From Hoeflea algicola (lineage in GTDB: Bacteria; Pseudomonadota; Alphaproteobacteria; Rhizobiales; Rhizobiaceae), in NCBI RefSeq assembly GCF_026619415.1, contig NZ_JAOVZR010000001.1, forward strand, positions 620,001 to 684,000: a stretch of 64,000 nucleotides of DNA, in the 5' to 3' direction. The notes under the pieces were generated by a model. It searched no databases and was not told the DNA's origin. It worked only from the letters and a program-made list of their open reading frames with translations. Below are positions 1-64,000 of this stretch, piece after piece. The number at the start of each line of letters is the position of its first letter. Position 1 is the first letter of the stretch. A program made the translations under genes and the position numbers.

Positions 1-1
1 C

Positions 2-988
2 TTTTTGGATCCGCTTCGGGGCAGGGCGTCCGCCCAGTCGTGCCACCAGCGGTTCTAGGAATAGATACGCACAGACAAGGCTCGAAGCCGGATTTCCCGG
101 CAGTCCTAGCACCCGCATTTCACCCAGCCGTCCCGACATCAGCGGCTTGCCCGGGCGCATGGCGATTTTCCAGAAATCGAGCGCCATACCGCGCCCGGTC
201 ATGGCTTCCTGCACCAGATCATGGTCGCCCACCGAAGCCCCGCCAATGGTCACCAGCACATCGGCGCCCTGTGAAATTGCCGAATCAAGCGCCGCATCCA
301 GCGCTTCCATCCGGTCCTCGGCGATCCCCAGATCGATCACGTCGGCGCCTGCGCCACGCGCCAGCGCCGCCACTCCAAAGGTGTTCGAGGCAATGATTTG
401 CGATGGGCCAAGCTTCTGGCCGGGCAGGCGCAATTCGTCGCCGGTGGCGAGTATCGCCACCCTTGGCCTGCGTGCCACCGGCAGGCTCGCGTGGTTCATG
501 GCGGCTGCAAAGGTGATCGCGCCCGCGTCGAGCAGCCGTCCGGCTTCGAGCCCCACCTTTCCCTCTGTGAAATCAACACCCGCAGGGCGGATATGCCGGC
601 CGTCTATGGCTGCCTCGTTGATTCTCACGGTGCCGTCGCCAAGCGGTGAGACATGTTCCTGAATGACAATAGCATCGGCGCCCGCTGGCACCGGCGCGCC
701 GGTGAAGATGCGGACTGTCGAGCCCGGCTCAAGCGTCCCGTCAAAACTGTGCCCGGCAGATGATTCGCCTTGAAGCTTCAACACGGTGCCGGCCTTCACG
801 TCTTGCGCCCGCACCGCGTAACCATCCATGGCTGATGCCGCAAACGGGGGATGGGTGCGCAGCGCTTTGAGATCGCGCGCCAGAACCCGGTCGAAACACT
901 CGGCCAGGCCGAGCATTTCCGGCTCACCCCGGGGGGCGGCTCCCTCGAGTATCTGCGCAAGTGCGTCGTCCACTGGCATCAGCGCCAT
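2..988 (-). CDS. moeA: Molybdopterin molybdenumtransferase MoeA (partial, cut by left edge)
   Basis: This gene inserts molybdate into adenylylated molybdopterin, the last step of molybdenum cofactor synthesis in the cytoplasm. Reading the minus strand from the ATG at 988 gives 329 codons, still open at the left edge, against a usual family length of about 400. The MoeA hallmark PPFAASAMDGYAVRA lies at about residues 47-61. The MPT-binding segment reads LVTIGGASVGDHD, and RPGKPLMSG and GLPGNPAS follow near the cut end. The start overlaps the moaC stop by one base (TGATG), so the two are translationally coupled. The identification is firm; only the C-terminal domain IV is missing. Confidence 0.95.
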   Translation of the reverse strand, partial: MALMPVDDALAQILEGAAPRGEPEMLGLAECFDRVLARDLKALRTHPPFAASAMDGYAVRAQDVKAGTVLKLQGESSAGHSFDGTLEPGSTVRIFTGAPVPAGADAIVIQEHVSPLGDGTVRINEAAIDGRHIRPAGVDFTEGKVGLEAGRLLDAGAITFAAAMNHASLPVARRPRVAILATGDELRLPGQKLGPSQIIASNTFGVAALARGAGADVIDLGIAEDRMEALDAALDSAISQGADVLVTIGGASVGDHDLVQEAMTGRGMALDFWKIAMRPGKPLMSGRLGEMRVLGLPGNPASSLVCAYLFLEPLVARLGGRPAPKRIQK

Positions 989-1494
989 CACTCAGCCTCC
1001 TCGGTCTTCAGATCCCAGGTTCCGGACTTGCCGCCGGACTTGGCGATCACCCTGATCCCGCCGATTTCCATGCCGCGGTCCACCGCCTTGCCCATGTCAT
1101 AGATGGTCAGGCAGGCGACCGACGCTGCCGTCAGCGCCTCCATCTCCACACCGGTCTTGCCGGTCAGTTTTGCCAGCGTGCGCACGCGCAGGCCGGGCAG
1201 GGCGTCATCGGCGGTGATGTCGACGCTCACCTTGGTCAGCGCCAGCGGATGGCAAAGCGGAATCAGGTTTGCGGTCTGCTTGGCCGCCATGATGCCGGCA
1301 ACCCGCGCGACGCCAATCACGTCGCCCTTCTTCATGTTGCCATCAAGGATAAGCTTGAGCGTTTCGGGCTTCATCCGCACATGGCCTTCGGCTTCGGCAA
1401 TGCGCACCGTATTGGCCTTGTCACCGACATCCACCATTGCCGCCGAACCGTCCTCGGCAAGATGGGTGAGCCGCGAGGAGGTCTCATCGGCCAT
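988..1494 (-). CDS. moaC: Cyclic pyranopterin monophosphate synthase MoaC
   Basis: MoaC converts the MoaA product (3',8-cyclo-7,8-dihydro-GTP) to cyclic pyranopterin monophosphate in molybdenum cofactor synthesis. The 168-residue length is normal. Family motifs are visible: LCHPL at 80-84, GVEMEALTA at 115-123 and [10 protein letters not shown] at 133-142; the last holds the aspartate that corresponds to the catalytic one. The gene starts one base after the trpC TAA stop and overlaps moeA, so it is the fourth gene of a ppiD-trpD-trpC-moaC-moeA minus-strand operon. This joining of tryptophan and Mo-cofactor genes is familiar in rhizobia. Confidence 0.96.
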
Positions 1495-1495
1495 C

Positions 1496-2311
1496 TTATT
1501 CAGCCGCCGTGCGTGCGCTGTCGCCTGAAAGCAGCATTTGGGTGGCTGCCGTCACATCGGTCTGGCGCATCAGGCTTTCGCCGACCAGGAATGTCGAGAT
1601 GCCGCTGCGCGACAGCCGCGCACAATCGGCGTGCGATCCGATGCCGCTTTCGCCTACCAGGATCCGGTCATCCGGCACCATCGCCGCCAGCCGTTCGGAA
1701 ACGCTCAATGAGACCTCGAAGGTCCTCAGATTGCGGTTGTTGACGCCGATCAGCCGGCTATCGAGTTTGAGCGCACGTGTGAGCTCGTCCTCGTCATGCA
1801 CTTCGATCAGCGCCGCCATGCCGAGCTCATGGGCTTCGTCTTCCAGCCGCTTGGCGTCGTCATCGTCCAGCGACGCCATGATGATCAGGATCGCATCCGC
1901 ACCCCAGGCCCGCGCTTCGTGCACCTGGTAGATGTCGAACATGAAATCCTTGCGCAGCGCCGGCAGCTTGCAGGCCGCACGTGCCGCGGTCAGAAATTCC
2001 GGCGCTCCCTGAAACGAGGGCGCATCGGTCAGCACCGAAAGACAGGCAGCCCCTCCTGCCTCATAGGCCTTGGCCAGCGACGGCGGATCGAAATCGGCGC
2101 GGATCAGGCCTTTTGACGGGCTTGCCTTCTTGATCTCGGCAATCAGCGCATAACCGCCATCGGCATGCTTGGCCTCGATTGCGGCAATGAAGTCGCGCGG
2201 CGGCTCGGTGTCGGCTGCGCGTGCCTTGATCTCGCCAAGCGGCAGCTTGGCCTTGGCAGCGGCGATCTCTTCGCGCTTGTAGGTTTCGATTCGTGTCAGA
2301 ATATCGCTCAT
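1496..2311 (-). CDS. trpC: Indole-3-glycerol phosphate synthase TrpC
   Basis: TrpC performs ring closure of CdRP to indole-3-glycerol phosphate in tryptophan synthesis. The start is the ATG at 2311 (271 residues). A longer open frame upstream only reads through trpD in the wrong frame. The TIM-barrel motifs are intact: [10 protein letters not shown] at 59-68, LRKDFM at 119-124, [10 protein letters not shown] at 189-198 and VGESGI at 219-224. It begins four bases after the trpD stop and ends one base before moaC. It is monofunctional, not fused to TrpF. Confidence 0.97.
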
Positions 2312-2315
2312 TGGC

Positions 2316-3350
2316 TCAGCCCGCCTTTGGTGCAGGAGCATGAGCTTGCGACACACTGACCAGTGTGTCGAGTGCTGCCAATGCCGCACCACTGTCAATT
2401 GACTGGTTGGCCAAGGTAATGCCGTCAGCCAGCGTTTCCGCTTTGCCGGCCACCACCAGCCCGCCGGCAGCATTCAGCACCGAGATGTCGCGGTAGGCGC
2501 CGGCTTCGCCCTCGAGCAGCCGCTTAAGCGCCTTGGCGTTATAGGCGCCGTCGCCGCCCTTCAGCTTGGCCAGCGGCACCCGCGTCAGGCCAAATTCTTC
2601 CGGGGTTGTTTCAAACGAACGGATCTTGCCGTCTTCCAGCGCTACAATTTGCGTCGTTCCGGTCGTGGTCATCTCGTCCAGCCCGTCGCCATGCACCACC
2701 CAGACCGTTTCCGATCCCAGATCACGCATCACTTCGGCCAGCGGCTGCAGCCATTCGGGCGCAAACACCCCCAGTAACTGCCTCTTGACGCCGGCCGGAT
2801 TGGCGAGCGGTCCCAACAGGTTGAAGATTGTTCTGGTGCCAAGCTCGACCCGGCTCGGCCCGACATGGCGCATCGCCGAATGATGGGCTGGCGCGAACAT
2901 GAAGCCGACACCGGCCTGGTCGATACAGGCGGAAATGCCTTCGGGCGCAAGTTCCAGCGAGATCCCGAGTGCGGCGAGCGAATCCGCAGCTCCCGATTTC
3001 GACGACAGCGCCCGGTTGCCGTGCTTGGCCACCTTGACGCCGGCGCCGGCAGTGATGAAGGCCGCCGCCGTCGATACATTGTAGGTGCCCGAAGCGTCGC
3101 CGCCGGTGCCGACGATGTCGATCGCATCGGCGGGCGCGCTGACCGGCAGCATGCGCTCGCGCATCACGCTGACCGCGCCGTAGATTTCATCGACGCTTTC
3201 GCCGCGGACCCTGAGTGCCATCAGGAACCCGCCGATTTGCGAAGGCGTGGCATCGCCCGACATCATCACCCCGAAGGCGCGTCGGGCTTTTTCGCGGTCA
3301 AGAGGCTCGCCGCCCGCCACCTTGGCGATGAAGGATTTGAGATCGGCCAT
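2316..3350 (-). CDS. trpD: Anthranilate phosphoribosyltransferase TrpD
   Basis: TrpD transfers phosphoribose from PRPP to anthranilate. It has 344 residues, with the PRPP-binding [14 protein letters not shown] at 81-94 and the anthranilate-pocket [12 protein letters not shown] at 109-120. The expected helical N-terminal domain precedes the alpha/beta domain. The start lies 41 bases after the stop of the PpiD-like gene. Another in-operon gene, trpC, follows after four bases. No trpG or trpE is in the window, so the pathway is split across the chromosome. Confidence 0.97.
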
Positions 3351-3391
3351 GGTGCCTGCTTTCCCTGTCTACGTAATCTGGTCTTTCCGGC

Positions 3392-5281
3392 TTAGAACGC
3401 AAGGGCCCGGTCGGCCAGCGCCTGGTCGATGGATACCCCCAGATCGGCCTGCAACCGTGCCACCATCTGGTCGAGAATGTCGTCAGCCACCTGTTGTGAA
3501 ACCTGCGCGCGTTGCTCGGCTGCAACCGAACCCGCCGTCACCGTGGACGCGTCGTTGACCGACTTGACCTGCAGCAGGATCTTGTTTTCGCCCGAGGCGT
3601 CGTTGGCCACGCCGAGATGGCCTTTCGGGCCGGCGAAGGCTTCCGAAACAGCTGCCGCACCAAACACCGCGTCAGCGCCGCGACGGTTGAGCGCATATTT
3701 GGTTTCCACCGATACCGCCAGTTCCTCGGCGATTTTCGCAAGCTCGGCGCCCTTTTCGAGCCGCTCATGAAGTTCGTTGGCCTTGGCGCCGAGTGCTTCC
3801 AGCGACTTCTCTGCTGTCCAGTCGGCCACCACCCGATCGCGCACTTCATCAAGTGTGCGGTCGCGGGCAGGGGTGACGTCAATCACTTCGTACCAGACAA
3901 AGCCTTCTGCTCCGAGGCTGAGCGGCAGCGTCTCGACGCCGGGTTCGGCCTCGAACGCCTCTTTCAAGAGCGTCTGCGATTGCGGAATGTCGCTGATGAC
4001 GTCGCCGTCCGGGGTCTGGCCGGTGCGGTCGATCGCCTCGATGCTCACCGGCTTGAGTTTCTGCTGTGCTGCGGATTCAACCAGCGTCATGCCGCCGGCG
4101 CGGGCATCCTCGAATGCGTCATGCACATCAAGCAACGCCTGCGAGGCCTCGGCCAGTGCCAGTTCCTTGCGGATCTCGGCCTCGACTTCTTCGAAGCTGC
4201 GTGTAGATGCAGGTGTGATCTCCGCCACCCGCAAAATCACAGGTCCGAACTGACCATCAACCACCGATGTGGTGCCACCGGGAGTATTGATCGCAAACGC
4301 AGCGTCTGCCAGCGATTGATCCGGCATAGATGTCTTTGTGAAGCTGCCAAGCCGCACGTCGGCTGCCGAGCGGCCCTGGGCTGTCACCAGCTCGTCAAAA
4401 CTCTTGCCCGAAGACAGTTCGACTGCAGCCGCGTCAGCTGCTGCGCGGTCGGCAAATACCAGCTGGTCGACCGTGCGGGTCTCGTCAGTGGTGTAACGAT
4501 CCTTGCGCGCCTCATAGTCGGCTCGCGCAGTCTCGGCGCTGATTGCCGCAGGATCGGCGATATCTTCGCTTTCCAGCTTCACATAGGTGAGCTTGCGGTA
4601 TTCGGGTGCGGCGTATTTCGCCTTGTTGGCCTCGAACCAGCTTTCGAGCTCACTGTCTGTAGGAGCCGCCACCGGATCGATATTGGCCTGGGTCAACAAC
4701 AGATAATCAGCGTCGCGGGTCTCGGATTCGTATTGCGCCATCGCCGCAATCATCGTGTCGGGGGCGGAGAAGCCCTCCGAAACGGCTTCGACGATCTGGG
4801 TGCGCACCGCAACCTGGCTGCGGTTCTTGAGATAATCTTCCTCGCTCATGCCGACCGTGCGCAGCACCTGCTGGAAGTTGCCGCGGGTAAAGCGTCCGTT
4901 GAAATCATGAAACGCCGGGTCCTCGGCAACCAGCGTCGCAAGCCGTTCGTCCGACAGCCCCAGATTCATCATCCGTGCCTGCTCGTCGAGCAATGCGCCG
5001 GCGATCAGCTGCGAATAGACCTGGTTCTGGATTCCGAAGGCGCGTGCCTGTTCCGCGGTGATGCGGGTTCCGAGTTGACGGCCCATCACCGCCATCTGCC
5101 GGTCATAGGCGAGGCGGAATTCATTGGCAGAGACTTCGGTTTCGCCCACGGTCACCACCGAGGTGCCGGCGGAGCTCAGAATGGAGCCGGAAATGCCCCA
5201 CACGCCGAACGATGCCACCAGCAAGATGAGGAGGAATTTGGCGACCCAGCCTTTGGTGCCCTTGCGCAATAGTTCAAGCAT
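3392..5281 (-). CDS. ppiD: PpiD-like peptidyl-prolyl isomerase/chaperone with SurA N-terminal domain
   Basis: This is a membrane-anchored periplasmic chaperone/isomerase that assists proteins leaving the Sec translocon. The 629-residue product starts with LRKGTKGWVAKF, then one membrane helix at about 12-30. A SurA/PpiD-type helical domain follows (about 35-230), then a parvulin-like region (about 245-360, containing the FDELVTAQGRSAADVRLGSF stretch) and a long helical C-terminal part. Size and layout match PpiD. It is the first gene of the minus-strand operon leading into trpD and is divergent from tpiA. Whether the parvulin domain is active cannot be judged from sequence alone. Confidence 0.88.
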   Translation of the reverse strand: MLELLRKGTKGWVAKFLLILLVASFGVWGISGSILSSAGTSVVTVGETEVSANEFRLAYDRQMAVMGRQLGTRITAEQARAFGIQNQVYSQLIAGALLDEQARMMNLGLSDERLATLVAEDPAFHDFNGRFTRGNFQQVLRTVGMSEEDYLKNRSQVAVRTQIVEAVSEGFSAPDTMIAAMAQYESETRDADYLLLTQANIDPVAAPTDSELESWFEANKAKYAAPEYRKLTYVKLESEDIADPAAISAETARADYEARKDRYTTDETRTVDQLVFADRAAADAAAVELSSGKSFDELVTAQGRSAADVRLGSFTKTSMPDQSLADAAFAINTPGGTTSVVDGQFGPVILRVAEITPASTRSFEEVEAEIRKELALAEASQALLDVHDAFEDARAGGMTLVESAAQQKLKPVSIEAIDRTGQTPDGDVISDIPQSQTLLKEAFEAEPGVETLPLSLGAEGFVWYEVIDVTPARDRTLDEVRDRVVADWTAEKSLEALGAKANELHERLEKGAELAKIAEELAVSVETKYALNRRGADAVFGAAAVSEAFAGPKGHLGVANDASGENKILLQVKSVNDASTVTAGSVAAEQRAQVSQQVADDILDQMVARLQADLGVSIDQALADRALAF

Positions 5282-5536
5282 AAATGCTCCTGCATGATCG
5301 ATCGTGGCAGCCCACGTAAATGAGAACCGTCCATACGGCCCTTGTCCCCCGATCCTTTAGACGAAACTTTCAGCGAATTGAAGGGTGAACGGTCCGATTG
5401 CCGAAAGCTGCGCCCCGGCCGCGCCTGCCGGCGTCGCAGCCGCGGCATCGGCCGCTTGGCTCCGACGGTGCTTCGTTTGCTTTTCCGCCTTGGTCTGCTA
5501 AATCCGCCCCAAGCATCGCTGACACGGGGAAAGCAC
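5282..5536. promoter_or_regulatory. Divergent ppiD/tpiA intergenic region
   Basis: These 255 bases separate the minus-strand ppiD operon from plus-strand tpiA and must hold both promoters. An open frame running into tpiA from 5342 has no protein-like character. I see no clear -35/-10 pair or dyad. Confidence 0.4.
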
Positions 5537-6307
5537 ATGACACCTGACATCCGGCCGCTAGTGGCAGGCAACTGGAAGATGAACGGCAAGCGCGACCAGC
5601 TTGACCAGATCAAGGCCATTGCCGAAGGAATCGACGCCGATCTCGCCGATCATATCGATACGCTCATCTGTCCGCCGGCAACGCTGTTGTACGTGGCCAC
5701 CGCAATTGCCGAGCAGACCCCGCTCGCCATAGGTGCCCAGGATTGCCATGAAAAGCAGAACGGCGCCTATACCGGCGACATTTCCGCCGAGATGATCGCC
5801 GATTGCCTGGCCGATTATGTGCTTGTTGGCCATTCCGAACGCCGCGCACTGCATGGTGAAAGCGATCAGACAGTCCGCGCCAAGGCCGAAGCGGCCAAGG
5901 CAGCCGGTCTGGTCCGCGTCATCTGCATCGGCGAAACCGAAGCCGAGCGCAAATCCGGCCAAACCCTTGATGTGCTGGGTCGCCAGCTTTCAGGGTCGGT
6001 GCCCGATGGCGCCACGGCAGAAGACACCGTGATTGCCTATGAGCCGATCTGGGCCATTGGCACCGGTCTCACCCCCACCGTCGCTGACGTCACCGAGGCG
6101 CACGCATTCATCCGCGCCGAAATGAAAACCCGGTTTGCCGGCGAGGGCACTTCCATGCGGCTGCTTTATGGCGGTTCGGTCAAGCCCGACAATGCGGCAG
6201 AGCTTTTGGCCGTTCCTCATGTCGATGGCGCGTTGATTGGCGGCGCCAGCTTGAAAGCCGCTGACTTCCTCGCCATTTGTAAGGCCTGCCGCGGCCTGAT
6301 CGGCTGA
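5537..6307 (+). CDS. tpiA: Triosephosphate isomerase
   Basis: This enzyme interconverts dihydroxyacetone phosphate and glyceraldehyde 3-phosphate. The 256-residue protein starts at ATG 5537, just upstream of the conserved AGNWKMNG (10-17), which carries the catalytic lysine. The catalytic histidine is in GHSERR (98-103) and the catalytic glutamate in [11 protein letters not shown] (167-177). The phosphate-binding loop YGGSVKPDN is present. An in-frame extension of 65 codons upstream is rejected because it lacks family similarity and a suitable ribosome site. secG follows 139 bases later. Confidence 0.97.
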
Positions 6308-6446
6308 GCGACCGGCAAATTCCTGAGGTTTATGCGCCTTAGCGCCCCCGACCGGTATGGTCGGGACTTGGAAAGCCGGTCGCGCTCGTGTAAAGAGCCG
6401 CCAAACCGGACATAGATTGCGCCCTTGAAGGGCAGGAAAGAACCCG

Positions 6447-6854
6447 ATGCAAACCGTTTTGATTGTCGTCCACCTCATGATCGTACTGGCGCTTGTCGGC
6501 ATCGTGCTGATTCAACGCTCTGAAGGCGGAGGCTTGGGCATTGGTGGCGGTTCCGGCTTCATGTCGGCACGCGGCGCCGCCAACGCGCTGACCCGCGCCA
6601 CCGGCATTCTTGCCGCTGCGTTCTTCATCACCTCGCTGGGTCTTGGTATCCTCGCCCGCTACGGCGACAGCCCGACCGATATTCTCGACCGTATCCCGGT
6701 CGAAACCCAAGGTACCGGCGCTGGCGTTCTTGATCAGCTGGGTGGCGCCCCCACCCCGTCGACGGATGCCGAAACCCCGGTAGCACCTGCTGCGGAGGGC
6801 GACATTCCTGCCGCGCCGGCATCGTCCGGATCGGATGTTCCTTCGGGGCAGTAA
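6447..6854 (+). CDS. secG: Preprotein translocase subunit SecG
   Basis: SecG is the auxiliary inner-membrane subunit of the SecYEG channel. The 135-residue protein has two membrane helices (about 3-23 and 52-73) around the conserved loop ALVGIVLIQRSEGGGLGIGG. A long Pro/Ala-rich, low-complexity tail from about 95 is typical of alphaproteobacterial SecG. It lies between tpiA and pyrG, an arrangement often seen in rhizobia, and a strong terminator hairpin follows. Confidence 0.95.
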   Translation: MQTVLIVVHLMIVLALVGIVLIQRSEGGGLGIGGGSGFMSARGAANALTRATGILAAAFFITSLGLGILARYGDSPTDILDRIPVETQGTGAGVLDQLGGAPTPSTDAETPVAPAAEGDIPAAPASSGSDVPSGQ

Positions 6855-6872
6855 GCCTGAATTGCGGAATGA

Positions 6873-6908
6873 CCGGCGGATGGCGCACATCGTCTCCGCC
6901 GGTTTTTT
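6873..6908 (+). terminator. Rho-independent terminator after secG
   Basis: The perfect arms CCGGCGGA (6873-6880) and TCCGCCGG (6895-6902) enclose a 14-base loop and are followed directly by six T (6903-6908). It sits 19 bases after the secG stop and separates tpiA-secG from pyrG. Confidence 0.85.
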
Positions 6909-6936
6909 CATGGCCGCAGTTCAATTATACATGTAA

Positions 6937-8637
<1,701 letters not shown>

Positions 8638-8645
8638 CGGGTTTT

Positions 8646-8663
8646 CCCGGCGATAGCGCCGGG
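8646..8663 (+). terminator. Hairpin after pyrG
   Basis: The arms CCCGGCG and CGCCGGG flank a four-base loop, eight bases after the pyrG stop. No T-run follows immediately, so this may be a weak terminator or a 3'-end stabiliser. Confidence 0.4.
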
Positions 8664-8782
8664 GCCTTGCCGTTTTCATGGGGCAGGGCTGTGTCCCGAC
8701 ATATTTGGCTACCCGCCCGCTGCCAAACCGTGCAACACCGTGTCCGGACGCAAGTCGCGTTTTTCTCCAGGGACACCCAGCC

Positions 8783-8929
8783 ATGAACCGCAACACGCTT
8801 TACATTATCATCGCCCTGCTCGTCGTCGGCGTTGGCGTCATCGGCTTCCAGCTCTACCAGGAGCAGCAAAAGCCATCCGGCGTCGAAATCAAGATCGGCG
8901 AAAGCGGCATATCAATCGAACAGAATTAG
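8783..8929 (+). CDS. Small single-pass membrane protein (48 aa)
   Basis: A 48-residue protein starts at ATG 8783 after TCCAGGGACACC, which holds a weak AGGG ribosome site. It has a short NRN head, one strongly hydrophobic helix (about 5-22, YIIIALLVVGVGVIGF) and a charged tail with VEIKIGESGISIE. A longer in-frame start at 8678 adds only unlikely sequence. Small anchors of this shape are common downstream of pyrG in rhizobia, but I know no function. It may be co-transcribed with pyrG. Confidence 0.65.
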   Translation: MNRNTLYIIIALLVVGVGVIGFQLYQEQQKPSGVEIKIGESGISIEQN

Positions 8930-8970
8930 ATTTGTCCCGCGCGGCCCCACGGGGCAGGGGTGCGCCCGTC

Positions 8971-9624
8971 TTACAGCCCTGACCAGCCGGTCAGGGCGAC
9001 CACCAGCGGCACCGGCGCCACCGCCAGTGCGACGATTGCCAGGAATGTCGAAAACGACACCACGCGGCTCAGCCCGGTGATCATCGCAATGCCGCCACCA
9101 CCGCCGATCAGCGAATTTCCGGGCAGGTTGAGCAGCACGATCAGCGCCAGCAATCGGTGCCTGAGCAGCCACGGCACCAGCCGGCGCGGACCCTGCCGGG
9201 CGAGATATTTCTTCCGGTCGTCCACATCCAGCAGGCTGAACCGGGTGATCATCACGTAAAGCTGGGTGAACCCGCGTGCCCTGACGAACGCCGCCAGTGG
9301 CGCGACCGGCACCAGCCGGCCGATGGCGAAGGCCAGGCACAGCGCCAGAACCGTGGAGATATAGACAAAGCCGGCGATTTTTGCGCCGAACACCATGATC
9401 AGTGCCATGCCAATTTCCGCAGCTGGCAGGAACGGAATCGCCATCACCAGCACATACAGGATCATGAAGCCGATCACCGCCCCCTGATAGGGGCTGGAAT
9501 CCTGGTTGATGTTGGCGGCCAGCAGGCTTTGCTCGAAATACTGTGCCAGCCAGTTGCCGCCGAAAACCAGCAGCGCATAAAGCCCGGCAAGCAGCACCAG
9601 CCTACCCAGTCCGCGCGCCGTCAT
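8971..9624 (-). CDS. Polytopic membrane protein, VTT/TMEM64-like
   Basis: This is a 217-residue protein with about five or six hydrophobic helices. The segment LVMAIPFLPAAEIGMALI, a charged cytoplasmic stretch (about 115-150, with RFSLLDVDDRKKYLARQG) and LPGNSLIGGGGGIAMITGLS resemble the VTT (DedA/TVP38) fold, where a proline-containing re-entrant loop precedes glycine-rich helices. The substrate is unknown. It points toward the plus-strand pyrG block, and the long gene-poor stretch 9625-10854 lies behind it. The family assignment is tentative. Confidence 0.65.
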   Translation of the reverse strand: MTARGLGRLVLLAGLYALLVFGGNWLAQYFEQSLLAANINQDSSPYQGAVIGFMILYVLVMAIPFLPAAEIGMALIMVFGAKIAGFVYISTVLALCLAFAIGRLVPVAPLAAFVRARGFTQLYVMITRFSLLDVDDRKKYLARQGPRRLVPWLLRHRLLALIVLLNLPGNSLIGGGGGIAMITGLSRVVSFSTFLAIVALAVAPVPLVVALTGWSGL

Positions 9625-10854
9625 CGGCTTAGCCGGTGGGGATCATGCCGGTCTGTTGTCCACGCCATCGCCGTTTCTTCCCTATCAGAATCAATGCCAT
9701 GCGCGCGCATCCTCGCGTCAGGGAACGTTAGCGCCCCGCCGCCTGCAATGCACTTCACATTGCCGTTCCCGACCGTGAACGCGCTTGCAGACCATCGCCG
9801 GCCACATTGAAATGACAGCGGCAGCCTACGTTGTGTCCTGAGAATCGATGATCGCCGGTGGTTCAAATCCCAGTTTGAGGGCAAACCGGTTGACCGGGTA
9901 ATGTGTACCGGGTCGGCTGGCTTGGTGGCATGGCAGAAAATGATAGGACGGCCAGCGTGTCCTCGCGGCAGCCGCGTGACGTCAATCAACAGCCCGACCC
10001 CGTTCTATAACTAACGGCGGTCGCGTCCCACCCCGCTTTTGGCAGATGATTACGCCCCCGTCCAGAGCCGATCGAAGCCGAGGGTGGAGGGACGCGGTTC
10101 TCGTCGGAAATACGCGGAAGAATTTCTGCTTCAAACACCTCGAAACGGCTGTAACCGGGCGTTCGCACAACAAAATTCCACCAATATTGTCCACACTTCC
10201 ACGCGCGATGGCATCATCATTGTGCTCCCGCTGCCGGATGGAACGCGAACGCTTCGGACCAGGCGGGGGAATGCCTCGCAACCCTTGCCGTAACGTGCGG
10301 CTCGGGATGAGAGGAGGCGGTGACCATCGTGGTTCCGCTGGCAGTTCGCCTCTTGCTTGCATGGGCGCGGGCCAAGCCAGCCACCGGGTCGGCCTTCAGA
10401 ACGACACTTGCCCCCGGGCGGGTGCGCGGGCTGGACACCGAAACGGGCCTGTGGCGGATTTGATTGTTCTTTTTGCAGTCGGGTTCGTGCCGGAATGCGC
10501 GGTGCAAGGCGCCTGCAATGGCCATCGTCCGGGCTGTTGCGGAAGCCGGTTTGCCGCCTGTCGGATGCGGACATCATCCGGCAAAGTTCGGGCCGTGTGC
10601 GTGCTGCGCCACCCCCCACACTACCACTTCCCAGAGGCAAAGCCCGCACACGGCCCTCCGGACCATCTTCTCCTCCATACCTCGGCGGTCTGCCGCGCGG
10701 GACCATTTTGCGTTGCCCGCCCGGATTGCCGCTCCTTGCGCGCATACTTGCCGCCAAATCGGAAGTTTGACACACTCCCACGCTGTGGTGCCCGCGCTGT
10801 CTCGGTACATCCAGCCAGAGGCGATATCGCCGCACCTGAGGAGGGATCAAGACC
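9625..10854. other. 1.2-kb region without a credible gene
   Basis: Long open frames cross this region on both strands, such as 10046-10867 plus and 10131-11123 minus. Their translations are rich in Arg, Pro, Cys and His, lack domain-like segments and look like chance frames in GC-rich DNA. No tRNA, RNase P, tmRNA or SRP RNA consensus was recognised. The last 80 bases presumably carry the promoter of the exported protein at 10855. It may hold decayed genes or an uncharacterised RNA. Confidence 0.5.
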
Positions 10855-11265
10855 ATGCGCAGTGTAAACGCAGTCCTGGCATCATTGGCCGCCGCCGCAT
10901 TGTTCGTGCCGCTGGCGAGCCCGGCCCACGCCACCCAATCGATTTCCTGCACTGACATGAAAGAGGATTCCAGTGTCCACATCGTGCTCGGCGCCGGTCC
11001 GGTTCCCAATGTTTTGTCGGTGTCGATCGAGATGGGTGACTGGGAGTTGACCACCGATCCCAATCTGCCGGGAGATCTGGTGGTCAAGGCCCAGGACTTT
11101 GATGATGGCGAGGTCTTCCGCATTGATCTGATGGATCAGCAGGTAACCAAACGGGTTGCGGCGATCCGGCTGCTCCGGGCCGATCACGACACCATGCCCT
11201 TGCAGCTCGGTTTCATTCAGATCGAGGATGATCCGCCGGTCGGCATTTCCTGCACCGGCCCGTAA
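10855..11265 (+). CDS. Small exported protein of unknown function
   Basis: The 136-residue protein has a clear Sec signal peptide: a positive MRS start, the hydrophobic core AVLASLAAAALFVPLA, and a likely cleavage after SPAHA at about residue 26. The mature part is acidic, has one cysteine at each end (SISCTDM and GISCTG) that could form a disulfide, and is predicted to be mostly beta. A strong ribosome site, GAGGAGG, lies 8-10 bases before ATG 10855. I do not recognise the family. It is isolated: gene-poor DNA upstream and a convergent DD-carboxypeptidase downstream. Confidence 0.75.
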   Translation: MRSVNAVLASLAAAALFVPLASPAHATQSISCTDMKEDSSVHIVLGAGPVPNVLSVSIEMGDWELTTDPNLPGDLVVKAQDFDDGEVFRIDLMDQQVTKRVAAIRLLRADHDTMPLQLGFIQIEDDPPVGISCTGP

Positions 11266-11326
11266 CTCACGAACTGTCGCCCGTGTACTGCCGCCTTACG
11301 GATCAGGCAATCATCTGAAAAGTTGG

Positions 11327-12178
11327 CTACTTGGCCTTTTTCACAAAAGCCGACATCAACTGCGCCATGCGCTGATCGCGGATTTTGGCCTTGTCTTCGC
11401 CCATCACCACGCCGACCACCGACTTGCCGCCGCGGGTCACCGATGTGGCGAGATTGAAGCCCGATGCGCGGGTGTAGCCAGTCTTCAGCCCGTCAGCGCC
11501 GGGAATCATCGCCATAGCCCGGTTGTGACCCTTGATGGTGCGACCCGCCACCGTCACTTCGGTCTGGCTGAAATAGCCGTAATAATGCGGGAATGTGCGC
11601 CTCAGCGCGATTGCCAGCCGCGCCATGTCGGTGGCCGTCGTCACCTGACCAGCGTCGGGAAGCCCCGAGGCGTTCTTGAAGGTGGTGCGGCTCATCCGCA
11701 GCGTGCGGGCTTTCGCCGTCATCATCTCGGCGAATCGGGATTCCGAGCCGCCGCCCAGAAATTCGGCCATGGCGGTGGCCACATCATTGGCGGATTTGAC
11801 CACCAGTACCCGGATGGCGGTATCGACGGGAATCGTCTGACCGGCTTTCAGCCCCAGTTTCGAGGGCGGCCTCCGCGCTGCATAGGCCGAGATCGGAATC
11901 AGTGTCTCGCGGGTGGCGCGGCCCTGGTCCATCGCCTCGAACATCAGGTACAGCGTCATCATCTTGGTCAGCGACGCCGGATAACGGGTTTCGTGGGCAT
12001 TGGCGCCATAGAGCATCTTGCCGGATTTGGCATCAACCACGATCGCCGCATATTTACTCGGTGTCGGTGCGACCGAGGTGACGATCTCGTCGATCGAGCC
12101 ACCGGATGAGGCACAGGCCGAAAGCGCGAGCGCCATCAGCAGCATGGTAATCGACAGATGGCAGCGCTTCAGCGCCAC
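11327..12178 (-). CDS. D-alanyl-D-alanine carboxypeptidase lipoprotein (S11 family)
   Basis: This penicillin-binding protein trims the terminal D-Ala from peptidoglycan stem peptides in the periplasm. All S11 motifs are visible: SLTK (SxxK, nucleophile), SAN (SxN) and KTG in GADGLKTGYTRASG. A lipobox LSAC lies after a short hydrophobic helix, so the protein is probably membrane-anchored by lipid. The start is uncertain: GTG 12178 gives a charged KRCH head before the hydrophobic core, while ATG 12145 lies closer to the lipobox. Frames further upstream overlap the divergent VOC gene. It ends after the KTG domain and lacks the usual PBP5 C-terminal tail. Confidence 0.9.
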   Translation of the reverse strand: MALKRCHLSITMLLMALALSACASSGGSIDEIVTSVAPTPSKYAAIVVDAKSGKMLYGANAHETRYPASLTKMMTLYLMFEAMDQGRATRETLIPISAYAARRPPSKLGLKAGQTIPVDTAIRVLVVKSANDVATAMAEFLGGGSESRFAEMMTAKARTLRMSRTTFKNASGLPDAGQVTTATDMARLAIALRRTFPHYYGYFSQTEVTVAGRTIKGHNRAMAMIPGADGLKTGYTRASGFNLATSVTRGGKSVVGVVMGEDKAKIRDQRMAQLMSAFVKKAK

Positions 12179-12326
12179 AGCAAAATGCCCGGTCAAAAGG
12201 CGTTCCCCCGGTTTGTACACGGTCTGAAATACCGGTTGGCCAGCTTTTCCGCAAGGCCCGCCCCGCCGCAGTTGCGCGGCAGCAAAGCTTGCTGATATGG
12301 GGAGTGCCAAACGGAGAGCCAAATCC

Positions 12327-13220
12327 ATGACGTCACCGCGAACCGCCAGACCGCTTGATCATCTCGTGTTGCCTGTCGAGGACCTGGAGAGCACGCGCAC
12401 CCGCCATACAGCGCTCGGCTTTACCGTGGCCGCCGAGGCCCACCATCCCTTCGGCACCGAAAACGCCTGCGTGTTTTTCGATGACGGAACCTATCTCGAA
12501 CCGCTGGCAATCGCCTCGCGCGAGGATTGCGAGGAGGCCGCACGGCAGGGCAATGTCTTTGTCGCCCGCGATCAGGCCTACCGGTTCCGCAACGGCGACA
12601 ATGGCTTCAGCGCTTTCGTCGTCGGCTCCAGCGACGCCGACGCTGATCATGCCCGCTTTGTTGAACTGGGAATGTCCGGCGGCGATATGCTGGGCTTTTC
12701 GCGGCTAATGCGGATGCCCGACGGGACCGAACACGAAGCGAGCTTCAAGCTTGCCTTTGCCGCGGATCTGCGAGCGCCCGACATGTTCGGCTTCGCCGTC
12801 GAGCGCATCAATGTGCCGACCGCCGGTCACTCTGCCTTGAGCACCCACGCCAACGGCGTCATCGGCATCTCGGAAGTGGTTTTGTCGGAACCCAACCCTA
12901 CCGATTTTCAGTATTTCATCCAGGAGCTATGCGACAACCGTGAAGTCGACGCCAATTCCTTCGGCATGACCATCGAGCTTCAGCAGGCCTCCGTCACGGT
13001 TCTCAACAATGCCGGGCTCGAAGCCTATCTCGGCCTGACCGACCCGAGCCGCGCCCGCGGGCTGCGCACTCGTGCTGTTGTCTACCGGGTCACCAGCCTG
13101 GTCACCATCACCGAATTTCTGCACGAGAACGACGTTACCGTCCGCCAGGTCGGTGCCCGCCTGATGGTTGATCCTGCACCCGGTCAGGGCGCGATCTATT
13201 GTTTCGAGGAAGTTCGATGA
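12327..13220 (+). CDS. VOC/glyoxalase-like domain protein
   Basis: This 297-residue protein begins LDHLVLPVEDLESTR, the usual opening of a vicinal oxygen chelate beta-alpha-beta-beta-beta module. Later stretches (GVIGISEVVLSEPNP, near 175-190) look like a second module, as in the Glyoxalase_3 type. The substrate is unknown. The gene overlaps kdsA by four bases (ATGA), so the two are translationally coupled. It is divergent from the DD-carboxypeptidase with about 150 bases between starts. The start was chosen at ATG 12327, since the region before it contains no family sequence. Confidence 0.8.
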   Translation: MTSPRTARPLDHLVLPVEDLESTRTRHTALGFTVAAEAHHPFGTENACVFFDDGTYLEPLAIASREDCEEAARQGNVFVARDQAYRFRNGDNGFSAFVVGSSDADADHARFVELGMSGGDMLGFSRLMRMPDGTEHEASFKLAFAADLRAPDMFGFAVERINVPTAGHSALSTHANGVIGISEVVLSEPNPTDFQYFIQELCDNREVDANSFGMTIELQQASVTVLNNAGLEAYLGLTDPSRARGLRTRAVVYRVTSLVTITEFLHENDVTVRQVGARLMVDPAPGQGAIYCFEEVR

Positions 13221-14056
13221 CTGCTGCCAATTCCACCGTCAACGCCGGCAACGTGGTGTTCGGCAACCAGCTGCCACTGACACTGATCGCCGGTCCCTGC
13301 CAGATGGAAAGCCGCGAGCACGCCTTCGAGATCGCCGGCCAGCTCAAGGAGATTTGTGCCAATCTCGGCATCGGGCTGGTCTACAAATCATCCTTCGACA
13401 AGGCCAACCGTACTTCGCTGTCGGGCAAGCGTGGCCTCGGGCTCGACAAGGCGTTGGCGGTGTTTGCCGACATCAAGGCCGAGTTCGGCCTGCCGGTCAT
13501 CACCGATGTCCACACCGAAGAACAATGCGCAACGGTAGCTGATGTCGTCGACATCCTGCAGATCCCGGCTTTTCTCTGCCGACAGACCGATCTGCTGATC
13601 GCCGCCGCCAGAACCGGCCGCGTGATCAATGTCAAGAAGGGCCAGTTCCTGGCGCCCTGGGACATGAAGAATGTGCTCGCCAAGATCACCGACAGCGGTA
13701 ATTCCAATGTGCTGATGACCGAGCGCGGCGCTTCCTTCGGCTACAACACGCTGGTCAGCGATATGCGCGCATTGCCGATCATGGCCGCGATGGGCGCGCC
13801 GGTGATCTTCGATGCCACCCATTCAGTACAGCAGCCCGGCGGGCAGGGTGGTTCGACCGGTGGTCAGCGCGAATTTGTCGAGACGCTGGCGCGCGCTGCC
13901 GTCGCCGTCGGGGTTGCCGGCGTGTTCATCGAAACCCATGAGGATCCCGACAACGCGCCCTCTGACGGTCCCAACATGGTGCCGCTCAGGGACATGCCGC
14001 GCTTGCTGGAAACGCTGATGGCGTTTGATGCCGTGGCCAAGCGCGCCGCCTCCTGA
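13217..14056 (+). CDS. kdsA: 3-deoxy-8-phosphooctulonate synthase (KDO-8-P synthase)
   Basis: KdsA condenses arabinose 5-phosphate with phosphoenolpyruvate to make KDO-8-phosphate for the lipopolysaccharide core. The 279-residue protein has the family's TIM-barrel motifs: LIAGPCQMES, VYKSSFDKANRTS, GLPVITDVHT, NVKKGQFLAPWDM and the substrate loop VIFDATHSVQQPGG. The start ATG 13217 overlaps the VOC gene stop and follows GAGGAAG. A TTG six codons upstream is also possible but unnecessary. In rhizobia kdsA commonly lies upstream of eno; here a minus-strand chemoreceptor sits between them. Confidence 0.97.
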   Translation: MTAANSTVNAGNVVFGNQLPLTLIAGPCQMESREHAFEIAGQLKEICANLGIGLVYKSSFDKANRTSLSGKRGLGLDKALAVFADIKAEFGLPVITDVHTEEQCATVADVVDILQIPAFLCRQTDLLIAAARTGRVINVKKGQFLAPWDMKNVLAKITDSGNSNVLMTERGASFGYNTLVSDMRALPIMAAMGAPVIFDATHSVQQPGGQGGSTGGQREFVETLARAAVAVGVAGVFIETHEDPDNAPSDGPNMVPLRDMPRLLETLMAFDAVAKRAAS

Positions 14057-14083
14057 TCCAGATCTGTCTGCATTGTTGATTGT

Positions 14084-14120
14084 GCAAGAAAAAGGCCACC
14101 GGATTATCCCCGGTGGCCTT
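14084..14120 (-). terminator. Terminator between kdsA and the chemoreceptor gene
   Basis: The perfect 11-bp arms AAGGCCACCGG (14092-14102) and CCGGTGGCCTT (14110-14120) enclose seven bases. On the minus strand the stem is followed by a T-run (complement of AAGAAAAA at 14085-14092), so it is a strong terminator for the chemoreceptor transcript. On the plus strand it may also end kdsA transcripts. Confidence 0.85.
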
Positions 14121-14147
14121 GCCTGTTCTATCATGTGAGCCATGCGC

Positions 14148-16086
14148 TCAGAACTCGCTCCAGTTCTCCTGCTTGGCGGCAGTTGCCGCACCACCAAGGC
14201 CGAAGGCAGAGGCCACCTTGGCGCCCAGCGCGCGCGCCGGCGACAGTGCCGGTTTCGATCCGGAAGTGGCGGTTGCCAGCGCAGCGTGGCCTGCACCAGA
14301 ACCAGGATCGGTCTTGAAGCGGCCTACCAGACCCTCGAGCTTCACGGCTTCACCGGAAAGGTCCTGGGTGGCGGCATTGGTCTCTTCGACCATGGCTGCG
14401 TTCTGCTGGGTTACCTGGTCCATCTGGTTGACCGCCGAGTTGATCTCGGCCAGCGCCGTCGACTGTTCGCGCGCGCCGGTGACGATCGAGATGATGTGAT
14501 CGTTGATCCGGTTTACCTGGGTTTCGATATCCTTGAGCGCCGTGCCTGTCTCATTGACCAGCGACACACCGGAGGCAACTTGGGTCGAGGAGGTCTCGAT
14601 CAGGGTCTTGATCTCCTTGGCCGCCGTGGCGGAACGCTGCGCCAACTCGCGAACCTCCTGGGCAACCACGGCAAAACCTCTTCCGGCCTCGCCGGCGCGC
14701 GCTGCCTCGACGCCGGCATTGAGTGCCAGCAGGTTGGTCTGGAAGGCGATGTCATCGATCACCGAAATGATCTGGCTGATCTGGCGTGCGGAGGCCTCGA
14801 TTTTTTCCATCGCCGAGATGGCATCGTGAACCACCGTGGCCGATTTCTCGGCGCCAGCCTTGGCGGTTCCGACCATCTGGCTGGCCTCGTCCGCCCGCTG
14901 CGACGAACTCTTCACCGTCGCGGTGATCTCGTCGAGCGCGGCCGCGGTTTGTTCAAGCGAGGCAGCCTGTTGCTCGGTGCGGCGCGACAGGTCGTCCGCA
15001 GCACTGCCGATTTCCGAAGAGGACAACCGCACCGAGTTGGTTGTCGTCGATATGTCGCTCAGCGTCGAATTCAGTACTTCGATGGAGGAATTGAACTCGG
15101 AACGGAGTTTTTCATATTCCGGCGCGAAAGTCTCGGTGATGCGGTAGGTCAGATTACCACCCGACAGGTTTTCGAGACCGCTGGTGAGCGCCTCGATGAC
15201 GCGAACCCGCTCGGCCTCTTCCTTGGCCTTGTGGGCGGCGTTGGCTGCGTCGAGTTCGTCTTTCTCGCGGCGGGCCGTCTCGCTCTGCTCGCGTGCCGTG
15301 TTGCGTTCCATCGCCGCGTCACGGAAATAGGCGACGGATTGCGCCATCTCGCCGATTTCATCGTCGCGCTCGGCATAGGGCACATCGCGATTGTAGTCCC
15401 CGTCGGAAAGCACCTGCATATAGTCTTTCATCGCCGTCAGCGGCACGATCGCCCGCTGGCGGAAGACGAACAGGCCTGCCAGGAAAAGCACCACAGTGCC
15501 GATGCTGGCCATCAATGCGATCAGCGAGAACAGCGCATCATCGGCAACGGCTTCGGCGCGAACCTGCTGATCATGTGCAGAAACTTCGGCGACCAGATCC
15601 TTGACTGCGGCATCGCTGGCCAGAAATGCGGTGCGCAATTCGCCCAGTGTGATCGTCGCCGTCGGCATGTCCATATTGATGATGGCGGGAACAAGGGTCC
15701 CGTTCATGATCTCCCAGTAGCGATCGCCCTCGATCAGGGTGCCGGCTTTGAGGTGCTCAAGCAGCGCGCTGTTGTACTCGGAACCTAGCCAGTAATCCCT
15801 GCGGGACTTGTACTCTTCATACAATTCGCCGATCTCGCGCTGCGTTCTGTTCAGCGATGGTCGGATGCACCATCGCTTCATTGGCCAGCATGTAGGATTC
15901 GACCACATAAAGCGGCGGCGGCAGGATGTCGGCCAGCAGATCCTTGTTGTCGACGATCTCGGTGTAGACCGGCCCGGTCACCTTGAGATCTTCATAAATG
16001 AATTTCTGCAATCCGAAGGCCGCCGTCAGCCCGAGTGTAACGGTGATGGCTAGCAGCACCAGGCTTCGCGATATGTTGAGCTTCAT
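14148..16086 (-). pseudogene. Methyl-accepting chemotaxis protein, one apparent frameshift
   Basis: This chemoreceptor has an N-terminal membrane helix (LVLLAITVTLGLTAAFGL), a periplasmic sensor of about 180 residues, a second helix, HAMP, and a signalling domain with the hairpin tip [20 protein letters not shown]. The C-terminus is NWSEF, like the NWETF-type CheR/CheB docking peptide. The start is ATG 16086. The N-terminal frame runs into a TGA at 15819-15817, while the rest of the protein continues in another frame that picks up at [17 protein letters not shown]. The span is 1,939 bases, one more than a multiple of three, which fits one inserted base at about 15830-15865. The gene may be broken, or this may be a sequencing error; apart from the shift it is complete. 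Confidence 0.82.
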
Positions 16087-17759
<1,673 letters not shown>

Positions 17760-17802
17760 CAGCCGCACGCCAAACGCCGGCGAATGTCGCCATAGCCTTG
17801 GA

Positions 17803-17829
17803 AGCCCGCACCCGTTTGCGGGCTTTCTT
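17803..17829 (+). terminator. Rho-independent terminator after eno
   Basis: The perfect arms AGCCCGCA (17803-17810) and TGCGGGCT (17817-17824) enclose six bases, followed by TTCTT. It lies 43 bases after the eno stop. Confidence 0.8.
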
Positions 17830-17923
17830 GCGTCACCTGTGTAAAAATGTCGGGTGGTGGCTAACCCTATATTAAGCATGGCCTGCCATTCTGTGTTCCT
17901 CGCAGGGGTAAGGCGTTTAGCGA

Positions 17924-18232
17924 ATGCGGACTCAATTCAGAAAACAGCGGAGATGGGGCAGGTGGGTAATTCCTCTGCTCTCACTGGGCTGTTTTACCTA
18001 TTTCGGATTTCATTCCTGGTCGGGGGCCTATGGCCTCAATTCGGCGGAAGCGCTCGAGGTGCGTCGCGTTGAGTTGACGGAACAGCTTGCAAGCTTGACC
18101 GAACGCAGGCAACGTCTGGAAAGACAGGTCCTGTTGCTGAGCGACGGCGCAGTGGAGGCGGACATGCTCGATGAGCGGGCGCGGTTTCTCCTGAATGTCG
18201 CCCGCGAGGACGAGGTCGTCTATTTCAATTGA
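17924..18232 (+). CDS. ftsB: FtsB/DivIC septum-formation initiator
   Basis: This small bitopic division protein bridges FtsQ and FtsL. Its 102 residues begin with a basic cytoplasmic head (RKQRRWGRW), then one membrane helix (about 15-32) and a leucine-zipper-like coiled coil (about 45-75, VELTEQLASLTERRQRLERQ). A short C-terminal part ends in LNVAREDEVVYF, as in rhizobial DivIC-type proteins. Its place between eno and pdhA is the usual one in this group. A CTAA-N7-TTAA sequence at 17861-17875, 48 bases upstream, resembles a CtrA site with one mismatch. Confidence 0.9.
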   Translation: MRTQFRKQRRWGRWVIPLLSLGCFTYFGFHSWSGAYGLNSAEALEVRRVELTEQLASLTERRQRLERQVLLLSDGAVEADMLDERARFLLNVAREDEVVYFN

Positions 18233-18240
18233 TTTAGATC

Positions 18241-18261
18241 ATTAACCTGAATTCGGTTAAT
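18241..18261. promoter_or_regulatory. 21-bp inverted repeat upstream of pdhA
   Basis: The arms ATTAACC (18241-18247) and GGTTAAT (18255-18261) are perfect complements around a seven-base centre. The element lies in an AT-rich gap 119 bases before the pdhA start and has the size and symmetry of a dimeric repressor site. No regulator gene is adjacent, so the binding protein is unknown. Confidence 0.5.
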
Positions 18262-18379
18262 TCAGACAATTTCTATTTAAAACAACAGCATAGCAAACAT
18301 GCCAGCTATGCATTTATGCGCTTGCTGCTGGCGGCTTAATTCCCTATGGTCAATTCACATTTCCACTGGGAGGATGACA

Positions 18380-19417
18380 ATGGCTCCACGTAAAAGCGCG
18401 CCAGCCGCATCCCGCAAGAAACCAGCCGCAAAAAGCGGTCTGAATGGCGGGATTACCGACTTCGACAAGTCCACCGAACTTGAAGCCTATCATGAGATGC
18501 TGCTGATCCGCCGCTTCGAAGAGAAGGCGGGGCAGCTCTACGGCATGGGTTTCATTGGCGGCTTCTGCCATCTCTATATCGGCCAGGAAGCGGTCGTTAT
18601 CGGCATGCAGATGGCGCTCAAGGACGGTGACCAGGTGATTACCGGCTATCGTGACCATGGCCACATGCTGGCCACCGGCATGGAAGCTCGTGGCGTGATG
18701 GCCGAGCTGACTGGCCGCCGGGGAGGCTATTCCCGCGGCAAGGGCGGCTCGATGCACATGTTCTCCAAGGAAAAGAATTTCTACGGCGGTCACGGTATCG
18801 TCGGCGGCCAGGTGTCGCTCGGCACCGGCCTGGCATTTGCCAATAAGTACCGGGGCAACGACAATGTTTCGGTCGCCTATTTCGGTGATGGCGCAGCCAA
18901 CCAGGGCCAGGTCTACGAGAGCTTCAACATGGCAGCACTCTGGAAGCTGCCGGTGATCTACATCATCGAAAACAACCGTTACGCCATGGGGACGTCGGTT
19001 TCTCGCGCATCCGCGCAGACCGATTTTTCCATGCGGGGCCTGTCCTTCGGCATTCCCGGCCATCAGGTTGACGGCATGGACGTACGCGCGGTTCATGCGG
19101 CTGCGGTCGAGGCCGTGGCGCATTGTCGTGCCGGCAAGGGGCCGATCATTCTGGAAATGATGACCTATCGCTATCGCGGCCATTCGATGTCCGATCCGGC
19201 GAAATACCGCAGCAAGGACGAGGTCCAGAAGATGCGCGCCGAACATGACCCGATCGAACAGGTCAAGGCCCGTATCCTCGAGCTCAAGCATGCCACTGAG
19301 GAAGAACTCAAGGGCATCGACAAGAATGTGCGCGATGTGGTGGCGGACGCGGCGGACTTCGCCCAGGCCGACAAGGAGCCGGATGCCTCCGAGCTCTACA
19401 CCGACATTCTGCTTTAA
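18380..19417 (+). CDS. pdhA: Pyruvate dehydrogenase E1 component, alpha subunit
   Basis: This subunit decarboxylates pyruvate with thiamine diphosphate, as an alpha2beta2 enzyme with PdhB. The 345-residue protein has a Lys/Ala-rich head, then [14 protein letters not shown] and the thiamine-diphosphate motif from GDGAANQGQ to ENN (about 170-200). The phosphorylation-loop equivalent [11 protein letters not shown] is present. ATG 18380 was chosen because GGGAGG lies six bases upstream; an ATG at 18374 is too close to that site. It is the first gene of pdhA-pdhB-pdhC, with gaps of only 14 bases. Confidence 0.97.
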
Positions 19418-19431
19418 GGGGAGGGAACACC

Positions 19432-20823
19432 ATGCCGATTGATATCCTGATGCCCGCGCTTTCCCCGACCATGGAAGAAGGCACGTTGTCGAAATGGCTC
19501 AAGAACGAGGGCGACAAGGTCGCCTCGGGCGATGTGCTGGCCGAAATTGAAACAGACAAGGCGACCATGGAAGTGGAAGCCATTGATGAGGGTGTGCTCG
19601 GCAAGATCGTCGTTCCCGCCGGTACCGAAAACGTCAAGGTCAATGCCGTCATTGCGGTGATCCTGGAAGAGGGCGAAAGCACTTCCGACATCGGTTCAGC
19701 AAAGGCTGAGGCCCCTGCGCCCAAGCCTGCCGAGCCGGAAGCCGCAGCTTCGCCGGAACCTGCCGCTCAAGCGCCTGTTGCCGCTGCCCCGGTGGCTAAT
19801 GTGGCCGCATCCGACCCATCGATCCCTGAAGGCACCGAAATGGTGCCGACCACCGTGCGCGAAGCGTTGCGTGACGCCATGGCCGAGGAAATGCGCGCCA
19901 ATGAAGATGTCTTCCTCATGGGCGAGGAAGTGGCCGAGTACCAGGGCGCCTACAAGATCTCCCAGGGGTTGTTGGCCGAATTCGGCGCCCGCCGGGTGGT
20001 CGATACGCCAATCACCGAACATGGCTTTGCCGGCGTCGGTGTCGGGGCCGCCATGTCAGGTCTTCGTCCGATCGCCGAATTCATGACATTCAATTTCGCC
20101 ATGCAGGCGATTGACCAGATCATCAACTCCGCCGCCAAGACGCTGTACATGTCCGGTGGCCAGATGGGCGCGCCGATCGCCTTCCGCGGACCCAACGGCG
20201 CTGCCGCCCGCGTCGGCGCCCAGCACTCGCAGTGCTACGCCGCCTGGTACAGCCATGTCCCGGGCCTGAAGGTGGTGATGCCCTATACGGCAGCCGACGC
20301 CAAGGGGCTGCTGAAGGCTGCCATCCGCGATCCCAATCCGGTGATCTTCCTCGAAAACGAGATCCTTTACGGCCAGACATTCGACGTGCCGAAGCTCGAT
20401 GATTTCGTGCTGCCGATCGGCAAGGCGCGGGTTCACAAGACCGGCAAGGATGTCACCATTGTCTCCTTCGGCATCGGCATGAGCTATGCGGTCAAGGCGG
20501 TCGATGAGCTGTCCAAGCTCGGCATCGATGTCGAACTGATCGATCTGCGCACGATCCGGCCGATGGATCTGCCAACAGTGATCGAGAGCGTCAAGAAGAC
20601 CGGGCGCCTGGTCACCGTCGAGGAAGGTTATCCGCAATCTTCTGTCGGCACAGAGATCGCCACGCGCGTGCAGCAGCAGGCGTTCGATTATCTCGATGCG
20701 CCGATCATCACCATCGCGGGCAAGGATGTTCCGATGCCCTACGCGGCAAATCTCGAAAAGCTGGCGCTACCAAATGTCGGCGAAATCGTCGAGGCGGTCA
20801 AAGCCGTCACCTATACGGCTTGA
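19432..20823 (+). CDS. pdhB: Pyruvate dehydrogenase E1 beta subunit with N-terminal lipoyl domain
   Basis: The 463-residue protein is a fusion. Residues 1-80 are a lipoyl domain ([11 protein letters not shown], with the lipoylated lysine in [11 protein letters not shown]). A long Ala/Pro-rich linker (about 85-130) follows, then the E1 beta transketolase-like domain ([20 protein letters not shown] onward). Such lipoyl-fused PdhB is known in alphaproteobacteria. It carries acyl groups alongside the E2 lipoyl domain. It starts 14 bases after pdhA and ends 14 bases before pdhC. Confidence 0.97.
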
Positions 20824-20837
20824 GGGAGGACTGAAAG

Positions 20838-22193
20838 ATGCCCATTAACATCACAATGCCCGCCCTGTCGCCGACCATGGAGGAGGGCAACCTCGCCAAA
20901 TGGCTGGTCAAGGAAGGCGACAAGGTGACGTCTGGTGACGTTCTCTGCGAGATCGAGACCGACAAGGCGACCATGGAAGTAGAAGCCATTGATGAAGGCA
21001 CGGTTGCCAAGCTCGTGGTTCCGGCCGGCACCGAAGGTGTCAAGGTCAACGCCGTGATCGCCATTCTCGCCGCTGAAGGCGAAAGTGTCGAGGACGCTGC
21101 CAAGGGTGGTGGCGACGCGCCTGCGGCAAAGCCAGCCGAAGCGCCCGCCGAGACACCCAAGGCTGCGGCCGCGCCGACAACGGACAACAAACCGATCCGC
21201 GACGCCAATCCCGCGGCACCCGCAGCCCCACCGGCACCGGTGGCAGCATCTGGCGAGCGGACGTTCTCCTCGCCGTTGGCACGCCGCATCGCCAAGGATG
21301 CCGGCGTTGATGTCGCGCAGATTTCCGGCTCCGGCCCACACGGTCGTGTAGTCAAGAAGGATGTCGAAGCCGCGATCGCTTCGGGTACAGGCAAGGCCCA
21401 GGCGGCAGCCGCACCGCAGGCAACTGCCGCGGCTCCCGCTACAGCGCCAAAGGGCATGTCCGACGATGCCGTGCTCAAGAATTTTGCCGAAGGTTCCTAC
21501 GAACTGGTCAAGCACGACGGCATGCGCAAAACCATTGCCCGCCGGTTGCAGGAATCCAAGCAGACGATCCCGCATTTCTACGTCACCGTCGATTGCGAAC
21601 TCGATGCGCTGCTGGCCCTGCGCGCGCAACTCAACAAGGCAGCCCCCGTCAAGGACGACAAGCCCGCCTACAAGCTCTCGGTCAACGACATGGTAATCAA
21701 GGCGTTAGCGCTCGCACTGCGCGATGTGCCCGACGCCAATGTCTCCTGGACCGACGAAAACATGGTCAAGCACAAGCACGCCGATGTCGGCGTTGCTGTT
21801 TCGATCCCAGGCGGCCTGATCACCCCGATCATCCGCTCGGCCGAGACCAAGACCCTGTCGGCCATCTCCAACGAGATGAAGGACATGGGCAAGCGCGCCA
21901 AGGACAAGAAGCTCAAGCCCGAGGAATACCAGGGCGGCACCACTGCGGTGTCGAACATGGGCATGATGGGCGTCAAGGACTTCGCCGCCGTCGTCAATCC
22001 GCCGCATGCGACCATTCTGGCCGTTGGTGCGGGCGAAAAGCGCCCGGTGGTCAAGGATGACGCCCTGGCAATCGCCACGGTGATGAGCGTGACGCTGTCG
22101 ACCGACCACCGTGCCGTCGACGGCGCGCTCGGCGCCGAACTGCTGGCCGCCTTCAAGGGCTATATCGAAAGCCCGATGGGAATGCTGGTTTGA
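20838..22193 (+). CDS. pdhC: Dihydrolipoyllysine acetyltransferase (PDH E2)
   Basis: E2 is the core of the pyruvate dehydrogenase complex and moves the acetyl group from lipoate to CoA. Its 451 residues hold one lipoyl domain (1-78, [11 protein letters not shown]), a linker, a peripheral-subunit-binding domain (about 138-172, SPLARRIAKDAGVD) and the catalytic domain. The active-site motif is STDHRAVDGALG near the C-terminus. Its lipoyl domain is closely similar to that of pdhB. It is last in pdhABC; the E3 gene lpdA follows about 2.1 kb later. Confidence 0.97.
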   Translation: MPINITMPALSPTMEEGNLAKWLVKEGDKVTSGDVLCEIETDKATMEVEAIDEGTVAKLVVPAGTEGVKVNAVIAILAAEGESVEDAAKGGGDAPAAKPAEAPAETPKAAAAPTTDNKPIRDANPAAPAAPPAPVAASGERTFSSPLARRIAKDAGVDVAQISGSGPHGRVVKKDVEAAIASGTGKAQAAAAPQATAAAPATAPKGMSDDAVLKNFAEGSYELVKHDGMRKTIARRLQESKQTIPHFYVTVDCELDALLALRAQLNKAAPVKDDKPAYKLSVNDMVIKALALALRDVPDANVSWTDENMVKHKHADVGVAVSIPGGLITPIIRSAETKTLSAISNEMKDMGKRAKDKKLKPEEYQGGTTAVSNMGMMGVKDFAAVVNPPHATILAVGAGEKRPVVKDDALAIATVMSVTLSTDHRAVDGALGAELLAAFKGYIESPMGMLV

Positions 22194-22332
22194 TGCATGG
22201 CGCGCCCGAACGGATTGATTTGGGCGGTAACGGGCATGCATGGCGGCTGGGACTGGAAAGAAGCGTTGCGCGTTCGGTTGAACGCGCGTCGCATTCGGAC
22301 CGGTAGGCATATCAACACTGGAGCGCGCGCAA

Positions 22333-22884
22333 ATGGCTGATCATGGTGTGAACGAGGGGTTTGGCAGAACCTGGACCTGGATGGCGGTGCTCGCCGTCAT
22401 CTGCATCATCGGCGGCTTCATGGCGCTGATCAATCCGTTTGGCGCCACCATTCTTGCTGTTGTGCTGGCGGGTTGGATCTTCCTGATGCAGGGCGTGATC
22501 CAGGTGGTTCACGCCTTTCGTGTGCGCGATTGGCCGGGTTTCATCTGGTCGCTCGGGCTCGGCGTGCTTTCGCTCATTGTCGGTTTTGTGCTGGTTGCCG
22601 ATCCGCTCGCAGGCAGCGTCTCGCTGACCTTGCTGGTGGCTGTGCTGCTGTTGATGACCGGCGTCGCCAAGACCATGTTCGGCTTCGCTTTGAGGCCCGC
22701 CAGCGGCTGGGTCTGGGTGCTGGTCTCAGGCCTGGTTTCGGCCGTTCTCGGCGTGATGATCCTTGCCGGTCTGCCCGCCACGGCAACAACCATCCTCGGC
22801 CTGTTGCTCGGCATCGAACTGATCTCCAACGGCGTGCTGTTCCTGTTCGTGGCGCTGGGACTGCGCAAAATGGGGTATCGCTGA
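22333..22884 (+). CDS. HdeD-family membrane protein (DUF308)
   Basis: This is a 183-residue membrane protein with about six helices in three pairs, ending in a short basic tail (LRKMGYR). The repeated pattern, beginning AVICIIGGFMALINPFGATI and recurring at about 70 and 125, fits the DUF308/HdeD family linked in enterobacteria to acid resistance. Function here is unknown. It lies alone between pdhC and a small coiled-coil gene, all in the same direction. Confidence 0.8.
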   Translation: MADHGVNEGFGRTWTWMAVLAVICIIGGFMALINPFGATILAVVLAGWIFLMQGVIQVVHAFRVRDWPGFIWSLGLGVLSLIVGFVLVADPLAGSVSLTLLVAVLLLMTGVAKTMFGFALRPASGWVWVLVSGLVSAVLGVMILAGLPATATTILGLLLGIELISNGVLFLFVALGLRKMGYR

Positions 22885-22954
22885 GCACGCATGGATGACT
22901 TTGCACCGGGTGCGCACCATATCGTGGGGTAGTTATAGTCCAAAGGAGGATATC

Positions 22955-23206
22955 ATGACCGAGCCGAAAGACATGATTGTTCCGATGCTCGAGGAAATAC
23001 GCGCTGAGATGACGCGCGCGTTTGACGAAGTTGATAAGCGCTTCGATGGCGTGGACAAGCGTCTCGACACCATTGATGGCCGTCAGAAAAGCTTCAACAA
23101 TGCGCTGACAGCCGACACCATGATGGGAAGATTCGTGACCGGCGATTTCGAAGAGAGAATTGGTGAACTGGAGAAAAAGGTCGAACAATTGATCAAGGGG
23201 AACTGA
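22955..23206 (+). CDS. Small coiled-coil protein (83 aa)
   Basis: The 83-residue protein starts at ATG 22955 after a near-perfect ribosome site (AAAGGAGG, 22941-22948). The middle (about 18-45) has a tandem degenerate heptad, VDKRFDGVDKRLDTIDGR. The C-terminal helix IGELEKKVEQLIKG is also amphipathic. It is probably a cytoplasmic helical oligomer; I do not recognise a family function. The upstream extension from 22895 is rejected because of the ribosome site. Confidence 0.72.
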   Translation: MTEPKDMIVPMLEEIRAEMTRAFDEVDKRFDGVDKRLDTIDGRQKSFNNALTADTMMGRFVTGDFEERIGELEKKVEQLIKGN

Positions 23207-23264
23207 ATATGCTTGGTGGTTACAGGCCAGAACTGCCTTTTTCCCCGCGATCCGGGTTTCGCGC

Positions 23265-23903
23265 ATGAAAACCGTGCTTTGTTATGGCGACAGCCTGACC
23301 TGGGGATATGATCCGGCAACCCGGGCGCGGCACCCGCTTGAGGACCGCTGGCCGACGGTTTTGGCGAGTGCATTGGGTGAAGGCGTACATGTGGTCGTCG
23401 ATGGTCTCAATGGCCGCACCACCGCGTTTGACGATTACACCGGCGATTGCGACCGCAACGGCGCGCGCACGCTGCCCACCGCATTGCATGCCCACGCGCC
23501 GCTCGATCTGGTGATCATCATGTTGGGCGCCAACGATATGAAGCCGCATCTGGCTGCCACCGCCCATGCCGCGTCAAAAGGCGTGCGCCGGCTGCTGGAT
23601 CTAGTTCGCCTGCACAATTGGCCGGTCGAGCAGGAGCCGCCGCAGACCCTCGTAGTCTCGCCGCCACCGCTGGTCGAGGCCGCCGATCCGGATTTCGCGG
23701 CGATGTTCGAGGGCGGGATCATGCAGTCGGCGATGCTGGCTTCGTTCTACGCCGATCTCGCCGATGAGGCGGGCGCCGGTTTTTTCGATGCCGGTTCGGT
23801 GGCCGAATGTTCGACCATTGACGGTGTCCACCTCGATGCTGCCAACAGCCGCGCCGTTGGCCGCGGCCTGGCGCCGGTGGTTCGGCTGTTATTGGGGCAA
23901 TGA
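23265..23903 (+). CDS. SGNH/GDSL-family hydrolase (arylesterase-like)
   Basis: The 212-residue cytoplasmic hydrolase shows all SGNH blocks: GDSLTWG at 8-14 (nucleophile Ser), the glycine in block II (VDGLNGRTT), LGANDMK (Asn) and DGVHLDAANS (Asp/His) near the end. It has no signal peptide. It resembles Agrobacterium-type arylesterases of the same length; the natural substrate is unknown. It starts 58 bases after the coiled-coil gene. Confidence 0.88.
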   Translation: MKTVLCYGDSLTWGYDPATRARHPLEDRWPTVLASALGEGVHVVVDGLNGRTTAFDDYTGDCDRNGARTLPTALHAHAPLDLVIIMLGANDMKPHLAATAHAASKGVRRLLDLVRLHNWPVEQEPPQTLVVSPPPLVEAADPDFAAMFEGGIMQSAMLASFYADLADEAGAGFFDAGSVAECSTIDGVHLDAANSRAVGRGLAPVVRLLLGQ

Positions 23904-24033
23904 AAACAAGAACGTCGTCACACCGAGAGCTATTTAATCGGTGAGACGGCGATCGGATTGACAAGGGTCAAGGAGAAGACAGAGCGCGGGCGGGTAGACT
24001 GAAGCCATCTTACACCCACACAGGAGATGATGG

Positions 24034-24270
24034 ATGTCGAACACGCCCCACGAATTGACGGAGGAATTTCCCGAACATCTCGCGAAAATGCAGGAGCTGA
24101 AGCAGGGCAATGCCCATTTCGCCAAGCTTTCCGATGCCTATCACGAGGTCAACCGGGCAATCCACCGGGCAGAAACGGACATCGAGCCAACCGGCGATTT
24201 GCACATGGAAGAAATGCGCAAGGAACGGCTGAAGCTCAAGGACGAAATCTACGGGATGCTGACGGACTGA
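24034..24270 (+). CDS. YdcH-family small protein (DUF465)
   Basis: The 78-residue, highly charged helical protein contains the DUF465 pattern (FAKLSDAYHEVNRAIHRAE, then a C-terminal RLKLKDEIYGML helix). Family members are widespread in proteobacteria; their function is poorly known. ATG 24034 follows CAGGAGATG. A terminator hairpin lies 30 bases downstream, before lpdA. Confidence 0.88.
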   Translation: MSNTPHELTEEFPEHLAKMQELKQGNAHFAKLSDAYHEVNRAIHRAETDIEPTGDLHMEEMRKERLKLKDEIYGMLTD

Positions 24271-24299
24271 GATAGTTCGGATACGCCCGTGCAGATGGC

Positions 24300-24331
24300 A
24301 GGGCGGATGTTGATCCGTCCGCCCTGACTTT
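24300..24331 (+). terminator. Terminator between the YdcH-family gene and lpdA
   Basis: The perfect arms AGGGCGGA (24300-24307) and TCCGCCCT (24318-24325) enclose ten bases, followed by GACTTT. It sits just before the AGAGGAG ribosome site of lpdA, so it could also act as an attenuator. Confidence 0.65.
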
Positions 24332-24345
24332 AGAGGAGACGAGGC

Positions 24346-25791
24346 GTGTCAAACACTTACGACGTGATCATCATTGGTTCCGGCCCCGGCGGCTATATCG
24401 CGGCCATCCGCGCCGCCCAACTCGGTCTGAAGATTGCCGTGGTTGAACGCGAGCACTTGGCCGGCATCTGCTCCAACTGGGGCTGCATCCCGACCAAGGC
24501 GCTATTGCGCTCGGCCGAAGTGTTACATCTTGCAGAACACGCCAAGAATTACGGTCTCAAGCTTGAAGGCACGGTAACGCCGGATATCGAAGCCATCGTC
24601 AAGCGTTCGCGCGGTATTGCCGAGCGGATGAATGGCGGTGTCGGCTTCCTGATGAAAAAGAACAAGGTCGATGTCATCTGGGGCGAGGCGAAGCTCAGCA
24701 AGCCCGGCGAGATCGTTGTCACCAAGACCACCAAGAAGATCGTCGAGCCGCAGGGCCCGATCCCCAAGAACACGCTTGGTGAGGGCACCTACACCGCCAA
24801 GCACATCATCGTTGCTACCGGCGCGCGTCCCCGCGCCTTGCCGGGCATCGAGCCCGATGGCAAGCTGATCTGGACCTATTTCGATGCGATGAAGCCTGAA
24901 AAAATGCCGAAATCGCTGCTGGTCATGGGGTCCGGCGCGATCGGCATCGAATTCGCCTCGTTCTACCGCACCATGGGTGTGGACGTGACCGTGGTTGAAG
25001 TCATGAAAACCGTCATGCCGGTCGAGGATGCGGAAATTTCGGCCTTCGCCAAGAAGCAGTTCGACAAGCAGGGCATGAAGATCCTGCTCGAAGCCAAGGT
25101 CACCAAGGTCGACAAGGCCGCCGACTCGATCACTGCCCATGTGGAACTGAAAGACGGCAAGGTCGAGAAGATCACCGCTGACCGGATGATCTCGGCTGTC
25201 GGCGTTCAGGGCAATATCGAAAATCTCGGACTTGAAGCACTCGGCGTCAAAACCGATCGCGGCTGCATTGTTATTGACGGCTACGGCAAGACCAACGTGC
25301 CCGGTCTCTACGCAATCGGCGATGTTGCCGGTCCGCCGATGCTGGCTCACAAGGCCGAGCACGAGGCCGTCATTTGCGTTGAGAAGATCGCCGGCCTGCC
25401 CAATGTTCATCCTATGGACAAGCTCAAGATCCCCGGCTGCACCTATTGCAATCCGCAGGTAGCTTCCGTCGGCCTGACCGAAGCTAAAGCCAAGGAGCAG
25501 GGCCGCGAAATCCGCGTCGGTCGCTTCCCGTTTGTCGCCAATGGCAAGGCGATTGCACTCGGTGAAGACCAGGGCATGGTCAAGACCATCTTCGACAAGA
25601 AGACCGGCGAACTTTTGGGTGCGCATCTGGTCGGCGCCGAAGTCACCGAATTGATCCAAGGCTTTGTCGTGGCGATGAATCTGGAGACCACCGAGGAAGA
25701 CCTGATGCACACCATCTTCCCGCATCCGACGATTTCGGAGACGCTCAAGGAAAGCGTGCTCGACGCCTATAACCGTGCACTGAACGCCTGA
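24346..25791 (+). CDS. lpdA: Dihydrolipoyl dehydrogenase (E3)
   Basis: This FAD flavoprotein reoxidises dihydrolipoamide of the pyruvate dehydrogenase complex. The 481-residue protein begins at GTG 24346 after AGAGGAG. It has the FAD dinucleotide motif GSGPGGYIAAIRAAQLG, the redox-active disulfide CSNWGC, the NAD motif GSGAIGIEFASF, and the C-terminal His-Glu segment HPHPTISE (numbers not critical; all in normal order). It overlaps the next gene by one base (TGATG) and leads toward lipA. Confidence 0.97.
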   Translation: MSNTYDVIIIGSGPGGYIAAIRAAQLGLKIAVVEREHLAGICSNWGCIPTKALLRSAEVLHLAEHAKNYGLKLEGTVTPDIEAIVKRSRGIAERMNGGVGFLMKKNKVDVIWGEAKLSKPGEIVVTKTTKKIVEPQGPIPKNTLGEGTYTAKHIIVATGARPRALPGIEPDGKLIWTYFDAMKPEKMPKSLLVMGSGAIGIEFASFYRTMGVDVTVVEVMKTVMPVEDAEISAFAKKQFDKQGMKILLEAKVTKVDKAADSITAHVELKDGKVEKITADRMISAVGVQGNIENLGLEALGVKTDRGCIVIDGYGKTNVPGLYAIGDVAGPPMLAHKAEHEAVICVEKIAGLPNVHPMDKLKIPGCTYCNPQVASVGLTEAKAKEQGREIRVGRFPFVANGKAIALGEDQGMVKTIFDKKTGELLGAHLVGAEVTELIQGFVVAMNLETTEEDLMHTIFPHPTISETLKESVLDAYNRALNA

Positions 25792-26039
25792 TGGGCGCCC
25801 TGGTGCCGCGTCCTGTGGTCCTGTCCATGCTGGGAGGCGCCGTGCTTGGTGCCCTTGGCGGCTGGGCTGCGATTATCGGTCGCGGTGCGGTCGAACTCGG
25901 CGCCACCCGGCTCGAAGGCCTTGCCGGAATTGTCGCTGTTGCGGCGCTGCTGGCATTGATGGGGCTGATGCTCGGCCTTATCTTGATGCTGATCATGCGC
26001 AGCCTGCGCGCTGCCGCCACTCAGGACCGGAGAAAATGA
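25791..26039 (+). CDS. Small hydrophobic membrane protein (82 aa)
   Basis: This 82-residue protein has two glycine/alanine-rich membrane helices (about 8-30 and 45-70) and a basic tail (RSLRAAATQDRRK). It overlaps lpdA by one base and the following gene by four (ATGA), so it is translationally coupled to both. The family is not recognised. Its tight position between lipoamide-enzyme genes suggests a membrane role in the same transcript, which is inference only. Confidence 0.7.
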   Translation: MGALVPRPVVLSMLGGAVLGALGGWAAIIGRGAVELGATRLEGLAGIVAVAALLALMGLMLGLILMLIMRSLRAAATQDRRK

Positions 26040-26314
26040 TGAGTCAGCAGATGGGATTCATGACGATGCCCGGCGTCGGCTTTCTGGGCCTGCTGCTGAT
26101 CGGCCTGATTGCCGGCTATGTCGCCGAACGCGCCATGAACCGTGATCACGGCCTGCTGACCAACATGCTGGTCGGCATCGCCGGTTCATTTGTAGGCGGC
26201 GCTCTGGCGGGCGTGCTCAACATCAACTATTACGGCTTCGCCGGGAACCTGGTGGTCGCCATTGTTGGCGCCCTTCTGATTCTCTGGGTCTTCGGCCGTG
26301 CCAAGCGCACCTGA
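26036..26314 (+). CDS. GlsB/YeaQ/YmgE-type stress membrane protein
   Basis: The 92-residue protein has three helices with the family pattern LIGLIAGYVAERAMN, then GLLTNMLVGIAGSFVGGALAG and a final ALLILWVFGRAKR. This transglycosylase-associated family is often stress-induced; the biochemical role is unknown. It overlaps the preceding gene by four bases, and lipA starts 27 bases later. Confidence 0.85.
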   Translation: MMSQQMGFMTMPGVGFLGLLLIGLIAGYVAERAMNRDHGLLTNMLVGIAGSFVGGALAGVLNINYYGFAGNLVVAIVGALLILWVFGRAKRT

Positions 26315-26341
26315 ACGCTGCGAACAAAAAGGACCTTCCCA

Positions 26342-27322
26342 ATGGTCACCATTCTCGACGCCACCACCGCTGATTTCAAGCCCGAAGCCAGGCGCATCCG
26401 CCATCCGGAAAAGCAGAACCGTCCGGATACCGAGGTCAAGCGCAAACCGGACTGGATCCGGGTGAAAGCGCCGACGTCGAAGGGCTACCAGGAGACCCGC
26501 AGCATCGTCAAAGAAAACAAGCTGGTGACCGTCTGCGAGGAAGCCGGCTGCCCCAATATCGGCGAATGCTGGGAGAAGAAGCACGCCTCGTTCATGATCA
26601 TGGGCGAGATCTGCACCCGCGCCTGCGCCTTCTGCAATGTCTCGACCGGCAAGCCCAATGCGCTCGACATGAACGAGCCGGAAAATGTCGCCAACGCCGT
26701 CAAGCAGATGGGGCTCACCCATGTGGTCATCACCTCGGTCGACCGCGATGATCTCGATGATGGCGGCGCTGAACATTTCGAAAAGGTGATCTGGGCGATC
26801 CGCAAGGCCTCACCATCGACCACCATCGAGATCCTGACACCTGACTTCCTGCGCAAGCCCGGCGCGCTGGAGCGCGTTGTCGCCGCCAAACCTGACGTCT
26901 TCAACCACAATCTCGAAACCGTGCCGTCCAACTATCTCACGGTGCGGCCGGGCGCGCGCTATTTCCATTCGATCCGCCTGCTACAGAAGGTCAAGGAACT
27001 CGACCCGACGATGTTCACCAAGTCGGGCATCATGGTGGGGCTCGGCGAGACTCGCAACGAAGTACTGCAACTGATGGACGACCTGCGAGTTGCTGACGTT
27101 GATTTCATCACCATCGGCCAGTATCTGCAGCCGACCCGCAAGCACCACGAAGTCATGAGCTTCGTTACACCAGACGAGTTCAAGAGCTACGAGACCATCG
27201 CCTACACCAAGGGCTTCCTGATGGTGTCGGCCAGCCCGTTGACCCGCTCGTCCCACCACGCCGGCGACGATTTTGCGCGGCTCAGAGAAAACCGCGCGAA
27301 AAAATTTGCGGCTGCGATTTAG
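26342..27322 (+). CDS. lipA: Lipoyl synthase LipA
   Basis: LipA is a radical-SAM enzyme that inserts two sulfurs into protein-bound octanoyl groups, producing the lipoyl cofactor needed by PdhB, PdhC and related enzymes. The 326-residue protein has the auxiliary cluster motif [12 protein letters not shown], the radical-SAM motif CTRACAFC, and the C-terminal [12 protein letters not shown] segment with its cluster-donating serine. It lies at the end of the lpdA-linked set, a sensible grouping with the lipoyl enzymes upstream. Confidence 0.97.
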
Positions 27323-27355
27323 TGACCTGTTTGCTTGAGTGGAGCCCGGTCCTTT

Positions 27356-27811
27356 TCATCCGCACTTGAGAGCGCTCCTGAGTTCGCGGGCGGCGCTCTT
27401 CAGTTCTTCGGCGGACGCGCGTGGCGCTGAAACAAATGTGAGATCGGTCTGTTTGATATAGAGGCGCGAGGTTATGTCAGTCTTGTCCACCATCGGCACC
27501 AAATGCGCATGAGCGTGGGCGATGTCGCCGCCCGAAAACAGGAACGCCACGCGCTCAACGTCGTAGATCCGCTTCTGAGCGCGGGCGACCATCTGACCAG
27601 TGGCGAAAATCTCTGCGGCCAGATCGCCCGGCAAATCTTCAAAATAGGCGAAATGTTGAAGTGGTATGATCTGAACATGGCCGCGGCGGATTGGACAAAT
27701 ATCAAGAAAGGCCAAAATATTTTCATTCTTGAATATGGCTTCGGTCCCGACGTGCCCCTGAGCCATGTTGCAGAACAGACACGACGACAAATGTTCGGCT
27801 TCCACTTTCAT
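27356..27811 (-). CDS. HIT-family protein
   Basis: This 151-residue member of the histidine-triad nucleotide hydrolase/transferase superfamily has the motif HAHAHLVP. It opens CLFCNMAQGH, a CxxC-containing start typical of the family, then ILAFLDICPIRRGHVQIIP. ATG 27811 was chosen because the frame further upstream (to 28009) is not family-like and lies in the gap to the divergent gene. It converges with lipA. The substrate is probably a nucleotide conjugate. Confidence 0.88.
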   Translation of the reverse strand: MKVEAEHLSSCLFCNMAQGHVGTEAIFKNENILAFLDICPIRRGHVQIIPLQHFAYFEDLPGDLAAEIFATGQMVARAQKRIYDVERVAFLFSGGDIAHAHAHLVPMVDKTDITSRLYIKQTDLTFVSAPRASAEELKSAARELRSALKCG

Positions 27812-28007
27812 CCCCTCGTACGGTAGGTATGGTCTGTTCAGATTAAGCCGGTTTCTAGAATACGCAATCGTGCACGAAACCTGAGGTTTGTGTTGGTGGC
27901 GATGCCGGAATCCAGAATTTCCAGGGGTATCCGCTACCGGAGCTTTGAAGTCATTGCCGGATGTCCAAATTCCTTGATATTTTCGGCTCTGCCGATTAAC
28001 TGCCTGC

Positions 28008-28469
28008 ATGCCATCTTATGAGACCAAACGCCCGGTTCCGCACTCACCGCGCCAGATGTTCGATCTGGTTGCCGATGTCGAGCGCTATCCTGAGTTCCTG
28101 CCGCTGTGTGAGGCGCTCTCTGTGCGCTCGCGCAAGGAACGCGACGGCAAGACCTTGCTGATTGCCGACATGACGGTGGGCTACAAAGCAATCCGCGAAA
28201 CCTTCACCAGTCAGGTGCTGCTCAAGCCTGATGAGCTTGCCATCGATGTCAAATACCTCGATGGCCCGTTCAAGTATCTCGACAACCGCTGGCGCTTCGA
28301 ACCGCACGAGGGCGGTGGTTGCGAAGTGTGCTTCTATATCGAGTACGAGTTCAAGAGCCGGATGCTTGGCGCACTGATGGGGGCGATGTTCGATCGCGCC
28401 TTTCGCATGTTCGCCGAAGCATTCGAAAAGCGCGCTGTCGAGATCTACGGCGCGGCCGGCGACGTCTGA
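28008..28469 (+). CDS. COQ10/RatA-type START-domain protein
   Basis: The 153-residue protein matches the polyketide-cyclase/START-like COQ10-RatA family from its first residues: SPRQMFDLVADVERYPEFLP, with the YLDGPFKYLDNRWRF block and the C-terminal helix MFDRAFRMFAEAFEKRA. In alphaproteobacteria and mitochondria it is thought to chaperone ubiquinone; a ribosome-toxin role (RatA) was proposed in E. coli. Its last 25 bases overlap the 3' end of the convergent cinA gene. Confidence 0.88.
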   Translation: MPSYETKRPVPHSPRQMFDLVADVERYPEFLPLCEALSVRSRKERDGKTLLIADMTVGYKAIRETFTSQVLLKPDELAIDVKYLDGPFKYLDNRWRFEPHEGGGCEVCFYIEYEFKSRMLGALMGAMFDRAFRMFAEAFEKRAVEIYGAAGDV

Positions 28470-28999
28470 TTTCCACTGCCCTGGGTGGCGCGGCCGATCA
28501 GTGCTTCAAGTGCCGCACGCACTGTCGCGGCGCGGATCATGTCGCGGCTCCAGCTTGGGTCCCAGCGCAATTCCACAACGCTGGTCAGGTCCCCGGGCCC
28601 CGATAGCCCCATCCAGACCAGCCCGACCGGCTTCATCGGTGTACCACCGCCCGGTCCGGCTACGCCGGTGACCGACACCGCATAGCCCGCCCGCGAGCGC
28701 CGCCGCGCACCCAGCACCATCTCGGTGGCCGTTTGCGCCGAGACGGCGCCGAAGGCTTCCAGTGTGGCCGGCCTGACGCCGAGCATGTCCTGCTTGGCTT
28801 CGTTGGAATAGGTCACGAAACCACGGTCAAACACCGCTGATGATCCGGCTATGTCGGTGATCGCGCCGGCAATCAGCCCACCGGTACAGGATTCCGCGGT
28901 GGCGACCATTGCGCCCGCAACCGACATCGCCTGAAGCAGTTCTTCGGCCAGAGCGCGGCAGTCGGCCTGCAGGTCCGCAAGGGTCTCGGCTTCGCTCAT
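28445..28999 (-). CDS. CinA C-terminal-domain protein (nicotinamide-nucleotide amidohydrolase, PncC type)
   Basis: The 184-residue stand-alone CinA domain probably deamidates nicotinamide mononucleotide for NAD salvage. It shows [18 protein letters not shown] (about 33-50), [16 protein letters not shown] and [16 protein letters not shown]. The larger N-terminal MoCo-like domain of full CinA is absent. The ATG overlaps the ispDF stop by four bases. Its 3' end overlaps the convergent COQ10-like gene by 25 bases. Confidence 0.92.
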
Positions 29000-30228
29000 G
29001 ATGGCTCTCCAAATACCACGGTTGCCGTGGCGATCGCGGCGATGCCCTCACGGCGGCCGATGGAGCCTATGGTTTCGTTGGTGGTGGCCTTGACTGAACA
29101 GCGGTCGAGCGAAATGCCGAGGATGCGGGCGAGATTGGTGCGCATCACCTGACGGTGCGGCCCGATCTTCGGGGCTTCGGCAATCAGTGACACGTCGGCG
29201 TTCATGATTGTACCGCCGGCGCTGCGGACAATCTCGACCGCGCGAGTGAGAAAGACCTCCGAAGCAACGCCCCGCCACTCGGGCTCGGATGGCGGAAAGT
29301 GATCGCCGATGTCGCCGGCGCCGCAGGTGGCCAGCAGCGCGTCGGTCAGCGCGTGCAGCGCCACGTCTGCGTCGGAATGGCCGTCAAGCCGTTGGTTATG
29401 GGCAATGTCGATGCCGCAGAGCGTGACATGTGTGCCGGCAACCAGCCTGTGCACATCGTAACCATTGCCGGTGCGCACATCCGGCAGGGCCGCGGCCGGT
29501 CGTGCCTGAGAAGAGAGCCGTTCGTCAGCCATGGCGAGATCCTCCGCAGTGGTGAGTTTGACATTGACCGGACTGCCCGGCGTGAGCCGCACGGTCAACC
29601 CGGCCCATTCGGCAATGGCGCAATCATCTGTGAATTCCGCCCCCGTTTCGGTGACGGCGCGCGCATGGGCGGCGCTAATTGAAGCGAAATCAAATCCTTG
29701 AGGTGTCTGTGCACCAAACAATCCGGCCCGGGCGATGGTGTCGGTGACATTGCCTTCGGCGTCGCCACGCTTGAGCGTGTCGGCCACCGCCACAGCGGGC
29801 AGGGCGGCATGATGCCCTGCATCCAGGGCGGAAAGAACGCGATCAATGACGTCCTGTGTGACGAACGGGCGAACCGCGTCATGGATCAGAACATACGCCG
29901 GCCGGGTGTCGCGGAGGGCATCAAGGCCCGCGCGGACCGAAGCCTGGCGGTTGGCGCCGCCGAACACGGTCTTGATCGGCCTTTCCGGGGACAGGCCGAC
30001 GATAGCGTCGGCATACAGAGCTTCATCGTCGGGATGAATGACCACGACGATGTCGCTGCAACCCGGATGTGTCAGAAAGCGCGACAACGTCCAGACGATC
30101 ACCGGCTTGCCGCCAATCCTTCGGTATTGTTTCGGCCCGTCCGACGGTGATCCGGCGCGTTCGCCGCGGCCGGCGGCAACGATCACCAGCGCAAACTTGC
30201 TGTTGTCATTCACGGTGCGATTTCCCAT
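28996..30228 (-). CDS. ispDF: Bifunctional IspD/IspF (MEP pathway)
   Basis: This fused enzyme makes CDP-methylerythritol (IspD) and then methylerythritol cyclodiphosphate (IspF) for isoprenoid synthesis. The IspD part (about 1-235) has the CTP motif [19 protein letters not shown] and HDAVRPFV. The IspF part (about 250-410) has GNGYDVHRL with its metal-binding residues, [15 protein letters not shown] and the [13 protein letters not shown] motif. The start is uncertain between ATG 30228 and GTG 30213. An IspDF fusion is common in alphaproteobacteria. It is coupled to cinA and divergent from dusB. Confidence 0.96.
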
Positions 30229-30371
30229 TTGGCATTGTTGCTGCGGGTGTAGGGGCTCTGGCAGCGAGAAAAAGCTCTTTTGAATTTTTCTTGGTGGCAC
30301 AGCGATTTCGCCTTGGCAATGTCATCATGCATGTCTAAAAAAGAAGCAGCAAAGAGAGATGCCTGAAACAC

Positions 30372-31385
30372 ATGCAAATCAGCAGCGACAGAATTGACCT
30401 GCCTTTGACGATTGGGCCGGTGACAGCACGGAACCGGGTATTCCTGGCACCGCTATCGGGTATTTCCGATTTACCGTTTCGGCAACTGGCATGGCGCTAT
30501 GGCGCAGGCCTGGTCATTACCGAAATGGTGGCAAGCCGCGAACTGGTCACTGAGCGGCGCGAATCACGGGTCCGGCTGCGCGGTGACGGAATTGACCCGC
30601 ACGTGGTGCAACTCGCCGGGCGCGAAGCCGACTGGATGGCGGAAGCTGCGCGCATTGCCGAGGCCGAAGGCGCGGCGATGATCGACATCAACATGGGCTG
30701 TCCGGCCAAGAAGGTCACCGGTGGTTATTCCGGGTCGGCGCTGATGCGCGATCCCGATCACGCGCTCAGCCTGATCGAGGCCACGGTCAACGCCGTGTCG
30801 GTGCCGGTGACGCTGAAAATGCGGCTCGGCTGGGACCATGAAAACCTCAATGCGCCAGCAATCGCCGCACGGGCCGAAGCAGCCGGCGTTCAGATGATCA
30901 CCATTCACGGGCGCACCCGCATGCAATTTTACGAGGGCGTGGCTGACTGGGACGCGATCGCCAGCATCCGCGATGCGGTCAGGGTGCCGCTGGTCGCCAA
31001 TGGCGATGTCAATTCGCGGGCCGATATCGACGAATGCCTGCGTCGCTCGGGCGCCGATGCGGTGATGATCGGGCGCGCCTCGCGTGGCCAGCCCTGGATT
31101 TGCGGCATTCTGGCCGGATCGACCCACGCCCCGAAACCGGGCCCGGAACGCAACGCCATCGCCCTGGAGCATTACACGATGATGATCGACCATTACGGCG
31201 AAGACGTCGGTGTCCGTCATGCCCGCAAGCATATTGGCTGGTATCTCGACACCCTCGCGCCATCGGCACCCGCGAAATTGAAAAGCGCGATGATGTCCTC
31301 GCGAAGTGCCGCCGAGGTGTTGCCATTGTTTTTCGAAGCCCTTGAAGCGGGCGCTGGCGCCACAGATCTGGAGACGGCAGCATGA
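30372..31385 (+). CDS. dusB: tRNA-dihydrouridine synthase DusB
   Basis: This FMN-dependent enzyme reduces uridines in the tRNA D-loop. The 337-residue protein has [17 protein letters not shown], the catalytic cysteine in [10 protein letters not shown], the FMN-binding HGRTRMQFY, and VANGDVNS. It is the nifR3 gene that classically precedes ntrBC in rhizobia. Its TGA overlaps the ntrB start (ATGA), so the pair is translationally coupled. Confidence 0.96.
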
Positions 31386-32548
31386 GTGGTTTCCCGGGGG
31401 ATCAGGCCGCGCCCGATAGCGCCCCCGACATCGCCAGCATGGTGCTCAACACGATCCAGCACCCGGTGATCATGGTGGATGCGGCAGGACTGGTGTGTTT
31501 TGCCAACTGGGAGGCCGAAGCCTTCTTCGCAGCAAGCGCCACGCATCTCGCCCGGCACAGGCTCGAAACCTTCATTCCGTTTGGCAGTCCGCTGCTTGAA
31601 CTGATCGAGCAGGTCCGCGCGCGCCGCGCCGCCGTCAACGAATACCGGGTTGATCTGAGTTCGCCGCGGCTTGGCAATGACAAGCTGGTCGATCTCTATG
31701 TCGCCCCTGTTGCCGGTGTGCCCGGCAATGTCGTTGTTTTCTTTCAAGAACGCTCAATGGCCGACAAGATCGACCGGCAGTTGACCCACCGTGCCGCTGC
31801 CCGCTCGGTAACCGGGCTCGCCTCAATGCTGGCCCATGAAATCAAGAACCCGTTGTCGGGCATTCGCGGGGCGGCGCAACTGTTGGAAATGACCGTAGGT
31901 GAGGAAGACCGCTCGCTGGCGCGACTGATTCGCGATGAAACCGATCGCATTGTCTCGCTGGTCGACCGGATGGAGATCTTTTCCGACGAGCGACCGGTCG
32001 ACCGCACGCCGGTCAACATCCATTCGGTGCTCGATCGCGTCAAGGCGCTGGCCAAGGCCGGTTTTGGCCGGAATATCCGCTTTACCGAATTGTATGACCC
32101 CTCGCTGCCGCCGGTCTACGCCAACCGCGATCAACTGGTGCAGGTGTTCCTTAACCTGGTCAAGAATGCCGCTGAGGCTGTCGGAGACAACCCCGACGGC
32201 GAAATCGTGCTGACCACAGCTTATCGTCCCGGCATCAAGCTCTCCGTCGCTGGTAGCCGCGACAAGGTTTCGCTGCCACTGGAATTCTGCGTGCAGGATA
32301 ATGGGCCCGGCGTGCCAGCCGATCTGCTGCCGCATCTGTTCGATCCGTTCGTCACCACCAAAACCAACGGGTCCGGTCTTGGCCTGGCGCTGGTCGCCAA
32401 GATCGTCGGCGGTCATGGCGGCATTGTCGAATGCGACAGCCAGGCCCGAAAGACCACATTCCGGATTCTGATGCCCGCGTCGCCCGACGGTCGGCCAATC
32501 GAACCGACGTCAGACAAGAACAGTGCGCCGCTTGGCGAGAAGGACTAA
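31382..32548 (+). CDS. ntrB: Nitrogen regulation sensor kinase NtrB (GlnL)
   Basis: This cytoplasmic histidine kinase phosphorylates NtrC under nitrogen limitation and is controlled by PII proteins. The 388-residue protein has an N-terminal PAS domain (about 20-130, [17 protein letters not shown]), the H-box [20 protein letters not shown] near 155, an N-box with [12 protein letters not shown], and the ATP-lid motifs DNGPGVP and [12 protein letters not shown]. No membrane helix is present. It sits in the dusB-ntrB-ntrC operon. Confidence 0.96.
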
Positions 32549-32552
32549 GCTC

Positions 32553-34004
32553 ATGAGCAAGGCAACCATACTCGTCGCCGATGACGACGCTGCCATCCGC
32601 ACAGTGCTGAACCAGGCGCTGAGCAGGGCCGGTTACGAAGTTCGCATTACTTCCAACGCGGCAACTCTCTGGCGCTGGATTTCCGCAGGCGAGGGCGATC
32701 TGGTCATCACCGATGTGGTAATGCCCGATGAAAATGCCTTTGATCTGCTGCCCCGGATCCGCCGCGCCCGGCCCGATCTCCCGGTGCTGGTGATGAGCGC
32801 CCAGAACACCTTCATGACGGCCATCAAGGCATCTGAATGCGGCGCCTATGATTACCTGCCCAAGCCGTTCGATCTCACTGAGATGATCGGCACCATCGGT
32901 CGCGCCCTCTCAGAGCCACGCAAGCTGACAATCCAGCCTGAGGAAAGCACCGAAGGCATGCCACTGGTGGGGCGGTCAACCGCGATGCAGGACATCTACC
33001 GGGTGCTGGCCCGGTTGATGCAAACCGATCTGACGCTGATGATCACCGGTGAATCCGGAACCGGCAAGGAACTGGTTGCCCGTGCGCTGCATGATTACGG
33101 CAAGCGCCGCAACGGCCCGTTCGTCGCCATCAATATGGCGGCGATCCCGCGAGATCTGATTGAATCGGAATTGTTTGGCCACGAAAAGGGCGCGTTTACC
33201 GGCGCCCAGAGCCGCTCGACCGGCAGGTTTGAGCAGGCCGAAGGCGGGACCCTTTTTCTCGACGAGATTGGCGACATGCCGATGGACGCCCAGACCCGCT
33301 TGCTCCGGGTGCTCCAACAGGGCGAATACACCACCGTGGGCGGTCGTACGCCGATCAAGACTGATGTGCGAATCGTTGCCGCGACCAACAAGGATCTCAA
33401 GATCCTGATCAATCAGGGCTTGTTTCGCGAAGATCTGTTTTACCGGCTCAACGTGGTGCCGTTGCGATTGCCGGCCTTGCGCGACCGTGCCGAGGACGTG
33501 CCGGATCTTGTGCGCCACTTCGTGCGCCATGCCGAGCAGGAAGGTCTGGACGCCAAGCGTTTTGATGGCGATGCGCTGGACCTGCTCAAGGCCTATCCCT
33601 GGCCGGGTAATGTGCGCGAACTCGAAAACGTCGTGCGCAGAGTGATGGCGCTCTATCCCCAGGATGTCATCACCAGCGAGATCATCGACAACGAATTACG
33701 CATTGAATCTCCCGAAACACCCTCGCCACAGGGAACTGTTTCGAACGGTCAGGCCAGCATTGCCCAGGCGGTGGAGGAAAACATGCGCCGCTACTTCGCC
33801 GGATTCGGGGAGGATTTGCCGCCCCCGGGGCTCTATCACCGGGTGCTCGAGGAAGTAGAATATCCGCTGATACTGGCGGCGTTGACAGCAACCCGCGGCA
33901 ACCAGATCAAGGCGGCCGACCTGCTCGGCCTCAACCGCAACACGTTGCGCAAGAAAATCCGCGAGCTCGGAGTTACCGTCTATCGTCTGCCGCGTCCGGC
34001 CTGA
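32553..34004 (+). CDS. ntrC: Nitrogen regulator NtrC (GlnG)
   Basis: NtrC is a sigma-54-dependent activator of nitrogen-assimilation genes. The 483-residue protein has a receiver domain ([14 protein letters not shown], phospho-Asp in ITDVVMPDE), the AAA+ domain with Walker A GESGTGKE, the sigma-54-contacting loop GAFTGA and Walker [13 protein letters not shown], and a Fis-type helix-turn-helix at the end ([16 protein letters not shown]). ATG 32553 was chosen, four bases after the ntrB stop. Confidence 0.97.
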
Positions 34005-34140
34005 AGGTCCTGCGAGTTTCTTCGGCACCGCACGCGGTGCTGTGTCGGCTTGACAGACCGTGGGGCAAAGTTGCATTTTCGCCACAATCTGTTGCTTGTT
34101 CGCAACGATGGCAGCCAGAAAATGGAGCGGCAGGCGGCAG

Positions 34141-36456
34141 ATGGTAATCGATACGGTTTCTCCACTCGTCGATCTGCACCGCGAAAATGCCGATGGTCCT
34201 GGCGCAGGTGACCGTGGCTTGCATCGCCGCAACCTGTTTACCACGCCGGGCGTGGTGCTTGTCGCCACGGCGTTTTTAAGCGCGCTGGTCACCTTCGCCA
34301 TCCTGTTGGGACTAACGCCGATCGAGCCAGTTGACCGGGTTGTTCTGGGCGCGGTTGTGATCAACCTGGTCTTCGTTATCGGCCTGGTCATTCTGGTGTT
34401 TCTGGAAATCCGCATGCTGCTCAAGGCGCGGCGGCGCGGCAAGGCGGCGGCGAAGCTGCATATCCGCATTGTGGCGTTGTTCTCCATTGTTGCGATCTTG
34501 CCGGCAATTCTGGTCGCTGTCGTCGCCTCGATCACGCTCGACGTCGGCCTGGATCGCTGGTTTTCGCTGCGAACAAAATCCATCGTCAATTCGTCGCTTT
34601 CAGTGGCTGAAGCCTATGTGCTTGAGAACGCGCGATTTTTGCAGGGTCAAACGGTTTCCATGGCCAATGACCTGGACAATGCGCGCTCGCTCTACACGCT
34701 GGACAGGATCGGTTTTACCCAGTTCGTCACCCGCCAGGCGATTGGCAGGGGACTACTTGGCGCGTTCGTGGTGCGTCCCGACGGCAGCGTCATTCTCCAG
34801 GCCGACATTCGCACCGAGCGGCCGTTGCCTGCGATTCCCGAGCAGGCGCTCAAGGATGCAACCACGGGCAAGCCGACGCTGATTCCGCCTGGCGTTACCA
34901 ATCTGGTCGGCGCGTTGATGCCGCTGCAGCAGATCAGCGGCGCGCTGCTTTACACCGTGCGAGCGGTCGATCCGGAAGTCATGCGCTCGACCCGGTTGAT
35001 GGAGGAGGCGACACAGGAATACCGAACGTTGGAGCAGGGACGCACTTCGCTGCAACTGGCCTTCGGGATTCTCTATCTCGGCTTTGCGCTGATCGTGCTG
35101 CTGGCGGCAATCTGGACCGCGATTGCCGTGGCCGACCGGCTGGTGCGGCCGATTCGAATATTGATCGGCGCCTCGGATGATGTCGCCAGCGGTAATCTCG
35201 ATGTGTCGGTGCCTGTGCACGCCTCGGACGGCGATGTCGGGTCATTGGCGCAGACCTTCAACAACATGATCGTCCAGATCAGAACCCAGCGCGATGAAAT
35301 TCTGTCTGCCAAGGACCAGATCGACAATCGCCGCCGCTTCACTGAGGCCGTGCTGTCAGGTGTTTCCGCCGGTGTGGTCGGTATCGATCACCGGGGTGCA
35401 GTGACCATTGCCAACCGTTCGGCCCGGCAGATTCTTGGCGACGGCGGTGCCGAGATCATTGGCCAATCGTTTTTTGAACTGGCCCCGGAATTTGAAACCG
35501 TGCTGGCCGAAGCGGCGATGCGACCGCGGACCGACGCTCGCGCCCAGATCACACTCAATCGTGGCGGCATGGAACGGACCCTCAACGTCAAGGTGACCCG
35601 GGAAGAATCCCATGACCGGCTAGAATCTTTTGTCGTCACACTCGACGACATCACCGATCTGCTGATCGCCCAGCGTTCGACCGCCTGGGCAGATGTCGCC
35701 CGCCGGATCGCCCACGAGATCAAGAACCCGCTGACGCCAATCCAGCTGTCAGCCGAGCGGATTCGCCGCCGCTATGGCAAGCAGATCCCCGATGACGACC
35801 GCGCGGTGTTCGATCAGTGTACCGATACCATTGTCCGTCAGGTCGAGGACATCGGCCGAATGGTCGACGAATTCTCCTCCTTTGCCCGCATGCCCAAGCC
35901 GGCCAAAGCCCGCACCGATCTGCGCGACATCCTCAAGGACGCCGCCTTCCTGCGCGAAGTAGGCCGTAATGACATTGAATTTATTCGCGATTTCCCCGAA
36001 ACCCCGTTGGAAGGGGAGTTCGATGCACGTATGTTGGGGCAGGCCTTTGGCAATTTGATCAAGAATGCCACCGAGGCGATCGATGCCGTACCGTCCGATG
36101 CGGAACGAAATGGCAAAACGGTCATTGTCCGCGCCGGGGTTTCCACTGACGGGCAGAATTACGTTGTCGACATCATCGACAACGGCCGGGGTTTGCCCGG
36201 CGACAACCGTCACCGGTTGCTCGAGCCATACATGACAATGCGCGAAAAAGGCACCGGCCTTGGTCTCGCCATCGTCAAGAAGATTATCGACGATCATGGG
36301 GGCACGATTCAGCTGGGTGACGCGCCACCCGAATTTGATGGTGGTAGGGGAGCGATGATTACCGTTCGACTTCCGGTGGAACCGATCCCACACGATGAAG
36401 GATCGATGCAAGCCGACAAACAAGAACAACCAAAGGAACCGGCAGATGGCGTCTGA
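34141..36456 (+). CDS. ntrY: Nitrogen regulation sensor kinase NtrY
   Basis: This membrane sensor kinase is the partner of NtrX. The 771-residue form from ATG 34141 has three or four N-terminal membrane helices (to about 130), a periplasmic or extracytoplasmic stretch, another helix near 325 (FGILYLGFALIVLLAAIWTA), then HAMP, PAS, the H-box [19 protein letters not shown] and the catalytic ATPase domain (GTGLGLAIVKKI). The start is uncertain: earlier ATGs at 34060 and 34108 are in frame. It overlaps ntrX by 11 bases. A small hairpin (34025-34040) separates it from ntrC. Confidence 0.94.
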   Translation: MVIDTVSPLVDLHRENADGPGAGDRGLHRRNLFTTPGVVLVATAFLSALVTFAILLGLTPIEPVDRVVLGAVVINLVFVIGLVILVFLEIRMLLKARRRGKAAAKLHIRIVALFSIVAILPAILVAVVASITLDVGLDRWFSLRTKSIVNSSLSVAEAYVLENARFLQGQTVSMANDLDNARSLYTLDRIGFTQFVTRQAIGRGLLGAFVVRPDGSVILQADIRTERPLPAIPEQALKDATTGKPTLIPPGVTNLVGALMPLQQISGALLYTVRAVDPEVMRSTRLMEEATQEYRTLEQGRTSLQLAFGILYLGFALIVLLAAIWTAIAVADRLVRPIRILIGASDDVASGNLDVSVPVHASDGDVGSLAQTFNNMIVQIRTQRDEILSAKDQIDNRRRFTEAVLSGVSAGVVGIDHRGAVTIANRSARQILGDGGAEIIGQSFFELAPEFETVLAEAAMRPRTDARAQITLNRGGMERTLNVKVTREESHDRLESFVVTLDDITDLLIAQRSTAWADVARRIAHEIKNPLTPIQLSAERIRRRYGKQIPDDDRAVFDQCTDTIVRQVEDIGRMVDEFSSFARMPKPAKARTDLRDILKDAAFLREVGRNDIEFIRDFPETPLEGEFDARMLGQAFGNLIKNATEAIDAVPSDAERNGKTVIVRAGVSTDGQNYVVDIIDNGRGLPGDNRHRLLEPYMTMREKGTGLGLAIVKKIIDDHGGTIQLGDAPPEFDGGRGAMITVRLPVEPIPHDEGSMQADKQEQPKEPADGV

Positions 36457-37810
36457 CATTCTCGTCGTTGATGACGAAGCCGACATTCGTGACATCGTTT
36501 CGGGCATCCTCGACGATGAGGGCCATGAAACCCGCACCGCCGGCGACAGCGATTCCGCGCTTGCGGCGATATCGGATCGGGTGCCGCGCTTGATCTTTCT
36601 CGATATCTGGCTGCAGGGCAGCCGGCTTGACGGTCTGGCGCTGCTCGACGAGATCAAGGCGCGCTACCCCGACCTGCCGGTGGTGATGATCTCTGGGCAC
36701 GGCAACATCGAAACTGCGGTCTCGGCGATCCAGCGCGGCGCCTATGATTTCATCGAAAAGCCCTTCAAGGCAGATCGACTTTTGCTGGTTGCAGCGCGGG
36801 CGCTGGAAACCTCGAAGCTCAAACGCGAAGTTACCGAACTCAAGCGCCGCTCGGGCGATCAGCTCGAACTGATCGGCACCTCGGTCGCGGTCTCGCAGCT
36901 CAAGCAGACCATCGACAAGATTGCGCCGACCAACAGCCGGGTGATGATTCTCGGGCCCTCCGGTTCGGGCAAGGAATTGGTGGCGCGGCTTCTGCACAAG
37001 AAGTCGAGCCGTGCAGGCGGACCCTTTGTGGTCCTCAATGCGGCGGCGATTACGCCCGAGCGAATGGAGGTGGCGCTGTTTGGCACCGAAAGTGCTGCCA
37101 GCCACGAGCGCAAGGTGGGCGCGCTTGAGGAAGCCCATGGCGGCATTCTCTATCTCGATGAGGTCGCCGACATGCCGCGCGGCACCCAGAACAAGATCCT
37201 GCGGGTGCTGGTCGACCAGCAATTCGAGCGCGTCGGCGGCACCAAGCGGGTCAAGGTAGACGTCAGAATCATCTCCTCGACCGCGCGCAATCTCGAACAG
37301 CTGATTGCCGACGGCGAGTTTCGTGAAGATCTCTACCACCGGCTCGCTGTGGTGCCGTTGCGGGTACCCTCGCTCAGCGAACGGCGTGAGGATATTCCGT
37401 TCCTGGTCGACATATTCATGCGCCAGGTTTCCGAACAGGCAGGCATCAGAAACCGCCGCATCGGCGAGGATGCGTTGGCGGTGATCCAGGCCCACACCTG
37501 GCCCGGCAATATTCGCCAATTGCGCAACTATATGGAACGGCTGATGATCTTGGCCCGCTCTGATGGTCCAGATACAGTTATCACCGCCGATATGCTGCCC
37601 GACGATGTCTCCGACATGTTGCCCAAGACCTCGGCTGCGGGATCAAACCACATCATGACGCTGCCGTTGCGTGAGGCGCGGGAATTGTTCGAGCGCGACT
37701 ATCTGATTGCCCAGATCAACCGCTTTGGCGGCAACATCTCGCGCACCGCGGAATTTGTCGGCATGGAACGCTCCGCGCTGCATCGCAAATTGAAATCGCT
37801 TGGCGTATAA
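36446..37810 (+). CDS. ntrX: Nitrogen regulator NtrX, AAA+ domain without GAFTGA
   Basis: This 454-residue response regulator begins with a receiver domain (ILVVDDEADIRDIV, phospho-Asp in IFLDIWLQG). Its AAA+ domain has Walker A GPSGSGKELV and Walker B GGILYLDEVADM. It ends in a Fis-type helix-turn-helix (FVGMERSALHRKLKSLGV). Where NtrC has GAFTGA, this protein reads ESAASHERKVGA, so it should not open sigma-54 promoters. NtrX proteins of alphaproteobacteria are known to lack this loop and to act by other routes. It overlaps ntrY. Confidence 0.96.
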   Translation: MASDILVVDDEADIRDIVSGILDDEGHETRTAGDSDSALAAISDRVPRLIFLDIWLQGSRLDGLALLDEIKARYPDLPVVMISGHGNIETAVSAIQRGAYDFIEKPFKADRLLLVAARALETSKLKREVTELKRRSGDQLELIGTSVAVSQLKQTIDKIAPTNSRVMILGPSGSGKELVARLLHKKSSRAGGPFVVLNAAAITPERMEVALFGTESAASHERKVGALEEAHGGILYLDEVADMPRGTQNKILRVLVDQQFERVGGTKRVKVDVRIISSTARNLEQLIADGEFREDLYHRLAVVPLRVPSLSERREDIPFLVDIFMRQVSEQAGIRNRRIGEDALAVIQAHTWPGNIRQLRNYMERLMILARSDGPDTVITADMLPDDVSDMLPKTSAAGSNHIMTLPLREARELFERDYLIAQINRFGGNISRTAEFVGMERSALHRKLKSLGV

Positions 37811-37876
37811 GCGGCGCTTGCTGGCTGCTGCCGGCATGTGTGACAAACGCATGAGAGAGCGTGCAGGGAGACGGCA

Positions 37877-39253
37877 ATGAAGGTCATCATTTGCGGTGCG
37901 GGACGAGTGGGTTACGGAATCGCCGAACGTCTGGCCGCCGAGGATAACGACGTATCGGTGATTGATACGTCGGCGACGCTGGTCCAGGCGATCCGCGACA
38001 CGCTGGATGTGCGAAGCTATGTCGGCCACGGCGCCCATCCAGACGTGCTGGCCCAGGCCGGCGCCGATCAGGCCGACATGATCATCGCCGTCACGCTTTA
38101 TGACGAGATCAACATGGTGGCCTGCCAGGTTGCGCATTCGCTGTTTAATGTGCCGACAAAGATTGCCCGCATCCGCGCCCAGTCCTATCTCAAGTCGCAC
38201 TGGTCAGATCTGTTTTCCCGCGATCACATGCCCATCGACGTGATCATTTCGCCGGAAGTCGAAGTCGGCCAGATGGTGTTGCGCCGGATCGCGCTGCCCG
38301 GCGCCACCGACGCGGTGCGCTTTGCCGACGACAAGGTGGCGATGGTGGCGATCGAGTGTCTTGAAGATTGCCCGGTGGTCAATACGCCGCTGTTGCAACT
38401 CAGCGAACTATTTCCCGATCTGATTGCCACCGTGGTGGGCGTCTGGCGCCATGACAAGCTGTTTGTGCCGCACTCCACCGATCAGCTGGAAACCGGTGAT
38501 CTGGCCTATGTGGTCTGTGACCGTGAGCACGTTCGCCGCACGCTTGGCCTGTTCGGGCATGAGGAGCAGGAGGCCGGCCGCATCGTCATCTCCGGCGGCG
38601 GCAATATCGGCTATTACGTCGCCGCCGCAATCGAGGAACGACAGCCCAAGACCAAGGTCAAGATCATCGAGGCCGACCGCGCCCGCGCCGTTTCGATTGC
38701 CGATTCGCTCTCGCGCACCGTCGTGCTCAACGGCTCGTCACTTGATCAGAACATCCTCGTCGAGGCAGACATTCAGAACGCCGATCTGATGGTGGCGCTG
38801 ACCAATGACGACCAGGTCAACATCCTGTCCTCGGTGATGGCCAAGCGACTGGGTTGCAAGGCCAATCTGGCCTTGATCAACAATCCCTCGTTTCAGGGGT
38901 TTACCAAGACGCTGGGCATCGATGCCCATATCAATCCACGCGCGGTGACGATTTCGAAGATCCTGCAGCATGTTCGCCGCGGTCGCATTCGGGCGGTCTA
39001 TTCGGTGCAAAAGGGCTCGGCTGAAGTGATCGAGGCCGAAGCGCTGGAGACCTCGCCGCTGGTCGGCAAGCCGCTGCGCAATCTGGATCTGCCCGATGGC
39101 GTGCGTATCGGCGCGATCTATCGCGACAAGCAGGTGATCAGGCCCGACGGATCACAGAAGATCAAGGCCAAGGACCGGGTGGTGATGTTCGCGGCGCTGG
39201 ATTCGGTGCGCCATGTGGAACAGATGTTCCGCGTCAGCCTCGAATTCTTCTAG
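37877..39253 (+). CDS. trkA: Trk system potassium uptake protein TrkA
   Basis: TrkA is the cytoplasmic, nucleotide-sensing subunit of the Trk potassium transporter. The 458-residue protein has two RCK modules, each opening with a Rossmann glycine motif: IICGAGRVGYGIAERLA at 4-20, and ISGGGNIGYYVAAAIEE near 238. Each module is followed by a TrkA-C domain. It follows ntrX by 66 bases, the usual rhizobial order, and its membrane partner trkH begins four bases after its stop. Confidence 0.96.
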   Translation: MKVIICGAGRVGYGIAERLAAEDNDVSVIDTSATLVQAIRDTLDVRSYVGHGAHPDVLAQAGADQADMIIAVTLYDEINMVACQVAHSLFNVPTKIARIRAQSYLKSHWSDLFSRDHMPIDVIISPEVEVGQMVLRRIALPGATDAVRFADDKVAMVAIECLEDCPVVNTPLLQLSELFPDLIATVVGVWRHDKLFVPHSTDQLETGDLAYVVCDREHVRRTLGLFGHEEQEAGRIVISGGGNIGYYVAAAIEERQPKTKVKIIEADRARAVSIADSLSRTVVLNGSSLDQNILVEADIQNADLMVALTNDDQVNILSSVMAKRLGCKANLALINNPSFQGFTKTLGIDAHINPRAVTISKILQHVRRGRIRAVYSVQKGSAEVIEAEALETSPLVGKPLRNLDLPDGVRIGAIYRDKQVIRPDGSQKIKAKDRVVMFAALDSVRHVEQMFRVSLEFF

Positions 39254-39257
39254 CTCC

Positions 39258-40727
39258 ATGCTCGGCATCCTTCACGTGCTGGCGGTCTCTGTCGGCGGCC
39301 TGTTCGCCATGATGGCGCCGGCGGTGCTGTTTGCGATCGCCGATGGCATGCGCGATCTCGCGTTTTCGATGCTGCTGGTCAGTTCGCTGGGTGTGTTTGC
39401 TGCGCTGATGGTGCTCGGCTCGATTGCCGGGTTTCCAAGGCGGCTCGGCCGTTCATCGGGTTATCTTGCGCTGGTTGCGGTCTGGTTCTTGTTGCCAATC
39501 GTCGCGGCGATCTCGTTCAAGACACTGGCCGGGCTGTCCTGGATCGACGCCTGGTTCGAGGCGGTGTCGGCGCTGACCACGTCCGGCTCGACGTTATTGA
39601 CGCGTGAGACCGCACCGCGGGCGATCCTGTTCTGGCGGGCCTCGGTGGAGTGGTATGGCGGCTTTCTGGCGCTGGTATCGATCATTCACGTACTGGCGCC
39701 CGGCGGATTTGGCGGGTTGCCTGCCGGTGATCGACGCGTTGTTACCGGGCATTCCAGCGACATGACCATCGATCTTGCCGGTTTCCGCGACGTATTCTGG
39801 CAATATCTTCTGATGACGCTTATCGTTTTCATCGCGCTGATGCTGGCGGGCGTGGCGGGGCCGTTTGCAGCAATGATGTCGATGGTGGCGATTGCCACCG
39901 GCGGGTTCCTGCCATTTGACGGCGCGCTTGAGCAACATGCTGGCCCGATGGCGCAGATCGTGCTTGCGGTTGGGCTGGCTGTCGGGACGGTGAGCGTGTT
40001 CTGGCGGCGGCGTTTGTTGCGTACACCCAAACACTTCATTGCTGCCAATCCAGAAGCGATCATCATCGGCTCGGCAATTCTGGTGTTCGCAGTGCTGTTT
40101 GCCGCACGGCTGTCAGCAGTCTCGGGCGGGGCTGAATTGGGACCGGTGTTTGCCGAAAGCCTGCTTGCGGCAACCTCGCTGATCGCCACCAGCGGAATTG
40201 AAAGCAGGCCAGGCGTGCTTGCGCTCTGGCCTGAAATCATCGTGCTTCTGATCGTGCTTGTAGGCGGTGGAATCTATTCGACCACCGGCGGCTTCAAGGT
40301 TTACCGGATTTCGGCCATGGCGATTCATTCCGCACGCGAACTCAACCGGCTGATCTATCCCAGCAGCGTCTCCAGCCTGCGTTTTGGGACACACCGTATC
40401 GACGAGCCAAGCATGCGGGCGATCTGGACCTATTTTGTCCTGTCCTTGCTGGTTATTGCCGCCGCGGCGATGGCGTTGACGCTTGCGGCGACGGATTTCG
40501 AAGCCGGCATCGCCATGGCGATTGCCTTCTTCGCCAATGCCGGGCCGGTCTATGAAGCCCTGATCCCGCCGGTGTTTACCACCGATCCAGCCAATCCGGC
40601 CTGGCCTCAACTGATTGCCATGCCGGCCTCGGCCAAGATCATCGGGATTGTCGTCATGACCATGGGGCGGCTTGAGGTGATGGTCATATTTGCGGTCTTG
40701 AACCTGCGCTACTGGATGACCCGATAG
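39258..40727 (+). CDS. trkH: Trk-type potassium uptake membrane protein TrkH
   Basis: TrkH is the inner-membrane potassium channel subunit gated by TrkA. The 489-residue protein has about ten helices. Selectivity-filter-like loops are visible, including FEAVSALTTSGST near 105 and GIYSTTGGFKVYR near 340. ATG 39258 lies four bases after the trkA stop; a longer in-frame start would overlap trkA without family support. Confidence 0.95.
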   Translation: MLGILHVLAVSVGGLFAMMAPAVLFAIADGMRDLAFSMLLVSSLGVFAALMVLGSIAGFPRRLGRSSGYLALVAVWFLLPIVAAISFKTLAGLSWIDAWFEAVSALTTSGSTLLTRETAPRAILFWRASVEWYGGFLALVSIIHVLAPGGFGGLPAGDRRVVTGHSSDMTIDLAGFRDVFWQYLLMTLIVFIALMLAGVAGPFAAMMSMVAIATGGFLPFDGALEQHAGPMAQIVLAVGLAVGTVSVFWRRRLLRTPKHFIAANPEAIIIGSAILVFAVLFAARLSAVSGGAELGPVFAESLLAATSLIATSGIESRPGVLALWPEIIVLLIVLVGGGIYSTTGGFKVYRISAMAIHSARELNRLIYPSSVSSLRFGTHRIDEPSMRAIWTYFVLSLLVIAAAAMALTLAATDFEAGIAMAIAFFANAGPVYEALIPPVFTTDPANPAWPQLIAMPASAKIIGIVVMTMGRLEVMVIFAVLNLRYWMTR

Positions 40728-41109
40728 TTCGCGGCGACCCGTTTGAATTTGTTTGCGGTCATGATTATGTGTACCAAATCAATATTTTGACGCGAATTTT
40801 CTACTCCCGGTCGACTGGTAAATTGATGCCGAGCGCCGCGATTGCGCAGCCGCTGCGGGACAAATCAAGTGTTTACAAACACCCGCAACAATGATCTGGT
40901 GCGATACATTCGAACGAGCGAATTTCTGTCAGCGGCAAACAATATAATTTGTATGTCTCAGGGAGTAAAATTGTTCGGAGCTTGACGTAACTGCAGGCTT
41001 TACAGCTGGCTCCGTTTTCAGTCAGAATACGAGCGTTACGAACGGGATCTGAACGGGTGCGGTAATGACCTGCGTAGCGCGGGCAATAAAAAGACGGATA
41101 TAAGGCGCA
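40728..41109. promoter_or_regulatory. Intergenic region upstream of hfq
   Basis: These 382 bases are AT-richer than the neighbours and hold no credible gene. The 14-bp dyad GTGTTTACAAACAC (40869-40882) is a possible operator. The last 200 bases (CAAACAATATAATTTG onward) probably contain the hfq promoter. Confidence 0.45.
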
Positions 41110-41358
41110 ATGGCGGAGCGTTCACAAAACCTGCAGGATCTATTTCTCAACACGGTTCGGAAGCAGAAGATTTCCCTGACGATCTTTTTGATCAACGGGG
41201 TGAAGCTGACCGGCGTGGTGACGTCATTTGACAATTTCTGCGTGCTGTTGCGCCGCGATGGCCACTCGCAGCTTGTCTATAAACACGCAATCTCCACCAT
41301 CATGCCCAGCCAGCCTGTGCAGATGTTCGAGAACGAGGACGCCGCTGAAGGCGCCTGA
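41110..41358 (+). CDS. hfq: RNA chaperone Hfq
   Basis: Hfq is a hexameric Sm-like protein that helps small RNAs pair with mRNAs. The 82-residue product has the usual [14 protein letters not shown] start, Sm1 ([18 protein letters not shown]) and the YKHAISTI Sm2 motif, with a short acidic tail (ENEDAAEGA). It is immediately followed by hflX, the conserved order. Confidence 0.98.
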
Positions 41359-41371
41359 CGGGAAAACGCAC

Positions 41372-42757
41372 ATAGAAACTGTTGATAGTTCCGGAAATTT
41401 CCACGACGCGGACAGCAAGTCCATCGTCACCCGCGCGATCGTGCTCATCCCGACCTTGCGCACGCGCAATGCTGCGCCCGGCAGCGGCCCCGATGGTGGC
41501 AATGTCGCCAAGCGACCGGACAGCCACCGACTGGGCGAAGCGGTCGGCCTGGCTGGCGCCATCGAGCTCGAGGTTGCCGAAGCGCTGATCGTGCCGATAT
41601 CCGATCCTCGGCCTTCTACCTTGTTCGGCAAGGGCAAGATGCTCGAGATGAAGGCGCTGATCGATTCGACCGATTCGCAACTGGTCATCGTCGATCATCC
41701 GCTGACGCCGGTACAGCAGCGCAATCTGGAGAAGGAATGGGCGGTCAAGGTGATCGACCGTACCGGCCTGATCCTGGAAATCTTCGGTCGCCGTGCCTCC
41801 ACCAAGGAAGGCGTGTTGCAGGTCGAACTCGCCCATCTCAATTACCAAAAAGGCCGGCTGGTCCGCAGCTGGACCCACCTTGAACGTCAGCGTGGCGGCG
41901 GCGGCTTCATGGGTGGCCCCGGAGAAACTCAGATCGAGGCCGATAGGCGCCTGCTGCAGGAGCGCATCATCAAGCTTGAGCGAGAGCTCGAACAGGTGCG
42001 CCGCACACGGCAGTTGCACCGCGCCAAGCGCAAGAAGGTGCCGCATCCGATCGTGGCCCTTGTCGGCTACACTAATGCCGGCAAATCGACCCTGTTCAAC
42101 CGGCTGACCGGTGCAGAGGTGCTGGCCGAAGACATGCTGTTTGCCACGCTCGATCCGACGCTGCGCCGGATGAAGCTGCCGCATGGCGCCACGGTGATCC
42201 TGTCGGACACGGTGGGCTTCATTTCCAATCTGCCGACGCATCTGGTCGCAGCTTTCCGCGCTACGCTCGAAGAGGTTGTGGAAGCTGACCTGATCCTGCA
42301 TGTGCGCGACATGTCCGATCCCGACCGCAATTCCCAGGCCACGGATGTCGAGGCGATCCTGAAAAGTCTTGGTGTCGGCGAGGAAAAGCCCGGCCAGATG
42401 CTGGAAGTCTGGAACAAGGTGGATCTGCTCGACGACGATGCCGCGGACGCGCTCCGCACCCGCGCGGCTTCCGGCGAGGCGATCGTGGTCTCGGCCTTGA
42501 AAGGCGAGGGCGTCGACACGCTGCTGACTGCGGTCGAATCGCGCATTTCAGGTGAACTTGTCACCCGAACGGTGCGGCTCGGTACCCAGCAATTGCAGGT
42601 GATGTCCTGGATTTATGACCGGGGCAGGGTCAAGGACCGGATCGATCACGAAGACGGCTCGGTTGAGGTCACCGCCGAATTCACGGCTGCCGACAGCCTC
42701 GATCTCGACCGGCAACTGGGCTTGGGCCCGAAGCCCGCCGACGATTGGGATGACTGA
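41372..42757 (+). CDS. hflX: GTPase HflX (start codon unclear)
   Basis: HflX is a ribosome-associated GTPase that splits stalled ribosomes. The protein has the HflX N-domain with ISDPRPSTLFGKGKM, the long coiled coil, GGPGETQIEADRRLL, the G1 motif GYTNAGKSTLF, G3 DTVGF and G4 NKVD. No ATG, GTG or TTG occurs in frame between the hfq stop and TRAIVLIP, where the conserved part begins. An ATA at 41372 follows GGGAAAA at a good distance and may be a non-standard start. The alternatives are ATG 41258 inside hfq or GTG 41441, which would clip the first strand. Confidence 0.9.
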   Translation: METVDSSGNFHDADSKSIVTRAIVLIPTLRTRNAAPGSGPDGGNVAKRPDSHRLGEAVGLAGAIELEVAEALIVPISDPRPSTLFGKGKMLEMKALIDSTDSQLVIVDHPLTPVQQRNLEKEWAVKVIDRTGLILEIFGRRASTKEGVLQVELAHLNYQKGRLVRSWTHLERQRGGGGFMGGPGETQIEADRRLLQERIIKLERELEQVRRTRQLHRAKRKKVPHPIVALVGYTNAGKSTLFNRLTGAEVLAEDMLFATLDPTLRRMKLPHGATVILSDTVGFISNLPTHLVAAFRATLEEVVEADLILHVRDMSDPDRNSQATDVEAILKSLGVGEEKPGQMLEVWNKVDLLDDDAADALRTRAASGEAIVVSALKGEGVDTLLTAVESRISGELVTRTVRLGTQQLQVMSWIYDRGRVKDRIDHEDGSVEVTAEFTAADSLDLDRQLGLGPKPADDWDD

Positions 42758-42865
42758 TGTAACCCGCGGTGAGATGGGTTCGTCGGAGCGAACACTGCCT
42801 GCGTGAATTCATCCGTTATGGCGCCGTGCGTAAAGATACAAATAATACTGTGTTGCTGTTGAGCA

Positions 42866-43425
42866 TCAGCGAAAAGGTGGTGCTATATTTTGAAGTAAAC
42901 CTGCCAGCACGGCCTGACGTCCCGTTCCGGTCTTGGTGATCACCCTCTTCATGTAGAATCGACAAGTGGAAGACTTTATATTCATGATTTGTGAAATTTG
43001 GTCTATAGTCATTCCATCGCCAAGCCCTTTAGCAACTTTAGCTTCAGAGGGCGTCAAATCAAACAATCCTTGTAGAATACTCGCATCCGGCATGATTTTT
43101 TGCATCAGTGGTGTAATGACAGCAATCAGTTTTGCTGTAGAGAATATATCTCTGACCACTCCACGAACTGGGATCAGGTGAAGAACTGACGGTGGTTGGT
43201 CAGAGGCAGCTTCAATCGGAATGGATCCGATTCTGGTTAGTGAACCAGTACTGGAAATTTCTGCAAGCAATCCCGAAAGCAAACTATCGGCCCTCTTGTC
43301 GATAATCGTAAATCTATCGTGCCGGTCCTGTACCACTGCCGGGATCAATGAGGCCATGTGATCATTAGCGTAGATGGTCTTGCCCCGGACTCCAAGGAGT
43401 GCTGCGGCCAGACCTACTTCGTCCA
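42866..43425 (-). pseudogene. LuxR-type regulator, C-terminal part (split by IS21)
   Basis: This is the 3' half of a LuxR-family transcriptional regulator. Reading the minus strand, EVGLAAALLGVRGKTIYAN continues the domain broken at 46013. The half ends with a LuxR-type helix-turn-helix: LTPSEAKVAKGLGDGMTID, then ISQIMNIKSSTCRFYMKRV and KTGTGRQAVLAGLL. The present open frame has a short false N-terminus made of IS terminal DNA. Joined to the 5' half, with one target duplication removed, it gives a 360-residue protein. It is the last gene of the Slam/lipoprotein locus. Confidence 0.88.
43421..43425. repeat. Left target-site duplication (GTCCA)
   Basis: The five bases GTCCA flank the IS element here and again at 46013-46017. 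Removal of the element and one copy restores the regulator reading frame exactly. Confidence 0.85.
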
Positions 43426-43431
43426 CTGCGT

Positions 43432-43523
43432 ATTCCGGGACGATCCGGCCACTGATTCCGATAGCATCCGGCCACCCATTCCGATTTGATCCGGCCGGGG
43501 ATTCCGGGGCATCCGGCCACCCC
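43432..43523. repeat. Four tandem 23-bp repeats at the IS21 left end
   Basis: Four copies start at 43432, 43455, 43478 and 43501, each exactly 23 bases apart, with consensus ATTCCG-N4/5-ATCCGGCC followed by CACC or CGGG. They are probable IstA-binding sites. Confidence 0.85.
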
Positions 43524-43604
43524 CATTTCAACCCAGTTTAGGCTGCTGCGAGGCGATCTGTAACAGGGCTACTGTTCCGTTCCTTTGGATGGAGAGAGCC
43601 CTTT

Positions 43605-45134
43605 ATGAAGAGATTGCCTATGCGGAAGATAAGGGAAGCCCTGCGGCTTCGGGCGGATGGATTTTCAGGCCGCCAGGTGGCGCAAAGCCTGTGCGTGGCC
43701 CGTGCGACGATTTCGGAATATTTTCGGCGCGCTGATCTGGAAGGTTTGAGCTGGCCTCTGTCTGCTGATCTGTCGGACGCCGACCTTGAGAACCGCCTGT
43801 TTCCCGTTTGCCCCGGCGATGTCCGTCGCGCGGTTCCTCAGCCTGTCTGGGCGCATGTGCATGCCGAGTTGCGGCGCAAGGGCGTGACGCTGTCGCTGCT
43901 GTGGGAGGAGTATCGCGGGGTTCATCACGATGGATACGGCTATAGCCGATACTGTGAGCTCTACACCCGCTGGGAAGGCAAGCTGTCTCCGGTGATGCGT
44001 CAGCGTCATCCTGCAGGCGAGCGGCTGTTTGTCGATTACGCGGGCCCGACAGTTGATGTTGTCTGCCCCAAAACGGGAGAGGTGCGCACCGCACAAATCT
44101 TTGTCGCGACGCTGGGAGCGTCCAATTACACCTATGTCGAAGCCAGCTGGACACAGGGCCTGCCGGACTGGGTATCCAGCCATGTGCGTGCCTTTGAGTT
44201 CTTCGGTGGCGTGCCTGCGCAGCTGGTTCCAGACAATCTCAAGGCAGGCGTCACCAAGGCCTGTTTTTATGATCCTGAGATCAATCGCACCTATGGTGAT
44301 ATGGCGGCACATTACGATACCGCCATCGTTCCGGCGCGGCCTGGAAAGCCGAAAGACAAGGCAAAGGTGGAAGGCGCTGTTTTGCTGGCCGAGCGCTGGA
44401 TTTTGGCGCGGCTGCGCAACCAGCACTTTTTTGGCCTTGATGAGGTGAACGCTGCCATCCGGCCATTGCTGGATCAGCTCAACGGCAAAGTCAGTCGCCA
44501 TCTTGGTGCAAGCCGCCGCGATCTGTTTGAACGCCTGGATCGGCCCGCTCTGAAGCCCTTGTCTATGGAGGCCTATGTTTATGCCGAATGGAAGCAGTGC
44601 CGCGCGGGCCTCGATTACCATGTCGATATTGGCCGCCATTATTACTCGGTGCCGCATCAGTTGCTGAAGCAAAAACTATGGGCAAGGATCACCGCACGCA
44701 CCGTAGAGGTATACTTTAATGGGCAACGCGTTGCCTCTCACGCCAGAACCTCGGGCAATCGCCAGCACTCCACGATCCGCGATCACATGCCCGCCCATCA
44801 TCGCTTCCGCGAGGATTGGACGCCACAGCGTATCCGCGGGCAAGCTGTGCGCATCGGCCCAAATGTTGAGGTCTTTGTCGATGTGATCATGCGCCAGCGC
44901 AAACATCCCGAACAAGGATACAGAACGTGCCTCGGTGTTTTACGGCTGGCCAAGACCTTCGGGCGGGAGCGCCTGGATGCCGCCTGTTTGCGTGCGCTTG
45001 AGATCAACGCCCACTCCTACACATCCCTGCATTCCATTCTGAAGAATGGTTTGGACCGTCAGCGCCGCGAACCCACCACGGACGGCCCTGCGATCACTCA
45101 CCCCAATATCCGTGGTGCGGATTACTTCCATTGA
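43605..45134 (+). CDS. istA: IS21 transposase IstA
   Basis: The 509-residue transposase has an N-terminal helix-turn-helix (about 15-50, GFSGRQVAQSLCVARATISEY) and a DDE integrase core. The likely catalytic residues are the Asp in LFVDYAGP, the Asp in LVPDNLKAGV and the Glu in KAKVEGAVL. A C-terminal beta-rich domain follows. The GGAGAGAG ribosome site lies eight bases before ATG 43605. istB starts 12 bases after its stop. Confidence 0.96.
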   Translation: MKRLPMRKIREALRLRADGFSGRQVAQSLCVARATISEYFRRADLEGLSWPLSADLSDADLENRLFPVCPGDVRRAVPQPVWAHVHAELRRKGVTLSLLWEEYRGVHHDGYGYSRYCELYTRWEGKLSPVMRQRHPAGERLFVDYAGPTVDVVCPKTGEVRTAQIFVATLGASNYTYVEASWTQGLPDWVSSHVRAFEFFGGVPAQLVPDNLKAGVTKACFYDPEINRTYGDMAAHYDTAIVPARPGKPKDKAKVEGAVLLAERWILARLRNQHFFGLDEVNAAIRPLLDQLNGKVSRHLGASRRDLFERLDRPALKPLSMEAYVYAEWKQCRAGLDYHVDIGRHYYSVPHQLLKQKLWARITARTVEVYFNGQRVASHARTSGNRQHSTIRDHMPAHHRFREDWTPQRIRGQAVRIGPNVEVFVDVIMRQRKHPEQGYRTCLGVLRLAKTFGRERLDAACLRALEINAHSYTSLHSILKNGLDRQRREPTTDGPAITHPNIRGADYFH

Positions 45135-45146
45135 AGAGGATAGAGA

Positions 45147-45905
45147 ATGCTTGATCACCCAACGCTGGATCAGCTCAAAACACTCAGGCTCGACGGCATG
45201 GCAGAAGCCTTTGCCGAGATGCAAAAACAGGACGGCACAGCCGGGCTTAGCCACGCTGAATGGCTTGGGCTGCTCATTGATCGAGAGACCGCCAGTCGTG
45301 AGACGAGGCGATTTGAAAGCCGCATGCGTACAGCAAAACTGCGCCACGTCGGTGCCTCGCCGGAGGACGTGGATTACAAGTCGCGGCGCGGCCTCGACAA
45401 AGCCATGTTCCAGCAGATGCTGACCGGGCGCTGGATCAAGGACAAGCGCAACCTGATGATCACTGGCCCCTGCGGCGTTGGCAAAACATGGTTGGCCTGC
45501 GCTCTGGCGCAAGCCGCCTGCCGAGACGGTATCACTGTGCTGTACAAGCGCATGCCACGTCTCTTTGATGAATTGGAACTGGCCCATGGTGACGGACGCT
45601 TTCCGCGTCTGTTCAAGGCCCTTACCAAAACTCAACTGCTAATCCTGGACGACTGGGGACCGGATCGCCTCAATGCCAGTCAGCGTCGTGACCTTATGGA
45701 AATAGTCGAGGACAGATACGAGGTTGGATCAACCTTGATCACAAGCCAATTGCCCATCGACACCTGGCATGACGTGATCGGGGAACCCACCTTCGCCGAT
45801 GCCATTCTCGATCGCCTCGTACACAACGCCTATCGCGTCGAACTCGACGGCCAGAGCATGAGGAAAACCAAACTCGGAACAGGTGACGAAAGCATCCAAT
45901 CCTGA
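45147..45905 (+). CDS. istB: IS21 helper ATPase IstB
   Basis: The 252-residue AAA+ ATPase assists IstA in target choice and strand transfer. It has Walker A GPCGVGKTW near 107-115 and Walker B LLILDDWG near 170. The N-terminal domain (LDHPTLDQLKTLRLDGMAEA) is the usual IstB opening. It is intact, which supports a functional element. Confidence 0.96.
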   Translation: MLDHPTLDQLKTLRLDGMAEAFAEMQKQDGTAGLSHAEWLGLLIDRETASRETRRFESRMRTAKLRHVGASPEDVDYKSRRGLDKAMFQQMLTGRWIKDKRNLMITGPCGVGKTWLACALAQAACRDGITVLYKRMPRLFDELELAHGDGRFPRLFKALTKTQLLILDDWGPDRLNASQRRDLMEIVEDRYEVGSTLITSQLPIDTWHDVIGEPTFADAILDRLVHNAYRVELDGQSMRKTKLGTGDESIQS

Positions 45906-45941
45906 TAACCAAATCATCAGGCCTCGCAGCCGCTATATAAG

Positions 45942-46006
45942 GGTGGCCGGATACCCCGGTTTAGGTGGCCGGATGTTATCGGAATGGCCGGCCGGATACT
46001 CCGGAA
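45942..46006. repeat. Three sub-terminal repeats at the IS21 right end
   Basis: Three inverted copies of the same ATTCCG/ATCCGGCC unit found at the left end occupy this stretch, with GGTGGCCGGAT seen twice on the plus strand and GGCCGGCCGGAT once. Confidence 0.8.
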
Positions 46007-46012
46007 TGCGCA

Positions 46013-46017
46013 GTCCA
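46013..46017. repeat. Right target-site duplication (GTCCA)
   Basis: This is the second copy of GTCCA flanking the IS21-family element; the first is at 43421-43425. Confidence 0.85.
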
Positions 46018-46540
46018 ATGCATTTGCCGCGGCTACAGCCCGTTCAAAGCCCAAACGCGCGGAGAGTAGAACCGCGCGGGCAAGATGTGGCCGATACTCG
46101 TCGAGAACCGCAATTTGCTCAGGGGTTATAGGCCCCAATGATGGAGGACTATCCGTATGCAGGATAAAGGAATCCCCATTCGGCGTGAAAATGGCGGTTG
46201 CTGCGGATCTTCCCAGGCTTCTTGGGTACAGAAAATCTTGATACAGGCTGCTTTGCGAAAGTTCTGCATCTGTCCAAATGTCTGATTCCGTCAAAAAACC
46301 GGAATGTTTTTTCTCAAGTAGCATCCTTGTGCGGTTTGGCCCCTCCGGGTGCCTGTAGTTGTGTTTCACTATCTCACTATAGGCTTCTGATGATGCTACC
46401 CAGTCGAATTTTGTGCCAGTTGTGGAAACCAAGACGCCATGAGAGCCACCGATGAGGTTCGCCAGACGACACAGAATTGCCGGCCAGTTTTTTGTAATGA
46501 CCGATGCCTCGTATATGGCGTCGACTAACAATTCGCTCAT
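46013..46540 (-). pseudogene. LuxR-type regulator, N-terminal part (split by IS21)
   Basis: The 5' half of the regulator starts at ATG 46540 (MSELLVDAIYEASV) and gives 176 intact codons ending at ANALD, where the element begins. The open frame upstream of 46540 is AT-rich leader. The N-domain carries no membrane helix or obvious PAS motif and ends in the linker helix VLDEYRPHLARAVLLSARLG common in this regulator type. Without its helix-turn-helix half it should be unable to bind DNA. It lies 131 bases after the slam gene, in the same direction. Confidence 0.88.
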
Positions 46541-46671
46541 GGTGGGTTTTCTTCGTACCTCCAGCAGCAACTCTTTGCTTCGCTGTATTGTAATAAACTG
46601 TGAGAAAAAATAAATAACGATAAGGAATGATTCAGTATGTGAGTGCAAAAAACCATAAATACTAATGGTAA

Positions 46672-47988
46672 CTAGAAGTTTCTGGTAAGATAAATTCCAA
46701 TGTCGTGGGTGTCATAATCGTAAAAACTTATGTTCGAAATTTGTTTTGTGTATTGGTAAGAGATTTCAGGGCGGAAGCCATGGTAGGAAAAATCGCGGTG
46801 AGAGGCGGTCATCCCCAGTGACCAGAGCGTGTCATTTCGCGTGATCGTCGTGCCGGGAAATGGGCCGAGATAATGGTGTGTTTCAGCCTTGGCAAAGAAA
46901 TTCGTCATCAAACCACCTGCCCAATTCTTGTTGATCTGAAATTGGCCCTGCAGATCATTATGGTCCAGATGGTTTAGAGTTGTACGTTCTGCTGTCACAT
47001 TAGCCGACAGCATCATGGAGAGAGTAGGGGTGTATGCGTGGTGAAATGCGATGGAACCCCTGGCTATCCAACCGTCTCGATAAGCGAATCTGTCATCATA
47101 CTCTTGCCGCCGGAGCGAACCACCGAAAGACAAGGTGTTGAGTGGCATAAGTTTGTAGGCGGTGTTTGCGAACACGCCGTAACGGAGCATATAGGGCTGC
47201 CATCCTCGCCATTGATGATCTGCAGTCAGCCCAATCTCTGCATTGAAACCGCGCAATTTTTGCGCGATTGCAACGCTCGTTGAAAGGGTGGTTTCGTCGA
47301 ACTGGCGGTCTTGGTATTTCTTCGTATCAACTGCGCCACTCCACAAAATTTGGCGCTGGTCCCCAAGGGCGAAACCGCGACGAAACGAGCCTCCGGCCGC
47401 AACGCCAACGCCGCTTTGTTGGCGGCCTTCGTCATTGATGACGAACTTGGCTCCGCCAATCGTTATGGTTTTGTTTCCTGTCCCCCGGTTGACGTTTGTG
47501 GACGGCAAAATGCTGAAATATCCGGAGAACGATAGGGGTTTCTGATCTCTTATGGCGGAGCCAAATGACGTGGCCTGACGTCGCACTTCAGGATCGTCTG
47601 AGCTCAGTTCGATTATTCTGAGTTGATACGACGCAGAGTCGAAATGGCCTTCTGATGCCAATGTTTTCGCTAATTCTATCCGCGACGGTGTGAAATTTGG
47701 TTGGCGCGAGAGGATAAAGCGGAATATTTCCACCGCCTTTGCATCTTCTCCCTTATGGCGCGCAATCAGTCCTTCGAGATGAGCAATATGAAGCGACGTA
47801 TCCTTGCGACCGGCAAGAAATCTGCGCAGCTCATCTCGCGCCGCATCATACTCTCCTGCCTCAAGGAGACCTATTATAGCATTCGGCTGTTGAGCCGGAG
47901 CAGCTACAGCCACGGCCTGAAAAATGCCCAGTGCGGTGATGCAGACACCGAGCACGAACAAGCGACAACACGCGGAAATACAGGACAT
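46672..47988 (-). CDS. Slam-type surface lipoprotein assembly modifier
   Basis: This outer-membrane protein is predicted to move the lipoprotein encoded just upstream to the cell surface. The 438 residues begin with a signal peptide (cleavage near AVAAPA, about residue 31). A TPR-like helical domain follows (about 38-150, with YDAARDELRRFLAGRK and HLEGLIARHKGEDAKAVEIF). A long beta-rich domain of alternating aromatic strands (about 155-438) ends in a terminal phenylalanine (TRNF), as in outer-membrane barrels. This two-part plan and length match Slam proteins. Codon use is AT-richer than in neighbouring genes, suggesting transfer. No clear ribosome site precedes the ATG. Confidence 0.85.
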   Translation of the reverse strand: MSCISACCRLFVLGVCITALGIFQAVAVAAPAQQPNAIIGLLEAGEYDAARDELRRFLAGRKDTSLHIAHLEGLIARHKGEDAKAVEIFRFILSRQPNFTPSRIELAKTLASEGHFDSASYQLRIIELSSDDPEVRRQATSFGSAIRDQKPLSFSGYFSILPSTNVNRGTGNKTITIGGAKFVINDEGRQQSGVGVAAGGSFRRGFALGDQRQILWSGAVDTKKYQDRQFDETTLSTSVAIAQKLRGFNAEIGLTADHQWRGWQPYMLRYGVFANTAYKLMPLNTLSFGGSLRRQEYDDRFAYRDGWIARGSIAFHHAYTPTLSMMLSANVTAERTTLNHLDHNDLQGQFQINKNWAGGLMTNFFAKAETHHYLGPFPGTTITRNDTLWSLGMTASHRDFSYHGFRPEISYQYTKQISNISFYDYDTHDIGIYLTRNF

Positions 47989-48014
47989 GATTATTGCCAG
48001 CTTGAGCGTGCAGC

Positions 48015-48047
48015 CTCACCGTCGTATAAATTTTGCACGGCGGTGAG
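48015..48047 (-). promoter_or_regulatory. Intercistronic stem-loop between lipoprotein and slam genes
   Basis: On the minus strand CTCACCGCCGT and ACGACGGTGAG form an 11-bp stem with one mismatch around an 11-base AT-rich loop. It lies 21 bases after the lipoprotein stop and 27 bases before the slam start, with no T-run. It may stabilise the upstream message or reduce read-through. Confidence 0.6.
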
Positions 48048-48067
48048 TTGCTGATTAGGATCAAGAA

Positions 48068-49039
48068 TTAATTTTTGCCGCCAGCAAAAAATCCATTTCC
48101 AAGAATGACATCTCCGTCGCTGGTTCCTGTTATATCCAAAACGCCGCCTACATCTTCCGCATTGGGTCCGTAGAATCGTCCCGAGTAAGTGGAACCAGCG
48201 ATATCACCGTCGATTGCCGTGTTGAAAGCCGCATCGCCCGACACCGTTCCTCCGGTAAATCCATTGGCGTTTATGCTGCTCGTGCCCATCGCTATCTGGC
48301 CGTTCTGCGGCGTCCGCGGATCCCAGCCATTATTCGCACCGTTTCTTACTTCGCTCATAAGGTTGGAAATTGTTCCGTTGACGTTGCCAGCCGCAAAATC
48401 TGCATTGAGCGCCAGGTCCCCTCGAACTCGGGTTCGTGTCTTTCGGTCATTGGCCAGAGCGGTTTCCGCTAGCGCATAGCCCGTATAAGTTGCATTCGGA
48501 AGCGCTTTGATGGTGTCTGGTTTTGTCTCGGCGCCAACTACTGCAAATCCGCGCGTACCCATGCCATCTGTATCGGAATAATAATTCCATACCTGCAGGA
48601 AGTTGGTGTCGGTGCCGGCTTCGAGGTCATTAATCGACCCGGACCAACTAAACAGGCCCTTGTAATCGCCGCCACCGTTCGGGTTTTTCTCATAGCCAAA
48701 GGATGTTGTACCGTCAGGTTCGATGAACTTGTCGGCGGCGGCAAAGCTCACTACTTCACCATTGACATTCATGTCGACACCGCCAGTCTTGTTCTTGGTG
48801 ACGGAGAAGTCGGCCGCCGGAGCCTTGGCGATCGTGTTCTTAGTGTAATCGAGCGTCTTTGTGACAGTCGTCTTTTTTGAAGCCTTCAATGAAGTTCCCG
48901 CATTGAAGTGTTTGGCCGCTGTATCCGTCGCGTCTGCGGCAAGCAGATCTCCGATATCCATTGCGGTTAGCGTTTTATTGCACCCGGTTAAAACCAATGG
49001 GATTGCTGCGATCGCAACCAGTGTAAATTTCGTATCCAT
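48068..49039 (-). CDS. TbpB-like surface lipoprotein (probable Slam cargo)
   Basis: The 323-residue protein has a lipoprotein signal with lipobox LTGC (Cys20). The mature part is Thr/Asp/Asn/Gly-rich and beta-strand-like. Its end carries YSGRFYGPNAEDVGG (285-299), the signature of the transferrin-binding-protein-B-type C-terminal eight-stranded barrel. It is about half the size of two-lobed TbpB, so it has one lobe, like haemophilin- or factor-H-binding-type proteins. The ligand is unknown. It lies directly upstream of the slam gene in the same direction, the usual cargo/translocator pairing. GGGGCGG precedes the ATG. Confidence 0.85.
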   Translation of the reverse strand: MDTKFTLVAIAAIPLVLTGCNKTLTAMDIGDLLAADATDTAAKHFNAGTSLKASKKTTVTKTLDYTKNTIAKAPAADFSVTKNKTGGVDMNVNGEVVSFAAADKFIEPDGTTSFGYEKNPNGGGDYKGLFSWSGSINDLEAGTDTNFLQVWNYYSDTDGMGTRGFAVVGAETKPDTIKALPNATYTGYALAETALANDRKTRTRVRGDLALNADFAAGNVNGTISNLMSEVRNGANNGWDPRTPQNGQIAMGTSSINANGFTGGTVSGDAAFNTAIDGDIAGSTYSGRFYGPNAEDVGGVLDITGTSDGDVILGNGFFAGGKN

Positions 49040-49105
49040 TATCCGCCCCGTTGTTGTTTATTAGTTGGTTCGGTTGAAAGCTACGCAATTTCCACCTGGC
49101 CCACA

Positions 49106-49121
49106 TCTACCATCTGGTAGA
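49106..49121. promoter_or_regulatory. Perfect 16-bp dyad upstream of the lipoprotein gene
   Basis: The sequence TCTACCA-TC-TGGTAGA is a perfect 7+2+7 palindrome centred about 74 bases before the lipoprotein start. Position and symmetry suit an operator, possibly for the locus's own LuxR-type regulator, which is now broken. Confidence 0.55.
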
Positions 49122-49213
49122 GAATGGAAACAAGATACAACTATTCGGAACAATGCTGGGGATAAGAAACAGGCTTTGGCAACCTAGTCGATCGCCGGCC
49201 CCGGATGCAGCCT

Positions 49214-49237
49214 CTCGGCGCGGCCGACGGCGCCGAG
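49214..49237 (-). terminator. Hairpin after mazG
   Basis: The perfect 8-bp arms CTCGGCGC and GCGCCGAG enclose eight bases just past the mazG stop on the minus strand. There is no T-run, so it would be a weak terminator. Confidence 0.4.
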
Positions 49238-49241
49238 CAAT

Positions 49242-50063
49242 TCAGATGTTGCCCTTCGCCTCTTGCCACAGAGCTTCCATTTCCGCGAGCGTAGCGTCAT
49301 CAGGCGTCTTGCCCAGTTTCGCCAATTCCGCCTCGACATAGGCAAAGCGGGTGCGGAATTTGGTGTTCGTCGTCCGCAGCGCGTCTTCGGGATCGGTCTT
49401 GAGGTGTCGGGCCAGATTGGCGACGGCAAAGATCACGTCGCCCAGTTCACCCGCCGCTTTCTTCGTCTCGCCGCTGGCGATCTCGGCGCGCAATTCAGCA
49501 ATCTCTTCCTCGATCTTGTCGAGCACCGGCCCCGCAGCACCCCAATCAAAGCCGACCTGGGATGCTGCTTGCTGAAGCTTTAGCGCTTCCATAAGTGCGG
49601 GCAGGGCGCGCGGCACGCTGGTCAGTTGCCCGGGTGTCTCGCTCTCGGCAAGTCCCCGTGCGGCGCGGCGCTCTCTGCGCTCGCGTTTCTCCTCGGCCTT
49701 GATCTGGTCCCACTGCACCTTGACCTTGTCAGCGGTGTCGGCGTCCGAACGTTCGAACACATGCGGATGTCGGCGGATCATCTTGGTGGTGATTGCCTCG
49801 ACCACGTCGCCAAAAGCAAATTGCCCGGCTTCTTCAGCCATGCGCGCGTGAAACACCACCTGCAGCAGCAAATCGCCTAGTTCATCGCACAAGTCATCGG
49901 GATCGTTGCGCTCGATCGCATCGGCCACCTCGTAGGCTTCCTCGATCGTGTAGGGCTTGATCGAGTTGAAATCCTGCTTGATGTCCCAGGGGCAACCGGT
50001 CTCGGGGTGCCGGAGTGCCGCCATGATCTCGATGATGCCGGAAATGTCGCGGGATGGTTTCAT
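49242..50063 (-). CDS. mazG: Nucleoside triphosphate pyrophosphohydrolase MazG
   Basis: MazG hydrolyses nucleoside triphosphates to monophosphates and lowers ppGpp-linked stress signals. The 273-residue protein has two MazG modules. The first shows CPWDIKQDFNSIKPYTIEE and DELGDLLLQVVFHARMAEEA; the second shows EEEIAELRAEI and ELGDVIFAVANLARHL. In related genomes mazG directly follows hflX; here 6.4 kb of accessory DNA separates them and the gene is on the opposite strand. Confidence 0.95.
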   Translation of the reverse strand: MKPSRDISGIIEIMAALRHPETGCPWDIKQDFNSIKPYTIEEAYEVADAIERNDPDDLCDELGDLLLQVVFHARMAEEAGQFAFGDVVEAITTKMIRRHPHVFERSDADTADKVKVQWDQIKAEEKRERRERRAARGLAESETPGQLTSVPRALPALMEALKLQQAASQVGFDWGAAGPVLDKIEEEIAELRAEIASGETKKAAGELGDVIFAVANLARHLKTDPEDALRTTNTKFRTRFAYVEAELAKLGKTPDDATLAEMEALWQEAKGNI

Positions 50064-50143
50064 CGCTCAAGCATAGCCGAGCCGGCAGAGGCCCGCGACG
50101 GTGAAGCCGCGGGCGTGGCTCTTGTCCACAACAGTTTGGCTGC

Positions 50144-50746
50144 TCAGTTGAGCGGGATGGCGTTATCGTCCTTGCTTGACTGGTAGGCCTCCGACAGCGC
50201 CGCATAGCGGTCGCGGATGCGTTTGGCCTGGTCAAGCAGCGGCTGCGCTTGCGCATCGGGCAGGGTGGCCAGGATCTCGAACAGCCCACGGCTCTTCCAG
50301 AACGCATTGTCGTGATTGTAGCCGCCCGGCTCCAGCCCGAACACTTCCTTGAGCATCTTCAGGTCATGGGGAATGGCAAATGAATCACGCGAATCCTCAT
50401 GGCTGAAGAAATAGAAGAAATTGTCGAACCCGGCCCAGGCAATCGCCGACATGCACATGGTGCACGGCTCATGGGTCGACAGGAAAATCATGTCCTTGGT
50501 CGATGCCTGTTTTGAAACCGGGTGCTCGTAAAAGCATTTGAGCAGATGCACTTCGCCGTGCCAGAGCGGGTTTTCGGTCTCGTTGTTGGTCTGCGCCATC
50601 ACCAGAGACAAATCGGATTTGCGCAGCAGCGCGCCGCCAAAAACCTTGTTGCCCTCGGCAACACCGGTTTCGGTCAGCGGCAGAATGTCGTTCTCCATGA
50701 CATCAAGTAGTCGGCGAACCAGCGCCGCGTTTTCAAGGATCTCCAT
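50144..50746 (-). CDS. Nucleoside/nucleotide deaminase-fold protein
   Basis: The 200-residue zinc-dependent deaminase has the signature HGEVHLLKCF (H-x-E) and HEPCTMCMSAIAW (PCxxC), the metal ligands of the cytidine/deoxycytidylate deaminase superfamily. The substrate is not clear; it is longer than TadA and has extra N- and C-terminal helices. ATG 50746 was chosen since the upstream extension lacks protein character. It is divergent from cysG across 180 bases. Confidence 0.85.
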   Translation of the reverse strand: MEILENAALVRRLLDVMENDILPLTETGVAEGNKVFGGALLRKSDLSLVMAQTNNETENPLWHGEVHLLKCFYEHPVSKQASTKDMIFLSTHEPCTMCMSAIAWAGFDNFFYFFSHEDSRDSFAIPHDLKMLKEVFGLEPGGYNHDNAFWKSRGLFEILATLPDAQAQPLLDQAKRIRDRYAALSEAYQSSKDDNAIPLN

Positions 50747-50926
50747 GTCGGATTCCACTATTTTCAATGTCTGACCGCATGATCTTGAGGCATCGCGGTT
50801 ACCCATTCTCCATAACCGGCTTTGAGAGGTAAAAGAATATCCGGATCGCTAAATCGACACATCATTGTACCTTCATTTGTTTCGTCATTATCTTGAAAAT
50901 GCCTGTAATTCAGGAGTTTCCCGGAC

Positions 50927-52372
50927 ATGACGACGAAATCGCCGCAACTGACGACATTTCCTGCCTTCATGCGGGTTGATGCCCGGAAAGTGGCGATCTT
51001 TGGCAACGGCGCTGAAGCTGCCGCCAAGACCCGGCTTGTGGCCAACACCTCGGCCGAGATCTGTGTCTATGCCGACGCGCCCGACGCCGAGCTGCGCGCC
51101 GATCTTACGCGGCTTTCGATCAAACCCCAACGTGCCGCCTATTCGCCCGAACAGTTGGACGGCGCCACACTGGTTTTCGCGGCCACAGGCGATGGCACGC
51201 TCGACCGTGACATAGTTGCCGCCGCACGTGTCCGCCGGATCCCGGCCAACGCAGTTGATCAACCAGACTATTGCGATTTTCTGACCCCGGCGCTGGTCAA
51301 CCGTGCACCTGTGGCCATTGCCATTGGCACCGAAGGCGCCGGCCCGGTGCTGGCGCAGATGATCCGTGCCCGCGTCGACCAGATGTTGTCGCCTTCGCTG
51401 GGTCGCTTGGCGCGGCTGGCTGCCGATTACCGTGTTGCCGTCGACCGGCTGGTACCGCGCGGCGTCGCCCGGCGGGTATTCTGGCGGCGATTTTTCGAAG
51501 CCGATGTCGCCACCCATGTCGGTCGCGGCGAGGTCTCGTTGGCGCGCCGCGCCGCCACCCGGATGTTGCGTGCCGGTGACAATGTGCCCGGTCATGTCTG
51601 GCTGGTGGGCGCTGGCCCTGGCGCCGAGGATCTGCTGACCCTGCGCGCCCAGCGAGCGATGATGGAGGCAGATGTGATCGTTCACGATGCGCTGGTGCCC
51701 GAAGCAATCATCGCGCTTGGCCGCCGTGACGCCGAACGCATCTCGGTGGGCAAGCGCAAGGGCTGTCACTCCAGGAGCCAGGACCAGATCAATGATCTGC
51801 TGGTTGAGCTTGGGCGCTCAGGCAAGCGCGTGGTCCGGCTCAAGTCCGGCGACCCGCTGATCTTTGGCCGCGCCGGCGAGGAAATCGCAGCCCTTCGCGC
51901 GGCTGAAATTTCGTTCGAAGTCGTGCCTGGCATCACATCCACGTTTGCCGCCGCTGCTGATTTCGAATTGCCGCTGACCCTGCGTGGCGTTGCTTCGTCG
52001 CTGGTCTTCACCACTGGTCACGATCTGACTGGCGCGGCGTTGCCCGACTGGGCGCGGCTCGCCATCTCCGGCGCCACGCTGTGCGTGTATATGGGGCGCA
52101 CGGTGGCAGCCAGTGTCGCCGCGCGGTTGATCGAGGCAGGGCTTGCCGCCGACATGACGGTTGCCATCGTTGAAAACGCCTCGCGCAACGAGCGCCGTCT
52201 GTTCCATGGCACGCTCGCCGATCTGCCGGCACTCGAAGGCCGCAGCGAACTGAGCGGCCCGGTCATGGTGATCATCGGCGATGCTGTTGCCGGCGCCAAT
52301 TTCGAACATTCCACCCCGATCAACGAGCACGTGCGGTCACCCGCCGCCCAACCTCAAACCCACGCAGCCTGA
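50927..52372 (+). CDS. cysG: Siroheme synthase CysG
   Basis: This trifunctional enzyme makes siroheme from uroporphyrinogen III. Its 481 residues hold an N-terminal dehydrogenase/ferrochelatase domain (about 15-215, VAIFGNGAEAAAKTRL) and a C-terminal SAM uroporphyrinogen methyltransferase (about 225-465, VWLVGAGPGAEDLLTLRA, RLKSGDPLIFGRAGEE, and VVPGITSTFAAAA). Siroheme serves the sulfite reductase two genes downstream, and the genes are spaced as one operon. It starts the plus-strand cluster cysG-DUF2849-cysI-DUF934-ferredoxin. Confidence 0.96.
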   Translation: MTTKSPQLTTFPAFMRVDARKVAIFGNGAEAAAKTRLVANTSAEICVYADAPDAELRADLTRLSIKPQRAAYSPEQLDGATLVFAATGDGTLDRDIVAAARVRRIPANAVDQPDYCDFLTPALVNRAPVAIAIGTEGAGPVLAQMIRARVDQMLSPSLGRLARLAADYRVAVDRLVPRGVARRVFWRRFFEADVATHVGRGEVSLARRAATRMLRAGDNVPGHVWLVGAGPGAEDLLTLRAQRAMMEADVIVHDALVPEAIIALGRRDAERISVGKRKGCHSRSQDQINDLLVELGRSGKRVVRLKSGDPLIFGRAGEEIAALRAAEISFEVVPGITSTFAAAADFELPLTLRGVASSLVFTTGHDLTGAALPDWARLAISGATLCVYMGRTVAASVAARLIEAGLAADMTVAIVENASRNERRLFHGTLADLPALEGRSELSGPVMVIIGDAVAGANFEHSTPINEHVRSPAAQPQTHAA

Positions 52373-52382
52373 GGAGGCCATC

Positions 52383-52691
52383 ATGACAACCAAGGTTCTC
52401 ACCGCAAACCGCCTGAGCGATGGCGTCGCTGTCTGGCTCGGTGCCGATGGAGAATGGGCGCTGTCGCTGCGCGAGGCATTCCTGGCCCGTCACGACGATG
52501 CTGTTCATGCGATCGAGGCAGCCGGCGCCCAGGCGTTTGCCGACAACCGCGTCATCGACGTTGCCGTCATCGAGATCGAGGAGACCGAAGCCGGACCGCG
52601 ACCGTTCCGGTTGCGTGAACGGATCCGCGCTGATGGCCCGACAATCGATTATGCGCCCGCATCAGCGCGACGGGTTTCCCAGGCCGCTTGA
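52383..52691 (+). CDS. DUF2849 protein in the sulfite reductase operon
   Basis: This 102-residue soluble protein opens VLTANRLSDGVAVWLGADG and has an acidic middle (VAVIEIEETEAGPRPFRLRE), matching the DUF2849 family that regularly sits between cysG and cysI in alphaproteobacteria. The role is unknown; context suggests a sulfite-reductase accessory factor. It starts 10 bases after cysG, after GAGGAGG. Confidence 0.88.
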   Translation: MTTKVLTANRLSDGVAVWLGADGEWALSLREAFLARHDDAVHAIEAAGAQAFADNRVIDVAVIEIEETEAGPRPFRLRERIRADGPTIDYAPASARRVSQAA

Positions 52692-52703
52692 GGATAATGT
52701 TTC

Positions 52704-54374
52704 ATGTATCGTTACGATGAATTCGACCACGCCTTTGTTGCTGCCCGGGTCAGCCAGTTCACCGACCAAGTGGAGCGGCGGCTTGCCGGCGAGATTTCAG
52801 AGGATGCCTTCAAACCGATCCGGCTGATGAACGGTGTCTATTTGCAACTGCATGCCTACATGCACCGGGTGGCGATTCCCTACGGTACGCTGCACCCACG
52901 GCAGTTGCGCAAGCTCGCCTATATCGCCCGCACCTATGACCGCGGCTACGGCCATTTCACCACCCGCCAGAACATTCAGTACAACTGGCCCAAGCTGTCC
53001 GACATCCCGGCGATCCTTAAGGAACTGGCCGAAGTCGAGATGCACTCGATCCAGACATCGGGCAACTGCATCCGTAATGTCACGGCCGATCATTTTGCAG
53101 GCGCAGCGGCAGATGAAGTAACAGATCCAAGGTCTTACGCGGAAATTCTAAGGCAGTGGTCGACGCTGCACCCGGAATTTTGCTATCTGCCGCGGAAGTT
53201 CAAGATTGCCGTGACCGCGGCCGAGCGTGATCGCGCGGCAATCCAGACCTATGACATCGGGATGCAGGTAAAGAAGAACGATGAAGGCCAGCTCGGCTTT
53301 GCCGTATGGATCGGCGGCGGGCAGGGACGTACACCGCTTTTAGCCAAGAAATTCAAGGACTTTGTTCCAGAGGCGGATCTTCTGTCTTACGTGACAGCGA
53401 TCATGCGGGTCTACAATCTGCACGGTCGCCGGGATAACAAGTTCAAGGCCCGCATTAAGATCCTCGTGCATGAGACCGGGGTGGAGGAACTGGGCGCCGA
53501 GATCGATGCCGAATGGGCTCATCTCAAGGATGGCGAATTGAAGTTGCCCGCCGAGGAGCTTGCCGCGATCAACGCCTATTTTGCTCCGCCGGAACTGGCA
53601 CCGCGGGCCGAGGGCTGGGGCGAACTGGCCGCCTGGAAGAAGTCCGATCCCGGTTTTTCCGATTGGGTCGGCCGGAATGTTGTCCCGCACCGGCATCCCG
53701 ATTATGCCATGGTGACGTTGTCGCTGAAGCCGATCGGCGGCATCCCCGGCGACGCCACGGCCGAGCAGATGGAAGCAGTTGCGCGCCTTGCCGAAGAGTA
53801 TGGCCACGATGAAATCCGTGTCACCCACGAGCAGAACCTGGTGCTTCCACATATCGCCCTGGCCGATCTTGAACCTGTCTACCGGGCGCTTCTCGCCGAA
53901 GGTCTGGCGACGGCCAATGTCGGCCTGATCACCGACATCATTGCCTGCCCTGGTCTCGACTATTGCGCGCTTGCCAATGCCCGTTCAATTCCGCTGGCGC
54001 AGGGTATCTCCAACCGCTTTGCCGACCCGGCGCGACAGGCCGAGATCGGTGATCTGAAGATCAAGATTTCGGGCTGCATCAATGCCTGCGGCCACCACCA
54101 TGTTGGCCATATAGGCATTCTCGGGGTCGAGAAGAAGGGCGCCGAACTCTACCAGATCTCGCTCGGCGGATCGGCGGACGAGAACGCCTCGATCGGCGAT
54201 ATCCTCGGTCGCGGTTTCGAGCCCGACCAGGTCACCGACGCCGTCGAGACCATTGTCGAGGTTTACCTAGCCAACCGCAGTGCCGCCTCGGAGCCTTTCA
54301 TCGACTGCTACCGCCGCATTGGCGCCGCCCCGTTCAAGACCGCGCTGTATGGCGACCGGGCGCGCGCCGCCTGA
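52704..54374 (+). CDS. cysI: Siroheme-dependent sulfite (nitrite) reductase CysI
   Basis: This enzyme reduces sulfite to sulfide with six electrons in cysteine synthesis. The 556-residue protein has the ferredoxin-like repeats (TLHPRQLRKLAYIARTYD, HFTTRQNIQYNWP) and the cluster-siroheme motif: C-x5-C in CPGLDYCALANARS and C-x3-C in GCINACGHHHVGHIG. No cysJ flavoprotein is nearby, while a 2Fe-2S ferredoxin gene is, so the electron donor may be a ferredoxin. Nitrite reduction cannot be excluded, but the operon favours sulfite. Confidence 0.94.
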   Translation: MYRYDEFDHAFVAARVSQFTDQVERRLAGEISEDAFKPIRLMNGVYLQLHAYMHRVAIPYGTLHPRQLRKLAYIARTYDRGYGHFTTRQNIQYNWPKLSDIPAILKELAEVEMHSIQTSGNCIRNVTADHFAGAAADEVTDPRSYAEILRQWSTLHPEFCYLPRKFKIAVTAAERDRAAIQTYDIGMQVKKNDEGQLGFAVWIGGGQGRTPLLAKKFKDFVPEADLLSYVTAIMRVYNLHGRRDNKFKARIKILVHETGVEELGAEIDAEWAHLKDGELKLPAEELAAINAYFAPPELAPRAEGWGELAAWKKSDPGFSDWVGRNVVPHRHPDYAMVTLSLKPIGGIPGDATAEQMEAVARLAEEYGHDEIRVTHEQNLVLPHIALADLEPVYRALLAEGLATANVGLITDIIACPGLDYCALANARSIPLAQGISNRFADPARQAEIGDLKIKISGCINACGHHHVGHIGILGVEKKGAELYQISLGGSADENASIGDILGRGFEPDQVTDAVETIVEVYLANRSAASEPFIDCYRRIGAAPFKTALYGDRARAA

Positions 54375-54389
54375 TACCGGAGAAATATT

Positions 54390-54881
54390 TTGACCATCAT
54401 CTGGACCAAAAACGGCGTCGTTGACGATGATCCATGGACCGTCGCCGGCGACGAGGACGACGGCAAATTGCTATCAATCGACGAGGCGTTGAACCATGCC
54501 CGTGACAACGCTCCCCTTGGCGTGCTCGTCAAACCTGCCGACGACGTGCGCGCACTGGCGCCGGTTGTTGACAGCATCAGCTTCATCGCCCTGACCTTTC
54601 CCGTCTTCAGCGACGGACGCGCCTTTTCCCAGGCCATGCTGCTGCGTGAACGTCTCAAGTACAAGAGTGAACTGCGCGCCATCGGCACCGTCTTGCTCGA
54701 CCATGTGCCACTGATGCTCCGGGTCGGGATCGACAGTTTCGAGGTAAGTCACGAACCCACCATCGAACGATTGAAGCAGCAAAGGCTGCCAGGTATCGAT
54801 CTGCACTACCAGCCCTCCGCCGACGCCGCCAAGCCGTCCGGCGGTTACAGCTGGCGGCGTACCGCCATTCTCAACGGCTGA
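54390..54881 (+). CDS. DUF934 protein, sulfite reductase-associated
   Basis: The 163-residue protein starts at TTG 54390 after CGGAGAAA. It has the DUF934 pattern LTFPVFSDGRAFSQAMLLRE and a GTVLLDHVPLMLRVGIDSF stretch. The family travels with sulfite reductase genes and is thought to support sulfite reduction. cysH, often next to this gene in other bacteria, is absent here. Confidence 0.88.
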   Translation: MTIIWTKNGVVDDDPWTVAGDEDDGKLLSIDEALNHARDNAPLGVLVKPADDVRALAPVVDSISFIALTFPVFSDGRAFSQAMLLRERLKYKSELRAIGTVLLDHVPLMLRVGIDSFEVSHEPTIERLKQQRLPGIDLHYQPSADAAKPSGGYSWRRTAILNG

Positions 54882-54900
54882 ACCAATCAGGGACGTATCC

Positions 54901-55236
54901 ATGCATATTCATGTCACCGACCAGAGCGGAACCCGCCATACGCTTGAGGCGCTGGAAGGGTTTCGGGTCATGGAAATCATTCGCGACTGGGGTCTCGACA
55001 TCAAGGCCGAGTGCGGCGGTGCCTGCGCCTGCGCCACCTGCCATGTACATGTCGCCGAAGATTGGCTCGATCAGTTGCATCCGATGCGCGACGAGGAAGA
55101 AGACATGCTCGACCAAGCTTTCGATGTCCGTGACAATTCAAGGCTGTCGTGCCAGTTGCTGATGTCGACCGAACTCGATGGTCTCGAGGTCCGGCTGGCG
55201 CCGGGAACGGAAGCCGGAGACCGCGCCGCCGCCTGA
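54901..55236 (+). CDS. 2Fe-2S ferredoxin (adrenodoxin type)
   Basis: The 111-residue ferredoxin has cluster cysteines in CGGACACATCHVHV (C-x5-C-x2-C) and a fourth in LSCQLLM. The acidic segment around MRDEEEDMLDQAFDV is the partner-docking part of this class. It is the fifth gene of the sulfite reductase cluster, 19 bases after the DUF934 gene, and is a plausible electron donor to CysI. It converges with the methyltransferase gene downstream. Confidence 0.93.
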   Translation: MHIHVTDQSGTRHTLEALEGFRVMEIIRDWGLDIKAECGGACACATCHVHVAEDWLDQLHPMRDEEEDMLDQAFDVRDNSRLSCQLLMSTELDGLEVRLAPGTEAGDRAAA

Positions 55237-55324
55237 CGGTTGAGAACGGTCAATTGGCCACAGCGCCGCCGACCCTGCATCAACATTTCAGTAAATCGAG
55301 TATGTCTCCCACGCCGTGTACCGC

Positions 55325-55960
55325 TCATAGCGGCCTGAGCAACCAGACGATTTCGGCAGCACTCACACCTTTAAATCCTCCCTCCACGGCATTCTGGGCG
55401 AGGATTGAAATGTCATGGCGGTCACCGTAGCGCTGCATGACTTCGTTGCCCGGGATCGAAAACGGCGGCCCGTCAAGCAGCGAAGTATCGTACTCGAAGG
55501 TGACAAGCAGCTGTGGCGCGTTGCCGGTAATACCGGCGATGTGGGGAGCGTATTGGGCGCGCATCGTTTCGGGCAGCGCGACAAAGGCCGCCCGGTCAAA
55601 AATGGCATCGACCGAACCGAGCACGGCTGACGTCAGATCGAAAACATCACCTGCGAATATGTCGATATTGTCCGCGCTGTAGTGCTTCAATTTGCCCAGA
55701 TCGGAAATTGTCGGTTCAACCCCAAGCTCTTTAAACAATTGTTCGATCGCCACTTCGCTGAGTTCCGCGCCGGCAACGCGGTGGCCTTTGGAGAGCAGCC
55801 AGCCGATGTCGAGCGTCTTGCCGCACAGCGGAACGAATACGCGCCCGTTTTCCGGGACCCGAAGATCCGGGAAATGGGTGACCAGCAGCGGGTTGGGTTC
55901 TCCCTCGTGAAAACCGATCCTGCCGGTCCCCCAACGGTCATGCCAGAAACTGTGTTCCAT
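55325..55960 (-). CDS. tpm: Thiopurine S-methyltransferase-like protein
   Basis: The 211-residue SAM-dependent methyltransferase opens FWHDRWGTGRIGFHEGEPNP and has the cofactor motif VFVPLCGKTLDIGWLLSKGH and the AFVALPETMRAQYA segment, all typical of bacterial TPMT. These proteins methylate tellurite, selenite or thiopurines. ATG 55960 was chosen at the conserved start. It lies 11 bases downstream of the lrgB stop on the same strand. Confidence 0.93.
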   Translation of the reverse strand: MEHSFWHDRWGTGRIGFHEGEPNPLLVTHFPDLRVPENGRVFVPLCGKTLDIGWLLSKGHRVAGAELSEVAIEQLFKELGVEPTISDLGKLKHYSADNIDIFAGDVFDLTSAVLGSVDAIFDRAAFVALPETMRAQYAPHIAGITGNAPQLLVTFEYDTSLLDGPPFSIPGNEVMQRYGDRHDISILAQNAVEGGFKGVSAAEIVWLLRPL

Positions 55961-55971
55961 CCTGGTTCCTC

Positions 55972-56688
55972 TTAGAAAAACAACCGCCACAGGATTGGCA
56001 GCAGAATTGCGGTTGCCAGTGCATTAAGGCCCATGGCGAGGCCTGAGAAGGCACCGGCCAGCTCATTGACCTGCAGCGCCCGCGCCGTGCCGATGCCGTG
56101 GCTGGCGGTGCCGAGCGCCAGCCCCCGCGCGCGCCAGTCCTTGACGCCGATCAGATTGAGCAGCGGTGGGCCGAGGACGGCGCCCAGTATCCCGGTCAGG
56201 ATCACCAGCACCGCGGTCAGAGACGGCAGGCCGCCCAGTTGCTCGGTAATCCCCATCGCCACAGGTGCGGTGACGGACTTCGGCGCCAGAGACAGCAGGG
56301 TCTCGCGGCTGGCGCCAAGCACCCAGCCGAGGCCGATAGCGGATCCGATCGCCGTCAGCGAGCCGCACAGCAAGCTGGTAATCAGGGCCAGTGCCGAGCG
56401 GCGGACACGGTCGAACTGCCGGTAAAGCGGGATCGCCAGCGCCACGGTGGCGGGGCCGAGCAGGAAATGCACAAACTGTGCGCCTTCGAAATAGGTCTCG
56501 TAACTGGTTCCGCTGAGTGTCAGCAGCCCGACGACAACGATCACCGCCGTGAGTACCGGGTTGAGAAACGGTTTGTGGCCGGAGCGGTCATAGAGCCATG
56601 TACCGGCTTGGAATGCCGCCAGTGTGAGCGTGAGGAACATCAGCGGGCTGGCGCTGAGATAGACCCAGACGTCGGTGAGCTTACCCAT
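55972..56688 (-). CDS. lrgB: LrgB/CidB-family membrane protein
   Basis: The 238-residue protein has six or seven helices and the LrgB signatures LLGPATVALAIPLYRQ, SVTAPVAMGITEQLGG and GLALGTASHGIGTARAL. With LrgA it may form a transport system for small acids, related to control of cell lysis. ATG 56688 overlaps the lrgA stop by eight bases, so the pair is coupled. Confidence 0.93.
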   Translation of the reverse strand: MGKLTDVWVYLSASPLMFLTLTLAAFQAGTWLYDRSGHKPFLNPVLTAVIVVVGLLTLSGTSYETYFEGAQFVHFLLGPATVALAIPLYRQFDRVRRSALALITSLLCGSLTAIGSAIGLGWVLGASRETLLSLAPKSVTAPVAMGITEQLGGLPSLTAVLVILTGILGAVLGPPLLNLIGVKDWRARGLALGTASHGIGTARALQVNELAGAFSGLAMGLNALATAILLPILWRLFF

Positions 56689-57049
56689 TGTCTGCCTCCG
56701 CACTATCGGAACTGCCGGCGCGGGCAAGCCGGTTCATCACCAGCGCTGTTACCGCGATGGTTGCCAGTGTGGAGCCGACGAGCGCGACAGAGATCGGCAG
56801 CCAGTCCTGCCCGAGCAGGCCCATATGCGCCATCACGCCAACACCGGCCGGCACGAAAAGCAGCGCCAGATGCCTGAGCAATGTATCGGCCACTGCGCCG
56901 ATATCGTCAGGCACAGATCCTTTGATGGCAAGCAGCGTGAACAGGATCACCATGCCGGCTACCGGACCGGGTACCGGCAGGCCGGCAAAACGGGTAATCA
57001 ATTCGCCGGCCAACTGGCAGCAAAGTATGAGGGTCAGGGCTGAAAGCAT
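56681..57049 (-). CDS. lrgA: LrgA/CidA-family membrane protein
   Basis: This holin-like protein of 122 residues has four helices: TLILCCQLAGELITRF, then LPVPGPVAGMVILF, LALLFVPAGVGVMAHM and a final helix. It is the partner of LrgB and overlaps it by eight bases. ATG 57049 is preferred over 57058 because AGGA then lies about nine bases upstream rather than touching the start. Confidence 0.92.
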   Translation of the reverse strand: MLSALTLILCCQLAGELITRFAGLPVPGPVAGMVILFTLLAIKGSVPDDIGAVADTLLRHLALLFVPAGVGVMAHMGLLGQDWLPISVALVGSTLATIAVTALVMNRLARAGSSDSAEADNG

Positions 57050-57123
57050 GATCGGCATCCTGTCAGGCGGGAGATGCGGGCAGGGGAGATACTGCCAGAT
57101 TCCCCTGCTTCACCCCAGCCGTA

Positions 57124-57561
57124 TTATGACACTGCGTCAATGCCTGCTGCCAGCACCGCATAGCGCCCGATCTTGCCGATCGACACCAGCAGCAGGAACC
57201 GCCATAGCGGTTCGCGCATGATGCCCGCCACCAAGGTCAGCGGGTCGCCGATGATCGGAACCCAGGCCAGCAAGAGCGACCAGTAGCCAAATCGCTGGTA
57301 CTGCGTCTGCGCGCGCTGCAACTGTGCGTGGCTGGCGGGAAACCATCTCTTGTCCCGATACCGCTCGACGCCGCGGCCAATCAGCCAGTTGAGAACAGAT
57401 CCCAATATATTGCCAAGACTGGCGACAGCTACCAGCGCTGTCACCGGTTGACCGCCAGCAAGGATCAGGCCGGCAAGCACGCTTTCCGACTGTGCCGGAA
57501 CCAGCGTGGCGGCAAGAAGCGAGGCGAGAAACAGGCTTGTATAGGCGGCCAGATCCGGCAT
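57124..57561 (-). CDS. YqaA/VTT-family membrane protein
   Basis: The 145-residue protein has four or five helices, with AATLVPAQSESVLAGLILAG, GNILGSVLNWLIGRG and a conserved LLAWVPIIGDPLTLVAGIMRE loop, as in YqaA, a short VTT-fold family. The start ATG 57561 gives the usual length; a longer frame to 57834 crosses the divergent MarR start. The cargo, possibly a lipid, is unknown. Confidence 0.85.
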   Translation of the reverse strand: MPDLAAYTSLFLASLLAATLVPAQSESVLAGLILAGGQPVTALVAVASLGNILGSVLNWLIGRGVERYRDKRWFPASHAQLQRAQTQYQRFGYWSLLLAWVPIIGDPLTLVAGIMREPLWRFLLLVSIGKIGRYAVLAAGIDAVS

Positions 57562-57735
57562 CGGCGAGTGGGCTCCCAACAATATGCGACGGCCGACTTC
57601 GGGCACGCGCGGATCTGCGGCGGTAACAGGGATTGGCCTTACAGGCCATCGTGCCGCGACGCCAGAAGCCATTCCGTGAAAACCGTTCCGCCGGACCAGC
57701 AGAGGGAAGGGGGGCACCATTGCCAAGAATAGCAC

Positions 57736-57755
57736 GCTATGTAAATATGCATAGC
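57736..57755. promoter_or_regulatory. Dyad upstream of the marR-type gene
   Basis: The arms GCTATG (57736-57741) and CATAGC (57750-57755) are perfect complements around eight AT-rich bases, 23 bases before the regulator start. The layout suits MarR autoregulation and could also control the divergent YqaA-type gene. Confidence 0.55.
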
Positions 57756-57777
57756 ACACTAATGGAGTTGCCACAAA

Positions 57778-58224
57778 ATGGTTGATGCTGGAGAATCTGT
57801 CGGACAAATGGCTGCGCATCTGGCGCGGATTCACAATGCTTGCCTGAAAACACGGCTACAGCCGCTGGGGTTGTCGCCGGCCCAGTTCCAGGCGCTGGCG
57901 GCGCTTGATCTGCACGGCGAACAAACCCAGCGCGCTCTTGCCGGTGTTCTGGCCGTCGAACAGGCGACCATGGCCAACACGCTGTCGCGAATGGAGCGCG
58001 ACGGACTGATCGAGCGCAAGCCACACCCTGATGACGGCCGCGCGCAGCTGATCCGGCTGACCGAGCGGGCCCGCGAACGCATAGAACCGGCGCGGCAGGC
58101 AGCACGCGCAGCCGACCAGGTGCTGCTTGATGGTTTGCCCATGGCCGAACAGGCTCTTTTTGTCAGCATGCTGGGCCGGGTGAACGGCGCGATGGAAAAG
58201 GCTGCCCTGGACTCGCCGGGTTGA
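57778..58224 (+). CDS. MarR-family transcriptional regulator
   Basis: The 148-residue winged-helix regulator has the MarR layout: an N-terminal dimer helix, LGLSPAQFQALAALDLHGEQ, the recognition region LAVEQATMANTLSRMERDGL, and the wing with RKPHPDDGRAQLIRLTERA. It is divergent from the YqaA-type gene; an EamA transporter gene follows about 110 bases later. Its inducer is unknown. Confidence 0.92.
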   Translation: MVDAGESVGQMAAHLARIHNACLKTRLQPLGLSPAQFQALAALDLHGEQTQRALAGVLAVEQATMANTLSRMERDGLIERKPHPDDGRAQLIRLTERARERIEPARQAARAADQVLLDGLPMAEQALFVSMLGRVNGAMEKAALDSPG

Positions 58225-58337
58225 AATCTTGCTGCACCGGAAATTGTCAGCATTCCAATTGCTTGCAAAAGCGGGTAGGGACGGTGGTGCCCGTCAGACG
58301 GGACTTTCATCCAATCCGACAACCGGGGTTTACTCAA

Positions 58338-59255
58338 ATGGACAACATGCGCGGCATTGTGCTGATGGTACTCGGCATGCTTGGTTTTGCCGCCGAAGAC
58401 ATGTTCATCAAGCTTGCCTCGGCCGGGCTGCCGGTGGGCGAGATCCTTGCCATCCTCGGTATTCCGAGCGCCATTTTCTTTGCGGTGCTGGCGCGTGCAC
58501 GCGGCGCCAACCCGTTCTCGCGCGACTTTCTGCATCCCGCGGTGCTGATCCGCAACCTGTCAGAGATGGTCGGATCGGTCGGCTTCGTGATGTCGCTGGC
58601 GCTGATTCCGTTGGCCACAGCCACCACGATCCTGCAGGCAACGCCACTGTTCGTGACCATGGGAGCGGCGCTGGTGCTGCGCGAAGCTGTGGGCTGGCGG
58701 CGCTGGACGGCGATTTTGGTCGGTTTTTTCGGGGTCGTGCTGGTGATTCGACCCGGGTTGAGCGGGTTTGATCCCAACGTGATGTGGGCGGTTATGGGTG
58801 TTATCGGCCTGTCGATCAGGGACCTGGCGAGCCGCAAGGTGCCGAAATCGATTTCCTCGCTGCAACTAGCCGTCTGGGGATTTTCAGCTGTTGGAATCAT
58901 TGGCCTGATCATGAGCGTGTACAGCGGTGGGGCCAAAATGCCGACCGGCAATGAATCACTGTTCCTGCTTGGCGCGCTGTTGATCGGCAGCGTTGCCTAC
59001 TGGACCCTGACCGAAGCCACGCGCGTCGGCGAGATTGCCGTCGTCACGCCGTTTCGCTATTCGCGACTGGTGTTTTCCACCATTGTCGGCGCCATCGTGT
59101 TTTACGAATACCCCGATACCTACACGCTTGTCGGCGCCGCGATCATCATCGCCACCGGGCTTTACACACTAGTGCGCGAGCGCAAGCGCCGCCGCCAGGA
59201 AGCCGCGCTTGCCCGGGAGGCGGCACAACAGGCGGCCGCCTCCGGCATCTATTGA
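58338..59255 (+). CDS. EamA-family (DMT) transporter
   Basis: The 305-residue protein has ten membrane helices in two EamA repeats. The first repeat holds EMVGSVGFVMSLALIPLAT and ATPLFVTMGAALVLREA; the second holds TEATRVGEIAVVTPFRYSRL. A basic and Ala-rich cytoplasmic tail ends the protein. The exported substrate is unknown. The gene follows the MarR regulator and may be its target. It ends four bases from the convergent M32 peptidase gene. Confidence 0.9.
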   Translation: MDNMRGIVLMVLGMLGFAAEDMFIKLASAGLPVGEILAILGIPSAIFFAVLARARGANPFSRDFLHPAVLIRNLSEMVGSVGFVMSLALIPLATATTILQATPLFVTMGAALVLREAVGWRRWTAILVGFFGVVLVIRPGLSGFDPNVMWAVMGVIGLSIRDLASRKVPKSISSLQLAVWGFSAVGIIGLIMSVYSGGAKMPTGNESLFLLGALLIGSVAYWTLTEATRVGEIAVVTPFRYSRLVFSTIVGAIVFYEYPDTYTLVGAAIIIATGLYTLVRERKRRRQEAALAREAAQQAAASGIY

Positions 59256-59259
59256 ATTT

Positions 59260-60744
59260 TCAGGCGCCGTAGCGGGTCTTTAGGTGTGCAATGAAATACG
59301 CCGGATTGAGGTCCTCGCCGGTAGCCTGGCGAAGGATCTCCGGGGTTGATCCCATCGAGGCCTTCAGCCAGATATTGTCGCGCCGCCAGGTGTTTACAGT
59401 GGTGAAATCACCTGCCGCGATTTCCTCGTTGATATCGGGGTGAGACCTGGAAATCGTCGCCCATTGCTGTGCGGCCATCATCGCGCCAAGTGTGTAGGAC
59501 GGGAAATAGCCGAAAGCGCCGGACGGCCAGTGGACATCCTGCATCGGCCCATTCTGCGGGGCGTCCAGGCTGGAGATGCCAAGGTAGTCGCCCATCTTGG
59601 CGTCCCAGGCCTCCGGCAGGTCCTTGACTTCAAGCCGACCGGCCAGCAGATCCTGCTCCAACTCGTAACGCAAGATCACGTGCAGCGGGTAGGTGACCTC
59701 GTCGGCGTCAACCCGGATCAACCCGCGCTTGACCTGGTGAACATGCGGCAACAAGTCGTCCATCGCCCAGTCCTCGCCAAGATGGCTGGCGACGTGCGGC
59801 AGGGCGAATGTCCAGAACGCCGGATTGCGGCCGATCTGCTTTTCCACAAACAGGCTCTGGCTTTCGTGGATCGACATGCCGCGCGCCTTGCCCGAGGGCC
59901 AGTGCGCCCAGTCTTTCGGCAGGTTCTGCTCATAAAGTCCGTGGCCGGTTTCGTGCAGGATGCCCATCAGCGCCGGCAGGAATTCATCGGTGCGATAGCG
60001 CGTGGTCAGGCGCACATCGGTGGGTACACCGCCACAGAAGGGATGATCCGATACCGACAGGCTGCCATGGTTCATGTCGAAACCGACGGCCTTCATCATG
60101 GCGATTCCCAGCGCCTTTTGCTTTTCCACCGGATAGATGCCTGAAAGCGGCTTTAGCGGCCTCTTGGCCCTCTTTTCATCCTGTATTTTCAGAGCCTTGG
60201 GAACGAAATCGACCAGAAACGCCTTCAACTCTGCAAACACAGGGGTGATGGTTTCGGTGCGGTTGCCCGGATCGAATTGCTCCATCAACGCGTCATAGGG
60301 CGCAAGCCCGAGCAGCTCGGCGCGCATTGCCGCTTCCTCGCGTACCAGTTCGACCACGCCTTCAAGAGCCGGGCGAAAACCCACCCAGTCGCCTTTGGGC
60401 CGCGCCGTGCGCCACAATTGCTCCGAGCGCATGCCGGTGCGCATCTTGTGTTCGACAAAATCAGCGGGCAGGCAGGTCAGGTTGACATAGCTGCGTTCGA
60501 GTTCGGCAACGGCTGTTTGTTGCGCCTGATCCAGCGTCTCTGTCTTGGCGGCCTCGATCCAGTCTCGCACCTGTGGCGCCGTGGCCTGGCGGTGATACAT
60601 GCCCGACAAACCGGCCATCGCCTCGGCGCGCTGTTCGCCACCGCCGGGCGCCATCGCCGTTGCTTCATCCACGCCCAGTATCGACAGCGCATGTTCGAGC
60701 GCAATGAGGGATCGGCAATGGGCGTCGAGCTTGGCGAATGACAT
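59260..60744 (-). CDS. Carboxypeptidase Taq (M32 metallopeptidase)
   Basis: This zinc carboxypeptidase releases C-terminal amino acids in the cytoplasm. The 494-residue protein has the zinc motif HETGHGLYE (HExxH), followed by the ESQSLFVEKQIGRN segment with the third metal ligand and VTYPLHVILRYELEQDLL. The length fits the family. ATG 60744 was chosen; the 23-residue extension to 60813 lacks family sequence. Confidence 0.95.
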   Translation of the reverse strand: MSFAKLDAHCRSLIALEHALSILGVDEATAMAPGGGEQRAEAMAGLSGMYHRQATAPQVRDWIEAAKTETLDQAQQTAVAELERSYVNLTCLPADFVEHKMRTGMRSEQLWRTARPKGDWVGFRPALEGVVELVREEAAMRAELLGLAPYDALMEQFDPGNRTETITPVFAELKAFLVDFVPKALKIQDEKRAKRPLKPLSGIYPVEKQKALGIAMMKAVGFDMNHGSLSVSDHPFCGGVPTDVRLTTRYRTDEFLPALMGILHETGHGLYEQNLPKDWAHWPSGKARGMSIHESQSLFVEKQIGRNPAFWTFALPHVASHLGEDWAMDDLLPHVHQVKRGLIRVDADEVTYPLHVILRYELEQDLLAGRLEVKDLPEAWDAKMGDYLGISSLDAPQNGPMQDVHWPSGAFGYFPSYTLGAMMAAQQWATISRSHPDINEEIAAGDFTTVNTWRRDNIWLKASMGSTPEILRQATGEDLNPAYFIAHLKTRYGA

Positions 60745-60883
60745 GACTGGCTCCGGACTGGGAAAGAGATGCCAACCCGGATAGGCCAAGCCGCGATGCG
60801 CCGCAAGGGGCAACGGCTTGCGATGTCACACTGGAACAATGCCACGTCAAACCGGGGCAGGCGCTTGCACCTGCTATTGGTTG

Positions 60884-61438
60884 TCAGCCTCTAACCGGCG
60901 CGGGACCAGATCGTTTCAAGGCCTCGATGACAAAATCAGCACGATCGCTGACACTGGCTTTGGGCAGGATCCGGATATCATAGCCCAACTGCGGATAGAC
61001 ATGGCACAGGCGCTGATACTCGGTCACGGCCGCCGCGAAATCATGGCGGCGCTCGCTGTCGGTTTGATAGATTTCCGGCCATGGCGGTGTCATGAATACG
61101 GTTTTGTTATAGGGCCGCGGACTGAACTGGTTGGCTGTCAGAGTTTCGCAGCGCGCTTGCGCCAGTGCCGATGCCGCGTCGATGATGCCACGATCGAAAA
61201 ATACCCAGCCGATGGCATCAAGCCGGGCTGCGTGGTCAGCAAGTGCCATTTCCAGCGCACGCCGCGCGAATGCTTCCATATCGGTCCACGGCAACGCCGT
61301 ACCGTGTGCTGCACGTTGATCTACGACGACGCGACGACCCGGTTCTTCGACAACCGCATGACCGCGCCGCGCCAGTTCATTCAGAAGGGTGGATTTGCCG
61401 CCGCCGGAACAGCCGGAAATGACCACGAAACGATCCAT
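60884..61438 (-). CDS. P-loop ATP/GTP-binding protein (AAA_28/NadR-type)
   Basis: The 184-residue protein starts FVVISGCSGGGKSTLLNELA, a Walker A motif, and has FFDRGIIDAAS as the probable Walker B or substrate aspartate. A C-terminal basic stretch follows. It resembles small NadR-like or gluconate-kinase-like P-loop proteins of unknown substrate. ATG 61438 was preferred over 61453 by fit to the family start. Confidence 0.82.
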   Translation of the reverse strand: MDRFVVISGCSGGGKSTLLNELARRGHAVVEEPGRRVVVDQRAAHGTALPWTDMEAFARRALEMALADHAARLDAIGWVFFDRGIIDAASALAQARCETLTANQFSPRPYNKTVFMTPPWPEIYQTDSERRHDFAAAVTEYQRLCHVYPQLGYDIRILPKASVSDRADFVIEALKRSGPAPVRG

Positions 61439-61511
61439 GGGTATTCTCCTCAAATGCCTGCTTGAAGGGATTGGCGAGGGATGAGTTGTGGGAGCGGCAG
61501 GGGGAAACCAC

Positions 61512-61612
61512 TATGCGATCTTTGTGCTGCGGCGCAGTCAGGCTTCTGGTTTGCGGCTGTTTGTATGTGGATGCAGTGATCCGTCCGTACACAGTAAAAC
61601 AAAGATCGCATA
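61512..61612. repeat. 14-bp perfect inverted repeats spanning 101 bp
   Basis: TATGCGATCTTTGT at 61512-61525 is exactly inverted at 61599-61612. The 73 bases between show no gene. It could be a long hairpin, a small mobile remnant or a paired operator. It lies between the P-loop gene and the DedA gene, both on the minus strand. Confidence 0.6.
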
Positions 61613-61648
61613 AGATGGATTATGGAACTGGAGAATATTCCAGCGTGT

Positions 61649-62344
61649 TCAAACGGTTGGTCTGGATGCCTGAGTGCTGGGCCGAACCTTTAATGCCAGC
61701 GGTCCGGGAAACGCCATCTCGGCGCGCAGTTCAAGCTGCTTTTCGTGGTGACGGAAAAACATCACCCCAATGACAGCCAGCACCAGACCGGCCACCAGCA
61801 AGGACAAGCCCACCGGCGCTGCAAGCCTGGTTATCGATTGCCCGAACGTATAGGCGCCGAGGCCGAACACGGATGCCCAGCATACGCCGCCCAGCGTGTT
61901 CATGACCATGAAGCGACGCCATTCCATCTGATTGGCGCCAGCAAGCAGCGCTGCGAATGCCCGCAGGAATGCGACAAAGCGACCGAAGAACACGATCTTT
62001 CCGCCGTGCAGCAAAAACAGATACTGGCCGACTTTCAAACGCGCCTCATGGAGACGGACATGACGACCGTGGCGAACCAACAGGTTGAATCCGATCGTGC
62101 GACCGATCAGATAGCCGATATTGTCGCCGATTACAGCGGCAAGTGCGGCGACAGCGATGATTGATGCGATCTCAATTCCATGGGTTGATCCGGCATACAA
62201 CGACGCCGAGACCAGCGCCGTTTCTCCCGGCACCGGCACGCCCATGCTTTCGATCGTGATCAGCACGAACACAACCCACAGCCCATAGGCTTGAACGAGA
62301 TCGTGCACCAGCGTGCCAGAGAGAAAATGCAGCATTTCCATCAT
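61649..62344 (-). CDS. DedA-family membrane protein
   Basis: The 231-residue VTT-fold protein has the DedA motif series: ESMGVPVPGETALVSASLYA, AVIGDNIGYLIGRTIGFNLL and the basic loop GGKIVFFGRFVAFLRAFAALLAG (shown here only in part by position, about 112-134). Some DedA proteins flip undecaprenyl phosphate or other lipids. The start overlaps the PAP2 gene stop by four bases; nearby ATGs at 62341 and 62335 are possible. Confidence 0.93.
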   Translation of the reverse strand: MMEMLHFLSGTLVHDLVQAYGLWVVFVLITIESMGVPVPGETALVSASLYAGSTHGIEIASIIAVAALAAVIGDNIGYLIGRTIGFNLLVRHGRHVRLHEARLKVGQYLFLLHGGKIVFFGRFVAFLRAFAALLAGANQMEWRRFMVMNTLGGVCWASVFGLGAYTFGQSITRLAAPVGLSLLVAGLVLAVIGVMFFRHHEKQLELRAEMAFPGPLALKVRPSTQASRPTV

Positions 62345-62892
62345 AAGATCGCAGTCACGAAGCGATCAAGCCGTGTGCCTTCGCGGTAGGCCAAGCGAAC
62401 CGCCAAAGCAGCAGCCATGGCCGTTGCCGCAGCGCCAATAATGTCGGCTGCATAATGGGTGCCGATGTAGATCCGCGAAAAGGCAATGAGAACTGCGGCC
62501 AGCATAAACACCATGCCGCGTCGCGTCATGCCGTGCAGCAGGAAAGCGGCCGCAATCGCCATACTGGCGGTGGCGTGGTCGGAGGGAAAGGAAAAATCAG
62601 CGCTTCTGGCAATCAAAAGATCGGTCACTCCATTGTCATAAGGCCGAATTCTGGACACGAACAAAAGAACAATCTGGTTAAGCGCCAATCCGAGCAAAAA
62701 GGAAAGCCCGGATGCGATCAGAACATGGCGGACATGCTCCCGGTTCGGCCTTGTCCACCACTGGCAGGCTACGGCCAGCACCAGGATCGGGATGCCAAAT
62801 TCGGATGTTGCGATCATGACAGCGTCGAGCGTGGGATTCAGGCCGGATAGTCCATTGATCCAACGCGTTACAGCAACATCCAGCCCGTACAT
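62341..62892 (-). CDS. PAP2-family phosphatase
   Basis: The 183-residue membrane phosphatase has the three PAP2 motifs: RIRPYDNG near 96, FPSDHA with the catalytic histidine near 117, and SRIYIGTHYAADI near 145. Substrates may include undecaprenyl pyrophosphate or phosphatidic acid. ATG 62892 follows GGGGAG at good distance. It is translationally coupled with the DedA gene, which fits a shared lipid-phosphate role. Confidence 0.92.
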   Translation of the reverse strand: MYGLDVAVTRWINGLSGLNPTLDAVMIATSEFGIPILVLAVACQWWTRPNREHVRHVLIASGLSFLLGLALNQIVLLFVSRIRPYDNGVTDLLIARSADFSFPSDHATASMAIAAAFLLHGMTRRGMVFMLAAVLIAFSRIYIGTHYAADIIGAAATAMAAALAVRLAYREGTRLDRFVTAIL

Positions 62893-63159
62893 CCAGCCAT
62901 CTCCCCATTCTCCGCCCTGCCCTTGGCGTCCATTCGGCATCAATTCCGAACAAGGCTGGCCGGTCTCTACCGGTGTTCACCCCGGCTTCAAACACCCGTT
63001 TGGCGTCACCGTCGAGCTTTTTCTCGCAGATCTTCTGGCTCTCTGCGGTTTTCGCGTCGCGTATTCCCGTATAGATGTCGAGCTTGCATCGGCGTATGTC
63101 CCATGTATGAAAGGGTTTCTCGGCCCAACGAACAAATTTCCAGACAAGGACCGGAACGG
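62893..63159. promoter_or_regulatory. Divergent PAP2/CoA-transferase intergenic region
   Basis: These 267 bases separate the minus-strand PAP2-dedA pair from the plus-strand CoA-transferase. They should hold both promoters. I see no further feature. Confidence 0.35.
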
Positions 63160-64000
63160 ATGCTCGACGGACTGCGGATCATCGAAATTGAAGGTCTTGG
63201 ACCGGCGCCTTTTGCCGGCATGCTGCTGGCCGATCTTGGCGCCGATGTCATTATCGTTCACCGCAAGGGTGGCAAGCCGGCACCTGGCATGCCCGAGCGT
63301 TCACTGATTGACCGCGGCAAGCGCTCGATCGAGCTGGATCTGAAGGCGCCCGACGATGTGGATCGTCTCCAGCGGCTGGTTGCGCGGTCGGAAGCCTTGA
63401 TCGAAGGGTTTCGGCCCGGCGTGATGGAGCGGCTGGGGCTTGGGCCTGAAGACTTGGCGGTGATCAATGCCGATCTGGTCTATGGCCGCATGACCGGCTG
63501 GGGCCAAGGCGGACCGAGGGCCATGACCGCTGGTCACGATCTCAATTACATCTCGGTCTCGGGTGCGGCCTGGTTTTCGGGTAGTCCCGGTGAACCGCCA
63601 TTGACACCGCCGACGCTGGTGGGCGACATCGGTGGCGGCGCGCTCTATCTTACAGTGGGCGTGCTTGCCGGCGTGATGGCAGCGCGTGCGGGGCGCGGTG
63701 GCTGCGTGGTCGACGCGGCGATCGTCGATGGTTCCGCGCACATGATGAACCTGCTGATGGCGCTGGCCCAGACCGGTGGCCTCTCGATGACACGCGGCCA
63801 GAGCCTGCTTGATGGACCGCACTGGAGCCGGACCTATGCCTGTTCCGACGGTGGCTTTATTTCCGTGCAATGTCTTGAGCCGAAATTCTACGCCGAATTG
63901 CTGACCCGACTGAAACTCGCGGGGGATCCCGATTTGACCTCTCAGTTCGATCGAAGCCAATGGCCACGTCAGACAGCACTGTTGGCCGGTGTTTTTGTGC
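63160..64000 (+). CDS. Class III CoA-transferase (CaiB/BaiF), partial at right edge
   Basis: This enzyme is a CoA-transferase or alpha-methylacyl-CoA racemase relative. 280 codons are present and the frame is open at the window edge. It opens LDGLRIIEIEGLGPAPFAGM, then LADLGADVIIVHR, SLIDRGKRSIELDLK and EGFRPGVMERLGLGP. The aspartate of AGHDLNYISVSGA near 128 is conserved as in racemase-type members. ATG 63160 was chosen after AAGGACCGGAACGG. About 90-100 residues are missing. Confidence 0.92.
   Translation, partial: MLDGLRIIEIEGLGPAPFAGMLLADLGADVIIVHRKGGKPAPGMPERSLIDRGKRSIELDLKAPDDVDRLQRLVARSEALIEGFRPGVMERLGLGPEDLAVINADLVYGRMTGWGQGGPRAMTAGHDLNYISVSGAAWFSGSPGEPPLTPPTLVGDIGGGALYLTVGVLAGVMAARAGRGGCVVDAAIVDGSAHMMNLLMALAQTGGLSMTRGQSLLDGPHWSRTYACSDGGFISVQCLEPKFYAELLTRLKLAGDPDLTSQFDRSQWPRQTALLAGVFV

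Follow-up and report, generated by a model that had tools for sequence, protein, structure and literature searches.

The window analysed here, a stretch of 64,000 nucleotides (G000:C1:620001-684000) of a 5.18-Mb Hoeflea genome, carries between hflX and mazG the gene of a single-lobe TbpB-type lipoprotein (SLP) and that of a Slam-type outer-membrane protein (Table 1). Both lie on the minus strand, with the SLP gene preceding the Slam gene across a gap of 79 bp, and both reading frames are full-length and unbroken. The initial annotation had described a Slam/surface lipoprotein pair in a rhizobial-type genome, and this description holds up well: the two open reading frames lie where it placed them, in this order and directly next to each other, with LTGC, YSGRFYGPNAEDVGG and the terminal Phe all present, the genus is Hoeflea, and the checks that it had named (a Slam profile, a TbpB_B_D profile and a fold model of each protein) came out in its favor. 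The same layout recurs in other Hyphomicrobiales, and the pairing is therefore not due to chance. Between positions 46000 and 49300, neither promoter patterns (1 versus 3.1 in shuffles) nor terminator patterns (4 versus 3.8) were in excess, and they thus give no support for the cotranscription of the two genes.

Table 1. Features of the locus and of the second pair in the same genome (window positions unless a contig is given)
Feature	Position	Strand	Details
hflX, flanking gene, border of the apparently acquired segment	41228..42757	+	
PAS/LuxR-type regulator, C-terminal piece, GerE helix-turn-helix	42866..43531	-	profile positions 191-384 of 389
IS21-type insertion between the regulator pieces	43430..46008	.	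ends approximate, by eye
IstA-like transposase	43605..45134	+	Mu-transpos_C_2 3.1e-18; rve 3.8e-6, below its cut-off
IstB-like ATP-binding protein	45147..45905	+	PF01695 (IstB_IS21) 1.3e-71
PAS/LuxR-type regulator, N-terminal piece	45917..46648	-	profile positions 8-185 of 389
Slam / T11SS outer-membrane protein	46672..47988	-	438 aa, C-terminal Phe (...TRNF); ORF list, Pfam, model
Slam, SlipAM/DUF560 14-strand barrel	46675..47529	-	residues 154-438; Pfam and model
Slam, TPR-type helical N-terminal part	47542..47889	-	residues 34-149; Pfam and model
SLP, single-lobe TbpB-type lipoprotein, predicted T11SS cargo	48068..49039	-	323 aa; ORF list, Pfam, NCBIfam, fold model, relatives
SLP, TbpB_B_D barrel domain	48128..48496	-	residues 182-304; Pfam
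SLP, motif YSGRFYGPNAEDVGG	48143..48187	-	residues 285-299; alignment
SLP, lipobox LTGC	48980..48991	-	residues 17-20; by eye and alignment
mazG, flanking gene, other border of the apparently acquired segment	49242..50063	-	
Second pair, TbpB_B_D lipoprotein directly before Slam	G000:C1:2243473-2245902		LuxR-alpha/beta-hydrolase fusion next

The lipid Cys20 of the SLP, in a lipobox read by eye, is common to all 18 aligned SLP rows. In Pfam, TbpB_B_D scored above its cut-off (8.7e-9, 36.4 bits, cut-off 26) and FHBP_C slightly below (5e-6, 27.7 bits, cut-off 28.1). The NCBIfam family slam_lipo (NF041636) reached 1.3e-11 but only 45 bits against a curated cut-off of 80, and the SLP is therefore not filed as that equivalog. 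The predicted model (mean pLDDT 89.6) agrees with the profiles, its single lobe corresponding to the TbpB C-lobe and its fold relatives including haemophilin, HpuA, and TbpB, which bears out the earlier proposal of a TbpB-like protein with one lobe. In a profile search of the PDB, two TbpB chains were matched weakly (E 0.008) in an alignment that covers GGFYGPKAEEMAG, the counterpart of YSGRFYGPNAEDVGG in the two solved chains 4o3x_B and 3hoe_A. The single SLP sequence as a query gave chance matches at the top (WD-repeat protein 5 at 0.19, with NHBA at 3.2 and 4.4), and a profile was thus needed to reach the TbpB chains. The protein is not TbpB itself, which has two lobes and a linked TbpA: its 323 residues form one lobe, and the only TonB plug match of the genome is at least 1.48 Mb away. 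The alignments used here took 31 of 41 Slam proteins (A1) and 18 of 19 SLP proteins (A2), the most distant ones being left out.

The Slam assignment is carried by SlipAM (PF04575), which matches residues 154-438 far above its cut-off (6e-29, 101.9 bits, cut-off 22). TPR_Slam remained below its own (2.1e-7, 31.7 bits, cut-off 35.2), and the predicted model (pLDDT 84.5) has helices at residues 34-149, in a domain that is probably periplasmic, followed by 14 barrel strands counted by eye on the DSSP string, so that the suggested plan of a TPR half and a barrel half is confirmed. Fourteen is the strand number given for T11SS proteins, against 16 for PgaA, in the accessible text of PMC8406197. In Foldseek, the first matches of the model were BcsC and PelB, and the best also included OmpG and CymA; since these are other TPR-barrel exporters and porins, the fold alone is no proof of a lipoprotein translocon. 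The database name of the Chelativorans relatives of the protein (45-46% identity) is "surface lipoprotein assembly modifier." A search of the genome contigs with the single window Slam gave no match, and the alignment as a query led to 20 loci.

On the far side of Slam from the SLP gene lie both pieces of a PAS/LuxR-type regulator, a feature absent from the initial annotation, split by an element that has the IstA and IstB genes and the terminal inverted repeats of the IS21 family. Its arms (43476-43522 and 45941-45987) are imperfect inverted repeats of 47 nt with 79% identity, and the insertion point is between the N-terminal part of the regulator and its PAS/HTH part. For the N-terminal piece, the later ATG of MSELLVDAIYE is a likelier start than the listed one. 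The C-terminal piece scored above the GerE cut-off (27.2 bits, cut-off 23.5), which among seven relatives scanned was reached only by the regulator of L023. Because of the split, the expression of the pair in this strain is probably constitutive or off. The short word CGCA, noted by eye, is common to both edges of the element and may be a target duplication.

The cassette genes have a G+C content of 50-52%, against 60% for the window, and 15 of the 16 lowest 1-kb G+C steps in the window begin at 42500-48500. In our sample of 18 Hoeflea genomes, two of which are 75-77% complete, a Slam of the window's type occurs in the window's own genome only. hflX and mazG lie on one contig within 10 kb in 14 of the 18, and in the 13 of these other than the window's (L047-L059), the interval holds no SLP, Slam, or regulator relative; the hflX and mazG matches are 44-79 bp apart in four (L050, L051, L057, and L058) and 0.2 kb apart in L059, and other ORFs fill the remaining eight intervals. 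The low G+C content, the presence in 1 of 18 genomes, and the near contact of hflX and mazG in four relatives together make the pair look acquired. The split regulator and the single occurrence would also suit a decaying island in which the cassette is being lost and the pair is no longer expressed. We regard this as unlikely in view of the unbroken, full-length SLP and Slam frames, and it is compatible with the reading preferred below, which concerns the intact cassette.

The space at 42758-49241 and its counterparts in L047-L059 are variable across Hoeflea and may be near-empty, of an nnrS type, or filled with low-G+C inserts. An NnrS gene is confirmed by Pfam in L054, with similar ORFs recognized by eye in L047, L048, L052, and L055; L056 has a low-G+C ORF, L053 has a membrane-protein-like ORF, and L049 has a Thy1 gene within an insert of 46% G+C. 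A flavin-dependent thymidylate synthase gene, to be compared with the Thy1-type gene of L049, often adjoins T11SS genes in marine Rhodobacteraceae, according to the accessible part of PMC12282271.

In a maximum-likelihood tree of 45 Slam rows, which left out L065 as coming from the same genome as L023, the window's Slam belongs to a clade of 10 (support 97/91) with Mesorhizobium, Pseudaminobacter, Devosia, Pelagibacterium, three Chelativorans, a Rhizobiaceae MAG, and one further genome (L073). Eight rows outside this clade are of the Rhodobacterales type. An SLP match lies beside Slam in all 10 clade loci and a regulator match in 9, the exception being L022, and where there is a match, the nearest regulator piece is 0-1.4 kb from Slam. 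The regulator is upstream of the pair in L017, L021, L025, and L073, downstream in the window and in L018, L019, and L020, and divergent from it in L023 (Pelagibacterium xiamenense). Mesorhizobium sp. Root157 (L017), Pseudaminobacter arsenicus (L025), and L073 have an unbroken regulator-SLP-Slam order, Devosia nitrariae (L021) has two regulators before SLP-Slam, and the three Chelativorans (L018-L020) have one or two after it. The sites also differ: by our own reading of the neighbor ORFs, the cassette adjoins lon in the Chelativorans loci and comes after rpoC in L025, and from these different chromosomal places it seems that the regulator travels with the pair.

The regulator label required 8 changes on the 45-row tree, compared to a mean of 14.3 after shuffling, and none of 500 shuffles gave a number as low, a clustering that is favored by near-copies among the rows. 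Among 38 held-out Slam loci (a count that excludes L017, L018, L019, L020, L021, L023, L025, and L065), 11 had a regulator-profile match within 5 kb. The density of profile matches (1.28 per Mb, 12 genomes) predicts about 0.6 such loci, and that of all GerE matches (165 in 51.5 Mb, or 3.2 per Mb, 11 genomes) about 1.4. GerE (PF00196) as the sole yardstick was set aside because this regulator subfamily is often below its cut-off, and its density was kept as the stricter background. No regulator match was found in the other 27 held-out loci, among them L022 and all eight Rhodobacterales-type rows, or in 15 loci without Slam (L045-L059), many of which are shorter than the Slam loci; L045 and L046, themselves weak matches, have no Slam by profile. 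Five of the 11 matches belong to Hoeflea loci that are nearly copies of one another, two are from a single further genus, and two are weak (L064, a receiver-type response regulator 2.2 kb off, and L074, a 144-aa ORF), so that tail probabilities overstate the certainty of the linkage. In the window's genome, five profile matches correspond to four genes, the weakest at 6.9e-4, and two of the four adjoin the two Slam genes; given 20 GerE matches in the same genome, this proportion concerns one subfamily only. LuxR-type genes may also be neighbors of the pair without controlling it.

The second pair of the genome, which with the adjoining fusion gene spans G000:C1:2243473-2247822 (L005 9473-13822), is like the window's in that a TbpB_B_D lipoprotein gene directly precedes Slam, but it differs in its Slam, which is only 26% identical to that of the window, in the gene for a LuxR-alpha/beta-hydrolase fusion, in its higher G+C content (58-60%), and in its wider spread in the genus. 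Pairs of this type occur in 8 of the 18 Hoeflea genomes, seven of them beyond the window's, with a more divergent copy (40%) in L038. The fusion adjoins the pair in five of the eight; L041 and L042 have the pair and no fusion match. In one other genus, a relative of the fusion also lies after Slam at two loci, L067 and L070, and the one in L067 has hydrolase and GerE matches below the Pfam cut-offs.

Taken together, the families, modeled folds, gene order, linkage, and composition make it probable, in our judgment, that the window holds an acquired SLP-Slam-regulator cassette of the T11SS kind, one that displays a TbpB-fold lipoprotein in association with a LuxR-type regulator and has no TonB receptor linked to it. 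The families of the two proteins point to export by type 11 secretion. By analogy with other Slam systems, for which these steps are established, the SLP would be synthesized with a lipoprotein signal, receive its lipid, and travel to the outer membrane. There the barrel of Slam, which also has a periplasmic TPR domain, would move the SLP across, and the handle-plus-barrel lobe of the SLP would end up anchored on the cell surface. The PAS/LuxR-type regulator, normally linked in the clade, probably controls when the lipoprotein is produced. More tentatively, and with slightly more doubt than belief, we propose a mobile, LuxR-governed T11SS subfamily in the Hyphomicrobiales, in which PAS/LuxR-type sensors, or LuxR-hydrolase fusions in other lineages, would switch on the display of a single-lobe TbpB fold that serves no TonB receptor. 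If this is true, environmental bacteria employ as a regulated surface binder a fold that is otherwise known to bind iron and complement proteins of hosts. With its two divergent pairs, Hoeflea is a place to ask what the TbpB fold does without a host protein. The linked regulators would be a handle on when the display is used, and their association with the pairs, which is testable, offers a means of recognizing more such pairs and of searching for their signal.

Hoeflea species are mostly marine and often associated with algae, and an environmental bacterium would presumably need a ligand different from the host proteins bound in the known systems. The cargo could also be a co-receptor or haemophore that, as in Neisseria, Acinetobacter, and Xenorhabdus, passes haem or a metal carrier to a TonB receptor encoded elsewhere, which would fit the haemophilin, HpuA, and TbpB relatives of its fold, the one plug match in the genome, and the match of the L018 SLP to the HpuA profile (6.6e-6, 26.1 bits, below the cut-off of 29.7). 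However, no TonB plug was found near the loci examined. The window's genome has a single match, located at 4.05 Mb and separated from the pair by 1.48 Mb or more in either direction if the contig is circular. The genomes of the nine other clade members have 18 such matches. For eight of these genomes, the contig that carries Slam could be fixed via the place of the regulator, and it bears none of the matches; two of the eight have no match at all (trivial for G404). At L022, where a plug match in the genome had raised the suspicion of a receptor, the only possible place on the Slam contig is occupied by an amine-oxidase ORF. A tally of neighbor families (57 proteins, consisting of 52 of 75 neighbors plus 5 of the window, the 23 left out including many near-copies) gives the 25 commonest of 137 families and is insufficient alone to exclude a single TonB receptor. 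Among the 18 aligned SLPs, the only histidine conserved in at least half of the rows follows the lipid Cys by two residues and occurs in 11 of them; the window's SLP, with a single His, lacks it, and this speaks against simple haem ligation via a conserved His. By comparison, the accessible part of PMC12282271 describes linkage of the published cluster 1 systems to metal and haem genes. We consider the co-receptor role unlikely. Since no TonB receptor is linked, an adhesin, a shield, or a binder of some environmental or algal ligand is a likelier role for the cargo than that of a co-receptor in iron uptake, and the plug and histidine scans together favor a regulated surface binder or adhesin over such a co-receptor.

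That the barrel exports something else, such as a polysaccharide as BcsC, PelB, and PgaA do, with the neighboring lipoprotein not its cargo, would fit the first Foldseek matches and a PgaA hit of only 0.043 in NCBIfam, but is highly improbable given the SlipAM score, the SLP beside Slam at every clade locus, and the lack of a polysaccharide synthase among the 25 families of the tally.

The acquired display cassette that we prefer is a variant of a known system, to which the acquisition, the regulator association, and the second pair are added. The initial annotation saw host-associated bacteria as the main source of the known Slam systems, a view that needs qualification: in the accessible text of Grossman and co-workers (PMC8406197), nine of ten T11SS clusters belong mainly to water and soil organisms, and a cluster of marine Rhodobacteraceae is described in PMC12282271, so that with T11SS outside pathogens already published, in the text available from both articles, the Hoeflea pair is not a new kind. 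"Little-described" is fair insofar as the seven T11SS proteins verified for cargo secretion all belong to the animal-associated cluster 1, according to the part of PMC12282271 at hand. A literature search, which covered articles apart from their supplements, gave no account of a Hyphomicrobiales branch of T11SS or of a LuxR link in the text accessible, and nothing on a Hoeflea surface lipoprotein or a Mesorhizobium TbpB that bears on the locus. "luxr" and "transcriptional regulator" are absent from the main text of PMC12282271 as available, and no alphaproteobacterial names were found in the accessible part of PMC5449769.

The Neisseria Slam1 and Slam2 systems with TbpB, LbpB, HpuA, and fHbp (T11SS cluster 1A) resemble the Hoeflea locus in a TPR and DUF560-barrel protein encoded near a TbpB_B_D lipoprotein, in the motif FYGPxAExxxG common to the SLP and the solved TbpB chains, and in the match of the SLP lobe to the TbpB C-lobe. 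In contrast, the Hoeflea SLP has one lobe where TbpB has two, no TonB receptor is linked, a PAS/LuxR-type regulator is, and the genus is environmental. The marine cluster 3 systems of Rhodobacteraceae and Roseobacteraceae are alphaproteobacterial like Hoeflea, and 10 of 11 strains share a syntenic locus that includes an eight-stranded-barrel lipoprotein; on the description in the accessible text of PMC12282271, these systems are set apart by genes for DUF1194, thymidylate synthase, and lactoylglutathione lyase. Xenorhabdus NilB/NilC and HrpB/HrpC combine a T11SS protein and a cargo with a C-terminal barrel, as in Hoeflea, but serve host colonization or supply a haemophore alongside TonB genes (PMC12282271 and PMC8406197, available text), while no linked TonB gene was found for the Hoeflea pair.

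Further loci were taken from 38 matches listed, 4 of which were already in the set and 16 of which were added; the 18 left out include strong ones near contig ends. Loci L028 to about L036 were judged by profile only. In Mesorhizobium sp. Root157, the SLP gene (L017 6840-7933) is split over two frames, by a frameshift or a sequencing error. Other Hyphomicrobiales Slam genes (L062, L063, L066, L068, L071, L072, and more) have no neighbor matching either lipoprotein profile and may serve a different kind of cargo. L027, L029, and L033 (Nitratireductor indicus, Hoeflea MAG SAT27, and a Hyphomicrobiales MAG) form a separate, well-supported Slam clade away from that of the window.
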